From: Candidatus Saccharimonadota bacterium
Lineage (GTDB): Bacteria > Patescibacteriota > Saccharimonadia > Saccharimonadales > Saccharimonadaceae
Assembly: GCA_027450165.1 (NCBI GenBank)
Contig: DAIDKE010000003.1
Location: 1 to 64,000 of the forward strand
Length of the DNA: 64,000 nt
Direction of reading: 5' to 3'
Under the pieces are notes generated by a model. That model did no database searches, was not told where the DNA came from, and was given only the letters and a program-made list of their open reading frames with translations. The translations under genes were made by a program, and so were the position numbers. This document shows positions 1 through 64,000 of the stretch, piece after piece. Positions within the stretch are counted from its first letter, which is position 1. Each line of letters starts with the position of its first letter.

Positions 1-976
1 GATAAAGATCGTTCAAATCCGATGTAGCGAAGCGGCCACCGGCGAGCGAAATCATCGGGCGTAGATCTGGTGGAATAACTGGAATTACGTTCAAGATAAG
101 ATCGGTTGGCTTAATACCGGCCGCAAGCATACCTTCAAGCACCTTTAGGCGCTTGAGCAGCTTCTTTTCGCGCTGGCCCTTTGCGGTCTCGACTTCGGCA
201 GACAGCTCACCAATAAGGGTTGGCAAGTCAATTTCGTCAAGCAACGCCTTAAGGGCGCTGCCGCCCATGTCAACAGTCGCAAGCTCTTCGTATTCTTCGG
301 GCAAATTACGATAGTCTGTTTCGTTTAAGAGTGCGCCTTTTACTAAGCCTTCAAGCTGGTTTTTCTTGACTAAGTAGGTGCTTTCAAGCTCTTCGATTTC
401 CTTACTTTGGGCTTCGGCGAGCGACTTGACATCAGCACCCTCGGCTTCGGCTTCGCGTTCGTAGCGAATTTTAATCGCAGCACGGCCAGCATTTGTTTCG
501 GCTTCAATGTCAGCCAAGTATTGGTCTCGTTTTTCGGTATCAACATTCAAAATAACGTAGGTTGCAAAGTAAGCGACCCGCTCAAGATTGCGCACAGTAA
601 TACCAAGCAGCAAACTCATGGCGCTTGGCGTGCCGCGCATAAACCAAATGTGAGCAACTGGGGTAGCAAGGCTAATGTGGCCCATGCGTTCGCGGCGCAC
701 AATTGCCTTTGTAACCAGTTCGCCATTTTTATCAACGGCTGCTTCGCGGCTGCGCACACCCTTTAGCTTGTTGTCGTGCGGATTGATATCTTTGACTGGG
801 CCAAAAATACGTTCGCAGAACAAGCCATCGCGTTCCGGCTTTTGCGTGCGGTAGTTAATGGTTTCTGGCTTAGTAACCTCGCCGTAGCTCCATTTCAGGA
901 TATCTTCGGGGCTGGCAACCGCCAAACGTACCGCGTCAAAGTCCGCAATGCTGTTCGTTTGTACAACACGTGGCAT
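1..976 (-). CDS. rpoC: RNA polymerase beta' subunit, N-terminal part (partial, runs off left edge)
   Basis: This is the catalytic beta' subunit of RNA polymerase; only the first ~325 residues lie in the window. Reading the minus strand from the ATG at 974-976 gives MPRVVQTNSIADFDAVRL, then GLFCERIFGP, VRRERMGHI, and near the edge VIPVIPPDLRPM and GGRFATSDLNDLY, all standard beta' landmarks (clamp and lid/rudder region). The start overlaps the rpoB stop (TAATG), so the two are translationally coupled. Odd point: the block between FGPVKD and VRRERMGHI, which normally carries the CxC...CxxC zinc ribbon, keeps its usual length but has no cysteine (see findings). Identity is certain. Confidence 0.97.
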   Translation of the reverse strand, partial: MPRVVQTNSIADFDAVRLAVASPEDILKWSYGEVTKPETINYRTQKPERDGLFCERIFGPVKDINPHDNKLKGVRSREAAVDKNGELVTKAIVRRERMGHISLATPVAHIWFMRGTPSAMSLLLGITVRNLERVAYFATYVILNVDTEKRDQYLADIEAETNAGRAAIKIRYEREAEAEGADVKSLAEAQSKEIEELESTYLVKKNQLEGLVKGALLNETDYRNLPEEYEELATVDMGGSALKALLDEIDLPTLIGELSAEVETAKGQREKKLLKRLKVLEGMLAAGIKPTDLILNVIPVIPPDLRPMISLAGGRFATSDLNDLY

Positions 977-3900
977 TAGGCGTCCTCCTCATCTTCCTTG
1001 GTTGTTATTTCATCGTATAGTTCGTCGTATGCTTCATCAACGCTGGCAATCTGGCCCCCGTCATCGATATCACGGATTTCAACACCGTCGCTATCGTCGA
1101 TATCACCAAGCTCGTCGCTTTCGTCAAGGACAGTCTCGATTTCCTCGGCTAGATTGCTCGCAGGCACCGTCTTGTCTTCGGGGCCAGCGTTTTCAATTAG
1201 CACTTCGGCGTCAATTTGCTCACCTTCGTCGACAAGGTCGACACGTAGGCCAAGGCCCTGCAGCTCTTTGACAAGCACGTTAAAGCTTTCTGGCAATTTT
1301 GGCCCAGTAATCACATCATTTTTGATGATGCTTTCGTAGGCTTTTGCGCGGCCGTACACATCGTCGGACTTAATAGTCAGCATTTCTTGTAGGGTCGAGG
1401 CAGCACCATATGCTTCAAGTGCCCAGACCTCCATTTCGCCAAAACGCTGGCCACCGTTTTGCGCCTTACCACCAAGTGGCTGTTGGGTAACCATCGTGTA
1501 AGGACCGGTTGAACGAGCGTGGATCTTGTCAGATACCATGTGGTGCAGCTTCAACATGTGCATGATACCGACAGTGGTTCGCTCTTCAAAAGCTTCACCG
1601 GTGCGGCCATCAAACAATTGGCTCTTACCGTCGCGGGCGTAACCAGCTTTTTCAAGCTCGTCCGAGATAACAGCGTCAGAAACACCGTTAAATGGTGGCG
1701 TGGCAACCTTGTAGCCAAGTGCCCGAGCGGCCATACCGAGGTGAGTTTCAAAAATCTGACCAATATTCATACGACTTGGCACACCAAGTGGGTTCAAAAC
1801 TACATCAACAGGTGTACCATCTTCCATGAATGGCATGTCTTCGACTGGCAAAATACGCGCGACAACACCCTTGTTACCGTGGCGACCAGCCAACTTATCA
1901 CCGACTGAGATCTTGCGCAATTCAGCTACAAAGATTTGGATTTGCTCAATCACACCGGCTTTAAGCTCGTGACCGTTTTCACGGCTAAAGATCTTAACAC
2001 CGACGACCTTACCGCCACCAGCGTTGTTCATACGCTGTGAAGTATCGCGAACATCCTTGGCTTTTTCGCCGAAGATGGCGCGCAGCAAACGCTCTTCCGA
2101 GCTTAGTTCCTGCTCACCCTTTGGCGTAATCTTACCAACCAAGACATCACCGGCCTTGACCTCTGAACCTAGCTGAACAATACCGTTCTCATCTAGGTGA
2201 CGCAAAGATTCTTCAGAAACGTTTGGAATGTCGCGAGTGACAATCTCAGGACCAAGCTTGGTCTCGCGGACTTCAACCGTGTAATCCTTGATGTTAACAG
2301 ATGTCAAAGTGTCATCTTGGACCAAACGGCGGCTCAGGACAATAGCGTCGTCCATGTTGTAACCGTTCCAAGACATAAAGGCGACCAACAAGTCTTTACC
2401 CAGGGCCAGCTCGCCATCGGCGATTGAGGCACCCTCGATCAGAATGTCACCCTTTTTAACCTTGTCGCCGCGGTTAACGCGAACTTTTTGGTTAATCGAG
2501 CGGTCATCGTTTGACTTAGCAAAGTGAATTGGCGTGTAAATCTTGGTACCGTCAGCGTATTTAACGTGGACTTCGACACCATCGGCGCGAACAACTTCAC
2601 CTTCAGCTTCAGCAACAATCAACTGGCTAGTATTACGAGCAACAACACCTTCGATACCCGTACCAACAGTTGGAGCCTGTGGCTGCAACAAAGGCACAGC
2701 CTGCTTCTGCATGCTGGCGGCCATCAAACTACGGTCAACACGGTTCTTTTCAACAAACGGCACCAAAGATGCGGTTGAACCAAGAATCTGCTTGTGAGCG
2801 GCGTCCATGTAAGTAACGTCACCGGCATCAACCTGAGCTGGGAATTGGTTCTTGCGAGCCGAAACACGCTCTTCGGTAAAGGTACCGTCGTCGTTTAGCT
2901 GTGCACCGGCGTCGGCGATGATCTCGACGGCTTCTTGTGAAGCGTCAAGATAAACAACCTCGTTGGTTACCTTACCGTTTTTAACCTTTAGGTATGGAGT
3001 CTCGATAAAGCCGTACTCGTTAATACGAGCGTAGGCGGCCAAGTTCAGCACCAAACCAATGTTGGCACCTTCTGGCGTCTCAACGGCACACAAACGGCCA
3101 TAGTGAGTTGGATGGGCGTCACGGACGTCAAAACCAGCACGCTCACGACTTAGACCACCAGGACCCATTGAGCTCAGGCGTCGCTTGTGGGCTAGCTCAG
3201 ATAGCGGGTTGGTTTCGTCCATCAACTGTGAAAGCTGTGAACTGGCGAAGAATTCGCGGACAGCTGCCACAACTGGGCGGGCGTTGATCAATTGACTTGG
3301 AGTAACAGTTTCAATGTCACTCATGCTCATGCGGTCCATAGCGTTACGTTGCATACGCAGCATACCAACGCGGAACTGGCGAGCAACAAGTTCGCCGACC
3401 AATTTAACGCGACGGTTATTAAGGGCGTCGATGTCGTCTGGAGCTTCTTGAGTATTGTTGAGGCGAATGATTTCGCGAATGATCGCCAACAGGTCGGACA
3501 CCTGGAAGACGCGGTTTTCGGCAGTATTAGCCACATCTAGGCCAAGGCGTTGGTTTAGCTTGTATCGACCAACTCGGCTGTAGTCGAAGCGCTTGAAATC
3601 AAAGAACATGCGCTCGATCATGCTACGAGCATTATCGACGGTCGCTAGGTCACCTGGACGCAAGCGGCGGTAAACTTCGATCAAAGCTTCGTTTGAACCA
3701 CGAGCTGGGTCTTTTTCAAGGGTGGCGTCAATGTATTTAACTTCACCGTTATCAGCTTCGGCAAATAGCTCTTTAATCTCACTGGTCTTGTTGTAACCAA
3801 GCGCCCGCAGCAAAGTAGTAACCGGCAATTTGCGGCGGCGGTCGATCTTAACATAAATAACACCATTGCTGGCGGTTTCAAACTCTAGCCATGCACCACG

Positions 3901-4386
3901 GCCAGGAATAATTTTGGCGCCGTAATAGTTACGGGTAGCAGCCTTGTCGGCCGTAAAGAAGACACCGGCTGAACGGATCAGCTGGCTAACGACAACACGC
4001 TCAGTACCGTTAATAATAAAGGTGCCGCGGTCGGTCATCCACGGGTAGTCGCCCAGGTAGATTTCTTGCTCTTTAACTTCACCGGTAACCTTGTTGGTCA
4101 GCTCAACGTTGGCGTGCAGCGGCGCGTCAAAGGTTAAGTTGTTTTCTTTAGCAAATTGCTCGGAGTTCTTAGGCTCCTGGAAAGCGTATTCTTTAAAGCG
4201 TAGCGCCAGTTTTTGGCCAGTGTAATCGTCAATCGGGTTGAGCTCGCTAAAGATCTCACCCAAACCAGTTTCGACAAATTCCTTCCAGCTGTCTTTTTGG
4301 TGCGCAATTAAGTTTGGTATTTCGACGGCTGTGTCATCTTTAGTAAAGAAAACACGCTTCGCGTTCTTAGGCACTGCCTTGGCCAT
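976..4386 (-). CDS. rpoB: RNA polymerase beta subunit
   Basis: Beta subunit of RNA polymerase, 1136 aa, within the usual range for a short bacterial form. Clear landmarks are GDYPWMTDRGTFIINGTERV, the rifampicin-pocket region SSQLSQLMDETNPL...HKRRLSSMGPGG near residues 380-410, VETPEGANIGL, and the C-terminal GGKAQNGGQRFGEMEVWALE. The last ~55 residues form a very acidic Asp/Glu tail. It is the first gene of an rpoBC operon, has its own promoter about 140 bp upstream, and uses the ATG at 4384-4386 after a GAGGA ribosome site. In the rifampicin pocket, E. coli positions 525, 532 and 533 read Ala, Ser and Met instead of Thr, Ala and Leu. Confidence 0.98.
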   Translation of the reverse strand: MAKAVPKNAKRVFFTKDDTAVEIPNLIAHQKDSWKEFVETGLGEIFSELNPIDDYTGQKLALRFKEYAFQEPKNSEQFAKENNLTFDAPLHANVELTNKVTGEVKEQEIYLGDYPWMTDRGTFIINGTERVVVSQLIRSAGVFFTADKAATRNYYGAKIIPGRGAWLEFETASNGVIYVKIDRRRKLPVTTLLRALGYNKTSEIKELFAEADNGEVKYIDATLEKDPARGSNEALIEVYRRLRPGDLATVDNARSMIERMFFDFKRFDYSRVGRYKLNQRLGLDVANTAENRVFQVSDLLAIIREIIRLNNTQEAPDDIDALNNRRVKLVGELVARQFRVGMLRMQRNAMDRMSMSDIETVTPSQLINARPVVAAVREFFASSQLSQLMDETNPLSELAHKRRLSSMGPGGLSRERAGFDVRDAHPTHYGRLCAVETPEGANIGLVLNLAAYARINEYGFIETPYLKVKNGKVTNEVVYLDASQEAVEIIADAGAQLNDDGTFTEERVSARKNQFPAQVDAGDVTYMDAAHKQILGSTASLVPFVEKNRVDRSLMAASMQKQAVPLLQPQAPTVGTGIEGVVARNTSQLIVAEAEGEVVRADGVEVHVKYADGTKIYTPIHFAKSNDDRSINQKVRVNRGDKVKKGDILIEGASIADGELALGKDLLVAFMSWNGYNMDDAIVLSRRLVQDDTLTSVNIKDYTVEVRETKLGPEIVTRDIPNVSEESLRHLDENGIVQLGSEVKAGDVLVGKITPKGEQELSSEERLLRAIFGEKAKDVRDTSQRMNNAGGGKVVGVKIFSRENGHELKAGVIEQIQIFVAELRKISVGDKLAGRHGNKGVVARILPVEDMPFMEDGTPVDVVLNPLGVPSRMNIGQIFETHLGMAARALGYKVATPPFNGVSDAVISDELEKAGYARDGKSQLFDGRTGEAFEERTTVGIMHMLKLHHMVSDKIHARSTGPYTMVTQQPLGGKAQNGGQRFGEMEVWALEAYGAASTLQEMLTIKSDDVYGRAKAYESIIKNDVITGPKLPESFNVLVKELQGLGLRVDLVDEGEQIDAEVLIENAGPEDKTVPASNLAEEIETVLDESDELGDIDDSDGVEIRDIDDGGQIASVDEAYDELYDEITTKEDEEDA

Positions 4387-4527
4387 ATCTAAACGTTCCT
4401 CGCATGGAATTAAATTTTATAGGGGTTTCTTTGGCGCCGAAGATTCCCTTAACCGTGGTTGTCGTACGCATATTGCCGGTAAGCGCACAGACACAGGTAA
4501 CCACAGCTACACTACTTCTTAGTAACC

Positions 4528-4556
4528 ATTATGACCATTGTCACATTGTACGTCAA
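4528..4556 (-). promoter_or_regulatory. rpoB promoter
   Basis: On the minus strand TTGACG, 17 nt, CATAAT. It leaves a leader of about 135 nt before rpoB. The leader contains a possible GTGGTT/AACCAC stem, so attenuation or autogenous control is possible but not shown. Confidence 0.7.
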
Positions 4557-4562
4557 GATGTT

Positions 4563-4648
4563 TTACAAAAAAAATAAATATGCGGACAGGCTGTGAGCGT
4601 TCCAGAGTCGACTATGGCTCATATAAACGCTCACTAGCCTGTCCGCAT
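4563..4648 (-). terminator. Rho-independent terminator of the 4655-4981 gene
   Basis: A long hairpin with a 13-bp outer arm (ATGCGGACAGGCT at 4580-4592 with its complement ending at 4648) and a further 8-bp inner arm (TGAGCGTT/AACGCTCA). On the minus strand it is followed by a T-rich tract (complement of 4563-4580). It lies 7 bp after the stop codon and separates the cassette from the rpoB promoter. Confidence 0.85.
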
Positions 4649-4654
4649 GCCACG

Positions 4655-4981
4655 TCAGTCCATGAAATACCGACGGGCGTCCTCGTACTTCGGGTCTTGC
4701 TGGGCCGTCTTGCTGAGGACCTGAGGCCATTTGTAGGCCATCCAGACCGCGTAGCTGACCGACGGCGTCAGAAACAGTGTCAGCCATATGCCCCAACCGC
4801 CACCGGGACCAGCCCGCCAGACCGCCAGGACGGCTTCGTGCGTGAATGCCCAGCTCACAAAGGCCGCCGGAAGCATCGTGATGACGGTCGCCAGGGCAAG
4901 CGGCAGCACCAGAAAGACGGCGACACCGACCACCAAGCGGCCGATTTCCACGATGACACTTGAAGGGCGGTAGTAACTCAC
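4655..4981 (-). CDS. Small membrane protein of unknown function (foreign cassette A)
   Basis: I do not recognise the family. From GTG at 4979-4981 the product is 108 aa with three likely membrane segments (around residues 10-33, 36-55 and 62-80) and a charged tail ending ARRYFMD. I chose this GTG because GGAGG lies 11 nt upstream; an in-frame TTG at 4990 is only 2 nt from that site. The coding region is visibly GC-richer than rpoB and clpP on either side and prefers G/C in third position. It is a single-gene unit ending in a strong terminator. An upstream TATAGT could be the -10, but no convincing -35 is seen. Probably acquired; function unknown. Confidence 0.72.
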   Translation of the reverse strand: MSYYRPSSVIVEIGRLVVGVAVFLVLPLALATVITMLPAAFVSWAFTHEAVLAVWRAGPGGGWGIWLTLFLTPSVSYAVWMAYKWPQVLSKTAQQDPKYEDARRYFMD

Positions 4982-5076
4982 GTTAATCAACGCCTCCGAT
5001 CAAGCCTGCCAATAAAGGACAGGGCAACTATAGCACCGTTACTAGAAATTTAGAATAGTTCGCTTGAGTCAAGTTG

Positions 5077-5673
5077 CTACGCCGAGGCGATGACTTCGTC
5101 GATTAAGCCGTAGGCTTTGGCCTCTTCGGCGCTCATCCAAAAGTCGCGATCGGCGTCTTTTTCAATTTTCGCCAACTTTTGGCCGGTGTTTTTAGCCAAA
5201 ATCTCGTTTAGACGTTGTTTTAGGAATAGACCTTCTTTAAGCATGATCTCTTGGTCGCTAATCTTACCCTCGGTGCCGCTCGACGGCTGATGAATCATGA
5301 TACGGCTGTTTGGCAACACAAATCGCTTGCCTTTGGTGCCGCTCGACAATAAGAACGCGCCCATACTAGCCTGCAGGCCGATGCCAATCGTCTGTACATC
5401 CGGCTTAATGTATTGGATGGTATCGTAAATCGCTAGGCCATCGTAAACCGAGCCACCGGGACTATTAATATACAGCTTGATATCTTTCTTTGGATCTTCG
5501 TATGCCAGGTGCAGCAACTGGGCCACAATCAGACTCGAAGCTGTCGGATTAACCTCACCATCTAGAAAAATAATTCGTTCGTTTAATAGCCGTGAGTAAA
5601 TATCGAAGGCGCGCTCGCCCTCATAAGTCTTTTCAATGACTGTAGGCACTAAATAACTTTTCGGATTTGTCAT
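5077..5673 (-). CDS. clpP: ATP-dependent Clp protease proteolytic subunit
   Basis: Serine protease that forms the ClpP tetradecamer and degrades proteins fed by a Clp ATPase such as the ClpC encoded at 25970-28447. The 198-aa length is typical. The catalytic triad is visible: Ser103 in [11 protein letters not shown], His128 in IMIHQP and Asp177 in DADRDFW. The start has an AAAGGGG ribosome site. A CIRCE operator covers the promoter, so HrcA repression and heat-shock control are expected. The gene is flanked on both sides by foreign single-gene cassettes. Confidence 0.97.
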
Positions 5674-5700
5674 AAAACCCCTTTCATTTCTATAGTATCA

Positions 5701-5729
5701 ATTGTATATAAATTTAGCACTCGTTGCAA
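5701..5729 (-). promoter_or_regulatory. clpP promoter
   Basis: On the minus strand TTGCAA, 17 nt, TACAAT. The -35 box lies inside the spacer of the CIRCE element at 5714-5740, so repressor binding would block polymerase directly. Confidence 0.8.
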
Positions 5730-5740
5730 GTGAGTGCTAA
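5714..5740. promoter_or_regulatory. CIRCE operator (HrcA site) of clpP
   Basis: A perfect TTAGCACTC, 9 nt, GAGTGCTAA inverted repeat, the canonical HrcA operator. A second copy precedes clpC at 28532-28558. Confidence 0.95.
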
Positions 5741-5750
5741 TATTTTGCCA

Positions 5751-5809
5751 ATTTTAAGAGGCCCTATTCGTGGGGCCTCGTTCACGTGCATGACAAAAAC
5801 CGGTCATGC
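5751..5809 (-). terminator. Double hairpin terminator of the 5829-6236 gene
   Basis: Two stems: GCATGAC/GTCATGC (5788-5809) close to the stop codon, then GAGGCCC/GGGCCTC (5758-5779) followed on the minus strand by TTAAAATT. It separates the cassette from the clpP promoter and CIRCE element. Confidence 0.7.
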
Positions 5810-5828
5810 AGACGGTGTTGGAGCGGTT

Positions 5829-6236
5829 TTAGCCGCGCCACTGGTTGTCGGCGTCGTCATCGCTCATGTCGACATCGGACCGCACCTCAGCGGCCGCCTT
5901 ACCGACGCTGGCGATGAGTCGGTTGACTGCCACAAATCGATGCAGCCATTGGCCAAACCGATTCGCAGCAGTTCCCGCGCCAACAGTAACGATGACGCTA
6001 AGCAGAACCAGCAAGATGGTCATACCCCTGCCGCCGAACACGCCCATCCAGCTGATGAGCATGCGGCTCATAGCAAGGATGGCGCAGCAGGCAAAGAGGC
6101 CGGTCATGACGACGACACTCGCTTGGGTGTAGAACCTGTCAATCGGGTTGCCCCATTTGCTGTTGAACACAGCGCAGTAGGCCGAGATGATGATGGTGAG
6201 CATCATCAGAGCCGCGAGGACGAATGTTGCCAACAT
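5829..6236 (-). CDS. Small membrane protein of unknown function (foreign cassette B)
   Basis: Unrecognised 135-aa protein with probably four membrane segments (about residues 3-24, 38-58, 62-68 region and 72-92) and an acidic soluble tail (SDVDMSDDDADNQ). The ATG at 6236 is preceded by GGAG at 7 nt. Base composition and codon choice are GC-rich relative to clpP and tig. It has its own near-consensus promoter (6300-6328), a leader hairpin GACCGC/GCGGTC and its own terminator, so it is a self-contained transcription unit placed between clpP and tig. Likely horizontally acquired; role unknown. Confidence 0.75.
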   Translation of the reverse strand: MLATFVLAALMMLTIIISAYCAVFNSKWGNPIDRFYTQASVVVMTGLFACCAILAMSRMLISWMGVFGGRGMTILLVLLSVIVTVGAGTAANRFGQWLHRFVAVNRLIASVGKAAAEVRSDVDMSDDDADNQWRG

Positions 6237-6299
6237 GTGTACGCTCCAGGCTGTAGGGTGCGCGGCTAGACCGCGGTGCGGTCGACTACCAACCGTAAG

Positions 6300-6328
6300 A
6301 TTATACCATAACCATCACCAATAGTCAA
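6300..6328 (-). promoter_or_regulatory. Promoter of the 5829-6236 gene
   Basis: On the minus strand TTGACT, 17 nt, TATAAT. This is the same hexamer pair and spacing as the promoter of the 10172-10636 cassette. Confidence 0.85.
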
Positions 6329-6338
6329 TGTATAATAT

Positions 6339-6370
6339 AAGCGCCACCTCTGTTAATCGGGGTGGCACTT
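6339..6370 (-). terminator. Terminator after tig
   Basis: Stem GCCACC/GGTGGC with flanking A/T pairs and a 12-nt loop, then an AT-rich stretch on the minus strand. It ends next to the -35 box of cassette B. Confidence 0.6.
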
Positions 6371-6390
6371 GTGTTTCAAGACTGATTCAA

Positions 6391-7686
6391 CTATTTAGCT
6401 TTAGTCGAGTTTAGTTCAACCAAGCGGTCGATAGTTTTTTCAGTTAGCAGGCGGTTGGCGATGTCGCGGCGTACCTCTGGCTGCTCAAATTGCTTCAAAA
6501 CTTCTTTGTTGTTAGCGTACTGCTGTTTGTACAGTTCAATATGCGCTTCGAGTTCTTCGTTGGTGGCGGTAATTTGCTCAACCTTACTGAGCTCACCTAG
6601 GACCAATGCGGCCTCAACGCGGCGTATGGCGGCCGGTTTAACTTCTTTTTCGCGCCAATCGGCTTCGTCTTTGAAGCCCTTGCTTGAGATGTACGAGTCA
6701 AGGGTTAGCCCCTGATAAAGCAGGTTTTGTGAAAAGTCTTGTTCAATGGAGTGCATCTGGTCTTGAACCAAAATTTCTGGAGTTGGCACGGTGCTAACTT
6801 TTACCAACTCTTCAAGCAGTTGATCTTTAAGTTTCTCACCCGATTCACGCTCTTTTTGGGCGGCAATTTCGCGCTTAATGTCTGCGTTTAGCTCGTCGAC
6901 AGAGGTAAATGGACCGGCTTTAGCGGCAAACTCGTCATCAACAGCTGGCAATTTTAACTCTTTAATCGCGTTTAGAGTGACCGAAAAGACAACTTTCGCG
7001 CCAGCTAGTTCTTTAGCGTGATAGTCGGCTGGAAACTCTAGGTCTAGATCAAACTTGTCACCGGCCTTGTGGCCAACAATACCCTCTTCAAAACCAGGAA
7101 TAAACTGATGTGCGCCGAGTGTCAGGCTGTAATCTTTGGCCGTACCGCCGTCAAAAGCGACGCCGTCTTTTTTACCAACAAAGTCAATCAAAACCTCGTC
7201 GCCATCTTTGGCTTCGCGCTTGACTTCTTCTTTGGTAGCGAAACTCTGGCGCATGCGTTCAATAATTTCATCGACTTCTTTGTCATCAACGGTCACCTTG
7301 TCGACGCTGGCCTTGAGCTTTTTATAATCACCCAATTTAACGGCCGGCATAACTTCAACTTCGGCCGTAAACTCCAGACTTTCGCGCGGCACATAGGCCT
7401 GAACTTCGACATTCGGACGGTCAAGGGCCTGTAGTTTTTCGTTTAGAAAGGCTTCAGCAACGGCGCGGCTCAAAGCATCATCAAGCGTTTGCTCTTGCAG
7501 TGCAGCTGGATCAACGTTCTTAGCAACAACACTGGCCGGAACTTTGCCCTCGCGGAATCCAGCAACTTTCACCTTTTTACCTAGCTTAGTTAACGCTACC
7601 TGTTCGGCGGCGGCGAGCTCTTTAGCACCAACCTTAATTGTTAGTTTTACTTTAGTCTCTGATAGTTTCTTAACTGTAGTCTCCAT
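6391..7686 (-). CDS. tig: Trigger factor, ribosome-associated chaperone and PPIase
   Basis: Trigger factor binds the ribosome near the exit tunnel and shields nascent chains. From the ATG at 7686 the product is 431 aa, a normal length. The ribosome-binding signature appears as VAGFREGKVPASVV near residue 40. The FKBP-like PPIase domain (about 150-235) includes GDEVLIDFVGKKDGVAFDGG and FIPGFEEGIVGHKAGDKF, followed by the helical chaperone domain. A longer in-frame start at 7725 is rejected because it would begin inside the -35 box. The -10 box lies only 10 nt before the chosen ATG and no Shine-Dalgarno site is present, so the mRNA may be nearly leaderless. Confidence 0.95.
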   Translation of the reverse strand: METTVKKLSETKVKLTIKVGAKELAAAEQVALTKLGKKVKVAGFREGKVPASVVAKNVDPAALQEQTLDDALSRAVAEAFLNEKLQALDRPNVEVQAYVPRESLEFTAEVEVMPAVKLGDYKKLKASVDKVTVDDKEVDEIIERMRQSFATKEEVKREAKDGDEVLIDFVGKKDGVAFDGGTAKDYSLTLGAHQFIPGFEEGIVGHKAGDKFDLDLEFPADYHAKELAGAKVVFSVTLNAIKELKLPAVDDEFAAKAGPFTSVDELNADIKREIAAQKERESGEKLKDQLLEELVKVSTVPTPEILVQDQMHSIEQDFSQNLLYQGLTLDSYISSKGFKDEADWREKEVKPAAIRRVEAALVLGELSKVEQITATNEELEAHIELYKQQYANNKEVLKQFEQPEVRRDIANRLLTEKTIDRLVELNSTKAK

Positions 7687-7696
7687 ACTACAGCTC

Positions 7697-7725
7697 ATTA
7701 TAACAGAGGTGAGATTGTACGGCAA
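7697..7725 (-). promoter_or_regulatory. tig promoter
   Basis: On the minus strand TTGCCG, 17 nt, TATAAT. The -10 ends 10 nt before the ATG, giving a predicted 5' UTR of about 3-4 nt. Confidence 0.75.
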
Positions 7726-7733
7726 ATCGCGGC

Positions 7734-8420
7734 CTAGGCGGCGGTGTTGCGCGGGCGATGCTGTTGAGCTGGGCGAACTTCCGGCAAGGCTACGTCCGCA
7801 TTAGCTGGATTGGTGTAGTCGACCGGTTTTGCAAAATTCGACTGATTAACGATCGTCAATTCACCGACCGTCGCACCCTTTAGGATCAACCTTTCTAATG
7901 AGCGCGCCAGACCTATGATAGTATCTTTTTTCATAAAGGCGTGCCGAGCGGTATATTCCACCATAAATTCCTGTGCTTCTGGGAACATCGGCGGCGCAAT
8001 AATCTTTTCGGCCATCTCACGATCAAGGACGATCGGCATACTAATATGAACCTGTTCCAGTTTAACGTCATCTGCCGTAGCTCGCAGGTGAATGACATGA
8101 TCATTACTGCTAGCCGGTTTCTTAAGATGAAAACGTCGTCTCAAACCAATCTGTGCAATCTGTTCAGCATAATCACGCCACGGGCGCATTTGCTCGGCGG
8201 TTCGGTCAAAAAGCGGCGGTAAATCGTAATGGGCGGTTGAATACAGATAGAATTGGCCCAGACTATCCGCGCCATCTTCGGCGCGTGGTGTCCGAAAATT
8301 GCCCTTTGTAAAGTTAGAGAGCTCCGATTGAAACTCCGAGCCAACAGCCGTCACACGCAGCTTCTGCGGCTGCATATTTGCGTGCGGCCCGCTTTCCGGT
8401 GACTGCTGTGGACTAGTCAT
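7734..8420 (-). CDS. Unknown soluble protein
   Basis: 228-aa protein that I do not recognise. It has a Pro/Gln/Ser-rich N-terminus, no signal peptide or membrane segment, a middle part with regular alternating strands and helices (for example HVIHLRATADDVKLEQVHISM) and a Pro/Arg-rich tail (VRPAQQHRPRNTAA). It is transcribed alone from a strong promoter whose -10 lies exactly 6 nt before the ATG; no Shine-Dalgarno is present, so leaderless translation is predicted. It lies between tig and a SPOUT methyltransferase. Function unknown. Confidence 0.7.
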   Translation of the reverse strand: MTSPQQSPESGPHANMQPQKLRVTAVGSEFQSELSNFTKGNFRTPRAEDGADSLGQFYLYSTAHYDLPPLFDRTAEQMRPWRDYAEQIAQIGLRRRFHLKKPASSNDHVIHLRATADDVKLEQVHISMPIVLDREMAEKIIAPPMFPEAQEFMVEYTARHAFMKKDTIIGLARSLERLILKGATVGELTIVNQSNFAKPVDYTNPANADVALPEVRPAQQHRPRNTAA

Positions 8421-8426
8421 AGCCTA

Positions 8427-8455
8427 AGTATGGCACGCTATAAATAGTGTGTCAA
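8427..8455 (-). promoter_or_regulatory. Promoter of the 7734-8420 gene, predicted leaderless
   Basis: On the minus strand TTGACA, 17 nt, CATACT, then TAGGCT and the ATG. With a start site 7 nt after the -10, transcription would begin at the A of the start codon. It is the clearest leaderless case in the window because the -35 is a perfect consensus. Confidence 0.8.
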
Positions 8456-8483
8456 CGGTCACATTCACACTAGCAGTAGCGTG

Positions 8484-9107
8484 CTATTTGACGTTTTGCT
8501 GCAGCCAGGCATACATCACTATGCCGGCGGCGACACCTACGTTAACAGATCGCGTTGAGCCGATTTGTTCGACCATTACGGTTTGCGACGCTACCTCAAG
8601 TAGCTCACGGCTCAAACCCGGACCTTCGCCGCCAAAGACTAAAACCGCATTTTGCGGCAGCTTGGTCTGGCCGAGCGGCACGGCACCATCAACAATATCG
8701 ACGGCAACTATAGTCTTATCGTCTTCCATCATCTTGGCGCGAAAGGCGCTCACTGTTTCATGAAACTCAATATTCATATAGGCATCGGTTACCATCGCGC
8801 CCCGGCGATTGTAGTGCCGGCGGCCAATAATGTGTACTTTTGAAACATTAAAAGCGTTCGCCGTCCGTATGATCGTGCCGATATTAAAGTCGTGCTGCCA
8901 GTTTTCGACGGCAATTTCAAGCGGCAGACGCGAGCGGTCCAAGTCATGCTTAATGGCCTCGACCTTCCAATAACGATACCTATCGATCACATTGCGGCTG
9001 TCGCCATGCTCTAAAAGATCGGGGTCGTACTGATCGCCGGTCGGCCAAGGTTTTGGGTGTGGTGGAGCGCCAATAATATTCACAGGTAATACTAGATTAA
9101 ACCACAA
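8484..9107 (-). CDS. SPOUT-family (TrmH/SpoU) RNA 2'-O-methyltransferase
   Basis: Transfers a methyl group from S-adenosylmethionine to a ribose in tRNA or rRNA. The three SPOUT motifs are clear: motif 1 NIGTIIRTANAFNV, motif 2 VLVFGGEGPGLS and motif 3 GSTRSVNVGVAAGIV. Length is 207 aa with an N-terminal extension of about 70 residues before the knot domain. The GTG at 9107 is used here; an in-frame GTG at 9083 is an alternative. It starts 16 bp after the stop of the upstream unknown gene and may be co-transcribed with it. The exact target nucleotide cannot be read from sequence. Confidence 0.85.
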   Translation of the reverse strand: MWFNLVLPVNIIGAPPHPKPWPTGDQYDPDLLEHGDSRNVIDRYRYWKVEAIKHDLDRSRLPLEIAVENWQHDFNIGTIIRTANAFNVSKVHIIGRRHYNRRGAMVTDAYMNIEFHETVSAFRAKMMEDDKTIVAVDIVDGAVPLGQTKLPQNAVLVFGGEGPGLSRELLEVASQTVMVEQIGSTRSVNVGVAAGIVMYAWLQQNVK

Positions 9108-9123
9108 TCAAACACCAATGCAA

Positions 9124-10026
9124 CTAGAAGTCGAAGTCCGACTCTTGTGGTGGTGGAATAAATCTGCCGTTTATAAACCATGAACCAGGAACTTTGCTCA
9201 TAATTGCCTTGTGGGCAATACTTGAACCATCCGGCATAAGATCGGCACCACCTGTGATTGCACGGTAAGCCGCAATAATATCAAACCAAAGTACACTATC
9301 CGACGCACCTATTCTATAACTCGACTGATCATTGAAATAGTTCCGCGAAACGTAGGCATGGGCAGCCGGGTGATCGCTGCGAGTTTCATCTAGTAACGAA
9401 ACCCCCAGTTGACGGAACGCTTCCTCGCTAATAACCCCATTGATACGCAAACGTCCGGCGTGCCGTTTAAAATCCGCTAAGGTCAGGGCATTGGGACTCG
9501 CCTGAACAGATCGACCTAGCCAGCGCGGCGATGCAAAGATACCGCCGCTAACCCTCATTGGTCGTTCGTAATCGGCGATCGACATAACGGGGTTCAGCGA
9601 CTTGCGAGCCAAGGCCTCTCTTATGATGGTTATTTTAGTTTTAACGGTCTCGGGTAAATTTAGCTCATGCAATACGCCACCACGAAACCGGCTTTGCGAA
9701 TAAACTTCGGCCGCCGTTGATACCGGTACCAGAAAATCGGGCTGGCTCGGTCGCCTATCGTTGACATAGGCGCGCGGTTGCTCAACGATGTCCCAACTGC
9801 GCGCTAAATTATTATCAGAGCCAAGTTCAACAGCAGCCGTAATGGTACGTAAAAACACGTCATCGGTAGGGTAAGTATCCAAAACTTCTTCTTGGACATC
9901 CCGAAAATCTTGACGAGTCAAAACCGGTTCGGCATCATCTGATTTATCAACATTCTCGGCCGTAAAAATACCGTACTCGCGCAACTGTTCGTCGTTATGG
10001 ATAATAAGCCTGTCTGGTTTAGCCAT
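9124..10026 (-). CDS. Unknown soluble protein
   Basis: 300-aa protein with no family I can name. It lacks a signal peptide or membrane helices and contains an aromatic-rich C-terminus (GSWFINGRFIPPPQESDFDF). Like the 7734-8420 product it is soluble, with mixed alpha/beta composition and many Arg/Asp residues, but I see no shared motif. The ATG follows an AT-poor region without Shine-Dalgarno; TTGCGC, 18 nt, TAATCT ends 7 nt before it, a possible leaderless promoter. Probably co-transcribed with the methyltransferase gene. Confidence 0.65.
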   Translation of the reverse strand: MAKPDRLIIHNDEQLREYGIFTAENVDKSDDAEPVLTRQDFRDVQEEVLDTYPTDDVFLRTITAAVELGSDNNLARSWDIVEQPRAYVNDRRPSQPDFLVPVSTAAEVYSQSRFRGGVLHELNLPETVKTKITIIREALARKSLNPVMSIADYERPMRVSGGIFASPRWLGRSVQASPNALTLADFKRHAGRLRINGVISEEAFRQLGVSLLDETRSDHPAAHAYVSRNYFNDQSSYRIGASDSVLWFDIIAAYRAITGGADLMPDGSSIAHKAIMSKVPGSWFINGRFIPPPQESDFDF

Positions 10027-10094
10027 TTGTTACAGATTAACTTCAGCGGCTGATTTAGCGCAAGCATAAGCGCTGGCGCAACATCACCGCGCAA

Positions 10095-10123
10095 TTGACT
10101 TATTATAATGTTTGTGTTATAAT
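10095..10123 (+). promoter_or_regulatory. Promoter of the 10172-10636 gene
   Basis: TTGACT, 17 nt, TATAAT, a near-consensus sigma-70 promoter. It also shows that the longer reading frame beginning at 10112 cannot be the real start, because that ATG lies inside the promoter. Confidence 0.88.
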
Positions 10124-10171
10124 ACAAATCAGCTCTTTAACCTATCGTTGACAACCAAGAGGAGACTTCTC

Positions 10172-10636
10172 GTGCCAAAATCTGCACCCAGGTTCATCGG
10201 ACCGGATGTTTACACCGCTCTGGTGACAACGGTTAGGCCGGTGAAGGTCTATGTCCTCTTGACCGAGGATGCGAAGACCCACCTTACCAGGAAATGGAGG
10301 GTGTACACCGACCAGGGAGCCAACACGTATCTGGGCATGTTCCAGCGCTTCAGCATCGCCGCGGGCAACTGCTGGCAGGATGCTAGTCCCGACAAGCTGA
10401 AGGACGGCGACCTGTGCCAGTGCCGCGGTGAGCTCGGTACGGCGACACTCAAGGAAATCACGAACGTTTCGCCTGTTCGCGAGAACATGGTCGAACGTGT
10501 ACTGAGTCTCCTTGAGCCGAAGCACACCACCTGGTCCGAACCCCAGATTGGTTCATTTCTTCGCAAGAGATGCCAAGACGCTAATGCCCACGAACTGGCG
10601 GCGGCCATCGGCATCTTCACCCAAGAGAGGAGCTAG
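10172..10636 (+). CDS. Unknown protein (foreign cassette C)
   Basis: 154-aa soluble protein, family not recognised. I chose GTG at 10172-10174 because GAGGAG lies 7 nt upstream and the promoter ends at 10123. The N-terminal part is beta-rich (VYTALVTTVRPVKVYVLL) and the end helical (HELAAAIGIF). Codon use is GC-rich at third positions and includes AGG for Arg, unlike neighbouring genes that prefer CGC/CGT. It forms a one-gene unit with its own promoter and a 12-bp hairpin, facing cassette D. Likely acquired from an actinobacterial host or phage; function unknown. Confidence 0.75.
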   Translation: MPKSAPRFIGPDVYTALVTTVRPVKVYVLLTEDAKTHLTRKWRVYTDQGANTYLGMFQRFSIAAGNCWQDASPDKLKDGDLCQCRGELGTATLKEITNVSPVRENMVERVLSLLEPKHTTWSEPQIGSFLRKRCQDANAHELAAAIGIFTQERS

Positions 10637-10640
10637 CCAA

Positions 10641-10669
10641 AGGCCCCAGTCAACTACTGACTGGGGCCT
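10641..10669 (+). terminator. Hairpin at the end of the 10172-10636 gene
   Basis: Perfect 12-bp stem AGGCCCCAGTCA/TGACTGGGGCCT with a 5-nt loop, 4 bp after the stop. It is followed by A-rich rather than T-rich sequence, so it is terminator-like without the classical U tract. Confidence 0.65.
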
Positions 10670-10698
10670 AAAAAATATATAAATTTATGTTACTTCAA

Positions 10699-10764
10699 CT
10701 AAAAGAAAACCCCAACTAAACTTTAACCCTTGCGGGACTACCTTAACGGTAGCGTAAGTTGGGG
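10699..10764 (-). terminator. Branched (three-way junction) terminator of the 10795-11157 gene
   Basis: An outer 8-bp stem CCCCAACT (10710-10717) / AGTTGGGG (10757-10764) encloses two smaller hairpins: CCC/GGG with loop TTGC (10727-10736) and CTACC/GGTAG (10738-10752). On the minus strand it runs straight into TTTTCTTTT. It terminates the cassette but is more elaborate than a simple terminator. Confidence 0.7.
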
Positions 10765-10794
10765 CGCCGAGATAATCCGCTCGGCACGGAAGTA

Positions 10795-11157
10795 CTACCC
10801 CTGCAATGCGGCGGCGAACCTGCGGCACCCGATTACCCTGCCCCTGTCGTCCCGCACGGTGTCGGTCGGCATGATCAGGTCGTGGGTCGGAAGTCCCAGC
10901 CGAATTGCTGCCTGAACGACAAGGGCCGACACAAGGTAGTACGTATCTTCGCCCGCCTCTTCAGGCATGTTGTAGACGTCACCGTAGATCGTCACGACAC
11001 GGTCAACGGGAATACCGTTGACCACGACCTGGCCGATCACAGACGTCTCCTCCATCACTCGCGCCACCGTGCCACTGGGCTCGAAGGTCGCGACAATGAC
11101 GTCGGACGCGTCGAGCAGGTGGATGGCGTGCGGGGTCAGGTTGATGACGGTCGACAT
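10795..11157 (-). CDS. Phage/actinobacteria-type small protein of unknown function (foreign cassette D)
   Basis: 120-aa soluble protein beginning STVINLTPHAIHLL. The INLTPHA start is, from memory, common in small hypothetical proteins of bacteria and phages, including actinobacterial ones; no activity is assigned to it. The rest is beta-rich (RVVTIYGDVYNMP) and ends RVIGCRRFAAALQG. The ATG has an AGAGGAG site 5 nt upstream. GC content is clearly higher than in flanking native genes. It has a consensus promoter, a leader hairpin GCCCAA/TTGGGC and a branched terminator, so it is autonomous. Convergent with cassette C. Confidence 0.8.
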   Translation of the reverse strand: MSTVINLTPHAIHLLDASDVIVATFEPSGTVARVMEETSVIGQVVVNGIPVDRVVTIYGDVYNMPEEAGEDTYYLVSALVVQAAIRLGLPTHDLIMPTDTVRDDRGRVIGCRRFAAALQG

Positions 11158-11237
11158 GACTACTCCTCTTTTTGTAGGGTTGTTTCAAGCGATACGTTCA
11201 GCCGCCCAACGACTGTTTGTCAATTGGGCAACAGGCT

Positions 11238-11266
11238 ATGTTACTACATAGTTTAATACGTGTCAA
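11238..11266 (-). promoter_or_regulatory. Promoter of the 10795-11157 gene
   Basis: On the minus strand TTGACA, 17 nt, TAACAT. The leader of about 75 nt holds the GCCCAA/TTGGGC hairpin. Confidence 0.78.
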
Positions 11267-11300
11267 TAATGTTTTATGCAAAATGTTAGATTATATAATA

Positions 11301-11321
11301 AAAAGCCCAAAGAGGGCTTTT
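11301..11321 (-). terminator. Terminator of tRNA-Leu(CAG)
   Basis: AAAAGCCC/GGGCTTTT with a 5-nt loop, followed on the minus strand by further T residues. It lies 12 bp past the tRNA 3' end. Confidence 0.85.
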
Positions 11322-11333
11322 TGATTATCTACT

Positions 11334-11420
11334 TGGTGCGCGCGAGAGGACTTGAACCTCCACGTCCTTGCGAACACTAGCACCTGAAGCTAGCGCGTCT
11401 ACCAATTCCGCCACGCGCGC
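11334..11420 (-). tRNA. tRNA-Leu, anticodon CAG
   Basis: Class II tRNA, 87 nt including an encoded CCA. The acceptor stem is GCGCGCG/CGCGCGC with discriminator A. The anticodon arm is CTAGC-TTCAGGT-GCTAG, so the anticodon is CAG (reads CUG). A long variable arm and the T arm GGAGG-TTCAAGT-CCTCT are present. Confidence 0.96.
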
Positions 11421-11441
11421 ATACAATTTGGTAACTTACCA

Positions 11442-11470
11442 AGCATAGCGTTTCAAGGGGTATTTTTCAA
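11442..11470 (-). promoter_or_regulatory. Promoter of tRNA-Leu(CAG)
   Basis: On the minus strand TTGAAA, 17 nt, TATGCT, about 22 nt before the tRNA 5' end. It sits in the gap after the stop of the 11474-12193 gene. Confidence 0.6.
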
Positions 11471-11473
11471 GTA

Positions 11474-12193
11474 CTAGGACTTAGTTGGTCGGCGACTGAG
11501 CGAACCTTTGCGCAACGCGCCACCGTTTGGCAGGACCCAGCCAATCAAGGTTATAGCCAGCAAAACCGCAAAGCCGCACATCACCGACGGTATAGCCGCC
11601 ATGGTGGCTGGACTCAACAGATTGGCGGTAATTGTAGGAATAATGAAGGCCATGTAACCGATCGCTAACGCCAAAAGTGCTGTTTTGGTGCGTGCGTTTT
11701 TAGTGTGACGGCGCCAGCGCAGGCTTAAATATACGCCCAAGGCTAGCAAACCGAAGTAATAAAGCGCGTAAAGCCTCATTGATGCCGGATGAGCTCTAAA
11801 GATAACGTAATTTCCGGCACAAACTTGGCCTGTAAGCGAGTTATTGATAACCAAAAAATACGCAATAAACGCGCCGCAGGCCAGATAAACAGCCGCTTGC
11901 CAGTTGGATTTTTTGCCAGCTAGGGCCATGGCCAGGCTAATGCCTAGTGGTGGCAACAATGTAATTGCCACGTAACCGATCCGCGCCCAGGTTAGCCCCG
12001 GCAAGCTAATTGACTCACAAATCATGTATTCGGCCAATTGAAAAACGCCCAGTAGTAGCAGAATAGCCACTACCAACTTGCCGATTCGGTCCATTTTGTA
12101 GCGAACGACCGTATAAATAGCCCCGAAAACTTCAATAAAGAATGTCGCCAACATAACCGGGGGCGAAAAGCAGAAAGTTTTGTTTTTATACAT
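11474..12193 (-). CDS. Seven-helix membrane protein
   Basis: 239-aa integral membrane protein with about seven hydrophobic segments and a basic C-terminus. The N-terminal CFSPP followed by a helix and then FQLAEYMIC resembles the N-terminus of DUF6629-type proteins (MCFS...), but this is from memory and tentative. The start overlaps the stop of the upstream FAD oxidoreductase (TAATG), so the two are coupled and probably act together, perhaps as a membrane partner. No redox-centre motif such as paired histidines for haem is evident. Confidence 0.7.
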   Translation of the reverse strand: MYKNKTFCFSPPVMLATFFIEVFGAIYTVVRYKMDRIGKLVVAILLLLGVFQLAEYMICESISLPGLTWARIGYVAITLLPPLGISLAMALAGKKSNWQAAVYLACGAFIAYFLVINNSLTGQVCAGNYVIFRAHPASMRLYALYYFGLLALGVYLSLRWRRHTKNARTKTALLALAIGYMAFIIPTITANLLSPATMAAIPSVMCGFAVLLAITLIGWVLPNGGALRKGSLSRRPTKS

Positions 12194-13824
12194 TAGATTT
12201 CCGGCGAATAATCAGCCAAATCAGATTGGTCATAATTGTCGCGCAGCAAGCTAGCAAGCTGTCGGGCCTCGGTTGGCTGCTTGACGCCTGGGTTCAGGAT
12301 TCCATAGGGGTCAAATATATCTTTAATTTGCTTGTAAACGGCAACGACGTCGTCATCGAGCTGCGACCAAGCAGCCTCGGTCTTTAGACGACCTTCACCC
12401 GCCGAGCTCAGGAACGTGCCGCCGGTTTTTTGCACCAAAGCCGCATAGTCGCTAATCAGCCGAAACACTTTTTGTTTGTCACCAACTTGGTCGAGCCGCA
12501 GAACCGGACGAGCAAAAATCTCACCACTTAAAACATTGGTCTTTAGCGGTAATTTAACGTGATGTTTGTTGGCCAACTCCTCAAGCGCATTAGCAAATTC
12601 TTCTTGGCGGCCAGCTGGAATACTCGCGCCGTCAAACAGCGGCGGTAGCGACTCGGTATCGGTGTCGGGCGCCAGTAAGACGGAGTAAACCGACCTGATG
12701 GCTTCAAGATCTTCGGCAGTACGTGTTTCAGAACTAATGTACTGCACACCGGCTTTATTCAAGAGTTTGGTAGTTTTCTTTAACTTGTGCTTCAAGGCGT
12801 GATCACTGAAGTCAACGAAGCTAATATAGACAACCGCACCCACTGTAGTGCCTTCACTGTCGTTATCGAATAAAGCGTAAACTTTGCCCTTTTCTTGAGC
12901 GGCCTGGAAAATATCGCCATCTAAGATTTCAAGCGCCGTTGGTTCAAATGGCAAGAGCTTGTCGGCCAAATCACGAGCCGCTGCCGGGCTTGTAACGGTT
13001 GCAATAATCGTCGTTTGATTAGGACTGTAAAATTCGGCGTCGAGGACGATTTCAGATATCACGCCCAGGCTGCCCTGGCTACCAACTATCAGTGGCGTCA
13101 GACTAATCGAGCCGTCGCGGTCGCGTACCTTAGCGATGCCGGCGTAACCGGTGTGATCACCGTCAAGCTTAGCGATCTTTTCAGTAATAACCGTTTCATT
13201 GTCATCAAGCAGAGCGTCGAGTTTGCGGTAAATATCACCCTCAAATGTCTGGAGGCCTTTTTTGTGATTTACGTCGCGCTTTGATACTCGACTGGTTTCA
13301 ATTAAATCACCGTTAGAAAGCACGACTTCAAGGCGGCTAACTTGGCCCGAAAGCCGTTTGACGCCATCTTTTGGCGACAAATCTTCAGCTAAAACGCCAC
13401 CTAGTGTTACGTAGTCCGCCCCAACCGGCGCACCCGGAAGATACAGACCGTTCCATTGCAAAACATCATTCACGGCCCTAACCGTAGCACCTGGCTGAAC
13501 ATGCACGAAACGATCTTTAACGCTCAGGTGAATAATCGAGTTCAAATGCGCCTTATCAACCACAATCACGCCCTTGCTAATGGCGGCGCCCGTTGTACTG
13601 CTACCGCTACCGCGCATGGTGACGCCTAAGACATGACCTTTTTCGGCCAATTGCCACGAAAAACGAGCAATTTTACGAATATCACTCGTTGACCGTGGAT
13701 ACATGACCATTTCTGGCATCATCGTCAGCACACTACCGTCGTGTGAATAGTGTCGACGTATTGCCTTGGAACTTGCTACCTCGCCCAATAAGTGCTCGTT
13801 TAGATACTCGGATATTTTACTCAT
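12193..13824 (-). CDS. FAD-binding oxidoreductase, GlcD/D-lactate dehydrogenase type
   Basis: 543-aa flavoprotein of the vanillyl-alcohol-oxidase fold, related to D-lactate and glycolate dehydrogenases. The FAD loop is seen as TMRGSGSSTTGAA (about residue 70) and GAPVGADYVTLGGVLAED; the C-terminal end has SAGEGRLKTEAAW and YKQIKDIFDPYGILNPGVKQP. The start has an AGGGG site 5 nt upstream and an extended -10 (TGCTATGAT) further up. No Fe-S cluster CxxC motif follows, so it is a flavin-only enzyme. Its substrate is unknown; 2-hydroxyacid oxidation is the most likely role. Confidence 0.88.
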   Translation of the reverse strand: MSKISEYLNEHLLGEVASSKAIRRHYSHDGSVLTMMPEMVMYPRSTSDIRKIARFSWQLAEKGHVLGVTMRGSGSSTTGAAISKGVIVVDKAHLNSIIHLSVKDRFVHVQPGATVRAVNDVLQWNGLYLPGAPVGADYVTLGGVLAEDLSPKDGVKRLSGQVSRLEVVLSNGDLIETSRVSKRDVNHKKGLQTFEGDIYRKLDALLDDNETVITEKIAKLDGDHTGYAGIAKVRDRDGSISLTPLIVGSQGSLGVISEIVLDAEFYSPNQTTIIATVTSPAAARDLADKLLPFEPTALEILDGDIFQAAQEKGKVYALFDNDSEGTTVGAVVYISFVDFSDHALKHKLKKTTKLLNKAGVQYISSETRTAEDLEAIRSVYSVLLAPDTDTESLPPLFDGASIPAGRQEEFANALEELANKHHVKLPLKTNVLSGEIFARPVLRLDQVGDKQKVFRLISDYAALVQKTGGTFLSSAGEGRLKTEAAWSQLDDDVVAVYKQIKDIFDPYGILNPGVKQPTEARQLASLLRDNYDQSDLADYSPEI

Positions 13825-13888
13825 CGTTTCCCCTGCAACTTTTGCTTGGTTCTATCATAGCATAAGCTGATTATGCTGGTAAGATGCT

Positions 13889-13916
13889 TTGCAAACAGAG
13901 AACACTTTGTTATAAT
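13889..13916 (+). promoter_or_regulatory. Promoter of tRNA-Leu(TAG)
   Basis: TTGCAA, 16 nt, TATAAT, ending 18 nt before the tRNA. Confidence 0.75.
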
Positions 13917-13934
13917 TACCAAGTTCCAATTTAT

Positions 13935-14019
13935 GCGCGAGTGGTGAAATTGGTAGACACGCTAGCCTTAGGAGCTAGTGCCTTCGGGCGTGCTGGTTCA
14001 AGTCCAGTCTCGCGCACCA
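13935..14019 (+). tRNA. tRNA-Leu, anticodon TAG
   Basis: 85-nt class II tRNA with encoded CCA. The acceptor stem is GCGCGAG/CTCGCGC with discriminator A. The anticodon arm CTAGC-CTTAGGA-GCTAG gives UAG (reads CUA/CUG). The variable arm has the stem TGCCTTCGGGCG. Confidence 0.96.
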
Positions 14020-14025
14020 AGCAAA

Positions 14026-14052
14026 GGTCTCGGATTATCCGAGGCTTTTTCT
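14026..14052 (+). terminator. Terminator after tRNA-Leu(TAG)
   Basis: CTCGGA-TTA-TCCGAG stem followed by GGCTTTTTCTT. Confidence 0.85.
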
Positions 14053-14064
14053 TATATGTTGATA

Positions 14065-14526
14065 TCAAAAATTACGATATTTATCTGAAGCCAGTAATTT
14101 GTCCATGGCATTCTTGATTGCGTGAATATCATCTTCATTTAGGGGCTGAAAACCGTCATAAAAGCCGGTTTCTCGAAATGGCAGCTTGACCGCCTCGCCA
14201 TATCGCTGTTTCGTAGCCGTTTTTGCACGACCAAAGATATGCATGTGCATCAGAGGCTCGCGATGCTTTAAAACGGCCCAATTGCCCATTTCTTGGTAGT
14301 TGACTATACCTATGTCGACCCCTTGTTCGGCCAAACCATCTTTTAGGGCCTGACCAACTATCATCGATAATTTAACATACTCAATAGCCTGCTCGCGCGA
14401 TAGTAGCGTCCGATCTGTTACGTTAATTTTTGAATTTAAGCGTAAGTGACCACCTTCTTCACGGCTAACAAAAGGTCTATCGGGAACCTCTACTTTAAAA
14501 TTTGCCGTTTCGTATATTATCGCCAT
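14065..14526 (-). CDS. HIT-like protein
   Basis: 153-aa protein with a HIT-type core: KHREPLMHMHIFGRA near residues 89-103 matches the His-x-His part of the nucleotide-hydrolase/transferase motif, but the third histidine position holds Phe. HIT enzymes hydrolyse dinucleoside polyphosphates or remove AMP from nucleic-acid ends (aprataxin). The start overlaps the stop of the upstream P-loop kinase gene (TAATG), so they are coupled and probably functionally linked. Whether it is catalytically active is uncertain because of the altered motif. Confidence 0.6.
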   Translation of the reverse strand: MAIIYETANFKVEVPDRPFVSREEGGHLRLNSKINVTDRTLLSREQAIEYVKLSMIVGQALKDGLAEQGVDIGIVNYQEMGNWAVLKHREPLMHMHIFGRAKTATKQRYGEAVKLPFRETGFYDGFQPLNEDDIHAIKNAMDKLLASDKYRNF

Positions 14527-15056
14527 TATTTAATTCCAAGCGTTTCTAGCTGTTGTTTAAATGATTCGTATTGCTCCTCAAACGGCCGCGTACCATCTAT
14601 AACCACAACTAATTCATCATCCTCCGGGCTATCGATGTCGCCATACCCCCTTAACTCATAATCTTCTTTTGAAATGTGTGTTTGGTCTAGCCTTAACTCG
14701 CGTTTCTCGCCACGCTCCATCGCAATTTCTTTTGGCGTCTGGACCCATACATTTAAATAGGTGGCGTCAAACTTTGCGGCAATCGAGGCATTTTTATCTC
14801 GTTCATTGCGGTGATTAACCTTTGCATCATAAACAACCGAGTAGCCAGCTCTTAGAACCTCGCTTGCAGCATAATCGATAGCATTAAAGACGACGATATT
14901 GCCAAATGTACTGTCTATAGCGGTTGGATCGTCAAAAACAGAGTTACGCATACTGTCGCTGTTTAGGCGCACAGCCCCGATTTTTGGCGCAATATGTTTA
15001 CTGAAATGGCTTTTTCCGGCGCCGGGAATTCCCATCGTGGTAATAAATAGTTTCAT
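14526..15056 (-). CDS. AAA_33/polynucleotide-kinase-like P-loop kinase
   Basis: 176-aa kinase with Walker A GIPGAGKSHFSKH at residues 9-21, the lid-type arginines in MERGEKRELRL and an end typical of the AAA_33/zeta-toxin-like kinase group. Members phosphorylate 5' ends of nucleic acids or small molecules such as sugars. The segment RLNSDSMRNSVF (about 30-41) fits the general-base Asp of this group. It is the first gene of a two-gene unit with the HIT-like protein. The substrate cannot be read from sequence. Confidence 0.72.
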   Translation of the reverse strand: MKLFITTMGIPGAGKSHFSKHIAPKIGAVRLNSDSMRNSVFDDPTAIDSTFGNIVVFNAIDYAASEVLRAGYSVVYDAKVNHRNERDKNASIAAKFDATYLNVWVQTPKEIAMERGEKRELRLDQTHISKEDYELRGYGDIDSPEDDELVVVIDGTRPFEEQYESFKQQLETLGIK

Positions 15057-15092
15057 AATCTCTGATTATAATTATATTAGTTAAAGATCAAC

Positions 15093-15118
15093 AAAAGGGA
15101 TGCCTAAGCATCCCTTTT
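15093..15118 (-). terminator. Terminator of the recG-orf-rsmD unit, overlapping the rsmD stop
   Basis: AAAAGGGATGC/GCATCCCTTTT with a 4-nt loop. The rsmD stop codon (15104-15106) lies in the loop region and the last codons form one arm of the hairpin. Confidence 0.85.
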
Positions 15119-15649
15119 ACGGTAGAAAGCGAGTGCCGCGGTTCCGTAACTACGATTATCCACCACAACAATCCCATTAGCGGTCGGCGCCTCACGTCTA
15201 CCTGGATATGATATTACCATAAGCCCATCGCTTTTCAACAGCCCCGCTAATTTCAATACTGTGGAAAACTGCGGGTCATAGTATGGCGGATCGGCAAAAA
15301 TGATGTCATAACGTTCATTTTTAGAGGTAGAAAGCCAATTTTCAACGCTGGTTTTAATTAATGTTGTAGAATTTTCAACGTCCAATGTATCGATGTTCTT
15401 GAGCAGATTCTTAATGGCTGCGCGGTCACGTTCAACAAAGGTTACTTCCCTAGCTCCACGGCTTAAAGCTTCGAAACCAACACTGCCGCTGCCAGCAAAA
15501 GCATCTAAAACTCTGGCGCCCTCAACTTCGCTGCCTATTTTATTAAACAATGCGTTGCGAATCCGCTCGCTCATGGGGTGCGTGCGGTCGCTGTCCGAGC
15601 CTTCAATAATCCGACCACCGAACTGCCCGGCGATCAGTCGGACATTCAC
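15104..15649 (-). CDS. rsmD: 16S rRNA (guanine-966 N2) methyltransferase RsmD
   Basis: 181-aa SAM-dependent methyltransferase. The SAM-binding motif is VLDAFAGSGSVGFEALSRGA (about residues 46-65) and the catalytic motif is FADPPYYDP (about 117-125), as in RsmD. RsmD methylates G966 of 16S rRNA. The start is a GTG whose last bases overlap the upstream TGA (GTGA), indicating coupling to the 15646-16452 gene. Confidence 0.9.
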   Translation of the reverse strand: MNVRLIAGQFGGRIIEGSDSDRTHPMSERIRNALFNKIGSEVEGARVLDAFAGSGSVGFEALSRGAREVTFVERDRAAIKNLLKNIDTLDVENSTTLIKTSVENWLSTSKNERYDIIFADPPYYDPQFSTVLKLAGLLKSDGLMVISYPGRREAPTANGIVVVDNRSYGTAALAFYRKRDA

Positions 15650-16452
15650 TTGGTGGCCTCTTCGGCGGCGGCATACCAGGCCAGCGCCACAGTTTCGGCG
15701 ATCCTAGGAATCAAAATACGGCGCGATTGAAAAGCCAGGTGTCGCGTCCAGCCACTAGCGTGAAACTCGTCGTACATATGCAGCTCGTTGACATCGTGCA
15801 GGGCCTCAAGAAAAACCTTTTCAACACCCTCTTTGACGACATGCTTACGCGCCGTTTCCGACAGTTTAACGTCACGCATCGGTGCCAGAGCGATGGCTGT
15901 GGCCACACCCCACTCAAACTGATAGTGATCGGTAAAGACGCCCTTGGTGCCCCAATAAGCCCAGTTTTTGGTCAGTGTGTCGATATGGGTTTCACCTTTA
16001 ATGACAGTTTTTTTACGCAAACTGTCGCGATCCTCGTGTTGCACGCCAAACAATTCTTCAATTTTATCAGCCAACGGATAATGATGGGCTGGCGTTAAAC
16101 CGTCGACAATGGCGTGCGCTAACCATGAGGCTTCAAAAGCCGCACGAGCCTCGTTTTTTGACCGCAGAGCATCCACAAGGTTAACGTAGTGGTCGTCAAT
16201 CATATCAAGCAGCGCCCGATCATCAGGGTCTTCGGGGTTAATAAAGTGCCACGGTTCATCATGCGCTGGACTTTTGCGCTTCAAACCATCGGGACCATTC
16301 TTGCCTTCAAAGCGTAAGATTAATTTTTGCGACGGAAATTTAACACCTGCAGGCAAAGCTGCCGCGGCGCAACGCCTGGCAATTCGATCGATCTTCTGAT
16401 GCACGCCTATCAAGCTACCAGAGCCATGGCGTAGCGTCGTACCCGAATACAT
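15646..16452 (-). CDS. Unknown helical protein, possibly zinc-dependent phospholipase C-like
   Basis: 268-aa protein, family uncertain. It begins MYSGTTLRHGSGSLIGVHQKIDRIAR and carries SWLAHAIVDGLTPAHHYP near residues 107-124, a His/Asp cluster similar to those that hold zinc in the all-alpha phospholipase C/P1 nuclease fold; other histidines (LHDVNELHMYDEFH) follow near 220. It sits between recG and rsmD with coupled translation, which does not by itself indicate a function. The phospholipase idea is a guess from motif spacing. Confidence 0.6.
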   Translation of the reverse strand: MYSGTTLRHGSGSLIGVHQKIDRIARRCAAAALPAGVKFPSQKLILRFEGKNGPDGLKRKSPAHDEPWHFINPEDPDDRALLDMIDDHYVNLVDALRSKNEARAAFEASWLAHAIVDGLTPAHHYPLADKIEELFGVQHEDRDSLRKKTVIKGETHIDTLTKNWAYWGTKGVFTDHYQFEWGVATAIALAPMRDVKLSETARKHVVKEGVEKVFLEALHDVNELHMYDEFHASGWTRHLAFQSRRILIPRIAETVALAWYAAAEEATK

Positions 16453-16466
16453 ATAAAGTTATATCC

Positions 16467-18497
16467 TTAGTTAAGAGTTGTCAGGCGTTGATATGTCTCA
16501 ACTTGCTCTGCCAACTGCTTATATTGTAACAGGTTTATGCTATTTTCGACGAACCATTTGGCCTGTTTGCTGGCTCTGGCAATCAACTTTGTGTCGGCCA
16601 GGGTGGCGATCTGTAGATTGAGTTCACCATGCTGAGCTCGGCCATAAATCTCGCCGGGACCACGCAACTTGAGGTCAACTTCGGCCAAGTAAAATCCATC
16701 GTTTGACTTTTCGATTTCTTGCAGGCGCTTGGTCGGTTTGGCGCTGGTACTGGTGATCAAATAGCAATAACTTTGGTGCGAACTGCGGCCGACCCGACCC
16801 CTTAGCTGGTGTAGCTGGCTCAAACCAAAGCGATCGGCATCTTCGATAATCATAACCGTGGCATTCGGTACGTCAACCCCGACTTCAACCACTGTTGTGC
16901 TGACCAGAATGTCCAGTTTACCACTGGCGAATTCTTGCATGACAGCTTCTTTTTCGGCCGGTTTTAGCCGACCATGCAGCAAGCCAATCTGTCGATGTTT
17001 AAAAACCGAATTTTGCAGACGTTTATACTCGGCCTCAACACTTTTGAGCTCATTTTTCGGGTCATCGTCGATCAGATTACAGATCACATAGGCCTGCCGG
17101 CCGGCTGTTAATTCTTGATCAACTAAACTATAAAGTTGAGCCCGGCTGTTTGGTGACCAAATCTTGGTCTTGATCGGCAAACGACCCTTTGGAAGCTCAT
17201 TTAGAATCGAAATGTCCAGTTCACCGTAAAGTGTTAAGGCCAAGCTGCGCGGAATCGGCGTGGCGGTCATGGCCAGCAGGTGCGGCATACGAGCCGACTT
17301 TTTGAGCAGTTCCTGGCGCTGAGCCACACCAAAGCGGTGCTGCTCGTCGATGGCCACAAAACCAAGCTTTTTGAACTGCACGGCCTCTTGAATTAGAGCA
17401 TGTGTACCAACCACCACATCTACATCGCCCGTTCTGATGGCCTCGTAGAGCGTCTGGCGGGCTTTTCCTTTGACACTACCTGTCAGCAGGCCGACCTTAA
17501 CGCCAAATGGCGAGAGTAGTTTATCGAGCGTGGCGGCGTGCTGGGTGGCGAGGATTTCGGTTGGCGCCATGATGGCCGTCTGAAAACCAGCCTCGTGCGC
17601 CTGACGAGCCGCCAAACCGGCGACAACCGTTTTACCGGAACCAACATCGCCCTGTAGTAAACGGTTCATGGGGGTGGCTTTTTCAAAATCCTGCAAGATG
17701 TCCCAGGCGGCGCGGCGCTGAGCTGGCGTTAGCTCAAACGGCAAATGTTCAACAAACTGTTTGATAGTCGCCTGGTGAAACGGAATCGGCCAACCCTCTA
17801 GCTGGGCGTTGGCTTGTTTGTTTAGTTGACTGGCAAGCAGCAGCTGAAATAGTTCTTCAAACGCCAAGCGCTCTTTGGCGCGGCTAATATCCTTTAAATT
17901 TTCAGGAAAATGCATACCGGATAGCGCCTGCGAATAACTGATTAAGTTTTCAGATTTAACGATTTCGGCCGGCAGCGTTTCGGGCATCAAACTGATCAAA
18001 GGCCTTAGCTCGTGCATCAGTTTACGCACTAAAGTCGGCTTTAAACCCTTTACGGCACGATAAATTGGCAGCAAGCGATCGGTTTGCACTGGCACCTCAC
18101 TCACCTTTTCAGCGCTTGGGTTGGTCAGCTGATAACGGTTGTAGCTGAATTCATAATTACCCGAAAAGTAAAACTCATCACCAGACTTAAGCTGGGTCTC
18201 GCGATAGGGCTGGTTGAACCAAACAGCCTGCAATTTACCGGTGTTATCAGCTAAAACGGCGGTTGTAATACGCATACCACGGCGCACAGGGCGAGTCGAA
18301 ATCGACTGGCATACTGCTTTAATTGTGGCGTTGCCTGGCCGCAAATCGGCGATGGTTGTTACCTCGGAAAAATCTTCGTAAGCGCGCGGCAAAAAAGTCA
18401 CCAGATCGGCAACCGTGGTTAACCCAGCCGACGCCAACTGGGCCGCCGTGCGTTCGCCCACTCCCCGAACTTTGGTTAGCGATGAAGCTAAATTCAT
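16467..18497 (-). CDS. recG: ATP-dependent DNA helicase RecG
   Basis: RecG remodels stalled replication forks and branch-migrates Holliday junctions. The product has 676 aa, the normal length. An N-terminal helix-hairpin/OB wedge domain (KVRGVGERTAAQLASAGL, then LAGNYEFSYNRYQL-type strands) precedes helicase motifs I GDVGSGKT (about 284-291), II DEQHRFG, III MTATPIPRSL and VI QLRGRVGR. TATAAT ends 6 nt before the ATG and there is no Shine-Dalgarno, a predicted leaderless start. It leads an operon with the 15646-16452 gene and rsmD. Confidence 0.97.
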   Translation of the reverse strand: MNLASSLTKVRGVGERTAAQLASAGLTTVADLVTFLPRAYEDFSEVTTIADLRPGNATIKAVCQSISTRPVRRGMRITTAVLADNTGKLQAVWFNQPYRETQLKSGDEFYFSGNYEFSYNRYQLTNPSAEKVSEVPVQTDRLLPIYRAVKGLKPTLVRKLMHELRPLISLMPETLPAEIVKSENLISYSQALSGMHFPENLKDISRAKERLAFEELFQLLLASQLNKQANAQLEGWPIPFHQATIKQFVEHLPFELTPAQRRAAWDILQDFEKATPMNRLLQGDVGSGKTVVAGLAARQAHEAGFQTAIMAPTEILATQHAATLDKLLSPFGVKVGLLTGSVKGKARQTLYEAIRTGDVDVVVGTHALIQEAVQFKKLGFVAIDEQHRFGVAQRQELLKKSARMPHLLAMTATPIPRSLALTLYGELDISILNELPKGRLPIKTKIWSPNSRAQLYSLVDQELTAGRQAYVICNLIDDDPKNELKSVEAEYKRLQNSVFKHRQIGLLHGRLKPAEKEAVMQEFASGKLDILVSTTVVEVGVDVPNATVMIIEDADRFGLSQLHQLRGRVGRSSHQSYCYLITSTSAKPTKRLQEIEKSNDGFYLAEVDLKLRGPGEIYGRAQHGELNLQIATLADTKLIARASKQAKWFVENSINLLQYKQLAEQVETYQRLTTLN

Positions 18498-18519
18498 GAC
18501 TTAATTATAGACTGTCTGG

Positions 18520-19731
18520 TTAGCGAACGAGCAAAAAGCTATTTTTACCCTTTTTAACCATCGTTGGGGCGGTTAGCGCCATATCATCGGCAACCTTTTG
18601 GCCGTTGACCGAAATTGCACCACCAGCAATCAGGCGCCGAGCGTCACCGTTACTAGCCGCTAAGCCACTAGTAACTAGGCTTTCAACTAGTTGGCTTGGC
18701 GCTGCAGTTGGAATCTCACCAGCCAGCATCTCGAGTTCATCATCTGTTAAATCACCCACGCCAGCGCCGTCAAACAGACTAGCAGTGACTTTTTCGACAC
18801 TAAAGGCGCGCTCTTCACCGTGAACCAGCTTCGTAACCTCGTGGGCCAAAGTTTTTTGGGCTAAGCGAGCGCTCGGGTTGGCTTGAGTTTCGGCCTCGAT
18901 GCGTTCGATCTCTTCTTTTGGCAGCAAGGTGAAGATTTTTAAGTAATCAATCACACCGGCGTCATCAACATTCAGCCAGAATTGGTAGAATTTGTAAACG
19001 CTGGTTTTGCCGGCATCCAGCCACACCGCGCCTTCTTCACTTTTACCAAACTTGCGGCCGGTTGATTTGTTTAAAATTAGCGGCGCCGTGTAAACATTAG
19101 CGTCGGCGTTTTCAAGTTTGCGAATAAGCTGTACGCCAGTCACACTGTTGCCCCATTGGTCGGCACCGGCAACCTGCAGCGTGATACCTTTTTCGCGGAA
19201 GAGGTGCAAAAAGTCGTAACCCTGGATTAGCGAGTAGCTAAATTCAGCATAGCTGATACCGCTACCGTCTGCGCCCAGGCGAGCCTGAACGAATTCGCGG
19301 CCCAACATGGAGCTTAATGGGACATTTTTGCCGATTTCGCGCAAAAAGTTTAAGTAGCCCATATCTTTAAACCAGTCGTAATTATCGACAATTTCAAACG
19401 GTTGGTCAGCAAAAAGTGAACGGTATTGGCCGGCGATGCTGTTTTTATTGTGCTCAACTTCTTCAATTGATTTTAGTTCACGCTCTTCTAGTTTGCCGTC
19501 CGGGTCGCCAATCATGCCAGTAGCGCCGCCAACCAGCAACGTCGCCTTGTGGCCGTGATCAATAAAATGACGAATCATCAGCGCCATAGCCAACTGGCCG
19601 ATATGCATACTGTCAGCACTAGGGTCGACGCCCCAATAGAAGGAAATCGGCTCTCCGTCTAGCGGTGATAGGTCGTCGTAAGTAGTTTGGTTAATAAAAC
19701 CGCGCCACTTGAGTTCTTCAGAAAGCTTCAT
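18520..19731 (-). CDS. tyrS: Tyrosyl-tRNA synthetase
   Basis: Charges tRNA-Tyr. 403 aa, class I. The HIGH-type motif is SADSMHIGQLAMAL (about 37-50), the KMSKS-type motif is RKFGKSEEGAVW (about 228-239), and a C-terminal S4 RNA-binding domain is seen (LVTSGLAASNGDARRLIAGGAISVNG region). AAGGAG precedes the ATG by 6 nt. A TATACT lies upstream. Confidence 0.96.
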   Translation of the reverse strand: MKLSEELKWRGFINQTTYDDLSPLDGEPISFYWGVDPSADSMHIGQLAMALMIRHFIDHGHKATLLVGGATGMIGDPDGKLEERELKSIEEVEHNKNSIAGQYRSLFADQPFEIVDNYDWFKDMGYLNFLREIGKNVPLSSMLGREFVQARLGADGSGISYAEFSYSLIQGYDFLHLFREKGITLQVAGADQWGNSVTGVQLIRKLENADANVYTAPLILNKSTGRKFGKSEEGAVWLDAGKTSVYKFYQFWLNVDDAGVIDYLKIFTLLPKEEIERIEAETQANPSARLAQKTLAHEVTKLVHGEERAFSVEKVTASLFDGAGVGDLTDDELEMLAGEIPTAAPSQLVESLVTSGLAASNGDARRLIAGGAISVNGQKVADDMALTAPTMVKKGKNSFLLVR

Positions 19732-19842
19732 GCCGTCTCCTTATCTGTTATTACTTTGGTAGTATACAAAATATCAAGCTTTTTTGCACCTACCTTGTGT
19801 TATAATGTGTCGTAGATATTGCTTATGGGAAAGAGATAACAA

Positions 19843-22533
19843 GTGGCTAAAAAACCATCACGTTCACGTAAATTGAGCGTATATTCTAATCTATCGAAGC
19901 AGCGCAAGACAAGGCGTGAGCTTGCCGCTAGGCAGCGAGCCGAGTACCGCGCTAAATTACCGAAGGATCCGGTCAAGCGGTTCTTTTACCGTTTGCATCC
20001 AAAACACTTCTGGGCCTACTGGTTCTCGAAGCAAGGTCTTTATATGGCCCTCAAGATTACCGGTATCGCCATCCTTGTTCTATGTATAATGGTCGGCGCT
20101 TTATTTGCTTATTTCCGTAAAGACCTTGACTCAATAAACCCCGACGAACTGTCGAAGCGCGTCCAAACTAACGTTACTAAATATCTAGACCGTAACGGCA
20201 ATGTCCTCTGGGAAGATACCGGCGGCGGCAACTACAAGCTGGTTGTGCCAAGTTCGGACTTGAATCCGTATCTTAAGCAAGCTACGGTGGCCATCGAGGA
20301 CAAGAACTTCTATAAACACGGTGGTGTTAGTTTTAGCGGTATCGCCCGTGCAGCCTTGACGGACCTTCAGGGTGGACAAGTACAGGGTGGTTCAACTTTG
20401 ACCCAGCAATTAGTTAAACAGGTATTCTTTCCCGACGAAGCCAGCTACCGCGGTATTAACGGTATTCCACGTAAGATTAAAGAGGTCATTCTAGCCTTTG
20501 AGGTCGAGCGTATGTACAGCAAAGACCAGATCGTTAGTATGTACCTTAACGAGTCGCCATACGGTGGTCCACGCAATGGTGTTGAATCTGGCGCCGAGAC
20601 TTACTTTGGTGTTTCGGCCAAGAATGTGACACTACCAGAAGCGGCTCTTTTGGCGGCCATTCCACAAAACCCAACTTACTTTAATCCTTATTACACTGCT
20701 GGTAACGCCGACTTAATTGCTCGCCAACACACCGTTCTGGACGACATGGCACAGCAGGGTTACATCACCCAAAAACAAGCCGATGATGCCAAAAATTTCC
20801 CAATTCTCGACTCACTCAAGCCAGAGAAAGACCAATACCAGAATATTCAGGCACCATGGTTTGTCCAAATGGTGCGTCAGGAGTTGATCCAGAAACTAGG
20901 CTCGAGCGTCGTTGGCCAGGGTGGTCTGACGGTAACGACAACGCTTGATATTCGCATCCAGAACAAGCTGCAAGATGCCATGAACAATATGTTCAACAGT
21001 TATATTCCTAACTGGGCCGGCTTCACCGACGCCGCCTCAACCGTCGAAGATTCACAAACTGGCCAAATTCTGGCTATGATGGGGAGCCGCTCCTGGGATT
21101 ACCCGGGCTTCGGTGAAACCAACGCTGCACTTAGCTATATTCAGCCCGGTTCAACAATTAAGCCGCTAGTTTACGCACAGCTATTCCAGCAAAAACCGGC
21201 CGGACAGCAAAACTACGGCAGCGGCAGCCTCTTTAACGACACCTCATCGCCGCAAGTCGAGGCCCTTTATGGCTCAACCCTTAACGACTCCGACAACAAA
21301 AGTAAGGGTATGATGACCGTCCGCGACGCCCTGGCTCAATCGCGTAATATTCCTGCCGTTCTGGCTATGCATGTTAACGGCATTAAGACAACGCTTGATA
21401 CAATTCACGCCATGGGCGCAAGCAGTTACTGTACTCAGGGTTCCGACACTCAGGTTCAGCTGGCTGCAGCAATCGGTGGTTGTGGCCTAAGGCAAGTCGA
21501 CTTGGTCAACGCTTATGCATCACTTGCTCGTGGCGGTGTTTACAAGCCTCAGTCTGACATTTTGTCGGTAACTAACAGCTCTGGCGAGACCATCATGAAG
21601 TGGTCTGACACAGCCGGCACCCGTGTGGTCGACCAGCAATCAGCCTACATCGTTAGCAATATCTTAAACGACGAGAAAGCCCGTGAACCGCTCGACGGCT
21701 ACCACGCCAAGGGTATGTGGTTCCCAGATATCCAAACTGGTACCAAGACCGGTACTTCGGACAAGGGTGGTTATGCTAAAGACATCTGGATGATGAGTTA
21801 CAGCCCAGCCGTAACGATGGGTGTTTGGTTCGGTAACCCTGACACTTCAATCTTGAAGAATGGTACATCATCGCTACCTGGAGCCATCATCGCCGAGGTT
21901 ATGCCTTATGTCCACGAAGACATTTACCAGCCTGCCGGCAAGTGGAAGCCAAACCAGTGGTTTACTCAGCCGGCCGGTATTCAAAAAGTAGGCAATGAGC
22001 TATATCCTTCGTGGTGGAACAAAGACCAGGGTCAGACGAATGCCACAATGGACTTCGACCAAGTATCTAAGTATGCGGCTACGTCATGTACGCCCGCCTC
22101 AGCCAAGATATCACTAACCGTAACCAAGAGCACCGACCCAATCACCAAACAGCAAGTCATTACCGCGCCCGCCGGTTACGACGCCACTAAGACAGATAAC
22201 GTGCACGTCAACAGCGACGGGTCGTGTATAACGGCGACACCAACCATCGAGTCGATGAATGTATCACCAACTTCAGCCAGTAAGGGGCCGTTCACAATCA
22301 CCATGACTGTTGGCCAGGGCGCATCACAATTTAACATCACTGGCGTCCAGGTCACTATCGGCGGTAACACCGTTGCCGCAACTAATACTAGCGGCAATCA
22401 ATGGGTGGCAACTTACACACCAGACAGCAACACAACTGGTACTCAAAACGTGACGGCCGTAGCGACCGACAGCGGTCTTTACAAGAGCAGTGGCGGCGCC
22501 AACTCTACGATAACGGTTTCAAGTGGCAACTGA
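19843..22533 (+). CDS. Class A penicillin-binding protein (glycosyltransferase/transpeptidase) with C-terminal Ig-like domain
   Basis: Bifunctional peptidoglycan synthase, 896 aa. A Lys/Arg-rich cytoplasmic N-terminus is followed by a membrane anchor (about 67-89), the GT51 domain (AIEDKNFYKHGGVS, QGGSTLTQQLVKQ) and the transpeptidase domain with SxxK as PGSTIKPLVYA, SxN as QSRNIPAVL and KTGTSD. The last ~100 residues form an Ig/Big-like beta domain after TPTIESMNVSPTSAS. The start is GTG with a weak GAAAGAG site; an extended -10 TGTTATAAT lies about 37 nt upstream. It shows that this cell builds its own peptidoglycan. Confidence 0.95.
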   Translation: MAKKPSRSRKLSVYSNLSKQRKTRRELAARQRAEYRAKLPKDPVKRFFYRLHPKHFWAYWFSKQGLYMALKITGIAILVLCIMVGALFAYFRKDLDSINPDELSKRVQTNVTKYLDRNGNVLWEDTGGGNYKLVVPSSDLNPYLKQATVAIEDKNFYKHGGVSFSGIARAALTDLQGGQVQGGSTLTQQLVKQVFFPDEASYRGINGIPRKIKEVILAFEVERMYSKDQIVSMYLNESPYGGPRNGVESGAETYFGVSAKNVTLPEAALLAAIPQNPTYFNPYYTAGNADLIARQHTVLDDMAQQGYITQKQADDAKNFPILDSLKPEKDQYQNIQAPWFVQMVRQELIQKLGSSVVGQGGLTVTTTLDIRIQNKLQDAMNNMFNSYIPNWAGFTDAASTVEDSQTGQILAMMGSRSWDYPGFGETNAALSYIQPGSTIKPLVYAQLFQQKPAGQQNYGSGSLFNDTSSPQVEALYGSTLNDSDNKSKGMMTVRDALAQSRNIPAVLAMHVNGIKTTLDTIHAMGASSYCTQGSDTQVQLAAAIGGCGLRQVDLVNAYASLARGGVYKPQSDILSVTNSSGETIMKWSDTAGTRVVDQQSAYIVSNILNDEKAREPLDGYHAKGMWFPDIQTGTKTGTSDKGGYAKDIWMMSYSPAVTMGVWFGNPDTSILKNGTSSLPGAIIAEVMPYVHEDIYQPAGKWKPNQWFTQPAGIQKVGNELYPSWWNKDQGQTNATMDFDQVSKYAATSCTPASAKISLTVTKSTDPITKQQVITAPAGYDATKTDNVHVNSDGSCITATPTIESMNVSPTSASKGPFTITMTVGQGASQFNITGVQVTIGGNTVAATNTSGNQWVATYTPDSNTTGTQNVTAVATDSGLYKSSGGANSTITVSSGN

Positions 22534-22567
22534 AGTTTTAGACAAAATAAACTAGCGCCCAGATAAA

Positions 22568-22598
22568 TAAAACACCTCGCGTTATGCGGGGTGTTTTA
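22568..22598. terminator. Bidirectional terminator between the PBP and PIN-TRAM genes
   Basis: AAAACACCTCGC/GCGGGGTGTTTT with a 5-nt loop and flanking A and T tracts, placed between two convergent genes. Confidence 0.85.
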
Positions 22599-22613
22599 AG
22601 TTGATCAAATTAT

Positions 22614-23609
22614 CTATTGGTTATTAACTAGGTTAATCAGATTGTCTTCGTGGTCAACACGTCGATTGTTGCGACGGCCTTGTTGGCGCTGTGGCTGTGC
22701 TTGATTTTGTTGTGGCTTAGCTTGATCGTTATTTTGCTTCGGCTGCTTAGGTTTCAGCTTCGGCTGTTGTGCGGGCTTAGCCTTGGTGTTTTTCGCGTTC
22801 GTTAACTTCGCAAACATACCTTCGGTAGGTTCGCCCGATGCCTGCTTATTCGCAAACATACCGGCTGCGCCGGTAGGTTTGCTCGTCGACTGTCCGCGGA
22901 ACACACCTTTGGTGTTTTTCGCGTTCGTCAACTTCGCAAACATCATCTTGCCGGCGGCGGTTTGTAGACTACGTATAAACTCAACTTCGATGCGTTTGCC
23001 GACCAGGCTCGACGCCTGTTCAACAACCACCATTGTTCCGTCTGGCAAATGGCCCACGCCCTGATGTTGTTCGTTACCCTTTTGAGTAATTTCAAGCATA
23101 ATACGCTCACCCGGCAAATACGCCATCCGTAGGCTCATCGCCAAATCATTAACGTTCAGAACAACAATGCCTTCAACATTGGCAACCTTGTTTAGGTTGT
23201 AGTCGATCGTGCAGATCGTGCCGCTGTACTGCTTAGCCAAGTGCAGCAGTTGGTTATCGACACCTTCACTAGCTCGGTTGCCGTCTTGAAGAATCTCAAC
23301 TTTAACAGTATCTAGGGCTTGTAGCTCTTGGGCGACATCCAGACCGTAACGGGCGCGAGCACGCTTATCGTGGTCGCCATTATCGGCCAAAAATTGCAGT
23401 TCGCCAATAACGCTGCGCGGAATCACCAGCGTATCGGTCACGAAACCAGATTTAGCAACGGCAATAATTCGTCCATCAATCAAGACTGACGTATCGACAA
23501 AAATCGGTCGGCCGCCGGTACTTTTGAGTGATTTGGTTGGCTGTTTGGCAACTAAATATGTCAATTCAGCAACTGCTACGATTAGCAGTATAAAAATATA
23601 TAATTCCAT
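22614..23609 (-). CDS. PIN-TRAM domain membrane protein (YacL-like)
   Basis: 331-aa protein: one N-terminal membrane helix (3-20), a PIN domain (about 35-150) with FVDTSVLIDGRI, IGELQFLAD and TIDYNLNKVA supplying the acidic metal-binding residues, and a TRAM-like RNA-binding domain (about 160-225). PIN domains are typically Mg2+-dependent RNases. The last ~110 residues are Lys/Gln/Asn/Pro-rich and probably disordered. Within this tail MFAKLTNAKNTK occurs twice. It lies 9 bp after radA and is likely co-transcribed with it, as PIN-TRAM genes often are near radA. Confidence 0.88.
   Translation of the reverse strand: MELYIFILLIVAVAELTYLVAKQPTKSLKSTGGRPIFVDTSVLIDGRIIAVAKSGFVTDTLVIPRSVIGELQFLADNGDHDKRARARYGLDVAQELQALDTVKVEILQDGNRASEGVDNQLLHLAKQYSGTICTIDYNLNKVANVEGIVVLNVNDLAMSLRMAYLPGERIMLEITQKGNEQHQGVGHLPDGTMVVVEQASSLVGKRIEVEFIRSLQTAAGKMMFAKLTNAKNTKGVFRGQSTSKPTGAAGMFANKQASGEPTEGMFAKLTNAKNTKAKPAQQPKLKPKQPKQNNDQAKPQQNQAQPQRQQGRRNNRRVDHEDNLINLVNNQ
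22783..22817 (-). repeat. 35-bp direct repeat, copy 1, inside the PIN-TRAM gene
   Basis: Copy 1 of a 35-bp repeat encoding MFAKLTNAKNTK; copy 2 is at 22909-22943 with one mismatch. It lies in the disordered tail of the 22614-23609 product. Confidence 0.9.
22909..22943 (-). repeat. 35-bp direct repeat, copy 2, inside the PIN-TRAM gene
   Basis: Second copy, 126 bp from the first and in the same reading frame. The DNA is nearly identical, which suggests a recent duplication. Confidence 0.9.
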
Positions 23610-23617
23610 GTTTCCTC

Positions 23618-24973
23618 TTATTTCTGGAGGTAGTCAATCAGCGCCGTGCGCAAATCGCCAACTCCTGTTATAAATTCATTTTTGGCACCAGTGGCCGGGG
23701 CGATGGCCCGTTTGAAACCGAGCTTTTTAGCCTCGGCAATTCGTCGATCGGCAGCAACAACCGAACGAATTTCGCCGCCTAGGCCAACCTCACCAAACAC
23801 CACCACGCTGTCATCAAGCCGACGCCCTGCCGCCGCACTAGCAATTGCCATGCAGATCGCCAAATCGGCAGCTTGGTCGCTTAACTTCAGGCCACCCACG
23901 ACGTTAATATAAATATCTTTATCGGATAAGTTCAATTTTGTACGTCGTTCGAGCACCGCGATCAGCAGGTTCAATCGGTTAAGATCAAAACCGCTAGCCG
24001 TACGCTTAGGATAGCCGAAACTGGTTGGATTAACAAGTGCTTGGATTTCGACTAACAGCGGGCGGGTACCCTCTAGTGTCGCCAATACCACCGAACCGTC
24101 GGCATTTTGGCGTTCGGCCAGTAGCGCCGCTGACGGATTGGTAACGATCCTTAGACCATCTTGATCCATCTCAAAAATCGCCGCCTCTGAAGTTGAACCA
24201 AATCGATTCTTGATAGCCCTGACTACCTTAAAGCCACCATAGCGGTCGCCCTCAAACTGCAAAACAACATCCACCAAATGTTCTAGCACTTTTGGCCCGG
24301 CAATGCTGCCCTCTTTAGTCACATGACCAACTAGAACTACCGCCGCGCCGGCCTCTTTGGCCGCCCGAATAATAACATTACTAGAGTTTGTGATTTGACT
24401 GACCGTGCCAGGAGCGCTGGTAATTTCATCAAGCGCCAGTGTTTGGATCGAATCAATGATGACTAATTTGTACTGACCGCTGCGGATAGTGGCCGCGATG
24501 TCGTCGGCACTGGTGGTGGCCACAAAACCTAGTTGATCGTTAGTATGAGCACCCAAACGCTCGGCACGTAAACGCACCTGAGACGCCGACTCCTCGCCGC
24601 TAGCGTACAAAACCGGTGTCGACTCGGCGACTTTGGCCGTAACCTGCAACAGTAGTGTACTTTTACCAATTCCCGGCTGTCCAGCTAATAGCAAAACCGC
24701 GCCCGGCAAAATACCACCACCAAGTACAGCATCTAGGTCGTCGATGCCGGTCTTTAGCCTTGTGACGGCTTTTTCAGCGGCAATTGAGCGCATTGTTTGG
24801 ACATTCAAAACATGCCCGCCCTTGCCAGCGCGAGCTACAACCGACTTGCCGGAAGATTCCGCCAACTGTTCAACGAGCGTGTTCCATTCGCCGCAATTTT
24901 CACAGCGACCAGACCATTTGCCATAAACCGCCCCACAGTTTTGACACACGAATTGTGTCCGAGTTTTTACCAC
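23618..24973 (-). CDS. radA: DNA repair protein RadA
   Basis: RadA (Sms) promotes branch migration in recombination. 451 aa. The N-terminal zinc ribbon is CQNCGAVYGKWSGRCENCG (9-27). The RecA-like core has Walker A GQPGIGKSTLL (about 94-104) and the KNRFGSTSE signature (about 254-262), and a Lon-like C-terminal domain follows. The start is GTG at 24971-24973. On the minus strand TGGTAAAAT ends exactly 6 nt before it, an extended -10, so a leaderless GTG start is predicted; an AAGGA lies too close to serve well as a ribosome site. Confidence 0.95.
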   Translation of the reverse strand: MVKTRTQFVCQNCGAVYGKWSGRCENCGEWNTLVEQLAESSGKSVVARAGKGGHVLNVQTMRSIAAEKAVTRLKTGIDDLDAVLGGGILPGAVLLLAGQPGIGKSTLLLQVTAKVAESTPVLYASGEESASQVRLRAERLGAHTNDQLGFVATTSADDIAATIRSGQYKLVIIDSIQTLALDEITSAPGTVSQITNSSNVIIRAAKEAGAAVVLVGHVTKEGSIAGPKVLEHLVDVVLQFEGDRYGGFKVVRAIKNRFGSTSEAAIFEMDQDGLRIVTNPSAALLAERQNADGSVVLATLEGTRPLLVEIQALVNPTSFGYPKRTASGFDLNRLNLLIAVLERRTKLNLSDKDIYINVVGGLKLSDQAADLAICMAIASAAAGRRLDDSVVVFGEVGLGGEIRSVVAADRRIAEAKKLGFKRAIAPATGAKNEFITGVGDLRTALIDYLQK

Positions 24974-24990
24974 GTCCTTATTTTACCACG

Positions 24991-25989
24991 TTAAACCGAC
25001 GGTGTTGGCGCAAGTGTACTGTCAATGCTCTTATATAGCTCATTGCTCGCCAGCGCGCTGGCCTCGTATAGTTTGACGATATTGTTATAGTTTGTAATCT
25101 GGTCGTTAATGGTGCTGCGCTCGGACTCTAGCGCGCTAACGCGGGCATTCAAGGCGCTGCGTTCGCTGTAAAACTGGCTCATTGAACTAAATTGGTTAGA
25201 ATTTGCACGGGCGTTAAAGCCGGCAATGTCGGCATTCAGCTGGTTAACATCTTGAGTGTATTGGGCCGTTTCTTGATTAATCTGCGCCGAGAGGTCACTT
25301 AGCTGCTGAGCGTAAGCCTTTGTCTGGTTCTCTTGCGCCGTAAAAACACTCGAATATTTGTTATAGAGATCAACTAGCGTCTGGCGGTTGGTGAAGTAGC
25401 GATTGTAATAGGCTTCCAGTTGCGGATCAACCGTCCGAACCTGGGTTGCGATCAACGAAAATAGCTCATTATCACGTTCGCCCGGTTCGGTAGTAGCAAA
25501 GTAATCAACCGTTGGTTTGAAAATAGCTTCGTTGGCCGGCTGAGCATAGGTTGACTCAATCAATTGATTTAGCTTGGTCAGGTCGCTACCGTGAGTCCTT
25601 TTGTAGGCAGCGTGGAGCATCTCATAGGCCGCCGTAACCTCACGAATACCATCAAGTTTCGGGTTGGTAACGTCGTAAATATAAATGTACTGATTATCAT
25701 AACAACCCAGCACCGCTACGCCACCACCCTGATTTGGACAAGACTTGTTGAACGAAGCAGCATCTTGCAGTTTTGGCTGCGAGGCATAGAATAAAAATTT
25801 ACCCTCGCTACTCATGGCCGAACGCTGGGCAAACGATTGCATGGTGCTACTTGGATGATACGTCCAGTAATTATACTGATCGATAATCCACTGGCGATTG
25901 CTCATGGCGGCAAAACCCAAACCAAGCAGCAATACAATCGTTATAAGTGTTGCTAATAAACCGGAAGCCTTAGACTTCTTGAGATACAT
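24991..25989 (-). CDS. Membrane-anchored extracellular protein, degenerate zincin-like with coiled coil
   Basis: 332-aa protein with an N-terminal signal anchor (about 9-28), an extracellular domain and a long C-terminal coiled coil (about 210-315). The segment VTAAYEMLHAAYKR (about 120-133) looks like a zincin helix HExxH in which the first His is Tyr; the downstream ELFSLIATQV lacks a clear third ligand. I recall related patescibacterial proteins with intact AHEMLHA, so this may be a non-catalytic relative; that comparison is from memory. Its start lies 20 bp inside the clpC end, so it is coupled to clpC and may be a quality-control or surface partner. Confidence 0.65.
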   Translation of the reverse strand: MYLKKSKASGLLATLITIVLLLGLGFAAMSNRQWIIDQYNYWTYHPSSTMQSFAQRSAMSSEGKFLFYASQPKLQDAASFNKSCPNQGGGVAVLGCYDNQYIYIYDVTNPKLDGIREVTAAYEMLHAAYKRTHGSDLTKLNQLIESTYAQPANEAIFKPTVDYFATTEPGERDNELFSLIATQVRTVDPQLEAYYNRYFTNRQTLVDLYNKYSSVFTAQENQTKAYAQQLSDLSAQINQETAQYTQDVNQLNADIAGFNARANSNQFSSMSQFYSERSALNARVSALESERSTINDQITNYNNIVKLYEASALASNELYKSIDSTLAPTPSV

Positions 25990-28447
25990 TTAGTTTTATT
26001 TCACCCTTATCTGCCCCTACGGCTAACACGCTGCCTTTCTCGTATTCGCCCGACAGAATTCCGTCGGCAATTTTGTGCTCTAACATATCTTGGATGGCCC
26101 GCCGCAGCGGTCGAGCGCCAAACTTCTCGTCGTAACCCTTAGCAATAATCAGTCGTTTGGCGGCTGGCGAAATTACCAGGTGAATACCCTTGTGAATCAA
26201 GCGATCCTGCAGCTCATTGACTAGATTGTCAAAAATCTTCGACACTTCGGCACGCGTCAAGGCGTTAAAGGTGACGATGGCATCAAAGCGGTTAATGAGC
26301 TCTGGTCGCATAATTCGGCGCAGCGCTTCTTCGGCCGCGGCGGCGTTTTCTCGGTGCGCCTCTTCTAGCTGCTTCTTGTCGCTCTTGGTCTCGGCGTGAA
26401 AGCCCAGGCTTGATTCTTTCATCATCCGGTCGGCACCCAGGTTGCTAGTAAGGATGATGATCGTGTTAGTAAAGTCAACCTTGTGACCCTTGGCGTCGGT
26501 TAAGCTACCGTCTTCAAGCAGCTGCAACAGCAAGTGGAACACTTCAGGGTGGGCTTTTTCTATCTCGTCAAACAGCACGACACTATATGGCTGACGACGA
26601 ATCTTATCGGTTAGCTGGCCGCCATCTTCGTAACCAACGTAACCAGCTGGCGCACCGAGTAAGCGTGAAGTATTATGGCGCTCGCCAAATTCACTCATGT
26701 CAATCTTCACTAAAGCGTCTTCGTTGCCGAAAACTTCACGTGCCAAAACCTTGGCTAGCTCAGTTTTACCAACACCAGTTGGACCCATAAAAACAAACGA
26801 ACCAATTGGACGCTTGCTACTCGCTACGCCACTGCGGCTGCGACGAATCGCTCGCGAAACTTTCTCGACGGCTTCATTCTGGCCAATAATGTACTTGCCA
26901 AGATGCTTCTCAAGGTGCGTGAGCAGTTTTGCTTCTGACTTCTGAACCCGGCGAACCGGAATGCCGGTCATCATCGCAATAGCATTCGCAATATCATCAT
27001 CGGTTAAATTGATCGGTTTTTTGTTGCCGTCGGCTTCGCGAATCTCGTCGATCTTCATATTCAGCTGGCTAATGCGCGTCTTATAAAGCGCCGCCCGCTC
27101 ATAATCTTCGGCCAGCACCGCCTCTTCCATCTTGTCGTTCAGACCTTTGAGTTGGCGCATATAATCGCGCAGCTTGCTTGGCTTGTGGCCAGTTTTAACG
27201 CGCACTCTAGCCGATGCTTCATCGATGACGTCAATCGCCTTGTCGGGCATAAAACGCTCGCTTAGGTAGCGATCGGCCATATAAACCGCATCTTCAATCA
27301 GCTCGTCACTAATCGAAACGCCATGGTGCTTTTCGTAATAAGGCTTCAAACCCTTTAGGATGGCCACTGTGTCTTTCAGACTTGGTTCTGGCACCATAAT
27401 CGTCTGCAAACGGCGTTCCAGAGCGGTATCTTTCTCGATGTGTTTGCGGTATTCGTCAAGCGTCGTTGCACCAATCAAACGGAACTCGCCGCGCGCTAAA
27501 GCCGGCTTCAACATATTAGCCGCATCGAGCGCACCTTCGGCAGCACCAGCGCCAACCAACAGATGCAGTTCATCAATAAAGACAATGACATTCTTTTGCT
27601 GCTGCAACTCGGTCATGACCTTTTTGAGCCGCTCTTCAAATTCGCCGCGGTATTTAGTACCAGCAATCATACCAGCTAAATCAAGCTGTATAACTCGGCG
27701 GTCCAGTAGGTGCTCTGGCACGTCCTCGGCCGCAATTCGCTGGGCCAGGCCCTCAACGATGGCCGTCTTACCCACACCCGGCTCACCAATCAAGACCGGG
27801 TTGTTTTTAGTACGGCGACTCAAAATCGTAATAATCCGCTCTTCTTGCTCGCCGCGGCCAATGACTGGATCAAGCTGACCAGCTCGCGCCTTGGCTGTTA
27901 AATCGGTGCCATAAACCTCGAGCGCGCCCTTGCGGCGCGGCATTTGCTTGGTATCAATCGTTGCGTCGTCAAGATCACGATAAGCGTCGTTTTGGCGGTC
28001 AAAATATTCTTCAAGTTCACTCGTTAAGCCCTGAATATCAACGTTCATATCACGCAGCAGCACGGTCGCCCGAGCATTTTTTTGACTCAAAATACTATAA
28101 AGAATGTGCTCGGTACCCAAGAAATCTTGATGAAACTCCTGTGCAACATCCCAGCTCATCTTGAGAGCCAATTTCGCGGTCTCGCTCAGGCTTTTGGTAT
28201 TAATTGGTCCAACAAACGTCGTCATTGGCTCCAGATTCAAAGCGCCCTGGGCCCGATCAAGCGTCACGCCGGCATCAGCCAAAAGTTTAGCCCCCACCGA
28301 GGCACCCTGAGCCATCACGCCGAGTAGTAGGTGTTCGGTGCCAATATACGGGCTGCCGTAACCCTGAGCGATAACCGTTGCGTGATGCAAACTGGTCCGC
28401 GCGTTGTCGGTTAAGTGTGAAATAAATTCTGCAAAATCATCCGCCAT
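25970..28447 (-). CDS. clpC: ATP-dependent Clp protease ATPase subunit ClpC
   Basis: AAA+ unfoldase that feeds ClpP. From the ATG at 28447 it is 825 aa. Two Clp_N repeats ([26 protein letters not shown]) are followed by AAA-1 with [15 protein letters not shown], a UVR/coiled-coil M domain (about 415-450) and AAA-2 with [15 protein letters not shown] moved the start from an upstream in-frame ATG at 28483, because MADDFAEF matches family N-termini and an AGGAGG lies 15 nt before it. A CIRCE operator covers the promoter. The next gene overlaps its end by 20 bp. Confidence 0.96.
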
Positions 28448-28517
28448 ATTTATATTATCTATCCTCCTACAGTGAAAGCGCAAGCGAATTTAATGCTTTT
28501 ACTAGCTTCCTGTAGTT

Positions 28518-28547
28518 AGTATAGCAAAAAATTAGCACTCAAATCAA
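28518..28547 (-). promoter_or_regulatory. clpC promoter
   Basis: On the minus strand TTGATT, 18 nt, TATACT. The -35 falls inside the CIRCE spacer, the same architecture as clpP. Confidence 0.75.
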
Positions 28548-28558
28548 GCGAGTGCTAA
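28532..28558. promoter_or_regulatory. CIRCE operator (HrcA site) of clpC
   Basis: Perfect TTAGCACTC, 9 nt, GAGTGCTAA. It lies between clpC and the divergent pilin gene, so it could also affect the pilin promoter, whose -35 is 20 bp away. Confidence 0.95.
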
Positions 28559-28577
28559 TTTTGATTTGATAACCTTG

Positions 28578-28606
28578 TTGCTGATAATATGCTAATGCTT
28601 TAATAT
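28578..28606 (+). promoter_or_regulatory. Possible pilin gene promoter, near-leaderless
   Basis: TTGCTG, 17 nt, TAATAT, ending 9 nt before the ATG. There is no Shine-Dalgarno site in the gap. Confidence 0.5.
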
Positions 28607-28615
28607 ATAAACAAT

Positions 28616-29548
28616 ATGCACCCTCGTAGAGCAGCATCCCAGGGTTTCACGCTTGTCGAATTGTTAATTGTGATTGTTGTAATTGCTATAATCGCGGTCA
28701 TTACTATTGTGTCTTATAACGGTGTCCAGGACCGGGCACGAGTGGCATCCGCTCAAGCGGCCGTTCGACAAGCCGCAACCAAAATACAAACATATGCGGT
28801 TGATAACGACGGTAATTACCCCACGAATCTAGCCGCAATCGGCTTGGGCGACACCAGCACTACCTCTTATCAATATAGCGTCAACAACTCGGCTTCGCCG
28901 CAAACATTTTGCATTGCGGCCGTAGTTTCAAATTCGACCTATTATATTTCACAATCCGTCACTAACCCAACCGCTGGCGTATGTAGTTCGTCTATTTTTG
29001 GGCCAACCTATCCTTACACGGCAACCTATTATAGTGACGGCGGCGGAAGCCTTAAGGTCGCCACTGCCTTTTATTCCTATAACAATTCATTTTCGCTAAA
29101 AGGTGCACGCGTATATTTGCCATCAGTACCATCCGGGGTGTCGCTGACTATTTTCTACGTTCCCGATTGGTACGGAAGTGGCGTCTTACAACAACCAACT
29201 TGGTCTTTAGTGCCTTCGGGTATAGCAGGTCAGTACGCAACTATACCTAGCGGTTCGCTGGTTACTGGTTGGAACTCGGTCACATTCCCTACACCGGTAA
29301 CTATTAATAAATATAGCGCTGGTGTAGATGGAACGGCCGTTTGGGTTGGGTATTACTTCTCAGATGGTAATAGTTACATATACACCACCAGCCCAGGTAA
29401 TGCCGCCATTCCGAGCAATAATAATCCGAACCTCTTTATGGCCGAAAGCGGCTTCGAAGGTAAAGATCGTTCAACTAATAATCTTGCTTACAACGGCGGC
29501 TGGACGCCAGCCCTCTACGGCATCGACATTACAACAGTTGGTCCGTAA
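28616..29548 (+). CDS. Type IV pilin-like protein with large C-terminal beta domain
   Basis: 310-aa prepilin. The N-terminus ASQGFTLVELLIVIVVIAII (about 7-26) has the prepilin-peptidase site Gly-Phe with Glu5 and the hydrophobic assembly helix. A pilin head with DNDGNYPTNL and two later cysteines follows (to about 125). An extra ~180-residue Ser/Gly/Tyr/Trp-rich beta region with a lectin or carbohydrate-binding look (PDWYGSG, VWVGYYFSDG) ends the protein. It stands alone, abutting nusA tail to tail with no gap. A role as tip adhesin or minor pilin is inferred. Confidence 0.85.
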   Translation: MHPRRAASQGFTLVELLIVIVVIAIIAVITIVSYNGVQDRARVASAQAAVRQAATKIQTYAVDNDGNYPTNLAAIGLGDTSTTSYQYSVNNSASPQTFCIAAVVSNSTYYISQSVTNPTAGVCSSSIFGPTYPYTATYYSDGGGSLKVATAFYSYNNSFSLKGARVYLPSVPSGVSLTIFYVPDWYGSGVLQQPTWSLVPSGIAGQYATIPSGSLVTGWNSVTFPTPVTINKYSAGVDGTAVWVGYYFSDGNSYIYTTSPGNAAIPSNNNPNLFMAESGFEGKDRSTNNLAYNGGWTPALYGIDITTVGP

Positions 29549-30682
29549 TTATTCGGCGTCTTCGGTGGCTTCTTCGACGGCGCTTAGTAGGCTGTCTTCG
29601 ATATTCTTGCGCGGAGCTTTTTCGGCAACCGGCTTAGCGGCAGCTTGCTGCTCAATATCAAGTTCGTAGCCAGTCAAACGACTTGCTAGACGAACATTTT
29701 GCCCACCGCGACCGATCGCAATCGACTGCTGGTCTTCAGTCACAAAAACCTTGGCGCGTTTTTCGGCTTGGTCGATTTCAACTTTTGAAACCTCGGCTGG
29801 GCTGAGGGCGTTTTTGATGAATTGCTCAACGTTTTCGTTGTAGGTTACGATGTCGATCTTCTCTTGGTCGCCAATCTCGTTCATCACGGCTTGCACGCGC
29901 GTACCGTGACCACCAACAAACGTACCAACTGGGTCAACGCCAGGCACGGTGCTAGCAACGGCCAGCTTAGTGCGGCGACCGGCCTCACGGGCAATAGCTT
30001 TAATCTCTACAGCACCAGTCTCAAGCTCAGGCACTTCTTGGCGGAACAGGTATTCAATGAAAGCCTCGTTGCCACGGCTCAAAATCAGCTGTGGACCGCG
30101 GTTGTCGCGCTCGATGTCCTTCAGATAAACCTTTAGTCGGCTACCGACACTGTAGTATTCACCCTGAATCTGCTCGCTCTGCGGAATAATACCGTTAGCT
30201 TTGCCGATTTCAACCCGTACCACGCGCGGCTCAACCCGCTGCACCGTACCGGTTAAAACGGTGCCGATTTTGTCTTCGTATTCGGCCAGAACGACTTCAC
30301 GCTCGGCTTCACGCAAGCGCTGTAGCACAACCTGCTTAGCGGTCTGAGCAGCCACACGGCCAAAACTGGTCACTTCGTGAACATCTTCTAAAACGTCGCC
30401 TATTTCGGCGTCAGCTTTAATTTTGCGCGCATCTTCCAGGCTAACCTCGTGCGCCGGGCTGCCAACTTCTTCAACAACTTCACGAGCCACATAGACTTTA
30501 GCCGTACCACTGTTGACGTTAAGCTCGGCACGTACTTCTTGATCTCGCTCACCGTTGTCACGGCGCCAAGCGGCCGCAATCGCCTGTTCAATAACCGACA
30601 TAACGGTTTCTTCGGGCAAATTCTTTTCCTCGGCAATGGTGCGGACAGCCATAGTCAGTTGCTTGAGGTTTAAATCTTCCAT
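29549..30682 (-). CDS. nusA: Transcription termination/antitermination factor NusA
   Basis: 377-aa RNA polymerase-binding factor controlling pausing and termination. The N-terminal domain (1-125) is followed by S1 (GTVLTGTVQRVEPRVVRVEI), KH1 and KH2 domains (AIGRGGQNVRLASRLTGYEL). The C-terminal acidic repeats of longer NusA proteins are absent; the tail is short and charged. AAAAAGGAG precedes the ATG. Its stop directly abuts the pilin stop. Confidence 0.96.
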   Translation of the reverse strand: MEDLNLKQLTMAVRTIAEEKNLPEETVMSVIEQAIAAAWRRDNGERDQEVRAELNVNSGTAKVYVAREVVEEVGSPAHEVSLEDARKIKADAEIGDVLEDVHEVTSFGRVAAQTAKQVVLQRLREAEREVVLAEYEDKIGTVLTGTVQRVEPRVVRVEIGKANGIIPQSEQIQGEYYSVGSRLKVYLKDIERDNRGPQLILSRGNEAFIEYLFRQEVPELETGAVEIKAIAREAGRRTKLAVASTVPGVDPVGTFVGGHGTRVQAVMNEIGDQEKIDIVTYNENVEQFIKNALSPAEVSKVEIDQAEKRAKVFVTEDQQSIAIGRGGQNVRLASRLTGYELDIEQQAAAKPVAEKAPRKNIEDSLLSAVEEATEDAE

Positions 30683-30739
30683 CTATTTTCTCCTTTTTTA
30701 CTAAAAAATCCGACCTGCCGGCCGGAATGTACTGAAGCT

Positions 30740-30767
30740 ATTATACTAAATTCGTCGTAGTTTGCAA
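30740..30767 (-). promoter_or_regulatory. nusA promoter
   Basis: On the minus strand TTGCAA, 16 nt, TATAAT, about 57 nt before the ATG. The leader includes CCGGCCGGCAGG, which can fold locally. Confidence 0.75.
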
Positions 30768-30817
30768 ATTAATTATTTATCGCTGCGGTTAAATATATAC
30801 CAAGATGGAATTTATTC

Positions 30818-30846
30818 TTGCAAAAAACTTAAATTTAACCTAAAAT
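30818..30846 (+). promoter_or_regulatory. Promoter for the tRNA-Ser-like half and tRNA-Met
   Basis: TTGCAA, 17 nt, TAAAAT. The start site would fall near 30853, just before the tRNA-Ser-like segment, so that segment would be part of the tRNA-Met precursor. Confidence 0.72.
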
Positions 30847-30858
30847 TAAATTAGCTTT

Positions 30859-30890
30859 GCTAGGTTGGCCGAGAGTGGTCGCTGACGCTC
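30859..30890 (+). pseudogene. 5' half of a tRNA-Ser-like gene
   Basis: GCTAGGT followed by TGGCCGAGAGTGGTC and GACGCTCG matches the acceptor 5' strand and D arm of a class II tRNA (Ser type). The matching anticodon arm, variable arm and 3' half are missing; a complete tRNA-Met starts at the next base. GCTAGG here could also pair with CCTAGC at 30953-30958 in the tRNA-Met. Confidence 0.5.
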
Positions 30891-30965
30891 GGGGCTATGG
30901 TGTAGCGGTTACCACGCGTACTTCATACCTACGAGAGGGGAGTTCAACTCTCCCTAGCTCCACCA
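30891..30965 (+). tRNA. tRNA-Met (anticodon CAT)
   Basis: 75 nt including encoded CCA. Acceptor GGGGCTA/TAGCTCC (one G-U pair) with discriminator A, T arm GGGAG-TTCAACT-CTCCC and anticodon loop TTCATAC. The top pair of the anticodon stem (31-39) is C-C, which is unusual. It lacks the initiator-type GGG/CCC anticodon stem, so it is an elongator Met or a lysidine-modified Ile(CAU) tRNA. Confidence 0.85.
30916..30931 (+). repeat. 16-bp direct repeat, copy in the tRNA-Met anticodon arm
   Basis: GCGTACTTCATACCTA covers most of the anticodon arm; an identical copy lies at 31008-31023. Confidence 0.85.
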
Positions 30966-30981
30966 AACAAACAGAGCTAAC

Positions 30982-31007
30982 AAAAACCGCCTCTTGGGGC
31001 GGTTTTT
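30982..31007 (+). terminator. Terminator after tRNA-Met
   Basis: AAAAACCGCC/GGCGGTTTTT with a short loop. Confidence 0.9.
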
Positions 31008-31023
31008 GCGTACTTCATACCTA
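31008..31023 (+). repeat. 16-bp direct repeat, copy after the tRNA terminator
   Basis: Exact copy of the tRNA-Met anticodon-arm sequence, directly after the T tract of the terminator. It resembles the duplicated tRNA core left by an integrated element, or a recombination scar. Confidence 0.85.
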
Positions 31024-31116
31024 AGCTAATTCTAGCACAAGCCTCGATATTTACAAACACAAGCAATATATAGGTGCTAAAATATGACTATTGAGAGTTA
31101 ATCATAAGGAGGTTAT

Positions 31117-31398
31117 ATGAGATTTAAGCAACGAGCTGCCGAGAGGGGCATATATAAGGCACTTGGTGCTATTGGCGGTTTCTTGAAAGGAATTAGTGTA
31201 TTTACTTTAATAGTGTCCGTCATCACCTTGTTGTCAGGCTTCGCTATAGCTTCAAGCGGTAGTAACGGTACCGTTCCTATTGTAGAAGGGCTGGTGTATA
31301 TTACTTTGGCAATATTAGTGTCAAACCTAGCTGGAAAAATTATTGAGGCACAACAGTCCATGGTGGAGCCTGTATCCAATAACGACGACATAATATAA
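31117..31398 (+). CDS. Small two-helix membrane protein, unknown
   Basis: 93-aa protein with a basic amphipathic N-terminus and two membrane segments (about 26-48 and 58-78). AAGGAGG lies 4 nt before the ATG, and an extended -10 (TGCTAAAAT, 31075-31083) lies upstream. It is AT-richer than the neighbouring genes. It lies just after a tRNA with a duplicated tail and 1 bp from the converging nuclease gene. Function unknown. Confidence 0.7.
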   Translation: MRFKQRAAERGIYKALGAIGGFLKGISVFTLIVSVITLLSGFAIASSGSNGTVPIVEGLVYITLAILVSNLAGKIIEAQQSMVEPVSNNDDII

Positions 31399-31399
31399 G

Positions 31400-32107
31400 T
31401 TAGTGCCCAGACGCTAACGGAAGGGTCTGAAACTGGCAACTACTTAGAACGTGCGCCATGGCGTCTTTCTCGGCTGATGTCACCCATAATTTATACTTTT
31501 GCTTGACGGCAATTTGGCGGGCAATGTATTCGCAGCGGAATGATTTATTGGGTGGTAGCCAGGTCGCCGCATCGCCGTCACCCTTGTTGTCGTTGGCCGG
31601 TCCATCGACCGCCAAAAGTTCTAGCGGGTCGTTGGCCAATTTAACACGCTGGCTAGAGATTAATTGTTGGGCACCGGTCTGCCAAGCGTCCGACAGCGCC
31701 ACTACGTGATCTATCTGAACAGCACCGCTCGTACCGGAACCTCTCTTAAAATCAATCGTCTTGCCGGTATAAGGATCGTGTAAAACGCCGCTTTCAACCT
31801 GACATTTATCATTTAGTGAAACATCCACAAGATCGCGATTCAAAATCACCTCGCGTGTGCCGCAGCCATTAATCTCACCCCAACCATTGCCAAATTGGTC
31901 GCGCGAATAACCGGTCTTCGGAGCCCGGCCCTTGACGGCTAACTGGCCAAGCGCAATCATGGCCGGCGACCCAGTTGCATTAGCCGACGTTTTAGCTGGC
32001 GGTGCAAAATTCAAATCAATGTTCTTAAGCGTTGGGAAAATTGATAGCGCAAAAATAGCTAAAGTGACTATCAAGCCAACAACTCGCCTAACTCGTCGTG
32101 CATTCAT
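31400..32107 (-). CDS. Secreted HNH-type nuclease (GmrSD C-terminal/DUF1524-like)
   Basis: 235-aa protein with an N-terminal membrane anchor or signal (about 8-26) and a C-terminal HNH/His-Me fold: VQIDHVVALSDAWQTGA (about 130-146), ANDPLELLAVDGPANDNKGD (about 157-176) and the Trp/Lys-rich WLPPNKSFRCEY. This pattern is common in exported actinobacterial nucleases. An extracellular nuclease fits a cell that scavenges nucleotides. TATAAT ends 6 nt before the ATG with no Shine-Dalgarno, so the mRNA is predicted leaderless. Confidence 0.85.
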   Translation of the reverse strand: MNARRVRRVVGLIVTLAIFALSIFPTLKNIDLNFAPPAKTSANATGSPAMIALGQLAVKGRAPKTGYSRDQFGNGWGEINGCGTREVILNRDLVDVSLNDKCQVESGVLHDPYTGKTIDFKRGSGTSGAVQIDHVVALSDAWQTGAQQLISSQRVKLANDPLELLAVDGPANDNKGDGDAATWLPPNKSFRCEYIARQIAVKQKYKLWVTSAEKDAMAHVLSSCQFQTLPLASGH

Positions 32108-32166
32108 AAATTAATTATACTGCTTAAGCTTATTTTAAGTAACTATATATCTGATATAATTGATCT

Positions 32167-34698
32167 ATGTCATCTGTTCAAAGACTTATCAACCAATTTG
32201 TTCCCGAAAATTATAATTTAAGCCTCGTAATTAATCGACCAGAGCGCAAATTCAGTGGCACAGTCACGATTACCGGTCAAACTACCCCCAATTCGCGTCA
32301 GGTTAGCCTGCACGCCCGCGACCTTAAGATTGAATCGATTAACGTCAACGGCAAAACGGCCGAATTCGCCATTAAGGACGACGAGATTGTTATCGCCCAC
32401 CCGGACATTCTACCGGATACAAAACAAGTAATTGACGTTAGTTTTAGCGGCAAAATTAACGACAGCATGCACGGCATGTACCCTTGCTATTACAAGTTAG
32501 GTGGTGTCGACAAGGAGTTAATTGCGACTCAATTCGAGAGTCACTATGCGCGCGACGTCTTTCCGTGTATCGACGAGCCAGGGGCCAAGGCGACATTTGA
32601 TGTTACGCTGACCACCGAGACTGGCGTTACCGTGCTGGGTAATATGCCGATTAAATGGCAGCGCGAAGAGAACAACTCGCTAGTAACTAGTTTCCAAACG
32701 ACACCGCGCATGAGCAGCTACCTGCTGGCTTGGGTTTATGGTGAATTGCAAAAGAAATCCGCCACAACCAAAAGCGGCGTTGAGGTTAATATTTGGGCCA
32801 CACCAGCCCAGCCGGCGGCCAGCCTTGATTTTGCGCTTGATATCGCCACGCGAACAATCGATTTTTATAATGAATACTTTGATACACCCTACCCGCTGCC
32901 AAAATCAGACCATGTTGCCTTGCCTGATTTTAGCGCCGGCGCTATGGAAAACTGGGGCTTAATCACCTACCGCGAAGTTTGTTTGCTAGATGACCCGGCT
33001 ATTACTTCTGTTAGTGGCCGCCAATATATTGCGTCGGTTATTACGCACGAGCTTAGCCACCAATGGTTTGGCAATCTAGTGACTATGAAATGGTGGAATG
33101 ATCTTTGGCTCAACGAAAGCTTTGCGAAATTGATGGAGTCGGTTTCGGTTGATGCGCTTGAGCCCAGCTGGCAGGTTTGGCGTGATTTTATTACCACCGA
33201 GAGTGTGTTAGCTCTGCGACGCGATGCGCTGGACGGCATTCAGCCGGTACAGGTTGAGGTTCAGCATCCAGACGACATCGATACCATATTCGACGCTGCC
33301 ATCGTTTACGCAAAGGGCGCCTGCCTAATGCATATGCTGCAGACTTTCGTCGGCGACGAAGCCTTTCGTAAAGGCCTGCAGGGGTATTTTAAGGCTCATG
33401 CCTACCAAAATACTGAGGCGCACGATCTATGGAAAGCGATTGCCGAGGCTAGCGGTCAGCCAGTCGACCAGCTAATGACAACCTGGATTAGCCAACCCGG
33501 CTATCCTGTTGTTCACGCTCAGGCTAATGATGGCAAGATTGACCTTACTCAGGAGCAGTTTTTCATTGGGCCGCACAAACCATCAACGACTTTGTGGCCG
33601 ATTCCGCTGCTGGCCAATACAGCCAGCGCACCGGCTCTACTAGATCAAAAAGCGACAAGTTTTAAAGATAACGGCGATACACTTAGGCTGAATATGGGCG
33701 GCGGGTCGCATTTTATCACCAACTACGACGCCACTCTTATGAAGCGTTTGATTGGCGATTTAAAGGCTGGCCGGCTCGATGTCGTCAGCCGTCTGCAGCT
33801 AATCAACGAACAGATCTTGTTGGCCCGCTCAGATGTCATTAGCAGCGCCGATTTAGTAACGCTGATTGAGGCGTATGCCGATGAGACCGAGGAACCGGTT
33901 TGGGATATGATGGCCTTAGCTCTGGCAGAGCTGCGAAAATTCGTCGAAGCTAGCCCGGCAGCTGAAACTAAATTACGCGAATTGAGCGGTAATTTAGCCG
34001 AAAAGCAGTTTGAGCGCTTGGGTTGGACGGAGATTGACAGCGAGCCAGAAAGCGATACCAAACTTCGAGCAATTATTGTTTCGAATATGGTTTATAGTGA
34101 ACGCCCGGACATCATTAAGCAGGCGCTTGATATTTTTCACCAAGCACCGCTTGAAGACCTGAATCCGGAGCTGCGCGCTCTACTGATTAGCAACGCCGTG
34201 CGCAATAGCGGCGACCCGCAACTAGTCGATAGCTTGCTTAAGTCCCATCAAGCTACCCATTCTAACGATTTGCAAATTAGCATCGCGGCTGGCCTAACTA
34301 GCACCAAAGACCCGGAGGTTGTAACTAAACTGCTCGATTTACTGACAGATACTTCAATCATCCGAGCGCAGGACACCATGCACTGGTATGTTTGGCTATT
34401 GCGCAACCGTTACGGACGCAATTTAACTTGGCAATGGCTGCGCGATCATTGGGATTGGATTGTCGAGACATTTGGCGGCGACAATACTTACGATGATTTT
34501 GTACGCTATACCGCTGGCAGCTTGGTCAACCAACAACAGCTCGACGAGTTTCGAGACTTCTTCGAGCCAAAACAGGTTGATCCAGCCTTAAAACGCGTTA
34601 TCGAAGTTGGCCTGGCGGAACTTGCCGGACGGGTTGATTTAATTGAACGCGACAGCCCGGCCGTAATTAAAAGATTAACCGAGGCTAGTGATGTTTAA
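32167..34698 (+). CDS. pepN: M1-family aminopeptidase (PepN/ERAP-like)
   Basis: 843-aa zinc aminopeptidase that trims N-terminal residues from peptides. The exopeptidase motif GAMENWG (about 258-264) and zinc site HELSHQWFGN...NES (about 293-316) are intact, followed by the ERAP1-like helical C-terminal domain. No signal peptide is seen, so it is cytoplasmic. TGATATAAT, an extended -10, ends exactly 6 nt before the ATG and there is no Shine-Dalgarno, a predicted leaderless start. Overlaps the sua5-like gene. Confidence 0.97.
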   Translation: MSSVQRLINQFVPENYNLSLVINRPERKFSGTVTITGQTTPNSRQVSLHARDLKIESINVNGKTAEFAIKDDEIVIAHPDILPDTKQVIDVSFSGKINDSMHGMYPCYYKLGGVDKELIATQFESHYARDVFPCIDEPGAKATFDVTLTTETGVTVLGNMPIKWQREENNSLVTSFQTTPRMSSYLLAWVYGELQKKSATTKSGVEVNIWATPAQPAASLDFALDIATRTIDFYNEYFDTPYPLPKSDHVALPDFSAGAMENWGLITYREVCLLDDPAITSVSGRQYIASVITHELSHQWFGNLVTMKWWNDLWLNESFAKLMESVSVDALEPSWQVWRDFITTESVLALRRDALDGIQPVQVEVQHPDDIDTIFDAAIVYAKGACLMHMLQTFVGDEAFRKGLQGYFKAHAYQNTEAHDLWKAIAEASGQPVDQLMTTWISQPGYPVVHAQANDGKIDLTQEQFFIGPHKPSTTLWPIPLLANTASAPALLDQKATSFKDNGDTLRLNMGGGSHFITNYDATLMKRLIGDLKAGRLDVVSRLQLINEQILLARSDVISSADLVTLIEAYADETEEPVWDMMALALAELRKFVEASPAAETKLRELSGNLAEKQFERLGWTEIDSEPESDTKLRAIIVSNMVYSERPDIIKQALDIFHQAPLEDLNPELRALLISNAVRNSGDPQLVDSLLKSHQATHSNDLQISIAAGLTSTKDPEVVTKLLDLLTDTSIIRAQDTMHWYVWLLRNRYGRNLTWQWLRDHWDWIVETFGGDNTYDDFVRYTAGSLVNQQQLDEFRDFFEPKQVDPALKRVIEVGLAELAGRVDLIERDSPAVIKRLTEASDV

Positions 34699-35224
34699 TC
34701 AAGAAATTGTCGATAGCTTGCGACGAGGCGGCGTTGTTGTCGCGCTCACCGATACGATTTACGGCTTATTGGCGCGCGCCGATGACGAAACGGCCGTCAA
34801 TCTGGTTTACGAGCTTAAGCAGCGAACTCCTACCAAGTCGCCAATTGTTTTAATTAGCGATCCGCGCCAGATGTACGACCACTACGATGAGTCTGTTTAT
34901 AAGCTTTTGGATCAATATTGGCCCGGCAAAAACAGTATGATTTTACCAAGTGACAAAGGACCAGCCTGGATTACGCGCGGCAATCAATCAATCGCCTACC
35001 GCTTGCCAGATAATCAGGCTTTGCTAGATTTAATTGGGCAAACCGGGCCGTTAATCGCCCCTAGTGCCAATCCCGAAAGCTTGCCACCGGCCAACAATAT
35101 TGATGAAGCTCGGGCATACTTTGGCGAAAGGGTCGATGCTTATGTTGATGGTGGCGACACAAACGGTGCCGCTGCATCAAATTTGTATCGCCTAGATGAT
35201 GGACGGCTTGAGCAGCTACGTTAG
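34691..35224 (+). CDS. Sua5/YrdC/YciO family protein (threonylcarbamoyl-AMP synthase)
   Basis: 177 aa. The YrdC fold is seen as VVALTDTIYGLLARADDE, ELKQRTPTKSPIVLIS and PSANPESLPPANN. The family makes threonylcarbamoyl-AMP for t6A37 of ANN-reading tRNAs. The ATG at 34691 is preferred over the GTG at 34688 because GAGG lies 6 nt upstream. It overlaps the pepN end by 8 bp and converges with the rnhB-yraN gene, overlapping it by 9 bp. Confidence 0.88.
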   Translation: MFNQEIVDSLRRGGVVVALTDTIYGLLARADDETAVNLVYELKQRTPTKSPIVLISDPRQMYDHYDESVYKLLDQYWPGKNSMILPSDKGPAWITRGNQSIAYRLPDNQALLDLIGQTGPLIAPSANPESLPPANNIDEARAYFGERVDAYVDGGDTNGAAASNLYRLDDGRLEQLR

Positions 35225-36163
35225 CTCGATGTAATCCACGTTAGTCATATCGCCCGACAAACTAGCCACTGCAAGTCGCATATCTGGCGGCGCTGACTTA
35301 AAACGCTGGGCGTAAAGCTTGGCCGCAAATGTCATCTGCTCCAGTTTGGTGGGTGTAATAACTTCAAAACCATCGCCATGCATAGCGTTACGGCGATATT
35401 TAACCTCAATAAAAATCAGCGATCCATCGTGCTCGGCAATAATATCAATCTCGCAAAATTTTGTGCGCCAATTGCGATCAACCACCCGGTAACCTTTGGA
35501 CTGGAGGTAATCGGCAACTTTTGTTTCGGCAGCATCACCAATTTGCTTGGTGGTTAATGACGAGTTCTTACTAACGACCGTCTCGTCAGTACTCGTTGCA
35601 ACCCGATATTTTTTGAGTGGCGCAAAGGATAATCTGTGCAACGGCGTCACACCAAACTCATCAATTGCTTGGCGATGTTTGGCCGTGCCATAGCCGACGT
35701 GACTATCGAAGCCATAGTTCGGGTAAAGTTTATGCTGCTGGTACATATAACTATCGCGCGCAACCTTAGCAATAATAGATGCCGCCGAAACGCTCGGCAC
35801 CAACAGGTCGGCCTTGGTCATGGTCGTGACATACTTGCCTTTGCCGGTGTCCTTTAAAAAATTGATTGTGCCATCAATAATAATTTCATTATATGGGGTC
35901 GTGATTTTTTCGACGGCCCGACGCGTAGCCAGGCACAACGCCGCCGACATACCAAGCTGGTCGAGTTCGGCCGGCTCAACCCAGCCCAAGCCAAAGCCTG
36001 CCGCTTGGGCACGAATAATGACATCGAGCTCTTCACGTCGACGGCGTGTCAACTTCTTGCTATCGGTTAAACCGTCAATTTTGGCGCCGCCTAGAACTAC
36101 CGCGCCAACCACCAATGGCCCAGCCCATGGACCGCGACCAACCTCATCAATACCCAGAATCAT
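35216..36163 (-). CDS. Ribonuclease HII fused to a YraN (UPF0102) nuclease-fold domain
   Basis: 315-aa two-domain protein. Residues 1-195 are RNase HII: GIDEVGRGPWAGPLV with the first Asp-Glu-Asp residues, IIDGTINFL, and VSAASIIAKVARD. Residues about 205-315 are YraN/UPF0102: QIGDAAETKVADYLQSKGY, CEIDIIAEHDG and FIEVKYR, the Glu-Asp-ExK pattern of restriction-like nucleases. RNase HII removes ribonucleotides from DNA. The two are usually separate adjacent genes (rnhB-yraN); here they are one reading frame. TAGAAT ends 6 nt before the ATG without Shine-Dalgarno. Confidence 0.93.
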   Translation of the reverse strand: MILGIDEVGRGPWAGPLVVGAVVLGGAKIDGLTDSKKLTRRRREELDVIIRAQAAGFGLGWVEPAELDQLGMSAALCLATRRAVEKITTPYNEIIIDGTINFLKDTGKGKYVTTMTKADLLVPSVSAASIIAKVARDSYMYQQHKLYPNYGFDSHVGYGTAKHRQAIDEFGVTPLHRLSFAPLKKYRVATSTDETVVSKNSSLTTKQIGDAAETKVADYLQSKGYRVVDRNWRTKFCEIDIIAEHDGSLIFIEVKYRRNAMHGDGFEVITPTKLEQMTFAAKLYAQRFKSAPPDMRLAVASLSGDMTNVDYIELT

Positions 36164-36180
36164 AATCTTATTCTATACGA

Positions 36181-36208
36181 AAAACGCCCCGAATGAACGG
36201 GGCGTTTT
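36181..36208 (-). terminator. Terminator of rplS
   Basis: AAAACGCCCCG/CGGGGCGTTTT, continuing into CGTTTTTCG on the minus strand. Confidence 0.9.
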
Positions 36209-36227
36209 ACAAGCGAGACAAATTTAA

Positions 36228-36752
36228 CTATTCGGCGTCGGCGTGACGAGCTTCAACTTCAGCTTGTTTAGCTTCTAGAGCAGCTTCTTCGGCAGCTTTT
36301 TCGGCTTGCTTAGCTTCGGCCTCAGCCTTAGCGGCTTCCTTTAGACGAGCCTCTTCCTCTTCGGCAGCAGCGTCGTGAACATCGTTAACACCTTCACGGT
36401 CAAAGCTAACACCACGTAGGCGCGCACTTTTACCACTGCGCTGGCGCAAGAACGTCAGGTAGTTGCGGCGTACTTTTGAACGGCGCACAACTTCAATCTT
36501 TTCAACTAGCGGACTGTGCAGCAAAAAGCTCTTTTCAACACCAACACCACTAGTCACTTTACGAACGGTAATACGCGAAGTCAGTGAATTGCGGCGATCG
36601 GTGCGAATAACCACGCCTTCAAACATCTGAATACGCTCTTTGTTACCTTCTTTAATTTTCTGGTAAACACGAACCGTGTCACCACTCTTGACATCAACGA
36701 CAGCCGACTTTTTCTGCTGGTCGTTAACCTTTTTAATCAGTTCAAAACTCAT
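36228..36752 (-). CDS. rplS: Ribosomal protein L19 with Ala/Glu/Lys-rich C-terminal extension
   Basis: The first ~113 residues are a normal L19, a protein at the 30S-50S interface (SGDTVRVYQKIKEGNKERIQ, FEGVVIRTDRR, VRRSKVRRNYLTFLR). About 60 further residues, rich in Ala, Glu and Lys with heptad-like spacing, form a probable coiled coil or charged helix not found in standard L19. An extended -10 (TGTTACAAT) lies upstream. Confidence 0.95.
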   Translation of the reverse strand: MSFELIKKVNDQQKKSAVVDVKSGDTVRVYQKIKEGNKERIQMFEGVVIRTDRRNSLTSRITVRKVTSGVGVEKSFLLHSPLVEKIEVVRRSKVRRNYLTFLRQRSGKSARLRGVSFDREGVNDVHDAAAEEEEARLKEAAKAEAEAKQAEKAAEEAALEAKQAEVEARHADAE

Positions 36753-36851
36753 TATCGTCTCGCTTTAACATTATTATTAACAATCAGTTATCGATTGTAA
36801 CACATATTTTAAGATTTTAAAAGGGTTACACCTTAGAAAATAAACGTAAAC

Positions 36852-38474
36852 CTAGATAACGCGGTTAACTTCGTCGAGCGTTGTTTCGCCGTTTAAGGCC
36901 GCTAGTACGCCGCGCTGAAGTAGTGTCACCATGCCCTGCTGCCTGGCTGCCTGCGCGATAACCTCGGCGTGAATATCGGCGGCATCACCGCGAATAAACT
37001 TCTGGATCGGCTCGCTAACAACTAGCTGCTCCATAATCACCATACGGCCTTTGTAGCCAAACGGTGATTCTTCACTAACTACCGGTCGCCAAAGTTGGAA
37101 GTTATCAAGGTTTGGCTGGGCAACGCTGCTCGGTAAATCTTTTAGTACCTCACGAACCCAATTCTTGGTGGCTTCGTCGGGCTGGTATGCTTCTTTGGTT
37201 TTGTCATCTAGGCGACGCACCAAACGCTGCGCGATCACCAGGCGAATCGCCGAACTAAAAATTGGATTAACACCAATCAAATCTATCATGCGACTAAAAG
37301 CGGCTGCCGAATCGCTGGCGTGAAACGTCGAAAGCACCAAGTGACCCGTAATTGACGCTTGAATCGCCGTTCGGGCGGTGTCGGCGTCACGAACCTCACC
37401 AATCATCACCACGTCCGGGTCAAGTCGTAGTACGGCGCGCAGTTCGTCGGCAAAACTCTGGCCACCGGTGGTATCGACCGGAATCTGGCTAATACCAGCT
37501 ATGCCGTATTCGATTGGATCCTCGAGGGTTAAAATTTTACGGTCGGTCGTATTAAGAGCGTTGATCATGCTATAAAGCGTGGTTGACTTACCGCTACCAG
37601 TCGGTCCGACCACCAACACCATGCCACGCGGATGACTAATGATTTCATCAAGCTCACGGCGTTCAATATCGCCAATTCCCAAACGGTCCAGGTTAAGCGC
37701 TGATTCATCAAAATTGAACAAACGCAACACAGCATCCTGACCGTACATGGTCGGAATAGTCTCAACACGCAAATTCAGCAGATGCGTCTGGCCGTCGCGC
37801 GTAATTTCTTTTTGCAAATGACCCGACTGAGCAGTAGTAGCGGCAGTTGATATATTGGCCCTTGAGGCCAAAGCGCCCAAAATCACCCGATATCGATCGG
37901 TGCTTAGTTCTGCTACCGGGTGCAGAGCGCCGTCAATACGCATGCGAATTCTAATTTTGTCGCGCTGATTTTCAATGTGAATATCGCTCGCGCCTAGTTT
38001 ATCGGCCTGATCAATCAAGAAGTCAAATACTTCATCACTACCAACCGAGTTAAGAGTCTTACTGACCTGATCGATCGTCTCGCTGTCGCCAGCCTTGGCG
38101 ATTTCAATGTCATTGTAAACTGGTCGCACCGGCGGATCGTAGCGATTCATCAACACGTTGTAACCGCCCTGGCTGATCAAGAAAAAGCGTATCGACTTGC
38201 CCTGCTCATTGTATTGACGCGTTAGATCATTGATAAATGATTGCGGGGTCTGCGTGGTAACCCCAAAGCGCCAAGGGTCGGCCTCGCTACCAGGAGCCAG
38301 CGGCACAACCCTGTTGGCATGCATGGTTTCATTCGTTAGAGCATTGTCGACCAAAGATAAATTCTCGTCTATACCGCGGGTATCAAAATACTCAATGCCA
38401 AGTATGGCCGCACGCTGTTGGGTCGACTGCTCATCGGCATCGCGCCGTTGTTTTTGTATTTTATCCTCGTCCAT
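36852..38474 (-). CDS. pilB: PilB/GspE-type secretion ATPase
   Basis: 540-aa ATPase that powers pilus assembly. An N-terminal regulatory region and a core with VGPTGSGKSTTLYSMI (Walker A), EDPIEYGIAGISQ (Asp box), RLDPDVVMIGEVRD (Walker B) and TGHLVLSTFHASDS (His box) are clear. The four-cysteine metal-binding insert that most PilB/GspE proteins carry after the core is absent; the product has no Cys. The ATG at 38474 is 7 nt after an extended -10 (TGCTATACT). It is the only assembly gene here; its pilin partner may be at 28616-29548. Confidence 0.93.
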   Translation of the reverse strand: MDEDKIQKQRRDADEQSTQQRAAILGIEYFDTRGIDENLSLVDNALTNETMHANRVVPLAPGSEADPWRFGVTTQTPQSFINDLTRQYNEQGKSIRFFLISQGGYNVLMNRYDPPVRPVYNDIEIAKAGDSETIDQVSKTLNSVGSDEVFDFLIDQADKLGASDIHIENQRDKIRIRMRIDGALHPVAELSTDRYRVILGALASRANISTAATTAQSGHLQKEITRDGQTHLLNLRVETIPTMYGQDAVLRLFNFDESALNLDRLGIGDIERRELDEIISHPRGMVLVVGPTGSGKSTTLYSMINALNTTDRKILTLEDPIEYGIAGISQIPVDTTGGQSFADELRAVLRLDPDVVMIGEVRDADTARTAIQASITGHLVLSTFHASDSAAAFSRMIDLIGVNPIFSSAIRLVIAQRLVRRLDDKTKEAYQPDEATKNWVREVLKDLPSSVAQPNLDNFQLWRPVVSEESPFGYKGRMVIMEQLVVSEPIQKFIRGDAADIHAEVIAQAARQQGMVTLLQRGVLAALNGETTLDEVNRVI

Positions 38475-38502
38475 TGGCTCTAGTATAGCATAAGCGTGAA
38501 GT

Positions 38503-38548
38503 CGCAAGTTGGCTGCATTCTTTCGCTCGAGAACGAAGCCAACTTGCG
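38503..38548. promoter_or_regulatory. 12-bp inverted repeat between divergent genes
   Basis: CGCAAGTTGGCT (38503-38514) and AGCCAACTTGCG (38537-38548), perfect arms with a 22-bp spacer. It lies between the start of the pilB-type gene and the methyltransferase gene and could be an operator for both. No known factor is assigned. Confidence 0.6.
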
Positions 38549-38563
38549 TTATACTCTTATGAG

Positions 38564-39061
38564 ATGACCGAGATAGTTTTAATTGCGCATAACATCCGAT
38601 CGACCCATAACGTTGGAGCGATTTTTAGGACGGCTGAGGGTTTTGGCATATCAAAGATTATTTTGAGTGGCTATACACCCTACCCTAGCCTGCCTGGCGA
38701 TAAACGCTTGCCGCACATCTCCGCTAAATTAACTGATCAAATCCATAAAACCGCCTTGGGCGCCGAAGAACTGGTACCTTTTGAATATCAAGAGCAGCCA
38801 GACCTAGAAGCTTTGAAAAGTGATGGCTATCGCATTGTCGGTCTTGAACAAGACAAGCGATCGGTCATGCTACCGGACTATCAGGCACCAGCCAAGCTAG
38901 CTTTACTGCTTGGCGAAGAGGTTCATGGTTTAACCGACGACCTACGCGACGCCTGTGATGATTTAATTGAAATTCCGATGTTTGGTCAGAAAGAATCATT
39001 CAATGTCAGCGTCGCCACCGGTATTGCCGTATACCACTTAGCACTTATCCACCATATGTAG
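38564..39061 (+). CDS. SPOUT-family (TrmH/SpoU) RNA methyltransferase
   Basis: 165-aa compact methyltransferase without an extra RNA-binding domain. Motif 1 HNIRSTHNVGAIFRTAEGFG, motif 2 LALLLGEEVHGLTDD and motif 3 FGQKESFNVSVATGIAVYH. Size and architecture are like tRNA ribose methyltransferases such as TrmL, but the target cannot be fixed from sequence. TATACT ends 8 nt before the ATG, with no Shine-Dalgarno. It is distinct from the SPOUT gene at 8484-9107. Confidence 0.9.
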   Translation: MTEIVLIAHNIRSTHNVGAIFRTAEGFGISKIILSGYTPYPSLPGDKRLPHISAKLTDQIHKTALGAEELVPFEYQEQPDLEALKSDGYRIVGLEQDKRSVMLPDYQAPAKLALLLGEEVHGLTDDLRDACDDLIEIPMFGQKESFNVSVATGIAVYHLALIHHM

Positions 39062-39094
39062 CGTAGACTACTACACTTCAAGCGCAAAAAGCTC

Positions 39095-39123
39095 TTGCTT
39101 AGGCCTCAGCTCATACCTAAAAT
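39095..39123 (+). promoter_or_regulatory. Promoter of the NrdH-like cassette
   Basis: TTGCTT, 17 nt, TAAAAT. The leader of about 107 nt has the stems TCACC/GGTGA and GAACG/CGTTC. Confidence 0.65.
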
Positions 39124-39236
39124 TAGAGACAGATTCACCTATGGTAGTTCGGTGAGCCGCTTTTATGTGGCAGAGTTCCCGAACGATCATGCCTGCAATC
39201 ACGTTCCTATCATCCGCTAACGAGAGGATGGTCGCC

Positions 39237-39608
39237 ATGACCACCCCAACGATCAACCAGGTGGAGGCCAAACCAGTGACGATGACGACCACCGCCACGG
39301 CCGACGCCAAGGCGGCTCAGCCGTTCACCATCACCGTCTACAGCAAGCCGAGCTGCGTCCAGTGCAACGCTACCTACCGAGCGCTCGACAAGATTGGCCT
39401 CTGCTACGACGTCATCGACATCACCGCCAAGGAGAACCTGGCTCACCTCGAAAGGGCTAAGTCCGAGGGCTACCTCCAGGCACCCGTCGTGTTCATCAAC
39501 GCCGTCGGTGATGACATCCTGGCGGCCGAACCGCTCGACCACTGGTCGGGCTTCCGGCCCGACAAGATCAGGGAGCTCGCTGAACGACTCAATGGCCTAC
39601 CGGCCTAA
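39237..39608 (+). CDS. NrdH-like glutaredoxin/redoxin (foreign cassette E)
   Basis: 123-aa thiol redoxin. The core FTITVYSKPSCVQCNATYRAL (about 33-53) has the Cys-x-x-Cys site typical of NrdH, with YLQAPVVF and HWSGFRPDKI near the end, matching actinobacterial NrdH. NrdH reduces class Ib ribonucleotide reductase. A ~30-residue Thr/Ala-rich N-terminal extension and a short insert (INAVGDDILAAEPLD) differ from the ~80-aa family form. The ATG at 39237 has GAGG 9 nt upstream. Codons are strongly GC3 and include AGG. It forms a one-gene unit with its own terminator and is probably host-derived; no ribonucleotide reductase gene lies in the window. Confidence 0.85.
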   Translation: MTTPTINQVEAKPVTMTTTATADAKAAQPFTITVYSKPSCVQCNATYRALDKIGLCYDVIDITAKENLAHLERAKSEGYLQAPVVFINAVGDDILAAEPLDHWSGFRPDKIRELAERLNGLPA

Positions 39609-39645
39609 TCTTCGGTCGACCGTAAGCGGACCGACTGGAGCGAAT

Positions 39646-39685
39646 GCCCCTCGCAACCACAAGTTGCGAGGGGCTAGCTCTTTTT
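39646..39685 (+). terminator. Terminator of the NrdH-like cassette
   Basis: A 12-bp stem GCCCCTCGCAAC/GTTGCGAGGGGC with a 5-nt loop, followed by TAGCTCTTTTT. It lies between the cassette and the convergent dnaE end. Confidence 0.92.
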
Positions 39686-39697
39686 ATGGGGATATTT

Positions 39698-42600
39698 TTA
39701 TTTGATGACGACGCTATCTTCACCCAGAATCTTGACCAAGCGGCCAATCAAAGCATCGCTACCATCTACTTTAAACGGCATCTTGATAGCCGATTTTTTG
39801 TCTTTACCAAGCACCAAAATAATGTCTGTCGTGCCCGGAAAATCATTACAAACTTGCTTCATAGACACCAGCGCAGCTTGGTCGTCGGGATCTTTAACGC
39901 GCACATAAAGCGTGTGAATTATCGCTTCTTCAGGCATTGGCCGTGCGGCGGTCGTAGCCGAACGCTGACTAACCGGTGTGGAAACCGGCGCCGTAAACGT
40001 CTTGCCACCAGCCGGCCTGGTCTGCAGATTACTGCTGCGGCGCGTCGCTTGCACACCGGTACTCGCTTTTGGCCGGGTCATCTTGCGCCCTGTCTTCTGA
40101 TAATTATTGAGTTCTTCGTCGTCAACGAATTGAATCTCGTCGGCAATCATCTTAGTGTCAGTCACGATGTTGCCGTCGCGATCGCGCGCCGTTACTTTAC
40201 CGGTTGCCCGAATAACAGCGTCTTGGACTAATTTAGCACCAATTTGCTCAAACAGATTTGGAAAGACAATTACCTCGCCTTCGGAAGTCTTGTCCTCGAG
40301 TTTCACAAAGGCCATCTTGGTGCCGCTCTTGGTGACAATCGTTCGGACGGCCGTAATTAAGCCGCCAATCGTCGCCGATTTGCCGTCAATTTCAGCATTC
40401 ATCGTCGCCAATGGAATTGTCTGCTCTTCGAAATATGAGTCGTAGTTATCTAGCGGGTGGGCGCTGATGTATAGCCCAAGTAGTTCACGCTCCCAGGTTA
40501 AACGCTCTTTGTCGGTATGCTTGACCGGCGCCGGCTGAAGTGTAACTGTTGGTTGAATAGTTGCCATTTCGGCCAGACCGCCAAATAAATCGGTCTGCCC
40601 ACTGAGCGCTTCTTTTTGCAATTTGCTAGCGAACGTCAGGATTGTCTCGATGTTAAACAGCAAATCTGATCGGTCGGCCATGTCATCGAACGCGCCAGTT
40701 TTAACCAACGATTCCCATGATTTTTTATTCACCTTACTAGTTGAAACGCGCTTGGCAAAATCCTCTACACCTACGAACTGGCCATCTTTGCGAGCACGTA
40801 AAATTTCTTCAACAGCGCTTACGCCAACGCCTTTAATGGCCGCCATGCCAAAGCGAATCTGCTTTTTACCTGGCACAACCGCAAACTCCACGAAGCTTTC
40901 GTTAACGTTTGGACTCAGTACCTGAATACCCATGTGTTTGCATTCGGTAATCTCGATCGCTAGACGTTCGACATCATCAGCGTCACTGGTCATCAGCGCC
41001 GCCATAAAGGCGTCTGGGTAGTGCGCTTTGAGATAGGCCGTCCAGTAGGCAATCAGACCATAACAAGCGGCGTGCGACTTGTTAAAACAGTAGGCCGCAA
41101 AATCTTCAAGCTGCTTCCAGAAGATTTCCATCGTCGCTTCGTCGATTCCGGAAACTTTCTTACCGCCCTCGATCATCTTGTCGTGCATCTTGCGCATCAT
41201 TTCAATATTCTTCTTACCAATGGCCTTACGCAGAGTGTCAGCCTCACCACCGGTAAAACCACAGACTTCCTTCGAAATCTGCATGACTTGCTCTTGGTAA
41301 ACCAAGACGCCATAAGTGTTCTCGAGCGCATTTTTCATGCTAATATGCGGATAAACGATTTCGCGCTCACCGTGTTTACGTTTAATGAAATCGTCAATAA
41401 ACTGCATCGGACCCGGGCGGTACAGCGCCACCATAGCCACAATGTCTTCAAAAACTGTCGGGCTAAGTTCGCGCAAATAGCGCTTCATACCAGCCGACTC
41501 TAGCTGAAAAACACCAGTCGTGTCGCCGCGTTGGAATAGGTCGTAGGTCTCGGCGTCATCAAGCGGAATATCCTCTAGTACAATGTCGGTTTTGTAGGCC
41601 TTGCGAATAATACGCAGGGCATTGTTAATAATCGACAAGTTACTTAGGCCCAAAAAGTCCATCTTCAGCAGGCCAAGCTCTTCGATTGGACCCATCGGGA
41701 ACTGAGCCGCCACCACGCCCTTTTGCGCCATTTCAACCGGAACAAACTTAACGATTTCATCTGGCGCGATCACCACACCGGCGGCATGAATACCGTGCGA
41801 GCGAATCGTGCCCTCAAGGCGCATGGCATAGTCAAAAACCATTTTAGCGGTCGGGTTGGTTTCGTATTCGCGCTTCAAATCGGCATCTTCAACCACGCTC
41901 TTTGCGAGCGGAATGTGCTTTCCCTGAACTGGCGGCGGAATCAATTTCGCTAAACGGTCACTTTCGGCATATGGCACCTGCAAAACACGGGCGACGTCGC
42001 GCACCGCCGCGCGGGCGGCCATCTTACCAAAGGTAACAATGTTCGATACCCTGCCGGCGCCATATTTTTCGGTACAATACTGAATGACTTCATCACGACG
42101 CGTATCTTGAATGTCGACATCGACATCGGGCATGCTAATACGGTCTGGATTCAAGAAACGCTCAAACAGCAGGTCGTACTTGAGCGGATCAAGCTCGGTG
42201 ATACGCAGACTATAAGCCACGATCGAACCAGCCGCCGAACCACGTCCCGGGCCAAAAACAATACCCTGGCTTTTGCCCCAGTTAATAAAGTCCTGCACGA
42301 TCAAAAAGTAGCCGTTAAAGCCCATGCTATCAATCACGCCCAGTTCATAGTCGACACGTTCTAGAGCGGCCGCAGGAATATGCTTGCGCGCCTCCTCTAC
42401 AGACAACTCACTTGCAGCCTCGGCATCTTTAATATCACCGTAGCGCCAGCTTAGACCCTGAAACACCAACAGATCAAGGTAGGTTTTTTCGTTGTGGCCC
42501 TCGGGCGTCGGGAAGGTAGGGATCAAAATGCCGCCGAGCTTCAGCTTAACGTCGCAGCGATCGGCCACCAGTCTGGTGTTGTGAATGGCATCCGGATGAC

Positions 42601-43438
42601 TCTTGCCCCAGCGACCAATAATTTCCATTGGATCAGTAACGTGCAGCTCAAATTCCTTTAGGCTCATGCGGTTAGTGTCGCTCAAAAAAGCACCCGTACC
42701 AACACACAACAAAATTTCGTGCGCGTCTTGATCTTCGTGATTTAGGTAGTGCGCGTCACAGGTCACGACCTGCGGAATATCAAGTTCTTTCGACAACCTG
42801 TCCAGATAGCCATTGATTTTTGTCTGGACATCCCATGGCGATGGATGATCGGGGTGGCCATGATCTTGCAGCTCCAGGTAGTAACGATCGCCAAAAACCG
42901 ACTTGTACCACATAGCAATATTTTTGGCTTCTTCATAATTATCAACCCGCAGATTCTCGCCCAGCTCACCACTGGCACAGCCCGACATGACAATCAGACC
43001 CTCGTTATACTTCTCGAGGATCTCATGATCCATGCGCGGCTTGTAGTACATACCGTCCAGGTTAGCCTCGGAACTCAGGCGCATCAAATTGCTGTAGCCC
43101 TGATCGTTCATGGCTAAAATCGTTAAGTGATACCTGGCCTTGTCCTTGGCCGGGTCACGGTCAAGCCGCGAACGTGACGCAACGTAAGCCTCAATACCAA
43201 GCAGTGGCTTGATGCCGGCGGCAGTGGCGGCTTTATACATCTCGATAATGCCGGTCATCGTGCCATGGTCGGTAATGGCCACGGCGTCCATACCCATATC
43301 TTTAACCTTATCGACTAAGTCGGGTATCTTGGTCAATCCATCGAGCAGACTGTGGTGAGTGTGGTTGTGCAAATGAACAAAGTCCAACGGACCAAGCGCC
43401 GAACTAGCCTGTGATTTTACACCTGCACTATCCCCCAT
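39698..43438 (-). CDS. dnaE: DNA polymerase III alpha subunit
   Basis: Main replicative polymerase, 1246 aa. An N-terminal PHP domain (HNHTHHSLLDG, AITDHGTM) precedes the polymerase core, with GFGPGRGSAAGSIVAY-type and MPDVDVDIQD catalytic motifs (about 435-443) and PFKQEQ-region equivalents (LVYQEQVMQI). A helix-hairpin region and an OB domain (KMAFVKLEDKTSEGEVIVF) follow. TATACT ends 10 nt before the ATG, with no Shine-Dalgarno. The PHP domain keeps most metal-binding histidines, so proofreading by PHP is possible. Confidence 0.97.
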   Translation of the reverse strand: MGDSAGVKSQASSALGPLDFVHLHNHTHHSLLDGLTKIPDLVDKVKDMGMDAVAITDHGTMTGIIEMYKAATAAGIKPLLGIEAYVASRSRLDRDPAKDKARYHLTILAMNDQGYSNLMRLSSEANLDGMYYKPRMDHEILEKYNEGLIVMSGCASGELGENLRVDNYEEAKNIAMWYKSVFGDRYYLELQDHGHPDHPSPWDVQTKINGYLDRLSKELDIPQVVTCDAHYLNHEDQDAHEILLCVGTGAFLSDTNRMSLKEFELHVTDPMEIIGRWGKSHPDAIHNTRLVADRCDVKLKLGGILIPTFPTPEGHNEKTYLDLLVFQGLSWRYGDIKDAEAASELSVEEARKHIPAAALERVDYELGVIDSMGFNGYFLIVQDFINWGKSQGIVFGPGRGSAAGSIVAYSLRITELDPLKYDLLFERFLNPDRISMPDVDVDIQDTRRDEVIQYCTEKYGAGRVSNIVTFGKMAARAAVRDVARVLQVPYAESDRLAKLIPPPVQGKHIPLAKSVVEDADLKREYETNPTAKMVFDYAMRLEGTIRSHGIHAAGVVIAPDEIVKFVPVEMAQKGVVAAQFPMGPIEELGLLKMDFLGLSNLSIINNALRIIRKAYKTDIVLEDIPLDDAETYDLFQRGDTTGVFQLESAGMKRYLRELSPTVFEDIVAMVALYRPGPMQFIDDFIKRKHGEREIVYPHISMKNALENTYGVLVYQEQVMQISKEVCGFTGGEADTLRKAIGKKNIEMMRKMHDKMIEGGKKVSGIDEATMEIFWKQLEDFAAYCFNKSHAACYGLIAYWTAYLKAHYPDAFMAALMTSDADDVERLAIEITECKHMGIQVLSPNVNESFVEFAVVPGKKQIRFGMAAIKGVGVSAVEEILRARKDGQFVGVEDFAKRVSTSKVNKKSWESLVKTGAFDDMADRSDLLFNIETILTFASKLQKEALSGQTDLFGGLAEMATIQPTVTLQPAPVKHTDKERLTWERELLGLYISAHPLDNYDSYFEEQTIPLATMNAEIDGKSATIGGLITAVRTIVTKSGTKMAFVKLEDKTSEGEVIVFPNLFEQIGAKLVQDAVIRATGKVTARDRDGNIVTDTKMIADEIQFVDDEELNNYQKTGRKMTRPKASTGVQATRRSSNLQTRPAGGKTFTAPVSTPVSQRSATTAARPMPEEAIIHTLYVRVKDPDDQAALVSMKQVCNDFPGTTDIILVLGKDKKSAIKMPFKVDGSDALIGRLVKILGEDSVVIK

Positions 43439-43481
43439 AACTATTACCAGTATATCGGATTTTGGCTAGCTGGGGTAGATT

Positions 43482-43763
43482 TTAGCGATGTGCATTACGC
43501 AACAGCTCGACAATATAGTCGAGAAAAGGAAACCAATGTTGAACAACACTCAAAATAGCCACCAATAGCGCTACGACGACCGTACCACCTATCACCGTGC
43601 CAAAGCCAAAGAATATGCCGCGGAAAAAGTTCATCGTATAGACCTGCCGACGGCTACGGTGAAAATCATAAAAGAGGTCTTCTAGTATCGCCCGTCTTGC
43701 ACCGCGCTCATTTTTTTCATGAGCAACCTCGGCTAAAGTTTTGTCACGCTGATCAACAACCAT
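43482..43763 (-). CDS. Small membrane protein, DUF5665-like
   Basis: 93-aa protein: charged N-terminus (1-42), the short conserved-looking NFFRGIFFGFGTVIGG (about 45-60) and a membrane helix to about 75, with a second hydrophobic stretch. The NFFRG helix pattern is that of DUF5665 as I recall it; no function is known. The ATG follows two bases after the upstream stop, so it is coupled to the 43766-44122 gene. Confidence 0.75.
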   Translation of the reverse strand: MVVDQRDKTLAEVAHEKNERGARRAILEDLFYDFHRSRRQVYTMNFFRGIFFGFGTVIGGTVVVALLVAILSVVQHWFPFLDYIVELLRNAHR

Positions 43764-43765
43764 AA

Positions 43766-44122
43766 TTACTTGTCGGATTTACCGTTTTCGTCTTCGTCGT
43801 CTTCGTCTTTAAAGCCTTTTTTAGCACCATCGATCGCCCGACCGGCTCGGCGCTTAAGCTCATCGACGGCGTCGACAGCATCGTCGTATCTATCAAGAAC
43901 ACGGTCGCGAACATCATCGACAGCGTCGACGGCACGATATTTCAGGTCACCAACCGTCTCTTCGGCCGTTGAGGCGGCTTTCTTCTTTAAATCGACTGCA
44001 GAATCTTTTAGATCTTTGCGGGTTTTTTTGCCACTTTGTGGCGCCGATAAGATGCCAGCAAAAAAGCCGGCCACCGCACCAAATAACAAACCTAGAGTAA
44101 CTTTACCTTTAGTTTTACTCAT
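43766..44122 (-). CDS. YtxH-like envelope protein
   Basis: 118 aa from the ATG at 44122, chosen because AAGGAGG lies 6 nt upstream. One N-terminal glycine-rich membrane helix (LGLLFGAVAGFFAGIL) ends with APQSGKKTRKDL, the YtxH signature. A long charged helical tail (DAVDDVRDRVLDRYDDAVD) follows, rich in Asp/Arg/Ala. YtxH proteins are linked to stress but have no proven activity. It is part of a three-gene envelope unit. Confidence 0.82.
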   Translation of the reverse strand: MSKTKGKVTLGLLFGAVAGFFAGILSAPQSGKKTRKDLKDSAVDLKKKAASTAEETVGDLKYRAVDAVDDVRDRVLDRYDDAVDAVDELKRRAGRAIDGAKKGFKDEDDEDENGKSDK

Positions 44123-44399
44123 CTTTGTCCTCCTTTTTCGCCGTTTTGTGCTTTTGGCTCTTGGCAAAACGTTTTACCAAACGGTCAATAATTTCGCTAA
44201 CAAAAATTGGTGAGGTTAATTTAGTGAAGCCCGAAATAGCCGATTCAATGTGGTCGACAGTTTTTTGGGCCGATGCAGCAATTTTGCGAATCTCAGACGT
44301 CAATCTGATTAAGTAGACCGCCAAAACTATACCGACAGCTAAAAATATCGCCAAAAAGATTGATAAGATGATGACCAGAATAAATGTTGCAGTGTCCAT
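44115..44399 (-). CDS. Small membrane protein, DUF948-like
   Basis: 94 aa: a long N-terminal membrane helix (5-30) then an amphipathic helix (RLTSEIRKIAASAQKTVDHI) and a Lys-rich tail. This layout resembles DUF948 proteins, which are often adjacent to YtxH genes. It overlaps the next gene by 8 bp. An extended -10 (TGCTACAAT) lies upstream, so it starts the three-gene unit. Confidence 0.78.
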   Translation of the reverse strand: MDTATFILVIILSIFLAIFLAVGIVLAVYLIRLTSEIRKIAASAQKTVDHIESAISGFTKLTSPIFVSEIIDRLVKRFAKSQKHKTAKKEDKDE

Positions 44400-44469
44400 G
44401 CTTCAGCTAATCCTGTTTATGTTATTGACCTTATTGTAGCACGTATTACAAAAACGTGTTCAAGCTACA

Positions 44470-45924
44470 TCAAAGCTCACCAATTTTTTCGCGTAACAAT
44501 TTTTGAGCCAAAGCTGGGTTAGCCTTGCCTTGCGACTTCTTCATGATTTGACCAACCAAAAATCCAATGGCCTTATCTTTGCCGGCCTTAATATCGGCGA
44601 CCGATTGGGCGCTCGATGGGTCGGCCAACACTTCATCAACAATCGCTGCGATGGCCGATTCGTCGCTCACCTGCAGCAAGTTTCTGCTCTCGGCAATTGC
44701 CCGAGCCGACTTGTCGCTAACTAGAAGCTCGTTGAATACTTCTTTGGCAGCAGTGCTGGAAAGTTCATTTTTTTCAACCATTTGCGACAGCTCAATAAAG
44801 GCTTCTGGCGAAAAGACACTGGCGATTTCGGCCGCCTCGTCTTCAGGCGAAACAGCACTCGAGAACCAGTGCGCCACGCGCTTGGCAGTATCGTCGCCAG
44901 CGGCATCTTGAATTTCACTAACCAAAATCGCGTAGTTTTGATTATTTAACAGCGACTCGGTAACCGAGCGATCGAGCCCTAACTTTGCCCATTTGTCACG
45001 ATAATAGGACGGCAAAGCTGGCAGATCATTTTGGATTTCTTCAATCTCGGCGTCGGTCAAAACGATTGGCGGAATATCGGCGTCCGGCATGTAGCGGTAA
45101 TCCTGGGCGTCTTCTTTGGAGCGCTGGGAGGTCGTCTTGCCGGTAGCATCACTCCAACCGCGCGTTTCCTGAACAACCTTTTCGCCGCGTTCAACTAAAT
45201 CAACCTGACGGTTAAATTCATATTCGGCAGCCCGTTCGACACTGCGGAAAGAGTTCAGGTTCTTAACTTCGGCACGTTTGCCAAGTTCAGCTGCGCCCTT
45301 TGGTGCTACTGATACGTTAACGTCAAAACGCATGTTACCGTGGTACAAATCGCCGTTCGTCACGCCAGCATAAGTCATTAAGCGGTGCAATTCGGTCACG
45401 TAAGCCTTGGCCTCGGCCGGTGAATGCATATCTGGCTGTGACACAATTTCAATCAGCGGCGTGCCGGCACGGTTTAAATCAACCAGACTGTAGTCGGTAT
45501 AATGCGTTAGCTTGCCGGCGTCTTCTTCCATGTGGGCGTGATCGAGGCGAACTTTAACAATCGAACCGTCCTCGAGCGGCGCTTCGACTAGGCCGCCCAA
45601 GATGATCGGATTATACATCTGGCTCGTCTGATAACCCTTTGGCAGGTCTGGATAAAAATAATGTTTGCGATCGAAACGACTAATGTTGGCGATCTTGGCG
45701 TTCAAAGCTTTGCCGGCGCGTACGGCTAGTTTGACGGCTTCGTGGTTTAGAACTGGCAGCATACCAGGTAGGCCGAAGTCGATCGGGTTAACAACCGTGT
45801 TCGGGTTCTTGCCGCGAGCGTCATTATCGGCACCACTAAACAGCTTGGTATTAGTGGCCAGCTGAACATGACATTCGATACCGATTGTTAGTTCGTATTT
45901 AGCTAAAACTTCCGCTGTTGCCAT
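44470..45924 (-). CDS. gatB: Aspartyl/glutamyl-tRNA amidotransferase subunit B
   Basis: 484 aa. GatB activates Glu/Asp mischarged on tRNA and accepts ammonia from GatA. Signature regions are YELTIGIECHVQLATNTKLF, HYFYPDLPKGYQTSQ, GTPLIEIVSQPDM and a C-terminal YqeY-like tail with QLLREKIGEL-type end. The start overlaps the stop of the HEPN-like gene by 1 bp. It implies that this organism makes Gln-tRNA and/or Asn-tRNA by transamidation. Confidence 0.97.
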   Translation of the reverse strand: MATAEVLAKYELTIGIECHVQLATNTKLFSGADNDARGKNPNTVVNPIDFGLPGMLPVLNHEAVKLAVRAGKALNAKIANISRFDRKHYFYPDLPKGYQTSQMYNPIILGGLVEAPLEDGSIVKVRLDHAHMEEDAGKLTHYTDYSLVDLNRAGTPLIEIVSQPDMHSPAEAKAYVTELHRLMTYAGVTNGDLYHGNMRFDVNVSVAPKGAAELGKRAEVKNLNSFRSVERAAEYEFNRQVDLVERGEKVVQETRGWSDATGKTTSQRSKEDAQDYRYMPDADIPPIVLTDAEIEEIQNDLPALPSYYRDKWAKLGLDRSVTESLLNNQNYAILVSEIQDAAGDDTAKRVAHWFSSAVSPEDEAAEIASVFSPEAFIELSQMVEKNELSSTAAKEVFNELLVSDKSARAIAESRNLLQVSDESAIAAIVDEVLADPSSAQSVADIKAGKDKAIGFLVGQIMKKSQGKANPALAQKLLREKIGEL

Positions 45925-46346
45925 TAGATTGCTCCCATTTCCTTAAGCGCCTGTTTAAAAGTGGCTAAAGCCCGGCGCGCATCATCATAACTAACTTTAA
46001 AACCCGGTTCATGAGCAATTTGATTGCGTATTTTATGAGCCGACCAAACATTGTTAAGATTGCTAAACCGTTTGCCAGAAGCCTTGAGCCGATCGCCCAT
46101 GGTGGTGCCAGTTAGACCCGATTCGCGCATCGCTTGATCGAGCAGTTTATCGGCGTTTAAAATACACAGGCTACAACTTGATGGCTCATCGCGGCTCAAC
46201 TGTTGCTCAATTGTTAACCAGTGGCTGCGATAGTATTCGACATTCAGGCGTTTTGGCCCACGCTTGGTCAGGGTGACAAGAGCCAGAATCAGGCCGGCCA
46301 AGATCAAAATTGCCGCAAAAAACAGAATCACCGATGTCGTGTCCAT
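45924..46346 (-). CDS. Membrane-anchored HEPN-like protein within the gat operon
   Basis: 140 aa. One N-terminal membrane helix (about 6-26) then a cytoplasmic helical domain with two cysteines (SCSLCIL, about 58-64). Its end carries HKIRNQIAHEPGF (about 105-117), matching the R-x4-H motif of HEPN domains with Asn after the Arg. HEPN proteins are often RNases or toxins, others are structural. Starts and stops overlap gatA and gatB by 1 bp, so it is translated with GatCAB. Activity is inferred from the short motif only. Confidence 0.7.
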   Translation of the reverse strand: MDTTSVILFFAAILILAGLILALVTLTKRGPKRLNVEYYRSHWLTIEQQLSRDEPSSCSLCILNADKLLDQAMRESGLTGTTMGDRLKASGKRFSNLNNVWSAHKIRNQIAHEPGFKVSYDDARRALATFKQALKEMGAI

Positions 46347-47728
46347 TATTGCTTAGCCTCCGTCGATTCGAGCGACTTAGCCAGCGCCAACAGCCGAGCA
46401 TCATCGCGGCGCTTACCAATCAATTGCACACCAACCGGTAAACCGCCTTCGGTCTCGCCCGCTGGCACGCTAATCGCTGGCAGCCCAGCTAGACTTGCCG
46501 GCACGGTCATAATGTCGGCTAAATACATTTTAATTGGATCGGCAGTGTTCGCGCCAATCGCAAAAGCAGGCGTTGGAGCAACCGGGCCAATCAAGGCGTC
46601 ATAATTTTCAAATAGTTTGTCAAACTCGTTGATTAATAAGGTGCGCGCTTTTTGAGCCTGCAGATAATAGGCGTCGAAAAAGCCGCTCGACAAGACATAA
46701 CTACCAATCATGATGCGCCGCTTGTTTTCGGTTACAAAGCCTTCGTCGCGCGACCGGCCGTAAAGTTCAGCTAGCGTCTTGACGCCTTCGGCCCGATGAC
46801 CGTAGCGCACGCCGTCGTAACGCGCTAAGTTACTACTGACCTCGGCCGGCACTACAATGTAGTAGATCGCCAGGGCGTACTTAGCGGTTGGCAGTTCAAC
46901 TTCTTCAACGCTATGTCCAGCGGCGCGCAGTTTTGCGACATAATCATTCACCCGAGCGCGAACCTCGGGATCAACATCATCGGTCATAAAATCTTTAACT
47001 AAGCCAATTTTTTGGCCAGGTTTGACTTCGGTTGGTGCAAAAAAGTCCGGCAAAGTTGTCATATCTTTCGGGTCGCGCCCAGCCATAACACTCATCACCA
47101 GCTCGGCATCGGCAGCGTTGGTCGTGAAACAACCAATCGAATCGGTACTGCTGGCCATCGCGACAACACCGTAGCGACTAACCGTTCCATAAGTTGGCTT
47201 AATACCGTAGACATCGTTAAAGCTAGCTGGTTCACGAATTGAACCACCGGTGTCGCTACCTAGCGCAAACGGCACAATATCGAGCGCCGTTACTACCGCC
47301 GAGCCACCGCTTGAGCCGCCGGCGACCTTTGACTTGTCATAAGCATTCTTCGTTGGACCAAAGGCCGAGTTTTCGGTGCTGCCACCGTGGGCAAAAGCAT
47401 CAAGGTTAGCTTTGCCAATACAAATTGCGCCTTCGGCTTCAAGTTTTTCGACGGCTGTCGCCTGCAGCGGAGCGTCAAACTTTTCGAGCATTTTACTGGC
47501 CGCGGTCGTAGGTGCCCCAAAAGCCAAAAAGTTGTCCTTAACCACAAACGGCACACCCTTTAGGCGCCCAGTAATCAGACCGGCGTCAACTTTAGCAGCT
47601 CGCTCGAGGGCCCGGGTTTCGGTAAGAGCCAGCAGTGCGTGGTAATCTTCATTTTCCTGAGCTTTAGCGATCGCTCGCTTGACGTTTTCGACGGCAGAGT
47701 TTGATAAATAATCGGCAATTTTGGTCAT
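46346..47728 (-). CDS. gatA: Glutamyl-tRNA amidotransferase subunit A
   Basis: 460-aa amidase releasing ammonia from glutamine for GatB. The Ser-cisSer-Lys triad is visible: Lys in FVVKDNF, and the Gly/Ser-rich GGSSGGSAVVTALDIVPFALGSDTGGSIREPA. The C-terminal LPAISVPAGETEGGLPVGVQLIG is also typical. It starts 2 bp after the gatC stop. Confidence 0.97.
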   Translation of the reverse strand: MTKIADYLSNSAVENVKRAIAKAQENEDYHALLALTETRALERAAKVDAGLITGRLKGVPFVVKDNFLAFGAPTTAASKMLEKFDAPLQATAVEKLEAEGAICIGKANLDAFAHGGSTENSAFGPTKNAYDKSKVAGGSSGGSAVVTALDIVPFALGSDTGGSIREPASFNDVYGIKPTYGTVSRYGVVAMASSTDSIGCFTTNAADAELVMSVMAGRDPKDMTTLPDFFAPTEVKPGQKIGLVKDFMTDDVDPEVRARVNDYVAKLRAAGHSVEEVELPTAKYALAIYYIVVPAEVSSNLARYDGVRYGHRAEGVKTLAELYGRSRDEGFVTENKRRIMIGSYVLSSGFFDAYYLQAQKARTLLINEFDKLFENYDALIGPVAPTPAFAIGANTADPIKMYLADIMTVPASLAGLPAISVPAGETEGGLPVGVQLIGKRRDDARLLALAKSLESTEAKQ

Positions 47729-47729
47729 A

Positions 47730-48020
47730 TTACAAAACTTTCGGAACTTTAATTTGATTTTCTAGCGATTCCGGCGCTAAAGCAACTAACTTTTCACCAC
47801 TTAAGCCGTAGTCGTTAACATCGTCATTACGCCAAACGTTTTCAAGGTCGGTTAACTGATAGGTCGGTTCTACACCGTTCGTGTTGAGCTCTGATAATTG
47901 ATGAATATAATTAACAATATTATCTAGATCGACCCGCAAGCCATCGGCCTCGGCATCGGTTAGCTGCAAACTACTTAACTGTGCAAGATGTTGCACGTCA
48001 TCACGAGAAATCTGTGTCAT
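47730..48020 (-). CDS. gatC: Glutamyl-tRNA amidotransferase subunit C
   Basis: 96-aa linker subunit that stabilises GatA and GatB. Typical sequence ISRDDVQHLAQLSSLQL, LDNIVNYIHQLSELNT and a C-terminal NQIKVPKVL. It starts 10 bp after uvrB. Confidence 0.95.
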   Translation of the reverse strand: MTQISRDDVQHLAQLSSLQLTDAEADGLRVDLDNIVNYIHQLSELNTNGVEPTYQLTDLENVWRNDDVNDYGLSGEKLVALAPESLENQIKVPKVL

Positions 48021-48029
48021 AAGTGTATT

Positions 48030-50003
48030 TTACATTTTTGCACGGATATCGGCAATAAGGTCGCGTAGCTCGGCCGCTTTTTCAAACTCTAGATTGGCGC
48101 TAGCTAACTCCATTTGACTCGTCAAATCGTTCACTAGACCAGCATATTCATCTTTTGGAATCTTCTTAAGATCAAGTTTTGGCTTACCGTCATCGGCTTT
48201 TTTAGGAATAATCGCCCGCAGACCTTCGTCGATCTCTTTAGCTACACTGGTAGGAGTAATACCGTGTTCTTCGTTATATTTATGCTGAATATCGCGGCGG
48301 CGGTTGGTTTCGTCGATCGCCCGACGCATCGAATCGGTCACCACGTCGGCATACATAATAACCTTACCTTCTTGGTGACGAGCGGCGCGGCCAATTGTCT
48401 GAATCAGTGCGCTCGTGCTGCGCAAAAAGCCTTCTTTATCGGCATCAATAATCGCTACTAAGCTCACCTCCGGCAGGTCTAGCCCCTCGCGTAACAGATT
48501 GATGCCAACCAAAACATCATAAACGCCGGCGCGCAGGTCACGCAAAATATCACCACGCTCCAGCGTGTCAACATCGCTATGAATATAAGCCGTCTTAATG
48601 TCGAGTTCGCCAAGGTAAGTCGATAAATCTTCGGCCATGCGCTTGGTCAAAGTAGTCACCAGCACGCGCTGGTTCTTCGAGGTTCGGTCACGAATCTCGG
48701 CAATCAAATCATCAACTTGACCGTCGGTTGGTCGAACCTCAATTTCGGGGTCAAGCAGCCCGGTTGGGCGAATCACCTGTTCGGCTGGTTTTGGACTATG
48801 TGACAGCTCGTAATCGCTTGGCGTAGCCGATACATAAATAACCTGGTTGATATGCCGATTAAATTCATCAAATGTAAGCGGACGGTTGTCGAGCGCTGAC
48901 GGCAAACGAAAACCGTATTCAACCAACACCTCTTTACGAGCCCGGTCGCCGTTATACATACCGCGCACCTGCGGCAAAGTCATGTGCGACTCATCAACTA
49001 ACAACAAAAAGTCGTCTGGAAAATAGTCCAGCAAAGTGGCCGGCTGCTCGCCTGGCTCGCGATTAGTTAGGTAGCGACTATAGTTCTCGATTCCCTTCAC
49101 GAAACCGGTTTCTTCAAGCATTTCGAGATCATATTTAGTGCGCTGTGCCAAACGCTGAGCCTCGAGTAATTTGTCGTGAGCCTCAAAGAATTCCATGCGC
49201 TCATCGAACTCTTTTTTAATACCATCGATGGCGTGCGCCAACTTTTCGCGCGGCGTCACATAGTGACTACTAGGAAAGATAGTAAATTGGTCTGGCTCAC
49301 CTAAAATCTCGCCCGTCAGCGGATCAAGCCTGGTGATACGCTCAACTTCGTCACCAAAAAACTCAATCCTATAAGCAACATCGCTACCGGCCGGAAGAAC
49401 ATCAACCACATCGCCGCGTACCCGAAAAGTACCGCGGTGAAAGTCAATATCGTTGCGACTGTATTGAATATCGGTGAGCAAGCGAATGAACTTATCCTGC
49501 TGACGCCTTTCGCCGACCTTAACAGTAATGGCCATATCGGCATAATCTTCGGGCGAGCCAATGCCATAAATACAACTCACACTGGCAACGATGATCGTAT
49601 CGCGACGCGTCAGCAAGGCGGTTGTCGCAGCGTGTCGCAAGCGATCAATTTCGTCGTTAATCTTTGAATCTTTTTCGATATAAGTATCGCTGCTGGCAAT
49701 GTAGGCCTCGGGCTGGTAGTAGTCGAAGTAGCTCACAAAATAATGAACTTCGTTATCTGGGAAAAACGCCTTGAACTCACTATAAAGCTGGGCGGCCAGG
49801 GTTTTATTGTGCGCCAAAACTAAAGTGGGCGCCTGACGTTTGGCGATAATATTAGCCATCGTAAAAGTCTTGCCACTACCGGTTACACCAAGCAATGTCT
49901 GTTCGCGAACGCCGTCGTCCAAACCTTGGGCCAACTGAGCAATAGCCGTCGGCTGATCACCCGTCGGCTGGTACTGCGAAGTTAAACGAAACTTTTGCTC
50001 CAT
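48030..50003 (-). CDS. uvrB: Excinuclease ABC subunit B
   Basis: 657-aa DNA damage recognition helicase of nucleotide excision repair. Motifs are [14 protein letters not shown] (about 40), the beta-hairpin region [39 protein letters not shown] and [14 protein letters not shown], with a C-terminal UVR domain ([16 protein letters not shown]). TGTTATAAT, an extended -10, ends 9 nt before the ATG and no Shine-Dalgarno is present. It is the first gene of the uvrB-gatCA-HEPN-gatB operon; a 121-bp inverted repeat lies directly upstream. Confidence 0.97.
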
Positions 50004-50018
50004 ATCTATATGATTATA

Positions 50019-50139
50019 ACACCTAGGTGTGAGATTGCTCTCGAGCGAAGGCCCCGCAGCCCTTTAATTTACATCGCTGACACGTGAAATTAAAGGCGCG
50101 AGGACAGCCGAGCGAAAGAGTAATCTCACCCCTAGGTGT
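50019..50139. repeat. 121-bp imperfect inverted repeat upstream of uvrB
   Basis: Ends ACACCTAGG...CCTAGGTGT; arms continue with GTGAGATT/AATCTCAC and, further in, CTTTAATTT/AAATTAAAG around a short centre. The arms are about 55 nt and broken by a mismatched middle stretch that contains CGAGCGAA in the same direction on both sides. No T tract follows, so it is not a simple terminator. It could be a MITE-like insertion or a regulatory hairpin. Confidence 0.75.
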
Positions 50140-50150
50140 AAATAATCAAA

Positions 50151-50750
50151 CTACTGCGACAATTTCATATAAGGAAAGTTAGCCTTCATTGAAGCCTGAT
50201 ATTGGTTGAAAAGGTCGACGTTGCCTGTGCACGAATTGTCTGGGAGAGCCAGGCTATAAGTGTCGTTACCTAGTTTTACCGTACTGGTAATAGCGATGCT
50301 GTCGGCGCTGGTCGGGTCTTTAATAATTGAGGCAAATTCGCCTTGGTCGCCAGTACATTTTTCACCAATCAAACCATCATACGTTAGCGACACATACTGC
50401 GTACCCGAACCGGTACGTTTAATTTCATAGCTTAGGCCAGGCAAAGTACGGTCGTAATTAAGGGTCAGGCCAAGCTGACTAATATCTAAGCTCTTGACGG
50501 TCGATGGATCTGGGGCTGGCGATTGAGGTGTGGTTGGAGTCGTATTGGCCGGCTGCGAATTGCTTTGGCCGGAATTAGAGCTTGCGCCAGAATTAGAGTT
50601 TGAGTTCGTGGTATCCGATTTAGCTTGATTACTGTCGGCCAAATTGATTGAGCCGTACGGATGAGCGACCACCCATATAAAACCAGCGACCAAAACTAAA
50701 GCCGCAACAATCGATGTTATAACAATGATAGACCTTCGTTTGCTACGCAC
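50151..50750 (-). CDS. Membrane-anchored secreted protein, unknown
   Basis: 199 aa from a GTG with GGGAGG 6 nt upstream. A basic N-terminus and membrane helix (about 7-29) are followed by a Ser/Asn/Thr/Pro linker (about 40-85) and a ~110-residue extracellular domain with two cysteines (GEKCTGDQ and DNSCTGN) that could form a disulfide. No family recognised. A promoter is seen at 50792-50820. Confidence 0.72.
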   Translation of the reverse strand: MRSKRRSIIVITSIVAALVLVAGFIWVVAHPYGSINLADSNQAKSDTTNSNSNSGASSNSGQSNSQPANTTPTTPQSPAPDPSTVKSLDISQLGLTLNYDRTLPGLSYEIKRTGSGTQYVSLTYDGLIGEKCTGDQGEFASIIKDPTSADSIAITSTVKLGNDTYSLALPDNSCTGNVDLFNQYQASMKANFPYMKLSQ

Positions 50751-50791
50751 CTTGTGCCTCCCGTTTACTCCACCTCACGGTTCTAGAATTT

Positions 50792-50820
50792 AGCATAGCC
50801 GTTACCGGACAAAATGTAAA
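50792..50820 (-). promoter_or_regulatory. Promoter of the 50151-50750 gene
   Basis: On the minus strand TTTACA, 17 nt, TATGCT. Confidence 0.65.
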
Positions 50821-50825
50821 GCAAC

Positions 50826-51428
50826 CTAACCAGCCCGACTTGGCGATACTTGTGAATTATCATCGGTCGGCTGAAAATCGGCATATTTACGGTCAAGCGC
50901 TGCCAAAACTTTTTCGAGCAGGCGATTTGGATCAGTGTCGTAAATTATCTCTTTGGTACCAGGTGCCTCAACGTGTTCAAGCAAAGTTGGTACAAAATCG
51001 GCTAGTCCGCCGCTGCCAAGCAAAACGCCACAGACTTTTCGGCTTTCAAGGGCCGTCGAAAGCTCGTGCAAACTACCCATGCGACCGCCAATCGTAATCA
51101 CGGCGTCACTACTGCGCACCAAGTGAACATCACGGCCAACATAGGCCATACCGGTAAAGTTGATGTAGTCAAATTCAACGGTCGGTAAGCGATAAACCAT
51201 AACGTGCTCGCGGTAAGAACTGGCCGGCGAGAACCCCACCGATATACCGCGCTTTCCTTTGACACTAAAAGCCCCCTGAGCGGCAAACCAAGGCAGACCA
51301 ACGGTCGCGCCTGTCACTAAAGTCTGGCCGTGTTCGGCAATTGCCTTGCCCATGTCAAAAGCTAGTTGGTGCGAAGCCTGAACCGTACTACCGCTGGCAG
51401 CCCCTGATACGCAAATCTGATATTTCAT
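50826..51428 (-). CDS. SLOG-superfamily (LOG/TIGR00725-like) nucleotide-binding protein
   Basis: 200-aa Rossmann-like protein. The N-terminal ICVSGAASGS, VTGATVGLPWFAA and the GGRMGSLHELSTALES stretch (about 113-128) match the nucleotide-binding loops of the SLOG/LOG group. Some relatives release cytokinin-type bases from nucleotides; others are sensors. It overlaps the PfkB gene end by 1 bp (TAATG) and is the last coupled gene of the sugar-phosphate operon. Confidence 0.75.
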   Translation of the reverse strand: MKYQICVSGAASGSTVQASHQLAFDMGKAIAEHGQTLVTGATVGLPWFAAQGAFSVKGKRGISVGFSPASSYREHVMVYRLPTVEFDYINFTGMAYVGRDVHLVRSSDAVITIGGRMGSLHELSTALESRKVCGVLLGSGGLADFVPTLLEHVEAPGTKEIIYDTDPNRLLEKVLAALDRKYADFQPTDDNSQVSPSRAG

Positions 51429-52948
51429 TAGTTAGTCTCCTCTGTCATTTCTTTAGCATCATAGTCGCTCGGCGCTTCAGCCAAATATTTTTCAATTTCT
51501 TCACGGTTCAATAGTCCCGCCTGGGCGCCAATCTTTTGGACAACGCTCATTGAATTAATCGGCGCCCACTTGATGGCCGTCTCAAGCGATTCGCCCATCG
51601 CCAGCGCGGCTACAATTGTCGAGGCAAAGGCATCCCCGGCTCCCGTACGATCGAGCGGCGGTGCTGGGTCGGGATAGTTAGGTATTGTTAATAATTTACT
51701 ATCATAAGACGCATACGAACCGCTAGGGCCATCGGTAATAACAACAACTTGCGGCCCAAGCTCGTGCAAACCGTCGGCTAGATCTTTAATCGAGTCATAC
51801 GACCGCCCGGTCACGTCAACCGCCTCTTCGCGGTTCATGACAACTATATAGCTGCGCTTATAAACGCGAGCTAGCTTTTCGGTCCCCCATTTAAAGTGAA
51901 AAGTTCCAGGCTGAAAGGCTAACTTGGTGTCTGGGTTGGCATCTAAATAGTTGAGTAAATCTTCGTGCAGCTGCCAACTTTCGGCGCTGATGAGCGATAG
52001 ATAAACCCAGTCGGGGGCCGTTTCTGGGTGGCGCCACTTGTAAGCAAATGCCTCATCTTTAACCAAAATCGTCCGGTCGGCGCCATAGCGCAAAACGTAA
52101 TAATAGTTTGATTTAGTGTCTTTTTGGACACTTATTAAACTAGTGTCGATCTTTTCGCGGCGCAAATAGTCGAGCGAATCCCGACCAGCCTGATCGTCAC
52201 CCAAAAACGCCATCAGTCCCGACCGAACACCTAAACGGGCAAATGACACAGCGGCATTTGGTGATGGTCCAACCGCCTGCACAATATCAACGTGGTCGTA
52301 CGGCGGTTTGGAGCCAAACGGAATTTTGAGCCACTTCTTGCCCTCTTCGTCGGTATCAACATGGGCCTCGTTTTCGTCCAGCGCAATAAAGGCATCGGTA
52401 AAAATATCACCAATCGCCAAAATCGAAGGCTGATCGCTGGATTTTGCTGATTCCGGTTTGTCGTACTGATAATATTTGTCCTCATCGAATACTAGGCCGG
52501 CGTGTGTCGCGTTGTGATAGACATTTGTCTGGCTAGTTTGCGGATTATCAAGATAGCGCTGAATAATTTCGCCTCGCAGGGCCCGCTGACCATGGCTCAC
52601 GATGCGGTTCAAAAACGGCAGCTCGTGGTGCTGGTTTTCAATAACGTCAATCAGATTAAACGACACCACCTGGCCGCCCAGGGGCAACAAAACGAAATCG
52701 GTGTCGAGTAGCATTTCCTGGCCGTTTCCATGGCGAATAGAACTATTTAGCGCCCCGTACAGCTCGCTGGCAGTCGTGTCGGCCGGGTCCAAACCAAGTT
52801 GGCGCATCACACGATGCGCAGCATGCATAATATCGGCGATTAGCCGGGTATCAACACCCGCATGACCAGTCGAACCCTCGAGCTGATGCATGCCCTGGCT
52901 AAAAAACGGTTCATTACCATCTAAAACTTGTTGCAGAAACTTAGCCAT
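51428..52948 (-). CDS. PfkB-family sugar kinase with ~170-aa N-terminal extension
   Basis: 506 aa, about 170 longer than a usual PfkB. Residues ~175-490 form the ribokinase-like domain: ILAIGDIFTDAF, GPSPNAAVSFARLG, and the catalytic DRTGAGDAFAS (about 435-445). The N-terminal extension (HAAHRVMRQLGLDPADTTASELYGAL) is helical and unrecognised. It directly follows a shorter PfkB gene, with which it is coupled. The substrate is probably a sugar or sugar phosphate, possibly fructose-6-phosphate given the neighbours, but this is inference. Confidence 0.85.
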   Translation of the reverse strand: MAKFLQQVLDGNEPFFSQGMHQLEGSTGHAGVDTRLIADIMHAAHRVMRQLGLDPADTTASELYGALNSSIRHGNGQEMLLDTDFVLLPLGGQVVSFNLIDVIENQHHELPFLNRIVSHGQRALRGEIIQRYLDNPQTSQTNVYHNATHAGLVFDEDKYYQYDKPESAKSSDQPSILAIGDIFTDAFIALDENEAHVDTDEEGKKWLKIPFGSKPPYDHVDIVQAVGPSPNAAVSFARLGVRSGLMAFLGDDQAGRDSLDYLRREKIDTSLISVQKDTKSNYYYVLRYGADRTILVKDEAFAYKWRHPETAPDWVYLSLISAESWQLHEDLLNYLDANPDTKLAFQPGTFHFKWGTEKLARVYKRSYIVVMNREEAVDVTGRSYDSIKDLADGLHELGPQVVVITDGPSGSYASYDSKLLTIPNYPDPAPPLDRTGAGDAFASTIVAALAMGESLETAIKWAPINSMSVVQKIGAQAGLLNREEIEKYLAEAPSDYDAKEMTEETN

Positions 52949-53914
52949 CTAAAAATCTTTCTCCTCAATCGGCATGTCGTGTAGCGTGACGCCGCTATGC
53001 AAAATTCCAGCCTTGGCTCCAACCATAGTCACAACCGAAGTTGAGTTAGCACTGGCAAAGACCACCGCTTCGCGCAGACTCTTGCCCTTTGCCCACTGGC
53101 TCAAAAAGCCAGAACCAAATGCATCACCGCCACCAGTGCGGTCAACCACCGGCACATCTTCGTACATACCGGCCTTAATAATCGTCTTGCCGTCTGTCGC
53201 CACCGCCCCGTGCGGGCCATCGGACACAATGACTACCGGGCAATAATGTGTCGCGTGCCGCGCCAACTCTTCAATCGTGCTACCCTCGACAATCATTTGA
53301 CATTCTTCTTTGTTAACGGCTAACACATCGATATCCTCGAGCAGACTGCGCAGTTTAACCGGATGCGCCAACTCAACCCCAGCCGGGTTGAGCATGACCT
53401 TAACATTGTGTTTGCGAGCATGGCTAACAATCACTTCTAGCAAATCCATGTCGCCCAAAGACGACAAATACAACCAATCGGCCCCGCTAAATAAGTCAAA
53501 GTCTAGCACACAGTCGTGGACGCCCATAGTCGTGCCATGGTAATTCAAAATCGTCCGTTCGCCGCCGGCCGCCATAAGGATGATGGAGTAGCTGGCGCGA
53601 TATTTATCGTTTTGAACGACAAAACGCGTATCAACACCTTCTTTGTCTAGGTCGCTCAAGATTGCTTCACTGGCCACGTCTTCACCCAAGATCCAGGCAT
53701 AACGACTGTGCAAACCCTGGCGAGCAAAAGTCACAGCAGCGTTCGTCACGTTACCGCCAGTCGCAAAAATCACTTCATCAAGATCGAGTTTTTGGCCAAG
53801 CGGCAATTGTTCATACAGAACACCCTTGCTCATGTGTGGCTCAAACGACTTCGAGCTCTTTAAAAATACATCTTGCGTCGCCTTACCAAGCGTAACAATC
53901 ATCGGTTCGGACAT
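52949..53914 (-). CDS. PfkB-family sugar kinase
   Basis: 321 aa. The ribokinase-type motifs are IVTLGKATQDVFL, FATGGNVTNAAVTFARQG and the anion hole/catalytic DRTGGGDAFGSGF (about 250-262). The ATG at 53914 is chosen because it begins one base after the fba stop and MSEPMIVTLGK aligns with family starts. Position between class II aldolase and a second PfkB suggests phosphorylation of a hexose phosphate feeding the aldolase. Confidence 0.88.
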   Translation of the reverse strand: MSEPMIVTLGKATQDVFLKSSKSFEPHMSKGVLYEQLPLGQKLDLDEVIFATGGNVTNAAVTFARQGLHSRYAWILGEDVASEAILSDLDKEGVDTRFVVQNDKYRASYSIILMAAGGERTILNYHGTTMGVHDCVLDFDLFSGADWLYLSSLGDMDLLEVIVSHARKHNVKVMLNPAGVELAHPVKLRSLLEDIDVLAVNKEECQMIVEGSTIEELARHATHYCPVVIVSDGPHGAVATDGKTIIKAGMYEDVPVVDRTGGGDAFGSGFLSQWAKGKSLREAVVFASANSTSVVTMVGAKAGILHSGVTLHDMPIEEKDF

Positions 53915-53915
53915 C

Positions 53916-54827
53916 TTAGAGTACCGCTTTCCCCACACTGCCAAAGGCATTAATTTTTTCTTCAACCACCGCTTGAACGGCTTCGTAAACTGCCGGCATC
54001 AACTTAACTACGGCGTATTCATCCTTGTTGTCAGCTAGAACTTTTTCGAGTTCAGTGCGGAACACATAGCGCATGTCGCTGTTAATGTTAATCTTGGACA
54101 CGCCGATTTTGGCGGCGTCTTCAAAATAGTGCAGCTCAGTGCCCGAGCCACCGTGCAGGCTAATCTGGCAGCCAATTGCTTCACGGATTTGCGCCAGAAG
54201 ATCTAGATCAAGAATCTTAGGCACCGGATATTTACCGTGAAGGTTGCCGATAGCGGCCGCAAAAGTGTCGATTCCAGTCGCATCAACAAAAGACTTGGCG
54301 CTTTCGGGCGTTGAGAAGGTCTTTTTAATTTCTTCGTAGTCAATCGCTTCGGTGTGTAGGTTACTGCTGCCGCCAAAGTAGTGCGGTTCACTTTCGACAA
54401 GGGCGCCCGTGAATTTAGCATACTCAACCACTTCTTTAGTGGCGGCTATAATTTCGTCTAAAGTAGCGTCATGGTTGGCCTGCGAAACGTCGATATGGAT
54501 GAATTCAAAGCCGGCATCAATCGCGCGCTTACAATCGTCAACCGTCGGGCTATGATCAAGGTTGACGTACATTTCAACCCCGTATTGCAAACGGTAATTA
54601 TCGACCATGTCGCGAATATTTTCTATACCCATGGCCTTGACCTCGCCGTCGCTAACTTCGACCAGCACCGGCGCATTCAATTTTTGCGCCGCCCGGGCAA
54701 CGGCAATTAGTGTCTCTTGATTGTCGATGTTAAACGCCCCGACCGCAAAATGTTGCTGCCTGGAACGCTGCATTAAATGACGGGCTCGCGTCGTTCGGTC
54801 ACGAATTTCCCTGATTGATAGTCCCAT
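53916..54827 (-). CDS. fba: Class II fructose-bisphosphate (or tagatose-bisphosphate) aldolase
   Basis: 303 aa, zinc-dependent. NLDHSPTVDDCKRAIDAGF (about 89-107) holds the catalytic Asp and the first zinc His; GNLHGKYP, SLHGGSGT and ININSDMR supply the other ligands and phosphate-binding loops. It splits fructose-1,6-bisphosphate into DHAP and glyceraldehyde-3-phosphate. GGGAGG is 5 nt before the ATG and an extended -10 (TGTTACAAT) suggests an internal promoter. Confidence 0.93.
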   Translation of the reverse strand: MGLSIREIRDRTTRARHLMQRSRQQHFAVGAFNIDNQETLIAVARAAQKLNAPVLVEVSDGEVKAMGIENIRDMVDNYRLQYGVEMYVNLDHSPTVDDCKRAIDAGFEFIHIDVSQANHDATLDEIIAATKEVVEYAKFTGALVESEPHYFGGSSNLHTEAIDYEEIKKTFSTPESAKSFVDATGIDTFAAAIGNLHGKYPVPKILDLDLLAQIREAIGCQISLHGGSGTELHYFEDAAKIGVSKININSDMRYVFRTELEKVLADNKDEYAVVKLMPAVYEAVQAVVEEKINAFGSVGKAVL

Positions 54828-54882
54828 GTTGCCCTCCCTAGCTCACTTTTCTTGTCTATATTGTAACATTATTGCTTCAAAT

Positions 54883-55875
54883 CTAATCTTGATGGTAACG
54901 CGGCATATCCTGCATAAACTGCTTGATTGTCGGTACCATTTTTGGCCCGCTAAGGTTGAAGATATCAATCAGTTGGTCGGGTTCGCCAGATTCACCAAAT
55001 CGGTCCAGCATGCCAATCCGCTTAATCGGCACCGGCAATTGTTCACTGAGCAGTTCGGCCACTGCCGAGCCAAAACCACCCGCCGCCTGCGCTTCTTCAG
55101 CGGTCACCACACGTCCGGTTTTTTTAGCACTGGCTAAAATTGTTTCAGCATCGAGCGGCTTTACGGTCGGCACATGGACCACTTCGGCTTCGATTCCCTC
55201 TTTAGCTAGTAGCTCGGCTGCGGCCAGCAATTGATAAGTCATGGTACCGGTGCCCATCAGTGCCACATCCTTACCTTCGCGCAAAACATACGCCTTACCA
55301 ACCTCAAACGGCGATTCGGACGTACTAAAAATCGGTGTTTTTTCACGCGCTAAGCGCATATAGACCGGCTTGCCGTTTTCAGCAATCGCCTTAGTTGCTT
55401 TTTCAGCCTCGATGCTATCGCCAGGCGCAATCACAATCATATTAGGCACAACACGCATAATCGCGATGTCTTCAAGCATTTGGTGTGTGGCACCATCGGG
55501 ACCAACGCTAACACCAGCATGGCTACCGACAACTTTAACCGGTTGGTTATTGAGGGCGATTGTCGTACGGATTTGCTCCCAGTTGCGACCAGGGCTAAAA
55601 GCGGCATAGCTCGATACAAACGGAATTTTGCCGGCGCGGGCAAAGCCGGCACCTAAAGTTACCAGGTTTTGTTCGGCAATACCGACTTCGACAAATCGCT
55701 CAGGGAATGCTTCACGAAAATGATGCATCTGAACACTTTCAGTCAAATCGGCGCACAGTGCCACGATCTGATCGTTGGTTTCGCCGGCTGTTTTTAGACC
55801 GCGGCCAAAACCAGCTCGAATCGGCTCGCGCTCCACATCATCGTCGTATAGTTTCGGATTTAAAGGATAACTCAT
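54883..55875 (-). CDS. Transketolase, C-terminal (pyrimidine-binding) subunit
   Basis: 330 aa. RAGFGRGLKTAGETNDQIVAL, VEVGIAEQNLVTLGAGFARAG with the Glu that activates thiamine diphosphate, and a C-terminal transketolase domain (VVTAEEAQAAGGFGSAVAELL). It forms a complete transketolase with the 55872-56741 product; the genes overlap by 4 bp. Confidence 0.95.
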   Translation of the reverse strand: MSYPLNPKLYDDDVEREPIRAGFGRGLKTAGETNDQIVALCADLTESVQMHHFREAFPERFVEVGIAEQNLVTLGAGFARAGKIPFVSSYAAFSPGRNWEQIRTTIALNNQPVKVVGSHAGVSVGPDGATHQMLEDIAIMRVVPNMIVIAPGDSIEAEKATKAIAENGKPVYMRLAREKTPIFSTSESPFEVGKAYVLREGKDVALMGTGTMTYQLLAAAELLAKEGIEAEVVHVPTVKPLDAETILASAKKTGRVVTAEEAQAAGGFGSAVAELLSEQLPVPIKRIGMLDRFGESGEPDQLIDIFNLSGPKMVPTIKQFMQDMPRYHQD

Positions 55876-56741
55876 ACACCCATCCCTTCATGTGTAATTT
55901 TGCCGTCTAAAGTGCGTAGTTTTTCAAGCGCCTCTTTGGCTTGGTCGCTGTTCGGAGCCACACCGTGCCATTTGTAATCATATTCCATAAAGTCCACGCC
56001 TTTGCCCGGAATAGTGTGAGCAATGACAACGGTTGGCCGATTAGAAATCGCCCGGCCCTCGGAGGCGGCATCGATCACGCTTTGAATATTGTTACCGTCA
56101 ATCTCGATTACATGCCAGCCAAACGATTCCCATTTGGCCTTCAGATCTTCGAGCGGCATGACATCTTCGGTACTACCGTCAATCTGAATGTTGTTGCGGT
56201 CAATAAAACCAATCAAATGGCCAAGCTTGTATTTACCGGCAAACATTGCCGCTTCCCAAATGTTACCTTCATCAAGCTCGCCGTCGCCCATCACCACGTA
56301 AACAAAGCGGTGCGGCGCCTTATCAATGTACTGCAGGTCATAAGCATAGCCGGCTGCCTGGCTCAGTCCGCTCCCCAGCGGACCACTGGTGTTTTCGAGC
56401 CCCGGCAAACGCTCGCGTTCCGGGTGTCCCTGCAAACGGCTGCCGTATTTACGCAAAGTCTGTAGTTCACTGACATCAAAATAACCCGCCTCAGCCATCG
56501 AGGCATATTGTACCGGCACACAGTGACCATTACTCAAAAACAGCACGTCACGATCGGCCCACTCCGGCTCATCCGGTTTGAGATTCATAATATTGAAATA
56601 AAGTGCCGTAAAAATATCGGCTAGGCCAAGCGGACCGGCGCTGTGGCCACTTTTAGCTTCGACCAGCATACTGACGATATCTTCGCGAATTTTATTGGCT
56701 TTTTCTTCTAGTTGGGTAATGGTTAAATTTGTGCGCGGCAT
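55872..56741 (-). CDS. Transketolase, N-terminal (thiamine-diphosphate binding) subunit
   Basis: 289 aa. The ThDP motif is VMGDGELDEGNIWEAAMFA with the GDG...N pattern (about 150-168) plus SGPLGSGLSQAAGYA. Transfers two-carbon units between sugar phosphates. The split form is common in archaea and many CPR bacteria. It starts 1 bp after the rpe stop. Confidence 0.95.
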   Translation of the reverse strand: MPRTNLTITQLEEKANKIREDIVSMLVEAKSGHSAGPLGLADIFTALYFNIMNLKPDEPEWADRDVLFLSNGHCVPVQYASMAEAGYFDVSELQTLRKYGSRLQGHPERERLPGLENTSGPLGSGLSQAAGYAYDLQYIDKAPHRFVYVVMGDGELDEGNIWEAAMFAGKYKLGHLIGFIDRNNIQIDGSTEDVMPLEDLKAKWESFGWHVIEIDGNNIQSVIDAASEGRAISNRPTVVIAHTIPGKGVDFMEYDYKWHGVAPNSDQAKEALEKLRTLDGKITHEGMGV

Positions 56742-56742
56742 C

Positions 56743-57387
56743 TTAAATTACTCCGTGTTTAGATATTTCTTTCATCAATTCGTTATAAGCCAGCGCCGGA
56801 TCATCAGCGTTGGCAATAAAACCACCCGAGTTAAGAACATCAACGCCACCTTGGGTAAGCGTATAAGCGTTGTCGACATTCACGCCGCCATCCCAGCCAA
56901 TTTCAACGCTTGGATTGATGGCTTTAACAAGCCGAACTTTTTCGAGCTGCATCAGACTAGCCTTGCCGCCATAAAAACCCAAGTCGCCGCTAAAAATCAT
57001 CACGTGATCGACGGCCTTAATAATGTCGCTGATGGTCGACGGCACGGTTGGCTTAAGCAAGGCCGCACCGGCTTTAATGCCAGCCTGCTTAATTTGTTCG
57101 AAAATCGGCATCATATTTATACCAGTTTCAACATGAAAAATAATCAACCGCGGCTTTAGGTTAATTAGCGCCGCCAAATGTTCTTGCGGTCGCATGACCA
57201 TCGCGTGAATATCGACCTCCCAGGTGGCAGGCCAAGACAGCTGATTTTCTGGCAGCAAAAACTTAGGCGCAAATTCACCATCTGAAATATCAATATGCAC
57301 CCGTTTAGCAAACGGCGCTACTTTTTGCAGCATCGCCTGATACTGCTCGATCGTTTCGGTTGTGATACAAGGTGCAACAACGCTCAT
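56743..57387 (-). CDS. Ribulose-phosphate 3-epimerase-like protein
   Basis: 214-aa TIM barrel. RVHIDISDGEFAPKF (about 29-43), EVDIHAMVMRP and EIGWDGGVNVDNAY match the metal-binding His/Asp residues and phosphate site of Rpe. It interconverts ribulose-5-P and xylulose-5-P. The first strand (APCITTET) differs from typical APSILSAD, so a related epimerase cannot be excluded. Confidence 0.87.
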   Translation of the reverse strand: MSVVAPCITTETIEQYQAMLQKVAPFAKRVHIDISDGEFAPKFLLPENQLSWPATWEVDIHAMVMRPQEHLAALINLKPRLIIFHVETGINMMPIFEQIKQAGIKAGAALLKPTVPSTISDIIKAVDHVMIFSGDLGFYGGKASLMQLEKVRLVKAINPSVEIGWDGGVNVDNAYTLTQGGVDVLNSGGFIANADDPALAYNELMKEISKHGVI

Positions 57388-57837
57388 CTATAGTTCATCC
57401 AACTCCGCGTTGCGTCGCTTAAACCTGGCCGCCGAGGCAAACGGCGTACTGATCCAGGTCTCAATAATACCTTCCCAGCCCGGCTCGTTATCTTCAAGAA
57501 TGCGCGCCGGCAAACACAAAATATTGCTATCGTTGTCGTTGCGCGTCATTTTGGCCTCGTAGGCATCCCAGATAACACTAGCCCTTATACCCTTAAAGCG
57601 GTTAGCAGCCATTGCCATACCCTGACCGCCGCCGCAAATCAGAATTGCCCGCGGGTCAGCATCCTCGCTGCCAAGAACTTTTAAAGCCGCAGCCTGCGCA
57701 AATACTGGAAAATCATCGGCCGGGTCAAGCTCACTATCGCCAACATCCTCAACTTGATAGCCGTGGCGCGCCAAATAGCCGAAAACAAGATTTTTTAAAT
57801 GGAATCCCTGATGATCCGCACCCAAGTATATAATCAT
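57388..57837 (-). CDS. rpiB: Ribose-5-phosphate isomerase B
   Basis: 149 aa. GADHQGFHLKNLV at the N-terminus and CGGGQGMAMAANRFKGIRA (about 68-86) are the RpiB phosphate-binding and active-site loops; the usual active-site Cys is present. First gene of the operon, with its own promoter 9 nt upstream. Confidence 0.93.
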   Translation of the reverse strand: MIIYLGADHQGFHLKNLVFGYLARHGYQVEDVGDSELDPADDFPVFAQAAALKVLGSEDADPRAILICGGGQGMAMAANRFKGIRASVIWDAYEAKMTRNDNDSNILCLPARILEDNEPGWEGIIETWISTPFASAARFKRRNAELDEL

Positions 57838-57846
57838 AATGCCCTA

Positions 57847-57875
57847 AGTATAAGCGGTTTATTTTACGGTGTAAA
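57847..57875 (-). promoter_or_regulatory. Promoter of the rpiB sugar-phosphate operon
   Basis: On the minus strand TTTACA, 17 nt, TATACT, ending 9 nt before the ATG. It is divergent from the cassette F promoter. Confidence 0.78.
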
Positions 57876-57900
57876 GCCCGCTCGGCAATCGATGCAAAAA

Positions 57901-57929
57901 TTGACTTTTTAAGATCATTGGACTATCAT
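57901..57929 (+). promoter_or_regulatory. Promoter of cassette F
   Basis: TTGACT, 17 nt, TATCAT. An ATG at 57918 lies within it and cannot be the start of the gene. Confidence 0.8.
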
Positions 57930-58019
57930 ACGGCTAATTTTTACACGCACCTGCAGGAAACCATACCAGCGGGTACTGTAGAAAGGCACCCTGACAACCT
58001 CACGAACCAAGGAGTCGAA

Positions 58020-58352
58020 GTGGACATCGTCTTGGTGATTGTGCCGTGCGCGGTTTTGATAACGGCACCGGCCATCGCAGCCCATCTCTGGGCCACGAGG
58101 GCTATCGCCCTCAAGCACCTCAACCACGATTCACCCGAATGGCTGCTCACAGCCATCGTGATCTGCACCATCGTCGCATGCATCATCCTCGTGTCAACCT
58201 TCGTCATCCTCCAGCCAAACCACAGCAAGATTTTGGCTGTAGTGATAGTGGTAGCCTTGATGTTCAACTTCACGGCCACGCAGGACGTCAAGAACCGCAT
58301 CGTCGCCGCCCGCAAGAAGTTCGGCTGGCGTGACCCCATCAAGCAGCTGTAG
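58020..58352 (+). CDS. Small membrane protein of unknown function (foreign cassette F)
   Basis: 110 aa with three hydrophobic segments (about 2-22, 40-62 and 68-86) and a basic tail (RIVAARKKFGWRDP). GTG at 58020-58022 is chosen because AAGGAG lies 5 nt upstream and the promoter ends at 57929. No family recognised. The sequence has high GC3, unlike rpiB and gap on either side. It forms a single-gene unit with promoter, ribosome site and hairpin terminator, the same plan as cassettes A to E. Confidence 0.75.
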   Translation: MDIVLVIVPCAVLITAPAIAAHLWATRAIALKHLNHDSPEWLLTAIVICTIVACIILVSTFVILQPNHSKILAVVIVVALMFNFTATQDVKNRIVAARKKFGWRDPIKQL

Positions 58353-58379
58353 TCCACGAGTGAGTGAGGTGCACAGGGA

Positions 58380-58409
58380 CAAAGGGCAGGAATCACTTCC
58401 TGCCCTGTC
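58380..58409. terminator. Hairpin terminator between cassette F and gap
   Basis: GGGCAGGAA/TTCCTGCCC with a 4-nt loop, extended by GACA/TGTC. Placed between two convergent genes; the T tract is weak on both sides. Confidence 0.75.
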
Positions 58410-58432
58410 TCATGTCTAAATGCAATTAGCAA

Positions 58433-59449
58433 TTATTTATTTAAAGCTTTGCCAACATCAGCCACCAACTCAACCAAGCGGTTTGAGTAGCCCCACTCGT
58501 TGTCGTACCAGACCATAACTTTAATTAAGTTACCGCCAACAACCTTGGTCAGTAGCAGGTCAACAATACCCGACCGACTGTCGCCAATGTAGTCACGGCT
58601 AACCAGTGGTTCTTCACTGACACCGAGGATTCCCTGGTAATAAGGATCGGCAGCGGCTTTTTTAAACGCCTCGTTGACTTCTTCAACGGTTACGTCGCGC
58701 TCCAAAAGAGCCGTAACGTCACTAATCGAAACCACTGGGGTCGGGACGCGAATACTAAGACCGTCAAACTTATCAACCAGTTGTGGCAGAGTTTTAGTCA
58801 CAGCAATTGCTGCACCGGTTGTGGTTGGGACAATGTTTTCAGCCGCGTTGCGACCTTCGCGCAAATCTTTATTTGGCGCATCTTGGACGGCCTGCGAAGC
58901 GGTGTAGCTGTGAACAGTCGTCAGTAGTGACTTTTGCACGCCAAATTCGGCGTCAAGCACCGCCATAACCGCGCCAAGTGAGTTGGTCGTACAGCTGGCG
59001 TTGCTAATTACTTCAGTTGAGCCATCAACCTTGTCTTCATTAGCGCCAAGCACAATCGTATCAATACCGTCGGACTTAGTCGGCGCACTAATAACAACTC
59101 TTTTAGCACCGGCTTTAATGTGCTGACCAGCGCCGTCGCGATCGGTAAAGCGGCCGGTCGATTCAATCACTACTTCGACACCTAGTTCACCCCACGGCAA
59201 AGCTGTCGGATCTTTTTCGGCTAGAACGCGAATTGATTGACCATTAACAATAATGTTTTGATCGTCGTAGCTAACTTCGTTTTTGTAGGTACCGTAGTTG
59301 GAATCGTGCTTCAACAGATATGCCAATGTCTTGGTATCGGTTAGGTCGTTAATCGCCACAATCTCGACGTCGCTGCGGTCAAACGCAATCTTGAACGCAT
59401 TGCGACCAATCCGACCGAAGCCGTTAATACCTATTTTGGTCTTATTCAT
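58433..59449 (-). CDS. gap: Glyceraldehyde-3-phosphate dehydrogenase, type I
   Basis: 338 aa from the ATG at 59449, chosen because AAAGGAG lies 5 nt upstream. NAD-binding INGFGRIGRNAFK, active-site SNASCTTNSLGAV (Cys near 158) and the C-terminal WYDNEWGYSNRLVEL are complete. It carries out the oxidative step of lower glycolysis and follows from the aldolase encoded 4 kb away. Confidence 0.97.
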   Translation of the reverse strand: MNKTKIGINGFGRIGRNAFKIAFDRSDVEIVAINDLTDTKTLAYLLKHDSNYGTYKNEVSYDDQNIIVNGQSIRVLAEKDPTALPWGELGVEVVIESTGRFTDRDGAGQHIKAGAKRVVISAPTKSDGIDTIVLGANEDKVDGSTEVISNASCTTNSLGAVMAVLDAEFGVQKSLLTTVHSYTASQAVQDAPNKDLREGRNAAENIVPTTTGAAIAVTKTLPQLVDKFDGLSIRVPTPVVSISDVTALLERDVTVEEVNEAFKKAAADPYYQGILGVSEEPLVSRDYIGDSRSGIVDLLLTKVVGGNLIKVMVWYDNEWGYSNRLVELVADVGKALNK

Positions 59450-59527
59450 GCCATCTCCTTTAATAAGCATTAGCTTTTCTTTTTATAGTATATACTACCC
59501 TGCTGATGATTTATACTATAAAAGTAT

Positions 59528-61066
59528 ATGAAAAAGAGTGAGTTGCTAGAACTGGCCGGGCCTTACTACGAGGAAGATCAAATCCTTGAGCTTGAGAGCG
59601 CCATCGATCTGGCGACGGCCGCCCACAAGGGTCAAAAACGTCAAAGTGGCGAACCGTATATTATTCACCCGTTGGCGGTGGCGGCGACCTTGATTGATTG
59701 GGGCATGGACATCGACAGCGTTCTGGCCGGCGTTCTGCACGATACGATTGAAGATACCGACACGAAATTGTGCGACCTGGAAAAGCTTTTCGGTAAAGAT
59801 GTGGCTTTTCTGGTTGACGGCGTTACCAAGGTTTCACAGGCCCGATCTGGCATGCACGACTTGACCGAATATCTACCGCAAACGAAAGATAATTTATCAA
59901 AACTTTTGATTGCCGTCGGCCAAGACGTCCGGGTTATCATCATTAAGCTAGCCGACCGCTTGCATAACTTGTCGACCTTGCAATATTTGCCGGTTGACCG
60001 ACAAAAAAAGATTGCCCGCGAGAGTCTAGAAATTTTTGGCCCACTGGCCGACCGCTTGGGTATGGGCCGCGTCCGCATGGAGATAGAGGATATCGCTTTT
60101 CGTTATCTTGATCCGGCCGAATACAAACGATTGCAGAACTTAATGCGCCGCCGCTTGGGTAAAAGTACCCGTAAACTCGGTATTGTCCGACAAGAAGTTG
60201 AAACCGAGCTCAAAAAGAACGGCATACAGGGCGAAATTAACGGCCGAATTAAAAGTATTTATAGTCTGCACCGCAAACTCGTCAAAGTTGGTGGCAATAT
60301 CGATGACATTTACGATCTGATGGCGCTGCGAATTATCGTCGAGACCAAAGAGGACTGTTATCGAGTGCTTGGTCTTTTGCATACACTTTACCAGCCAATG
60401 ATTGCCCGCATCAAAGATTATATTTCGGTTCCAAAGCCAAACGGTTACCAGAGTCTGCACACCACCGTACTGACTCACGCCGAACAGATTGTTGAGTTTC
60501 AAATTCGTACCTACGATATGCACGAATACGCCGAGCGCGGTTTGGCAGCCAGTTTTCATTATCATGAACAAAAAGCTTCGAAGGACTACGTGAAGCGGCG
60601 CCCGGGCGCTAGCAGCTTGCCAGCCGAACTGCAGTGGATCACTCAGCTGCAAGAAATCGCCGGTCGTCTGCAAAGCGGCGAGGATATCCCCGACACCCAG
60701 CTTAGTATCGATTTGTTTGGCAACCGGATTTTTGTTTACTCGCCCAAAGGTGATATTTATAATCTACCCGAAGGCGCCCTGCCGCTTGATTTCGCGTATT
60801 TGGTACACAGCGACATCGGCAAGCACGCCTACAGTTTTCGCGTTAATGGCTCGATTCACGCCTTCGACAAACCGCTTGCTAACGGCGACGTGGTTGAGGT
60901 CATCACCCGTAAAATGTCGTCGCCAAAACCATCGTGGCTCGACAACGTAACAACCACTCATGCCCGCACCAAGTTGCGCGCTCAATTGCGCCAGCTTGGC
61001 TTGCTCGAGAAAATCAGTCACGCCACTTCAATCATCGCTCAAAAAGCTAAACGGGAGAAATCATGA
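59528..61066 (+). CDS. RelA/SpoT-type (p)ppGpp synthetase/hydrolase, short form
   Basis: 512 aa; usual long RSH proteins have about 700-750. HD hydrolase domain (YIIHPLAVAATL, LAGVLHDTIEDT), synthetase domain (RIKDYISVPKPNGYQSLHT, VEFQIRTYDMHEYAERG) and TGS domain (IFVYSPKGDIYNLPEGALPLDFAY) are present, but the helical, zinc-finger and ACT regulatory parts are missing. TATACT ends 10 nt before the ATG and there is no Shine-Dalgarno. Controls the stringent response. Overlaps the next gene by 4 bp. Confidence 0.93.
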   Translation: MKKSELLELAGPYYEEDQILELESAIDLATAAHKGQKRQSGEPYIIHPLAVAATLIDWGMDIDSVLAGVLHDTIEDTDTKLCDLEKLFGKDVAFLVDGVTKVSQARSGMHDLTEYLPQTKDNLSKLLIAVGQDVRVIIIKLADRLHNLSTLQYLPVDRQKKIARESLEIFGPLADRLGMGRVRMEIEDIAFRYLDPAEYKRLQNLMRRRLGKSTRKLGIVRQEVETELKKNGIQGEINGRIKSIYSLHRKLVKVGGNIDDIYDLMALRIIVETKEDCYRVLGLLHTLYQPMIARIKDYISVPKPNGYQSLHTTVLTHAEQIVEFQIRTYDMHEYAERGLAASFHYHEQKASKDYVKRRPGASSLPAELQWITQLQEIAGRLQSGEDIPDTQLSIDLFGNRIFVYSPKGDIYNLPEGALPLDFAYLVHSDIGKHAYSFRVNGSIHAFDKPLANGDVVEVITRKMSSPKPSWLDNVTTTHARTKLRAQLRQLGLLEKISHATSIIAQKAKREKS

Positions 61067-61731
61067 AAGTTCTAGTCGCCACCTCTACTGTTGCTGACGG
61101 CAATATGCTCAACCGCGACGCCTATAGCCATCCGCAGGTTATTCAGAATCGCGAGCGCTGGCTAGGTAAATATGGTCTATCGCTCGATAAATCCACCCGA
61201 CTTTCGGTTGTCTACGAAGGTGAGAATTTCTGCCGCTACAAAGAGGTTGGCCCGGCTGAATTTGGTGACGGCATGACCGGGGCACCGCTTGAGGCCACCG
61301 ACGCCATTGTTACCCGCACGCCGGGCCAGGTTTTGTTCTTGCCAATCGCCGATTGTGTTGGTACGACAATTTTTGACCCAGAGCATAATGTCTTAATGTT
61401 GTCGCATCTGGGCCGGCACAGTCTGGAGCAAGATGGCGGCTTTAAATCAGTTCAATTTCTAGTCGATAACTACGGCAGCGACCCCGCCAAGCTTCAGCTT
61501 TGGCTGGCACCAGCCCCCGGCAAAGAGGCTTACCCGGTTTTTTCAATGGGTAACCGCGGCCTAAAAGAGATCGCCTATGAACAGCTCGAGCGGGCCGGCG
61601 TGCAGCGCGCAAACATCAGCGACAATCCAGCCGATACGACGCGCGACAAAAACTATTTCTCACACAGCGAATTCTTAAAAGGTAATCAAACCGAAGACGG
61701 CCGCTTTGCTATGCTCGCCGTCATGCAATAA
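61063..61731 (+). CDS. Laccase-domain (YfiH/PgeF-like) protein
   Basis: 222 aa. ATDAIVTRTPGQVLFLPIADCVG (about 77-99) with the ADC cysteine and LMLSHLGRHSLEQDG (about 111-125) with the zinc-binding His are typical; the first His-containing loop (QVHG in most members) is absent (SVVYEGENFC instead). The family acts as a purine nucleoside phosphorylase/adenosine deaminase. Coupled to relA by ATGA. Confidence 0.75.
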   Translation: MKVLVATSTVADGNMLNRDAYSHPQVIQNRERWLGKYGLSLDKSTRLSVVYEGENFCRYKEVGPAEFGDGMTGAPLEATDAIVTRTPGQVLFLPIADCVGTTIFDPEHNVLMLSHLGRHSLEQDGGFKSVQFLVDNYGSDPAKLQLWLAPAPGKEAYPVFSMGNRGLKEIAYEQLERAGVQRANISDNPADTTRDKNYFSHSEFLKGNQTEDGRFAMLAVMQ

Positions 61732-61761
61732 AAATAGACCCCGCGGACGAGGTCTATTTTT
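61730..61761. terminator. Bidirectional terminator between the laccase-domain gene and ppa
   Basis: AAAAATAGACC/GGTCTATTTTT with a 10-nt loop. Confidence 0.92.
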
Positions 61762-61769
61762 AGAACTAA

Positions 61770-62300
61770 CTATTTATTGTTCCAGCGCTCAATGGCCGCA
61801 TGGATTAATTCTTTGGCTCGCTCCACGTCGCCCCAGTTTTTCACAACCGTACTGCCCGGTTTCTTCAAGTCCTTGTAGTGATTAAAGTGGTGCTCGATTT
61901 GTTTCTTGAGCTGTGCCGGCAAATCTTCGAGCGAGTTAATAGCATCGCCGGTGTTACGATCGTCGGCTGGTACAACCACAATCTTGTCGTCAACTTCGCC
62001 GTCATCCTCAAACTCCAACACGCCAATAACTTTAGCTTCCATAAAAATACCAGTGGTTAGCGGCTGGTCAGTAATAGCCAGAACATCCAGTTCGTCGCCA
62101 TCCTCGTCGAGAGTTTGCGGAATAAAGCCATAATTAGTTGGCTTAGCAAAAATTACTGGTTCAACACGGTCGAGCATAAAAGCCGCTAGCTCGCGCTTCC
62201 ATTCAATCTTATGATTGCTGCCTGCCGGAATTTCGATTACGACATTCACTAGTCCGGCGTCAACATCACCAGGAGTTAAAATTTGATTAAAGTCAGCCAT
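61770..62300 (-). CDS. ppa: Inorganic pyrophosphatase
   Basis: 176-aa soluble family I enzyme hydrolysing PPi. NYGFIPQTLDEDGDELDVL (about 57-75) holds the metal-binding Asp cluster; KIEWKREL and VVVPADDRN are also typical. AAAGGA lies 5 nt before the ATG. Single gene. Confidence 0.96.
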   Translation of the reverse strand: MADFNQILTPGDVDAGLVNVVIEIPAGSNHKIEWKRELAAFMLDRVEPVIFAKPTNYGFIPQTLDEDGDELDVLAITDQPLTTGIFMEAKVIGVLEFEDDGEVDDKIVVVPADDRNTGDAINSLEDLPAQLKKQIEHHFNHYKDLKKPGSTVVKNWGDVERAKELIHAAIERWNNK

Positions 62301-62394
62301 TTATTTCCTTTCGTTAGCTTGCTGTCTGAATTTGAATCTATTTTATCAGTTTTGGCCGGCTAACGGTAGCTCATTGTGTTATATTTAAGGTACA

Positions 62395-63387
62395 ATGACC
62401 GCTCGACCTACATTGTTGACGCCGCCTGAATACATTCACGACGCCTCTGTTGAAATTGCTTGCGCCCAAAATCGCGTCGTATATTTGTCGATGGTCGCAA
62501 TTGATGTCGAGCCAGCCTCTGAACTATTTGATGCTATGATTGACGTGGCCAATCGCGGCGTTAAAGTTGATTTTTTGGCTGATATTTTTTCATACACCGA
62601 AGCTGCTGAAACATCTTTTCCAATTCAATATTTTGGCAGCAAAACTCGTCGCGCCACCAGCATCCGCAACCGCTTGGTTAAAAGTGGGGTTAAATTTCGC
62701 TGGCTAGGTGTGGGGCGTAGCTTTTTGTTTAGCGGACGAACGCACAGCAAGTGGTGCGTCGTCGATGACATTGTCTATTCGTTTGGCGGTGTTAACCTGG
62801 ACAACGGCATCACCTCACGCACCGACTACATGATAAAAATCAAAGACAAGGCCATCGCCGATGCGCTGGTTAGCGAGCATGAAAGAATCACTAAGTCCGA
62901 CGAGAAAAATGCCGCCTATCGCAGCCACAGCCTAGAATCCAATCTAGGCACAATTCTATTTGACGGTGGCCTGTTTGGCAGCTCGATTATATATAAGCGC
63001 GCCGTGGCATTAGCTACTCAGGCCAATAAAATCACCTTGGTGTCACAATATTGCCCTAGCGGTAAACTGTCGCGGACTCTTCATAAAAAAGGCAAAAAGG
63101 TCAAACTATACTTTAACCATCCGAAAAACGCCACCTTTTTAAACGGCCTTTTGATTCAATGGAATATTTTAACAACCGGCAATAAGACGCTATATAAAAA
63201 GCGGAACTACCTGCACGCCAAATTTATGATTTTTGAGATGCCCGATGGCAGTAAAACAGCCATCACCGGCTCGTATAATTTTAGCTTTAGCAGCGTCTTT
63301 TTCGGCACACGCGAGGTCGCGCTCGAGACCAAAGACCCGACAATCATCGCCGAACTCGAAGAGTTTTTGAACAACCGAGTCAAATAA
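62395..63387 (+). CDS. Phospholipase D-family protein (cardiolipin synthase-like)
   Basis: 330 aa with two HKD motifs: THSKWCVVDDIVYSFGG (about 117-133) and HAKFMIFEMPDGSKTAITGS (about 274-293). No membrane segment is seen, so it is a soluble or peripheral enzyme. The N-terminal ATG has AAGG 4 nt upstream, but an extended -10 (TGTTATATT) also ends 9 nt before it. It may transfer phosphatidyl groups or cleave phosphodiesters; substrate unknown. Confidence 0.88.
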   Translation: MTARPTLLTPPEYIHDASVEIACAQNRVVYLSMVAIDVEPASELFDAMIDVANRGVKVDFLADIFSYTEAAETSFPIQYFGSKTRRATSIRNRLVKSGVKFRWLGVGRSFLFSGRTHSKWCVVDDIVYSFGGVNLDNGITSRTDYMIKIKDKAIADALVSEHERITKSDEKNAAYRSHSLESNLGTILFDGGLFGSSIIYKRAVALATQANKITLVSQYCPSGKLSRTLHKKGKKVKLYFNHPKNATFLNGLLIQWNILTTGNKTLYKKRNYLHAKFMIFEMPDGSKTAITGSYNFSFSSVFFGTREVALETKDPTIIAELEEFLNNRVK

Positions 63388-63417
63388 TAGTTGCCATTGG
63401 GCACCCGCTGGCGAGCC

Positions 63418-64000
63418 TTATTTGCGTTTTAGTTCGTCGAGATATTCGCGAATTGCGAGCGCTGCTGTCGCGCCTTCGCCAACCGCACTAGCAATTTGCA
63501 TCGTAGCATTATGACGAACATCGCCAGCCGCAAACACTCCCGGAAGATTTGTCTCAAGATGTTCATTGGTAATAATCAAACCGCGCTCATCAAGTTCAAC
63601 GCCGCTTCCGTCTAGGAATTGAGTGTTAGGAATCAAGCCTATAAAGACAAAAATGCCATCGGCCTCAAACTCAACCGGTTTGCCGCCTTGGGTACCTTTG
63701 ACCAGCATGGCCTTGTCGGCCGTAGCCGTAATTTCATCGGTCACTACACCCAGGTGAACCGTAACCTTGCCACTATCGACGTATTGCTTCAGATCGTGTT
63801 CTAGCACTTCACTGGCTTTGATTGTACTGCGCACCAACAGGTCGATGTGCGACGCAAAGCGTGTCAAAAAAATCGTTTCCTGCAATGCCGAATTACCACC
63901 ACCCACTACCACCAAGCGCTTGTCGCGATAAAAGGCACCGTCACAAGTGGCGCAATAATGCACACCGCGTCCGTAATATTCGGCTTCACCCGGAATACCA
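63418..64000 (-). CDS. trxB: Thioredoxin reductase (partial, runs off right edge)
   Basis: C-terminal ~194 residues. The redox site is HYCATCDGAFYRD (CATC), followed by the NADPH-binding VVGGGNSALQE and the FAD-binding GVFAAGDVRHNATMQIASAVGEGA. The frame continues beyond 63963 to the edge (PGEAEYYGRGV precedes the site). It would reduce thioredoxins, possibly also the NrdH-like redoxin at 39237. Confidence 0.96.
   Translation of the reverse strand, partial: GIPGEAEYYGRGVHYCATCDGAFYRDKRLVVVGGGNSALQETIFLTRFASHIDLLVRSTIKASEVLEHDLKQYVDSGKVTVHLGVVTDEITATADKAMLVKGTQGGKPVEFEADGIFVFIGLIPNTQFLDGSGVELDERGLIITNEHLETNLPGVFAAGDVRHNATMQIASAVGEGATAALAIREYLDELKRK

Follow-up and report, generated by a model that had tools for sequence, protein, structure and literature searches.

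An actinobacterial-type NrdH redoxin in Saccharibacteria and a separately encoded redox tail of class I ribonucleotide reductase

Our data point to a class I ribonucleotide reductase (RNR) in Saccharibacteria whose redox tail is, judged by sequence comparison, detached from the catalytic subunit NrdA and encoded as a conserved separate protein. It is probable that the nrdH-type gene found in the 64,000-nucleotide stretch of DNA analysed here (the window) was acquired horizontally as a single gene and that its product takes electrons from thioredoxin reductase (TrxB) to this enzyme. New here is what appears to be a conserved, separately encoded class I RNR arm, present through much of a small-genome family. 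To our knowledge, the swinging cysteine arm of class I RNRs is always part of the catalytic chain. In those parts of the open-access literature on Saccharibacteria or Patescibacteria RNR, split RNRs and NrdH that were available to us, we found no class I RNR described as having a separately encoded tail.

The genome to which the window belongs (794 kb, 99.5% complete) has one match each to PF02867 and PF00268, both on contig C1, while nrdH lies on contig C3. A preliminary description of the window had stated that no RNR stands beside nrdH and had proposed a search of the genome for nrdE and nrdF. The first is true at the locus but misleading for the genome, and the search revealed no NrdE or NrdF but a class I NrdA/NrdB with a separate tail gene. 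NrdA (L143:7004-9421) matches PF02867 with 537.8 bits, as well as PF03477 (ATP cone) and PF00317, and NrdB (PF00268) adjoins it. The large subunit fits best as PRK06539 (1330.7 bits, cut-off 988), with an alignment that stops at position 788 of 822. It is not NrdE (TIGR04170, 260.5 bits versus a cut-off of 750), and the small subunit is not NrdF (TIGR04171, 90.9 versus 355). With TIGR02504 NrdA scores 367.7 bits, below the cut-off of 399.95, and NrdB is present, so the pair does not have the make-up of a split class II NrdJa/NrdJb. By these model scores the RNR of the genome is a class I NrdA/NrdB and not class Ib, the usual partner of NrdH.

The NrdA of this genome ends with ...RKVGFGFAKKEGTVV, without a cysteine pair. 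Of 22 loci whose NrdA C-termini were examined, two showed none and one was cut by the contig; CxxC is absent from all 19 complete C-termini, which come from 19 genomes. Between nrdA and nrdB lies a 59-amino-acid ORF ending PADLTMCEGCQ (L143:9474-9653, corresponding to C1:275473-275652), which starts 52 bases past nrdA with its own AGGGGG ribosome-binding site and is followed by nrdB from position 9684. Its product, MGIKASTIIKDDMTLEEKLAAID...AAPIDPADLTMCEGCQ, has no match in Pfam or NCBIfam. This tail is present in 94 of the 198 family genomes; NrdB occurs in 99, and 93 of the tail-bearing genomes belong to these. The six NrdB genomes without a tail match include one (G034) in which a divergent copy adjoins nrdB. 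Where the tail and both genes could be seen at one locus (12 loci), it stands between nrdA and nrdB in six cases and at most about 1 kb after nrdB in the other six. ATG-initiated ORFs of 25-130 amino acids that end with C..CQ make up 10 of 609 in 11 RNR loci, the eleventh locus having a CDGCE ending; there are none among 286 in the window and none among 1057 in 13 non-RNR loci of the family. The tail proteins are 57-59 amino acids long, and an alignment of 13 of them shows that the start, PxDP and CxxCQ are kept while the stretch between is variable.

The same tail can be found fused. In G479, a genome of the same phylum, it ends NrdA itself (...VCPIDPQERLTCDSCQ / ...EKVCPIDPQERLTCDSCQ), in a chain with a TTYYLHMKPRHTAEQSTV stretch of the same kind, and two proteobacterial NrdA have the tail ending fused as ...CEACQ. 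Detachment is thus concluded from three observations together: the tail-less NrdA, the conserved separate CxxCQ ORF and the fused form elsewhere. A tail search in 360 phylum genomes at E <= 0.01 gave 18 matches, 13 of them in the family (E <= 2.3e-27) and five weak (4.8e-4 to 0.009), the latter comprising the fused NrdA end of G479, a stand-alone ORF in G417, an unrelated-looking frame in G239, and matches in G289 and G336. G417 belongs to another family of the class; its NrdA (L305) is of a different kind and without CxxC, and its lone short ORF (L322:8447-8581), which ends with CPIDPEELKECEACQ, lies some 66 kb from NrdA, so that this is perhaps a second, independent tail detachment. A phage source of the tail was rejected, since the phage collection searched contained nothing similar at E <= 5. 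The nrdA gene of G479 (L323:1198-3672) contains one in-frame TGA, possibly a recoded one.

The trxB gene, noted earlier at the right edge of the window as something the redoxin may tap, is confirmed there (63418-63999, minus strand, cut by the window edge; TIGR01292, E 1e-54) and would provide a candidate NrdH reductase. NrdH can serve RNR as an electron donor. A PF00085 thioredoxin was not found in the genome (E <= 0.01), in favour of the relay proposed next; the redoxins found are NrdH itself and a native glutaredoxin-like protein on contig C2 (best NCBIfam model TIGR02196). The most likely relay, each arrow of which we infer, is one where TrxB would reduce NrdH, reduced NrdH would pass electrons to the free CEGCQ tail protein, and the tail would bind NrdA, shuttling from NrdH, or from the native glutaredoxin-like protein, to the active site of NrdA and back. 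According to the available part of a published account (PMC4520616), the C-terminal cysteines of class I and II RNRs hand electrons supplied by the reduction system on to the active site. We are somewhat inclined to think that the tail works in trans as a diffusible shuttle in a relay of redoxin, tail and NrdA, into which an actinobacterial-type NrdH has been plugged more than once.

The distribution of NrdH in the family agrees with a link to the RNR. NrdB is present in 13 of 15 NrdH genomes versus 86 of 183 others (Fisher exact test, p 0.0054), and when only genomes at least 90% complete are taken, in nine of nine versus 63 of 130 (p 0.003). The two NrdH genomes in which NrdB was not seen are the incomplete G041 and G055, and fragments of the large subunit are present in the latter. 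At the same time, a strong NrdH match is lacking in 86 of the 99 genomes with NrdB, and NrdH therefore seems not to be obligatory for the split RNR but rather an added or better donor. The native glutaredoxin-like gene, the RNR not being class Ib and its place on another contig than nrdH also count against the relay. The figure of 86 in 99 would also suit another reading, namely that NrdH serves TrxB generally in place of a thioredoxin (acting on peroxiredoxins, methionine sulfoxide reductase and so on) while the native glutaredoxin-like protein feeds the RNR. It would also explain why the genome encodes TrxB yet has no PF00085 thioredoxin at E <= 0.01. This reading is less easy to reconcile with the co-occurrence of NrdH and NrdB (p 0.005), with the retained HWSGFRPD motif, and with the lack of mutual exclusion between NrdH and canonical thioredoxin among NrdB genomes (p 0.5), which leaves no association of the kind expected if NrdH were a stand-in for thioredoxin. 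We consider it rather unlikely.

The nrdH-type gene occupies 39237-39608 (plus strand, 123 amino acids) and begins with ATG 39237; GAGAGGATGG lies upstream, and GGAGG is found at the corresponding place in a congener (G041). The three segments CVQCNATYRALD, YLQAPVVF and HWSGFRPD, which had been likened to actinobacterial and actinophage NrdH, are all contained in this single ORF, and the likeness was borne out by motifs, profile and structure comparisons and the tree. Pfam Glutaredoxin (PF00462) matches with E 6.5e-11, and the protein has the glutaredoxin fold, its first helix opening with the CxxC of the active site, here CVQC (39354-39365, Cys40 and Cys43). The best NCBIfam model is TIGR02194 GlrX_NrdH with 76.5 bits, below the cut-off of 85.75, and we therefore label the protein NrdH-type rather than a certified NrdH member. 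Its score is lowered in part by an insert, since it rises to 83.8 bits with the insert left out; relatives in the same slot (L114, L115, L121) reach 99.8-104.2 bits. Among PDB sequences the best matches are NrdH of Corynebacterium glutamicum (E 1.9e-19) and Mycobacterium tuberculosis (E 1.4e-17). The AlphaFold model (pLDDT 86.7, N-terminus weaker) gave 4fiw, 4hs1, 4f2i and 1h75 as best Foldseek matches, with 54% identity to 4fiw and 46% to 4hs1 over the aligned parts. The W-S-G-F-R-P motif, which is diagnostic of NrdH, is present as HWSGFRPD (39540-39563).

The redoxin itself is of a known kind and departs from it only slightly. With actinobacterial NrdH (C. glutamicum 4fiw, M. tuberculosis 4hs1/4f2i) it shares CVQC, YLQAPVV, HWSGFRPD and the fold, as well as TrxB in the genome. 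It differs from them by a Thr/Ala-rich N-terminal extension of 29 residues (39237-39323, modelled with weaker confidence) and by 11 residues inserted relative to 4fiw in a loop between the last two strands (39495-39539), two features that had been reported before and proved real. Among the 14 other family NrdHs, only that of G041, which begins MTTPTI, has an extension like this. It differs also in its setting: NrdH is usually encoded with class Ib nrdE/nrdF, often also with nrdI, whereas the window copy has no nrdEF(I) operon, and the NrdA/NrdB of the genome is class I of another kind on another contig.

In composition the gene is foreign to its surroundings. GC3 is 0.85 from the second start or 0.82 from the first, against a window mean of 0.53 (sd 0.07), which places nrdH at the top of the 55 non-overlapping window ORFs of at least 100 amino acids; in the other family NrdH loci, too, the gene mostly exceeds its flanks in GC content (13 of 14). 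When TIGR02194 was run on 379 genomes drawn from the phylum, G035 scored 111 bits, the window 75 bits and all others at most 58.4 bits. The closest cellular relatives (47-63% identity) among the best 80 of at least 556 loci, a sampling of Actinobacteria skewed to the nearest relatives, belong to what we take from their names to be Micrococcales. The best phage relatives are NrdH-like glutaredoxins of Microbacterium, Curtobacterium, Arthrobacter, Gordonia and Mycobacterium phages, led by Microbacterium phages with 58.6% identity over 71% of the query, and none of the 243 phage records reaches 60%. Some of these phage genes are single and others stand beside genes annotated as nrdI or RNR; the window copy, unlike them, lies between bacterial housekeeping genes.

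The tree was built from 108 rows. An 85% identity filter reduced 80 actinobacterial loci to the 15 that were included; 28 of 29 viral and 20 of 28 other-CPR loci were used as well, together with 14 of 15 Saccharibacteria glutaredoxin loci plus that of the genome itself, and 11 phage loci hand-picked from the 243 records. All 15 family NrdHs group with Actinobacteria, actinophages and E. coli NrdH, and a branch with 100/99 support splits 73 rows on the NrdH side, the window redoxin among them, from 35 glutaredoxin rows of Saccharibacteria and other CPR. A placement within native CPR redoxins, named beforehand as the result that would speak against foreign origin, thus did not occur, although the AU tests are weak on this point. 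Keeping the window together with all native glutaredoxins was not rejected (p 0.37), a constraint that only requires the window to branch first among NrdHs, and nesting it in one Saccharibacteria glutaredoxin group was nearly rejected (p 0.051). The bootstrap had not settled, and no supported small group includes the window NrdH. The G041 protein, of which 42 columns are known, is placed with L114 (98/95) rather than with the window, despite the matching leader, place and N-terminus. Taken together, these data support an NrdH of actinobacterial or actinophage type that is foreign in composition, as had been proposed; host and phage are not distinguished as donors. In a horizontal transfer from Actinobacteria or their phages, nrdH would have come into the genus alone, bringing its own terminator, and settled in an intergenic slot of variable content.

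This slot is bounded on the left by a gene for a SpoU-family RNA methyltransferase (38564-39061, plus strand; PF00588, E 2.5e-31; TIGR00186, 93.1 bits, below cut-off) and on the right by the convergent dnaE for DNA polymerase III alpha (39698-43438, minus strand; PRK05673, 1290.5 bits, cut-off 1002). The span 39095-39685 holds the nrdH ORF, part of its non-coding leader (39062-39236, plus strand) and an intrinsic terminator (39646-39684, plus strand) with a perfect 12-bp stem (39646-39674) and a T-rich tail after it. Rfam has no match for a structured leader in 38900-39800, the fold of 39095-39236 is not significant (z -0.88), and a sigma-70 consensus promoter for nrdH was looked for and not found; nor were mobile-element ends seen around the gene beyond repeats of 11-12 bases and the terminator stem. 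In G041 nrdH follows the same methyltransferase gene, and 132 of 173 aligned leader bases (76%) are identical; the frame is open to the contig end, which falls inside nrdH, so dnaE is not visible there. Such a copy, in the same place and with an alignable leader, rules out assembly artefact or contamination, and the window nrdH is most simply older than the split of the two species.

Of the 198 family genomes, 15, spread over ten genus codes, have a strong NrdH match (E <= 4.7e-10). Any match at all was seen in 43 genomes, and 28 with E >= 3.9e-7 were excluded from the count; loci were available for 15 of these, and 14 (L019-L032) entered the tree as native glutaredoxins, while one (L018 of G010) had no tblastn match. 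Seven of the 15 NrdHs follow the methyltransferase gene (in G000, G041, G167, G079, G035, G005 and G031), with dnaE beyond in six; in G039 nrdH lies on a short contig, accompanied by other ORFs and, beyond them, by what was read by eye as dnaE. In four genomes of genus code g8 nrdH has another, common neighbourhood, and in three genomes it is elsewhere; in genus code g37 only one of 17 sampled genomes (G167) has a strong match. A single origin of all 15 as one clade was rejected (p-AU 0.0008), and a single clade of the seven behind the methyltransferase gene is borderline (p-AU 0.04, with 79 columns and long branches). By this phylogenetic test NrdHs entered the family more than once. The earlier picture of a stand-alone unit holds as regards the single gene with its own terminator, recurring in G041, but not if it is taken to be private to one genome or to a single entry. 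A survey took the 30 best-matching methyltransferase loci, out of 187 genomes with a match, together with five NrdH loci; in it, 28 other methyltransferase loci had the two genes abutting in 14 cases (-8 to +13 bases) and other ORFs between them in 10; three did not reach dnaE and one was G167 again. The gap 39062-39697 seems from these comparisons to be a variable slot that received NrdH repeatedly. One NrdH, L118 of G097 (about 8689-9006), has CIQV in place of CVQC, with the second active-site Cys lost and HWSGFRPD kept.

A slot which is empty or otherwise filled in so many related loci could also shelter a functionless passenger, whether phage cargo or host DNA. The foreign composition, the patchy distribution with more than one origin and the relatives in 243 phage records would all agree with it. 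In the available part of a study of putative Saccharibacteria phages (PMC10746230), nine were also hit by non-CPR spacers and seven of these nine are co-targeted by Actinobacteria, which makes a phage route for nrdH plausible and fits a passenger too. Against it, the window frame is intact with all motifs, the frame in the second species is open to the contig end behind a leader conserved at 76%, and NrdH is associated with NrdB across the family. The sign of constraint on NrdH, on the other hand, is weak: between the window and G041, dN is 0.25 and dS 0.37 over 36 codons. We hold a mere passenger to be improbable. As to an exported redoxin acting on an actinobacterial host, a target that had also been suggested, it is hardly credible, for apart from the unusual N-terminus and the lifestyle presumed for the bacterium nothing speaks for it, while no hydrophobic signal segment is seen by eye in residues 1-29, a similar extension recurs only in G041 among the 14 other family NrdHs, and a candidate target, the RNR of the genome, exists inside the cell.

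Reduction of the class I RNR through a detached tail has partial parallels. In the split class II NrdJa/NrdJb of Pseudomonas aeruginosa, the polypeptide with redox cysteines is encoded apart and required for turnover, according to the available part of PMC4520616. The separate encoding of the redox-cysteine chain is common to both, but NrdJb has 229 residues and folded domains (PMC9669993, as far as its available text goes), unlike the 57-59-residue tail of a class I enzyme seen here, with its conserved start, variable linker and CxxCQ. In Facklamia ignava, as described in the accessible part of PMC6187632, a glutaredoxin is fused to NrdB; there too electron delivery to a class I RNR is rewired, by redoxin fusion and not, as here, by tail detachment.

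An arm encoded separately could be handled as an independent reagent, by adding, titrating, mutating or swapping it, so that how the arm finds the active site and what reduces it would become directly testable. The detached tail would also give a stray NrdH a concrete target, and the finding suggests that redox partners pass between Saccharibacteria and the genes circulating in Actinobacteria and their phages. Another arrangement of RNR and redoxin genes was seen in genus code g37: of 17 genomes sampled, 13 have a further RNR large-subunit gene adjoining a canonical thioredoxin gene on the opposite strand, for example at G131:C3:240876-243224, G113:C6:35237-37583, G189:C22 and G185:C13.
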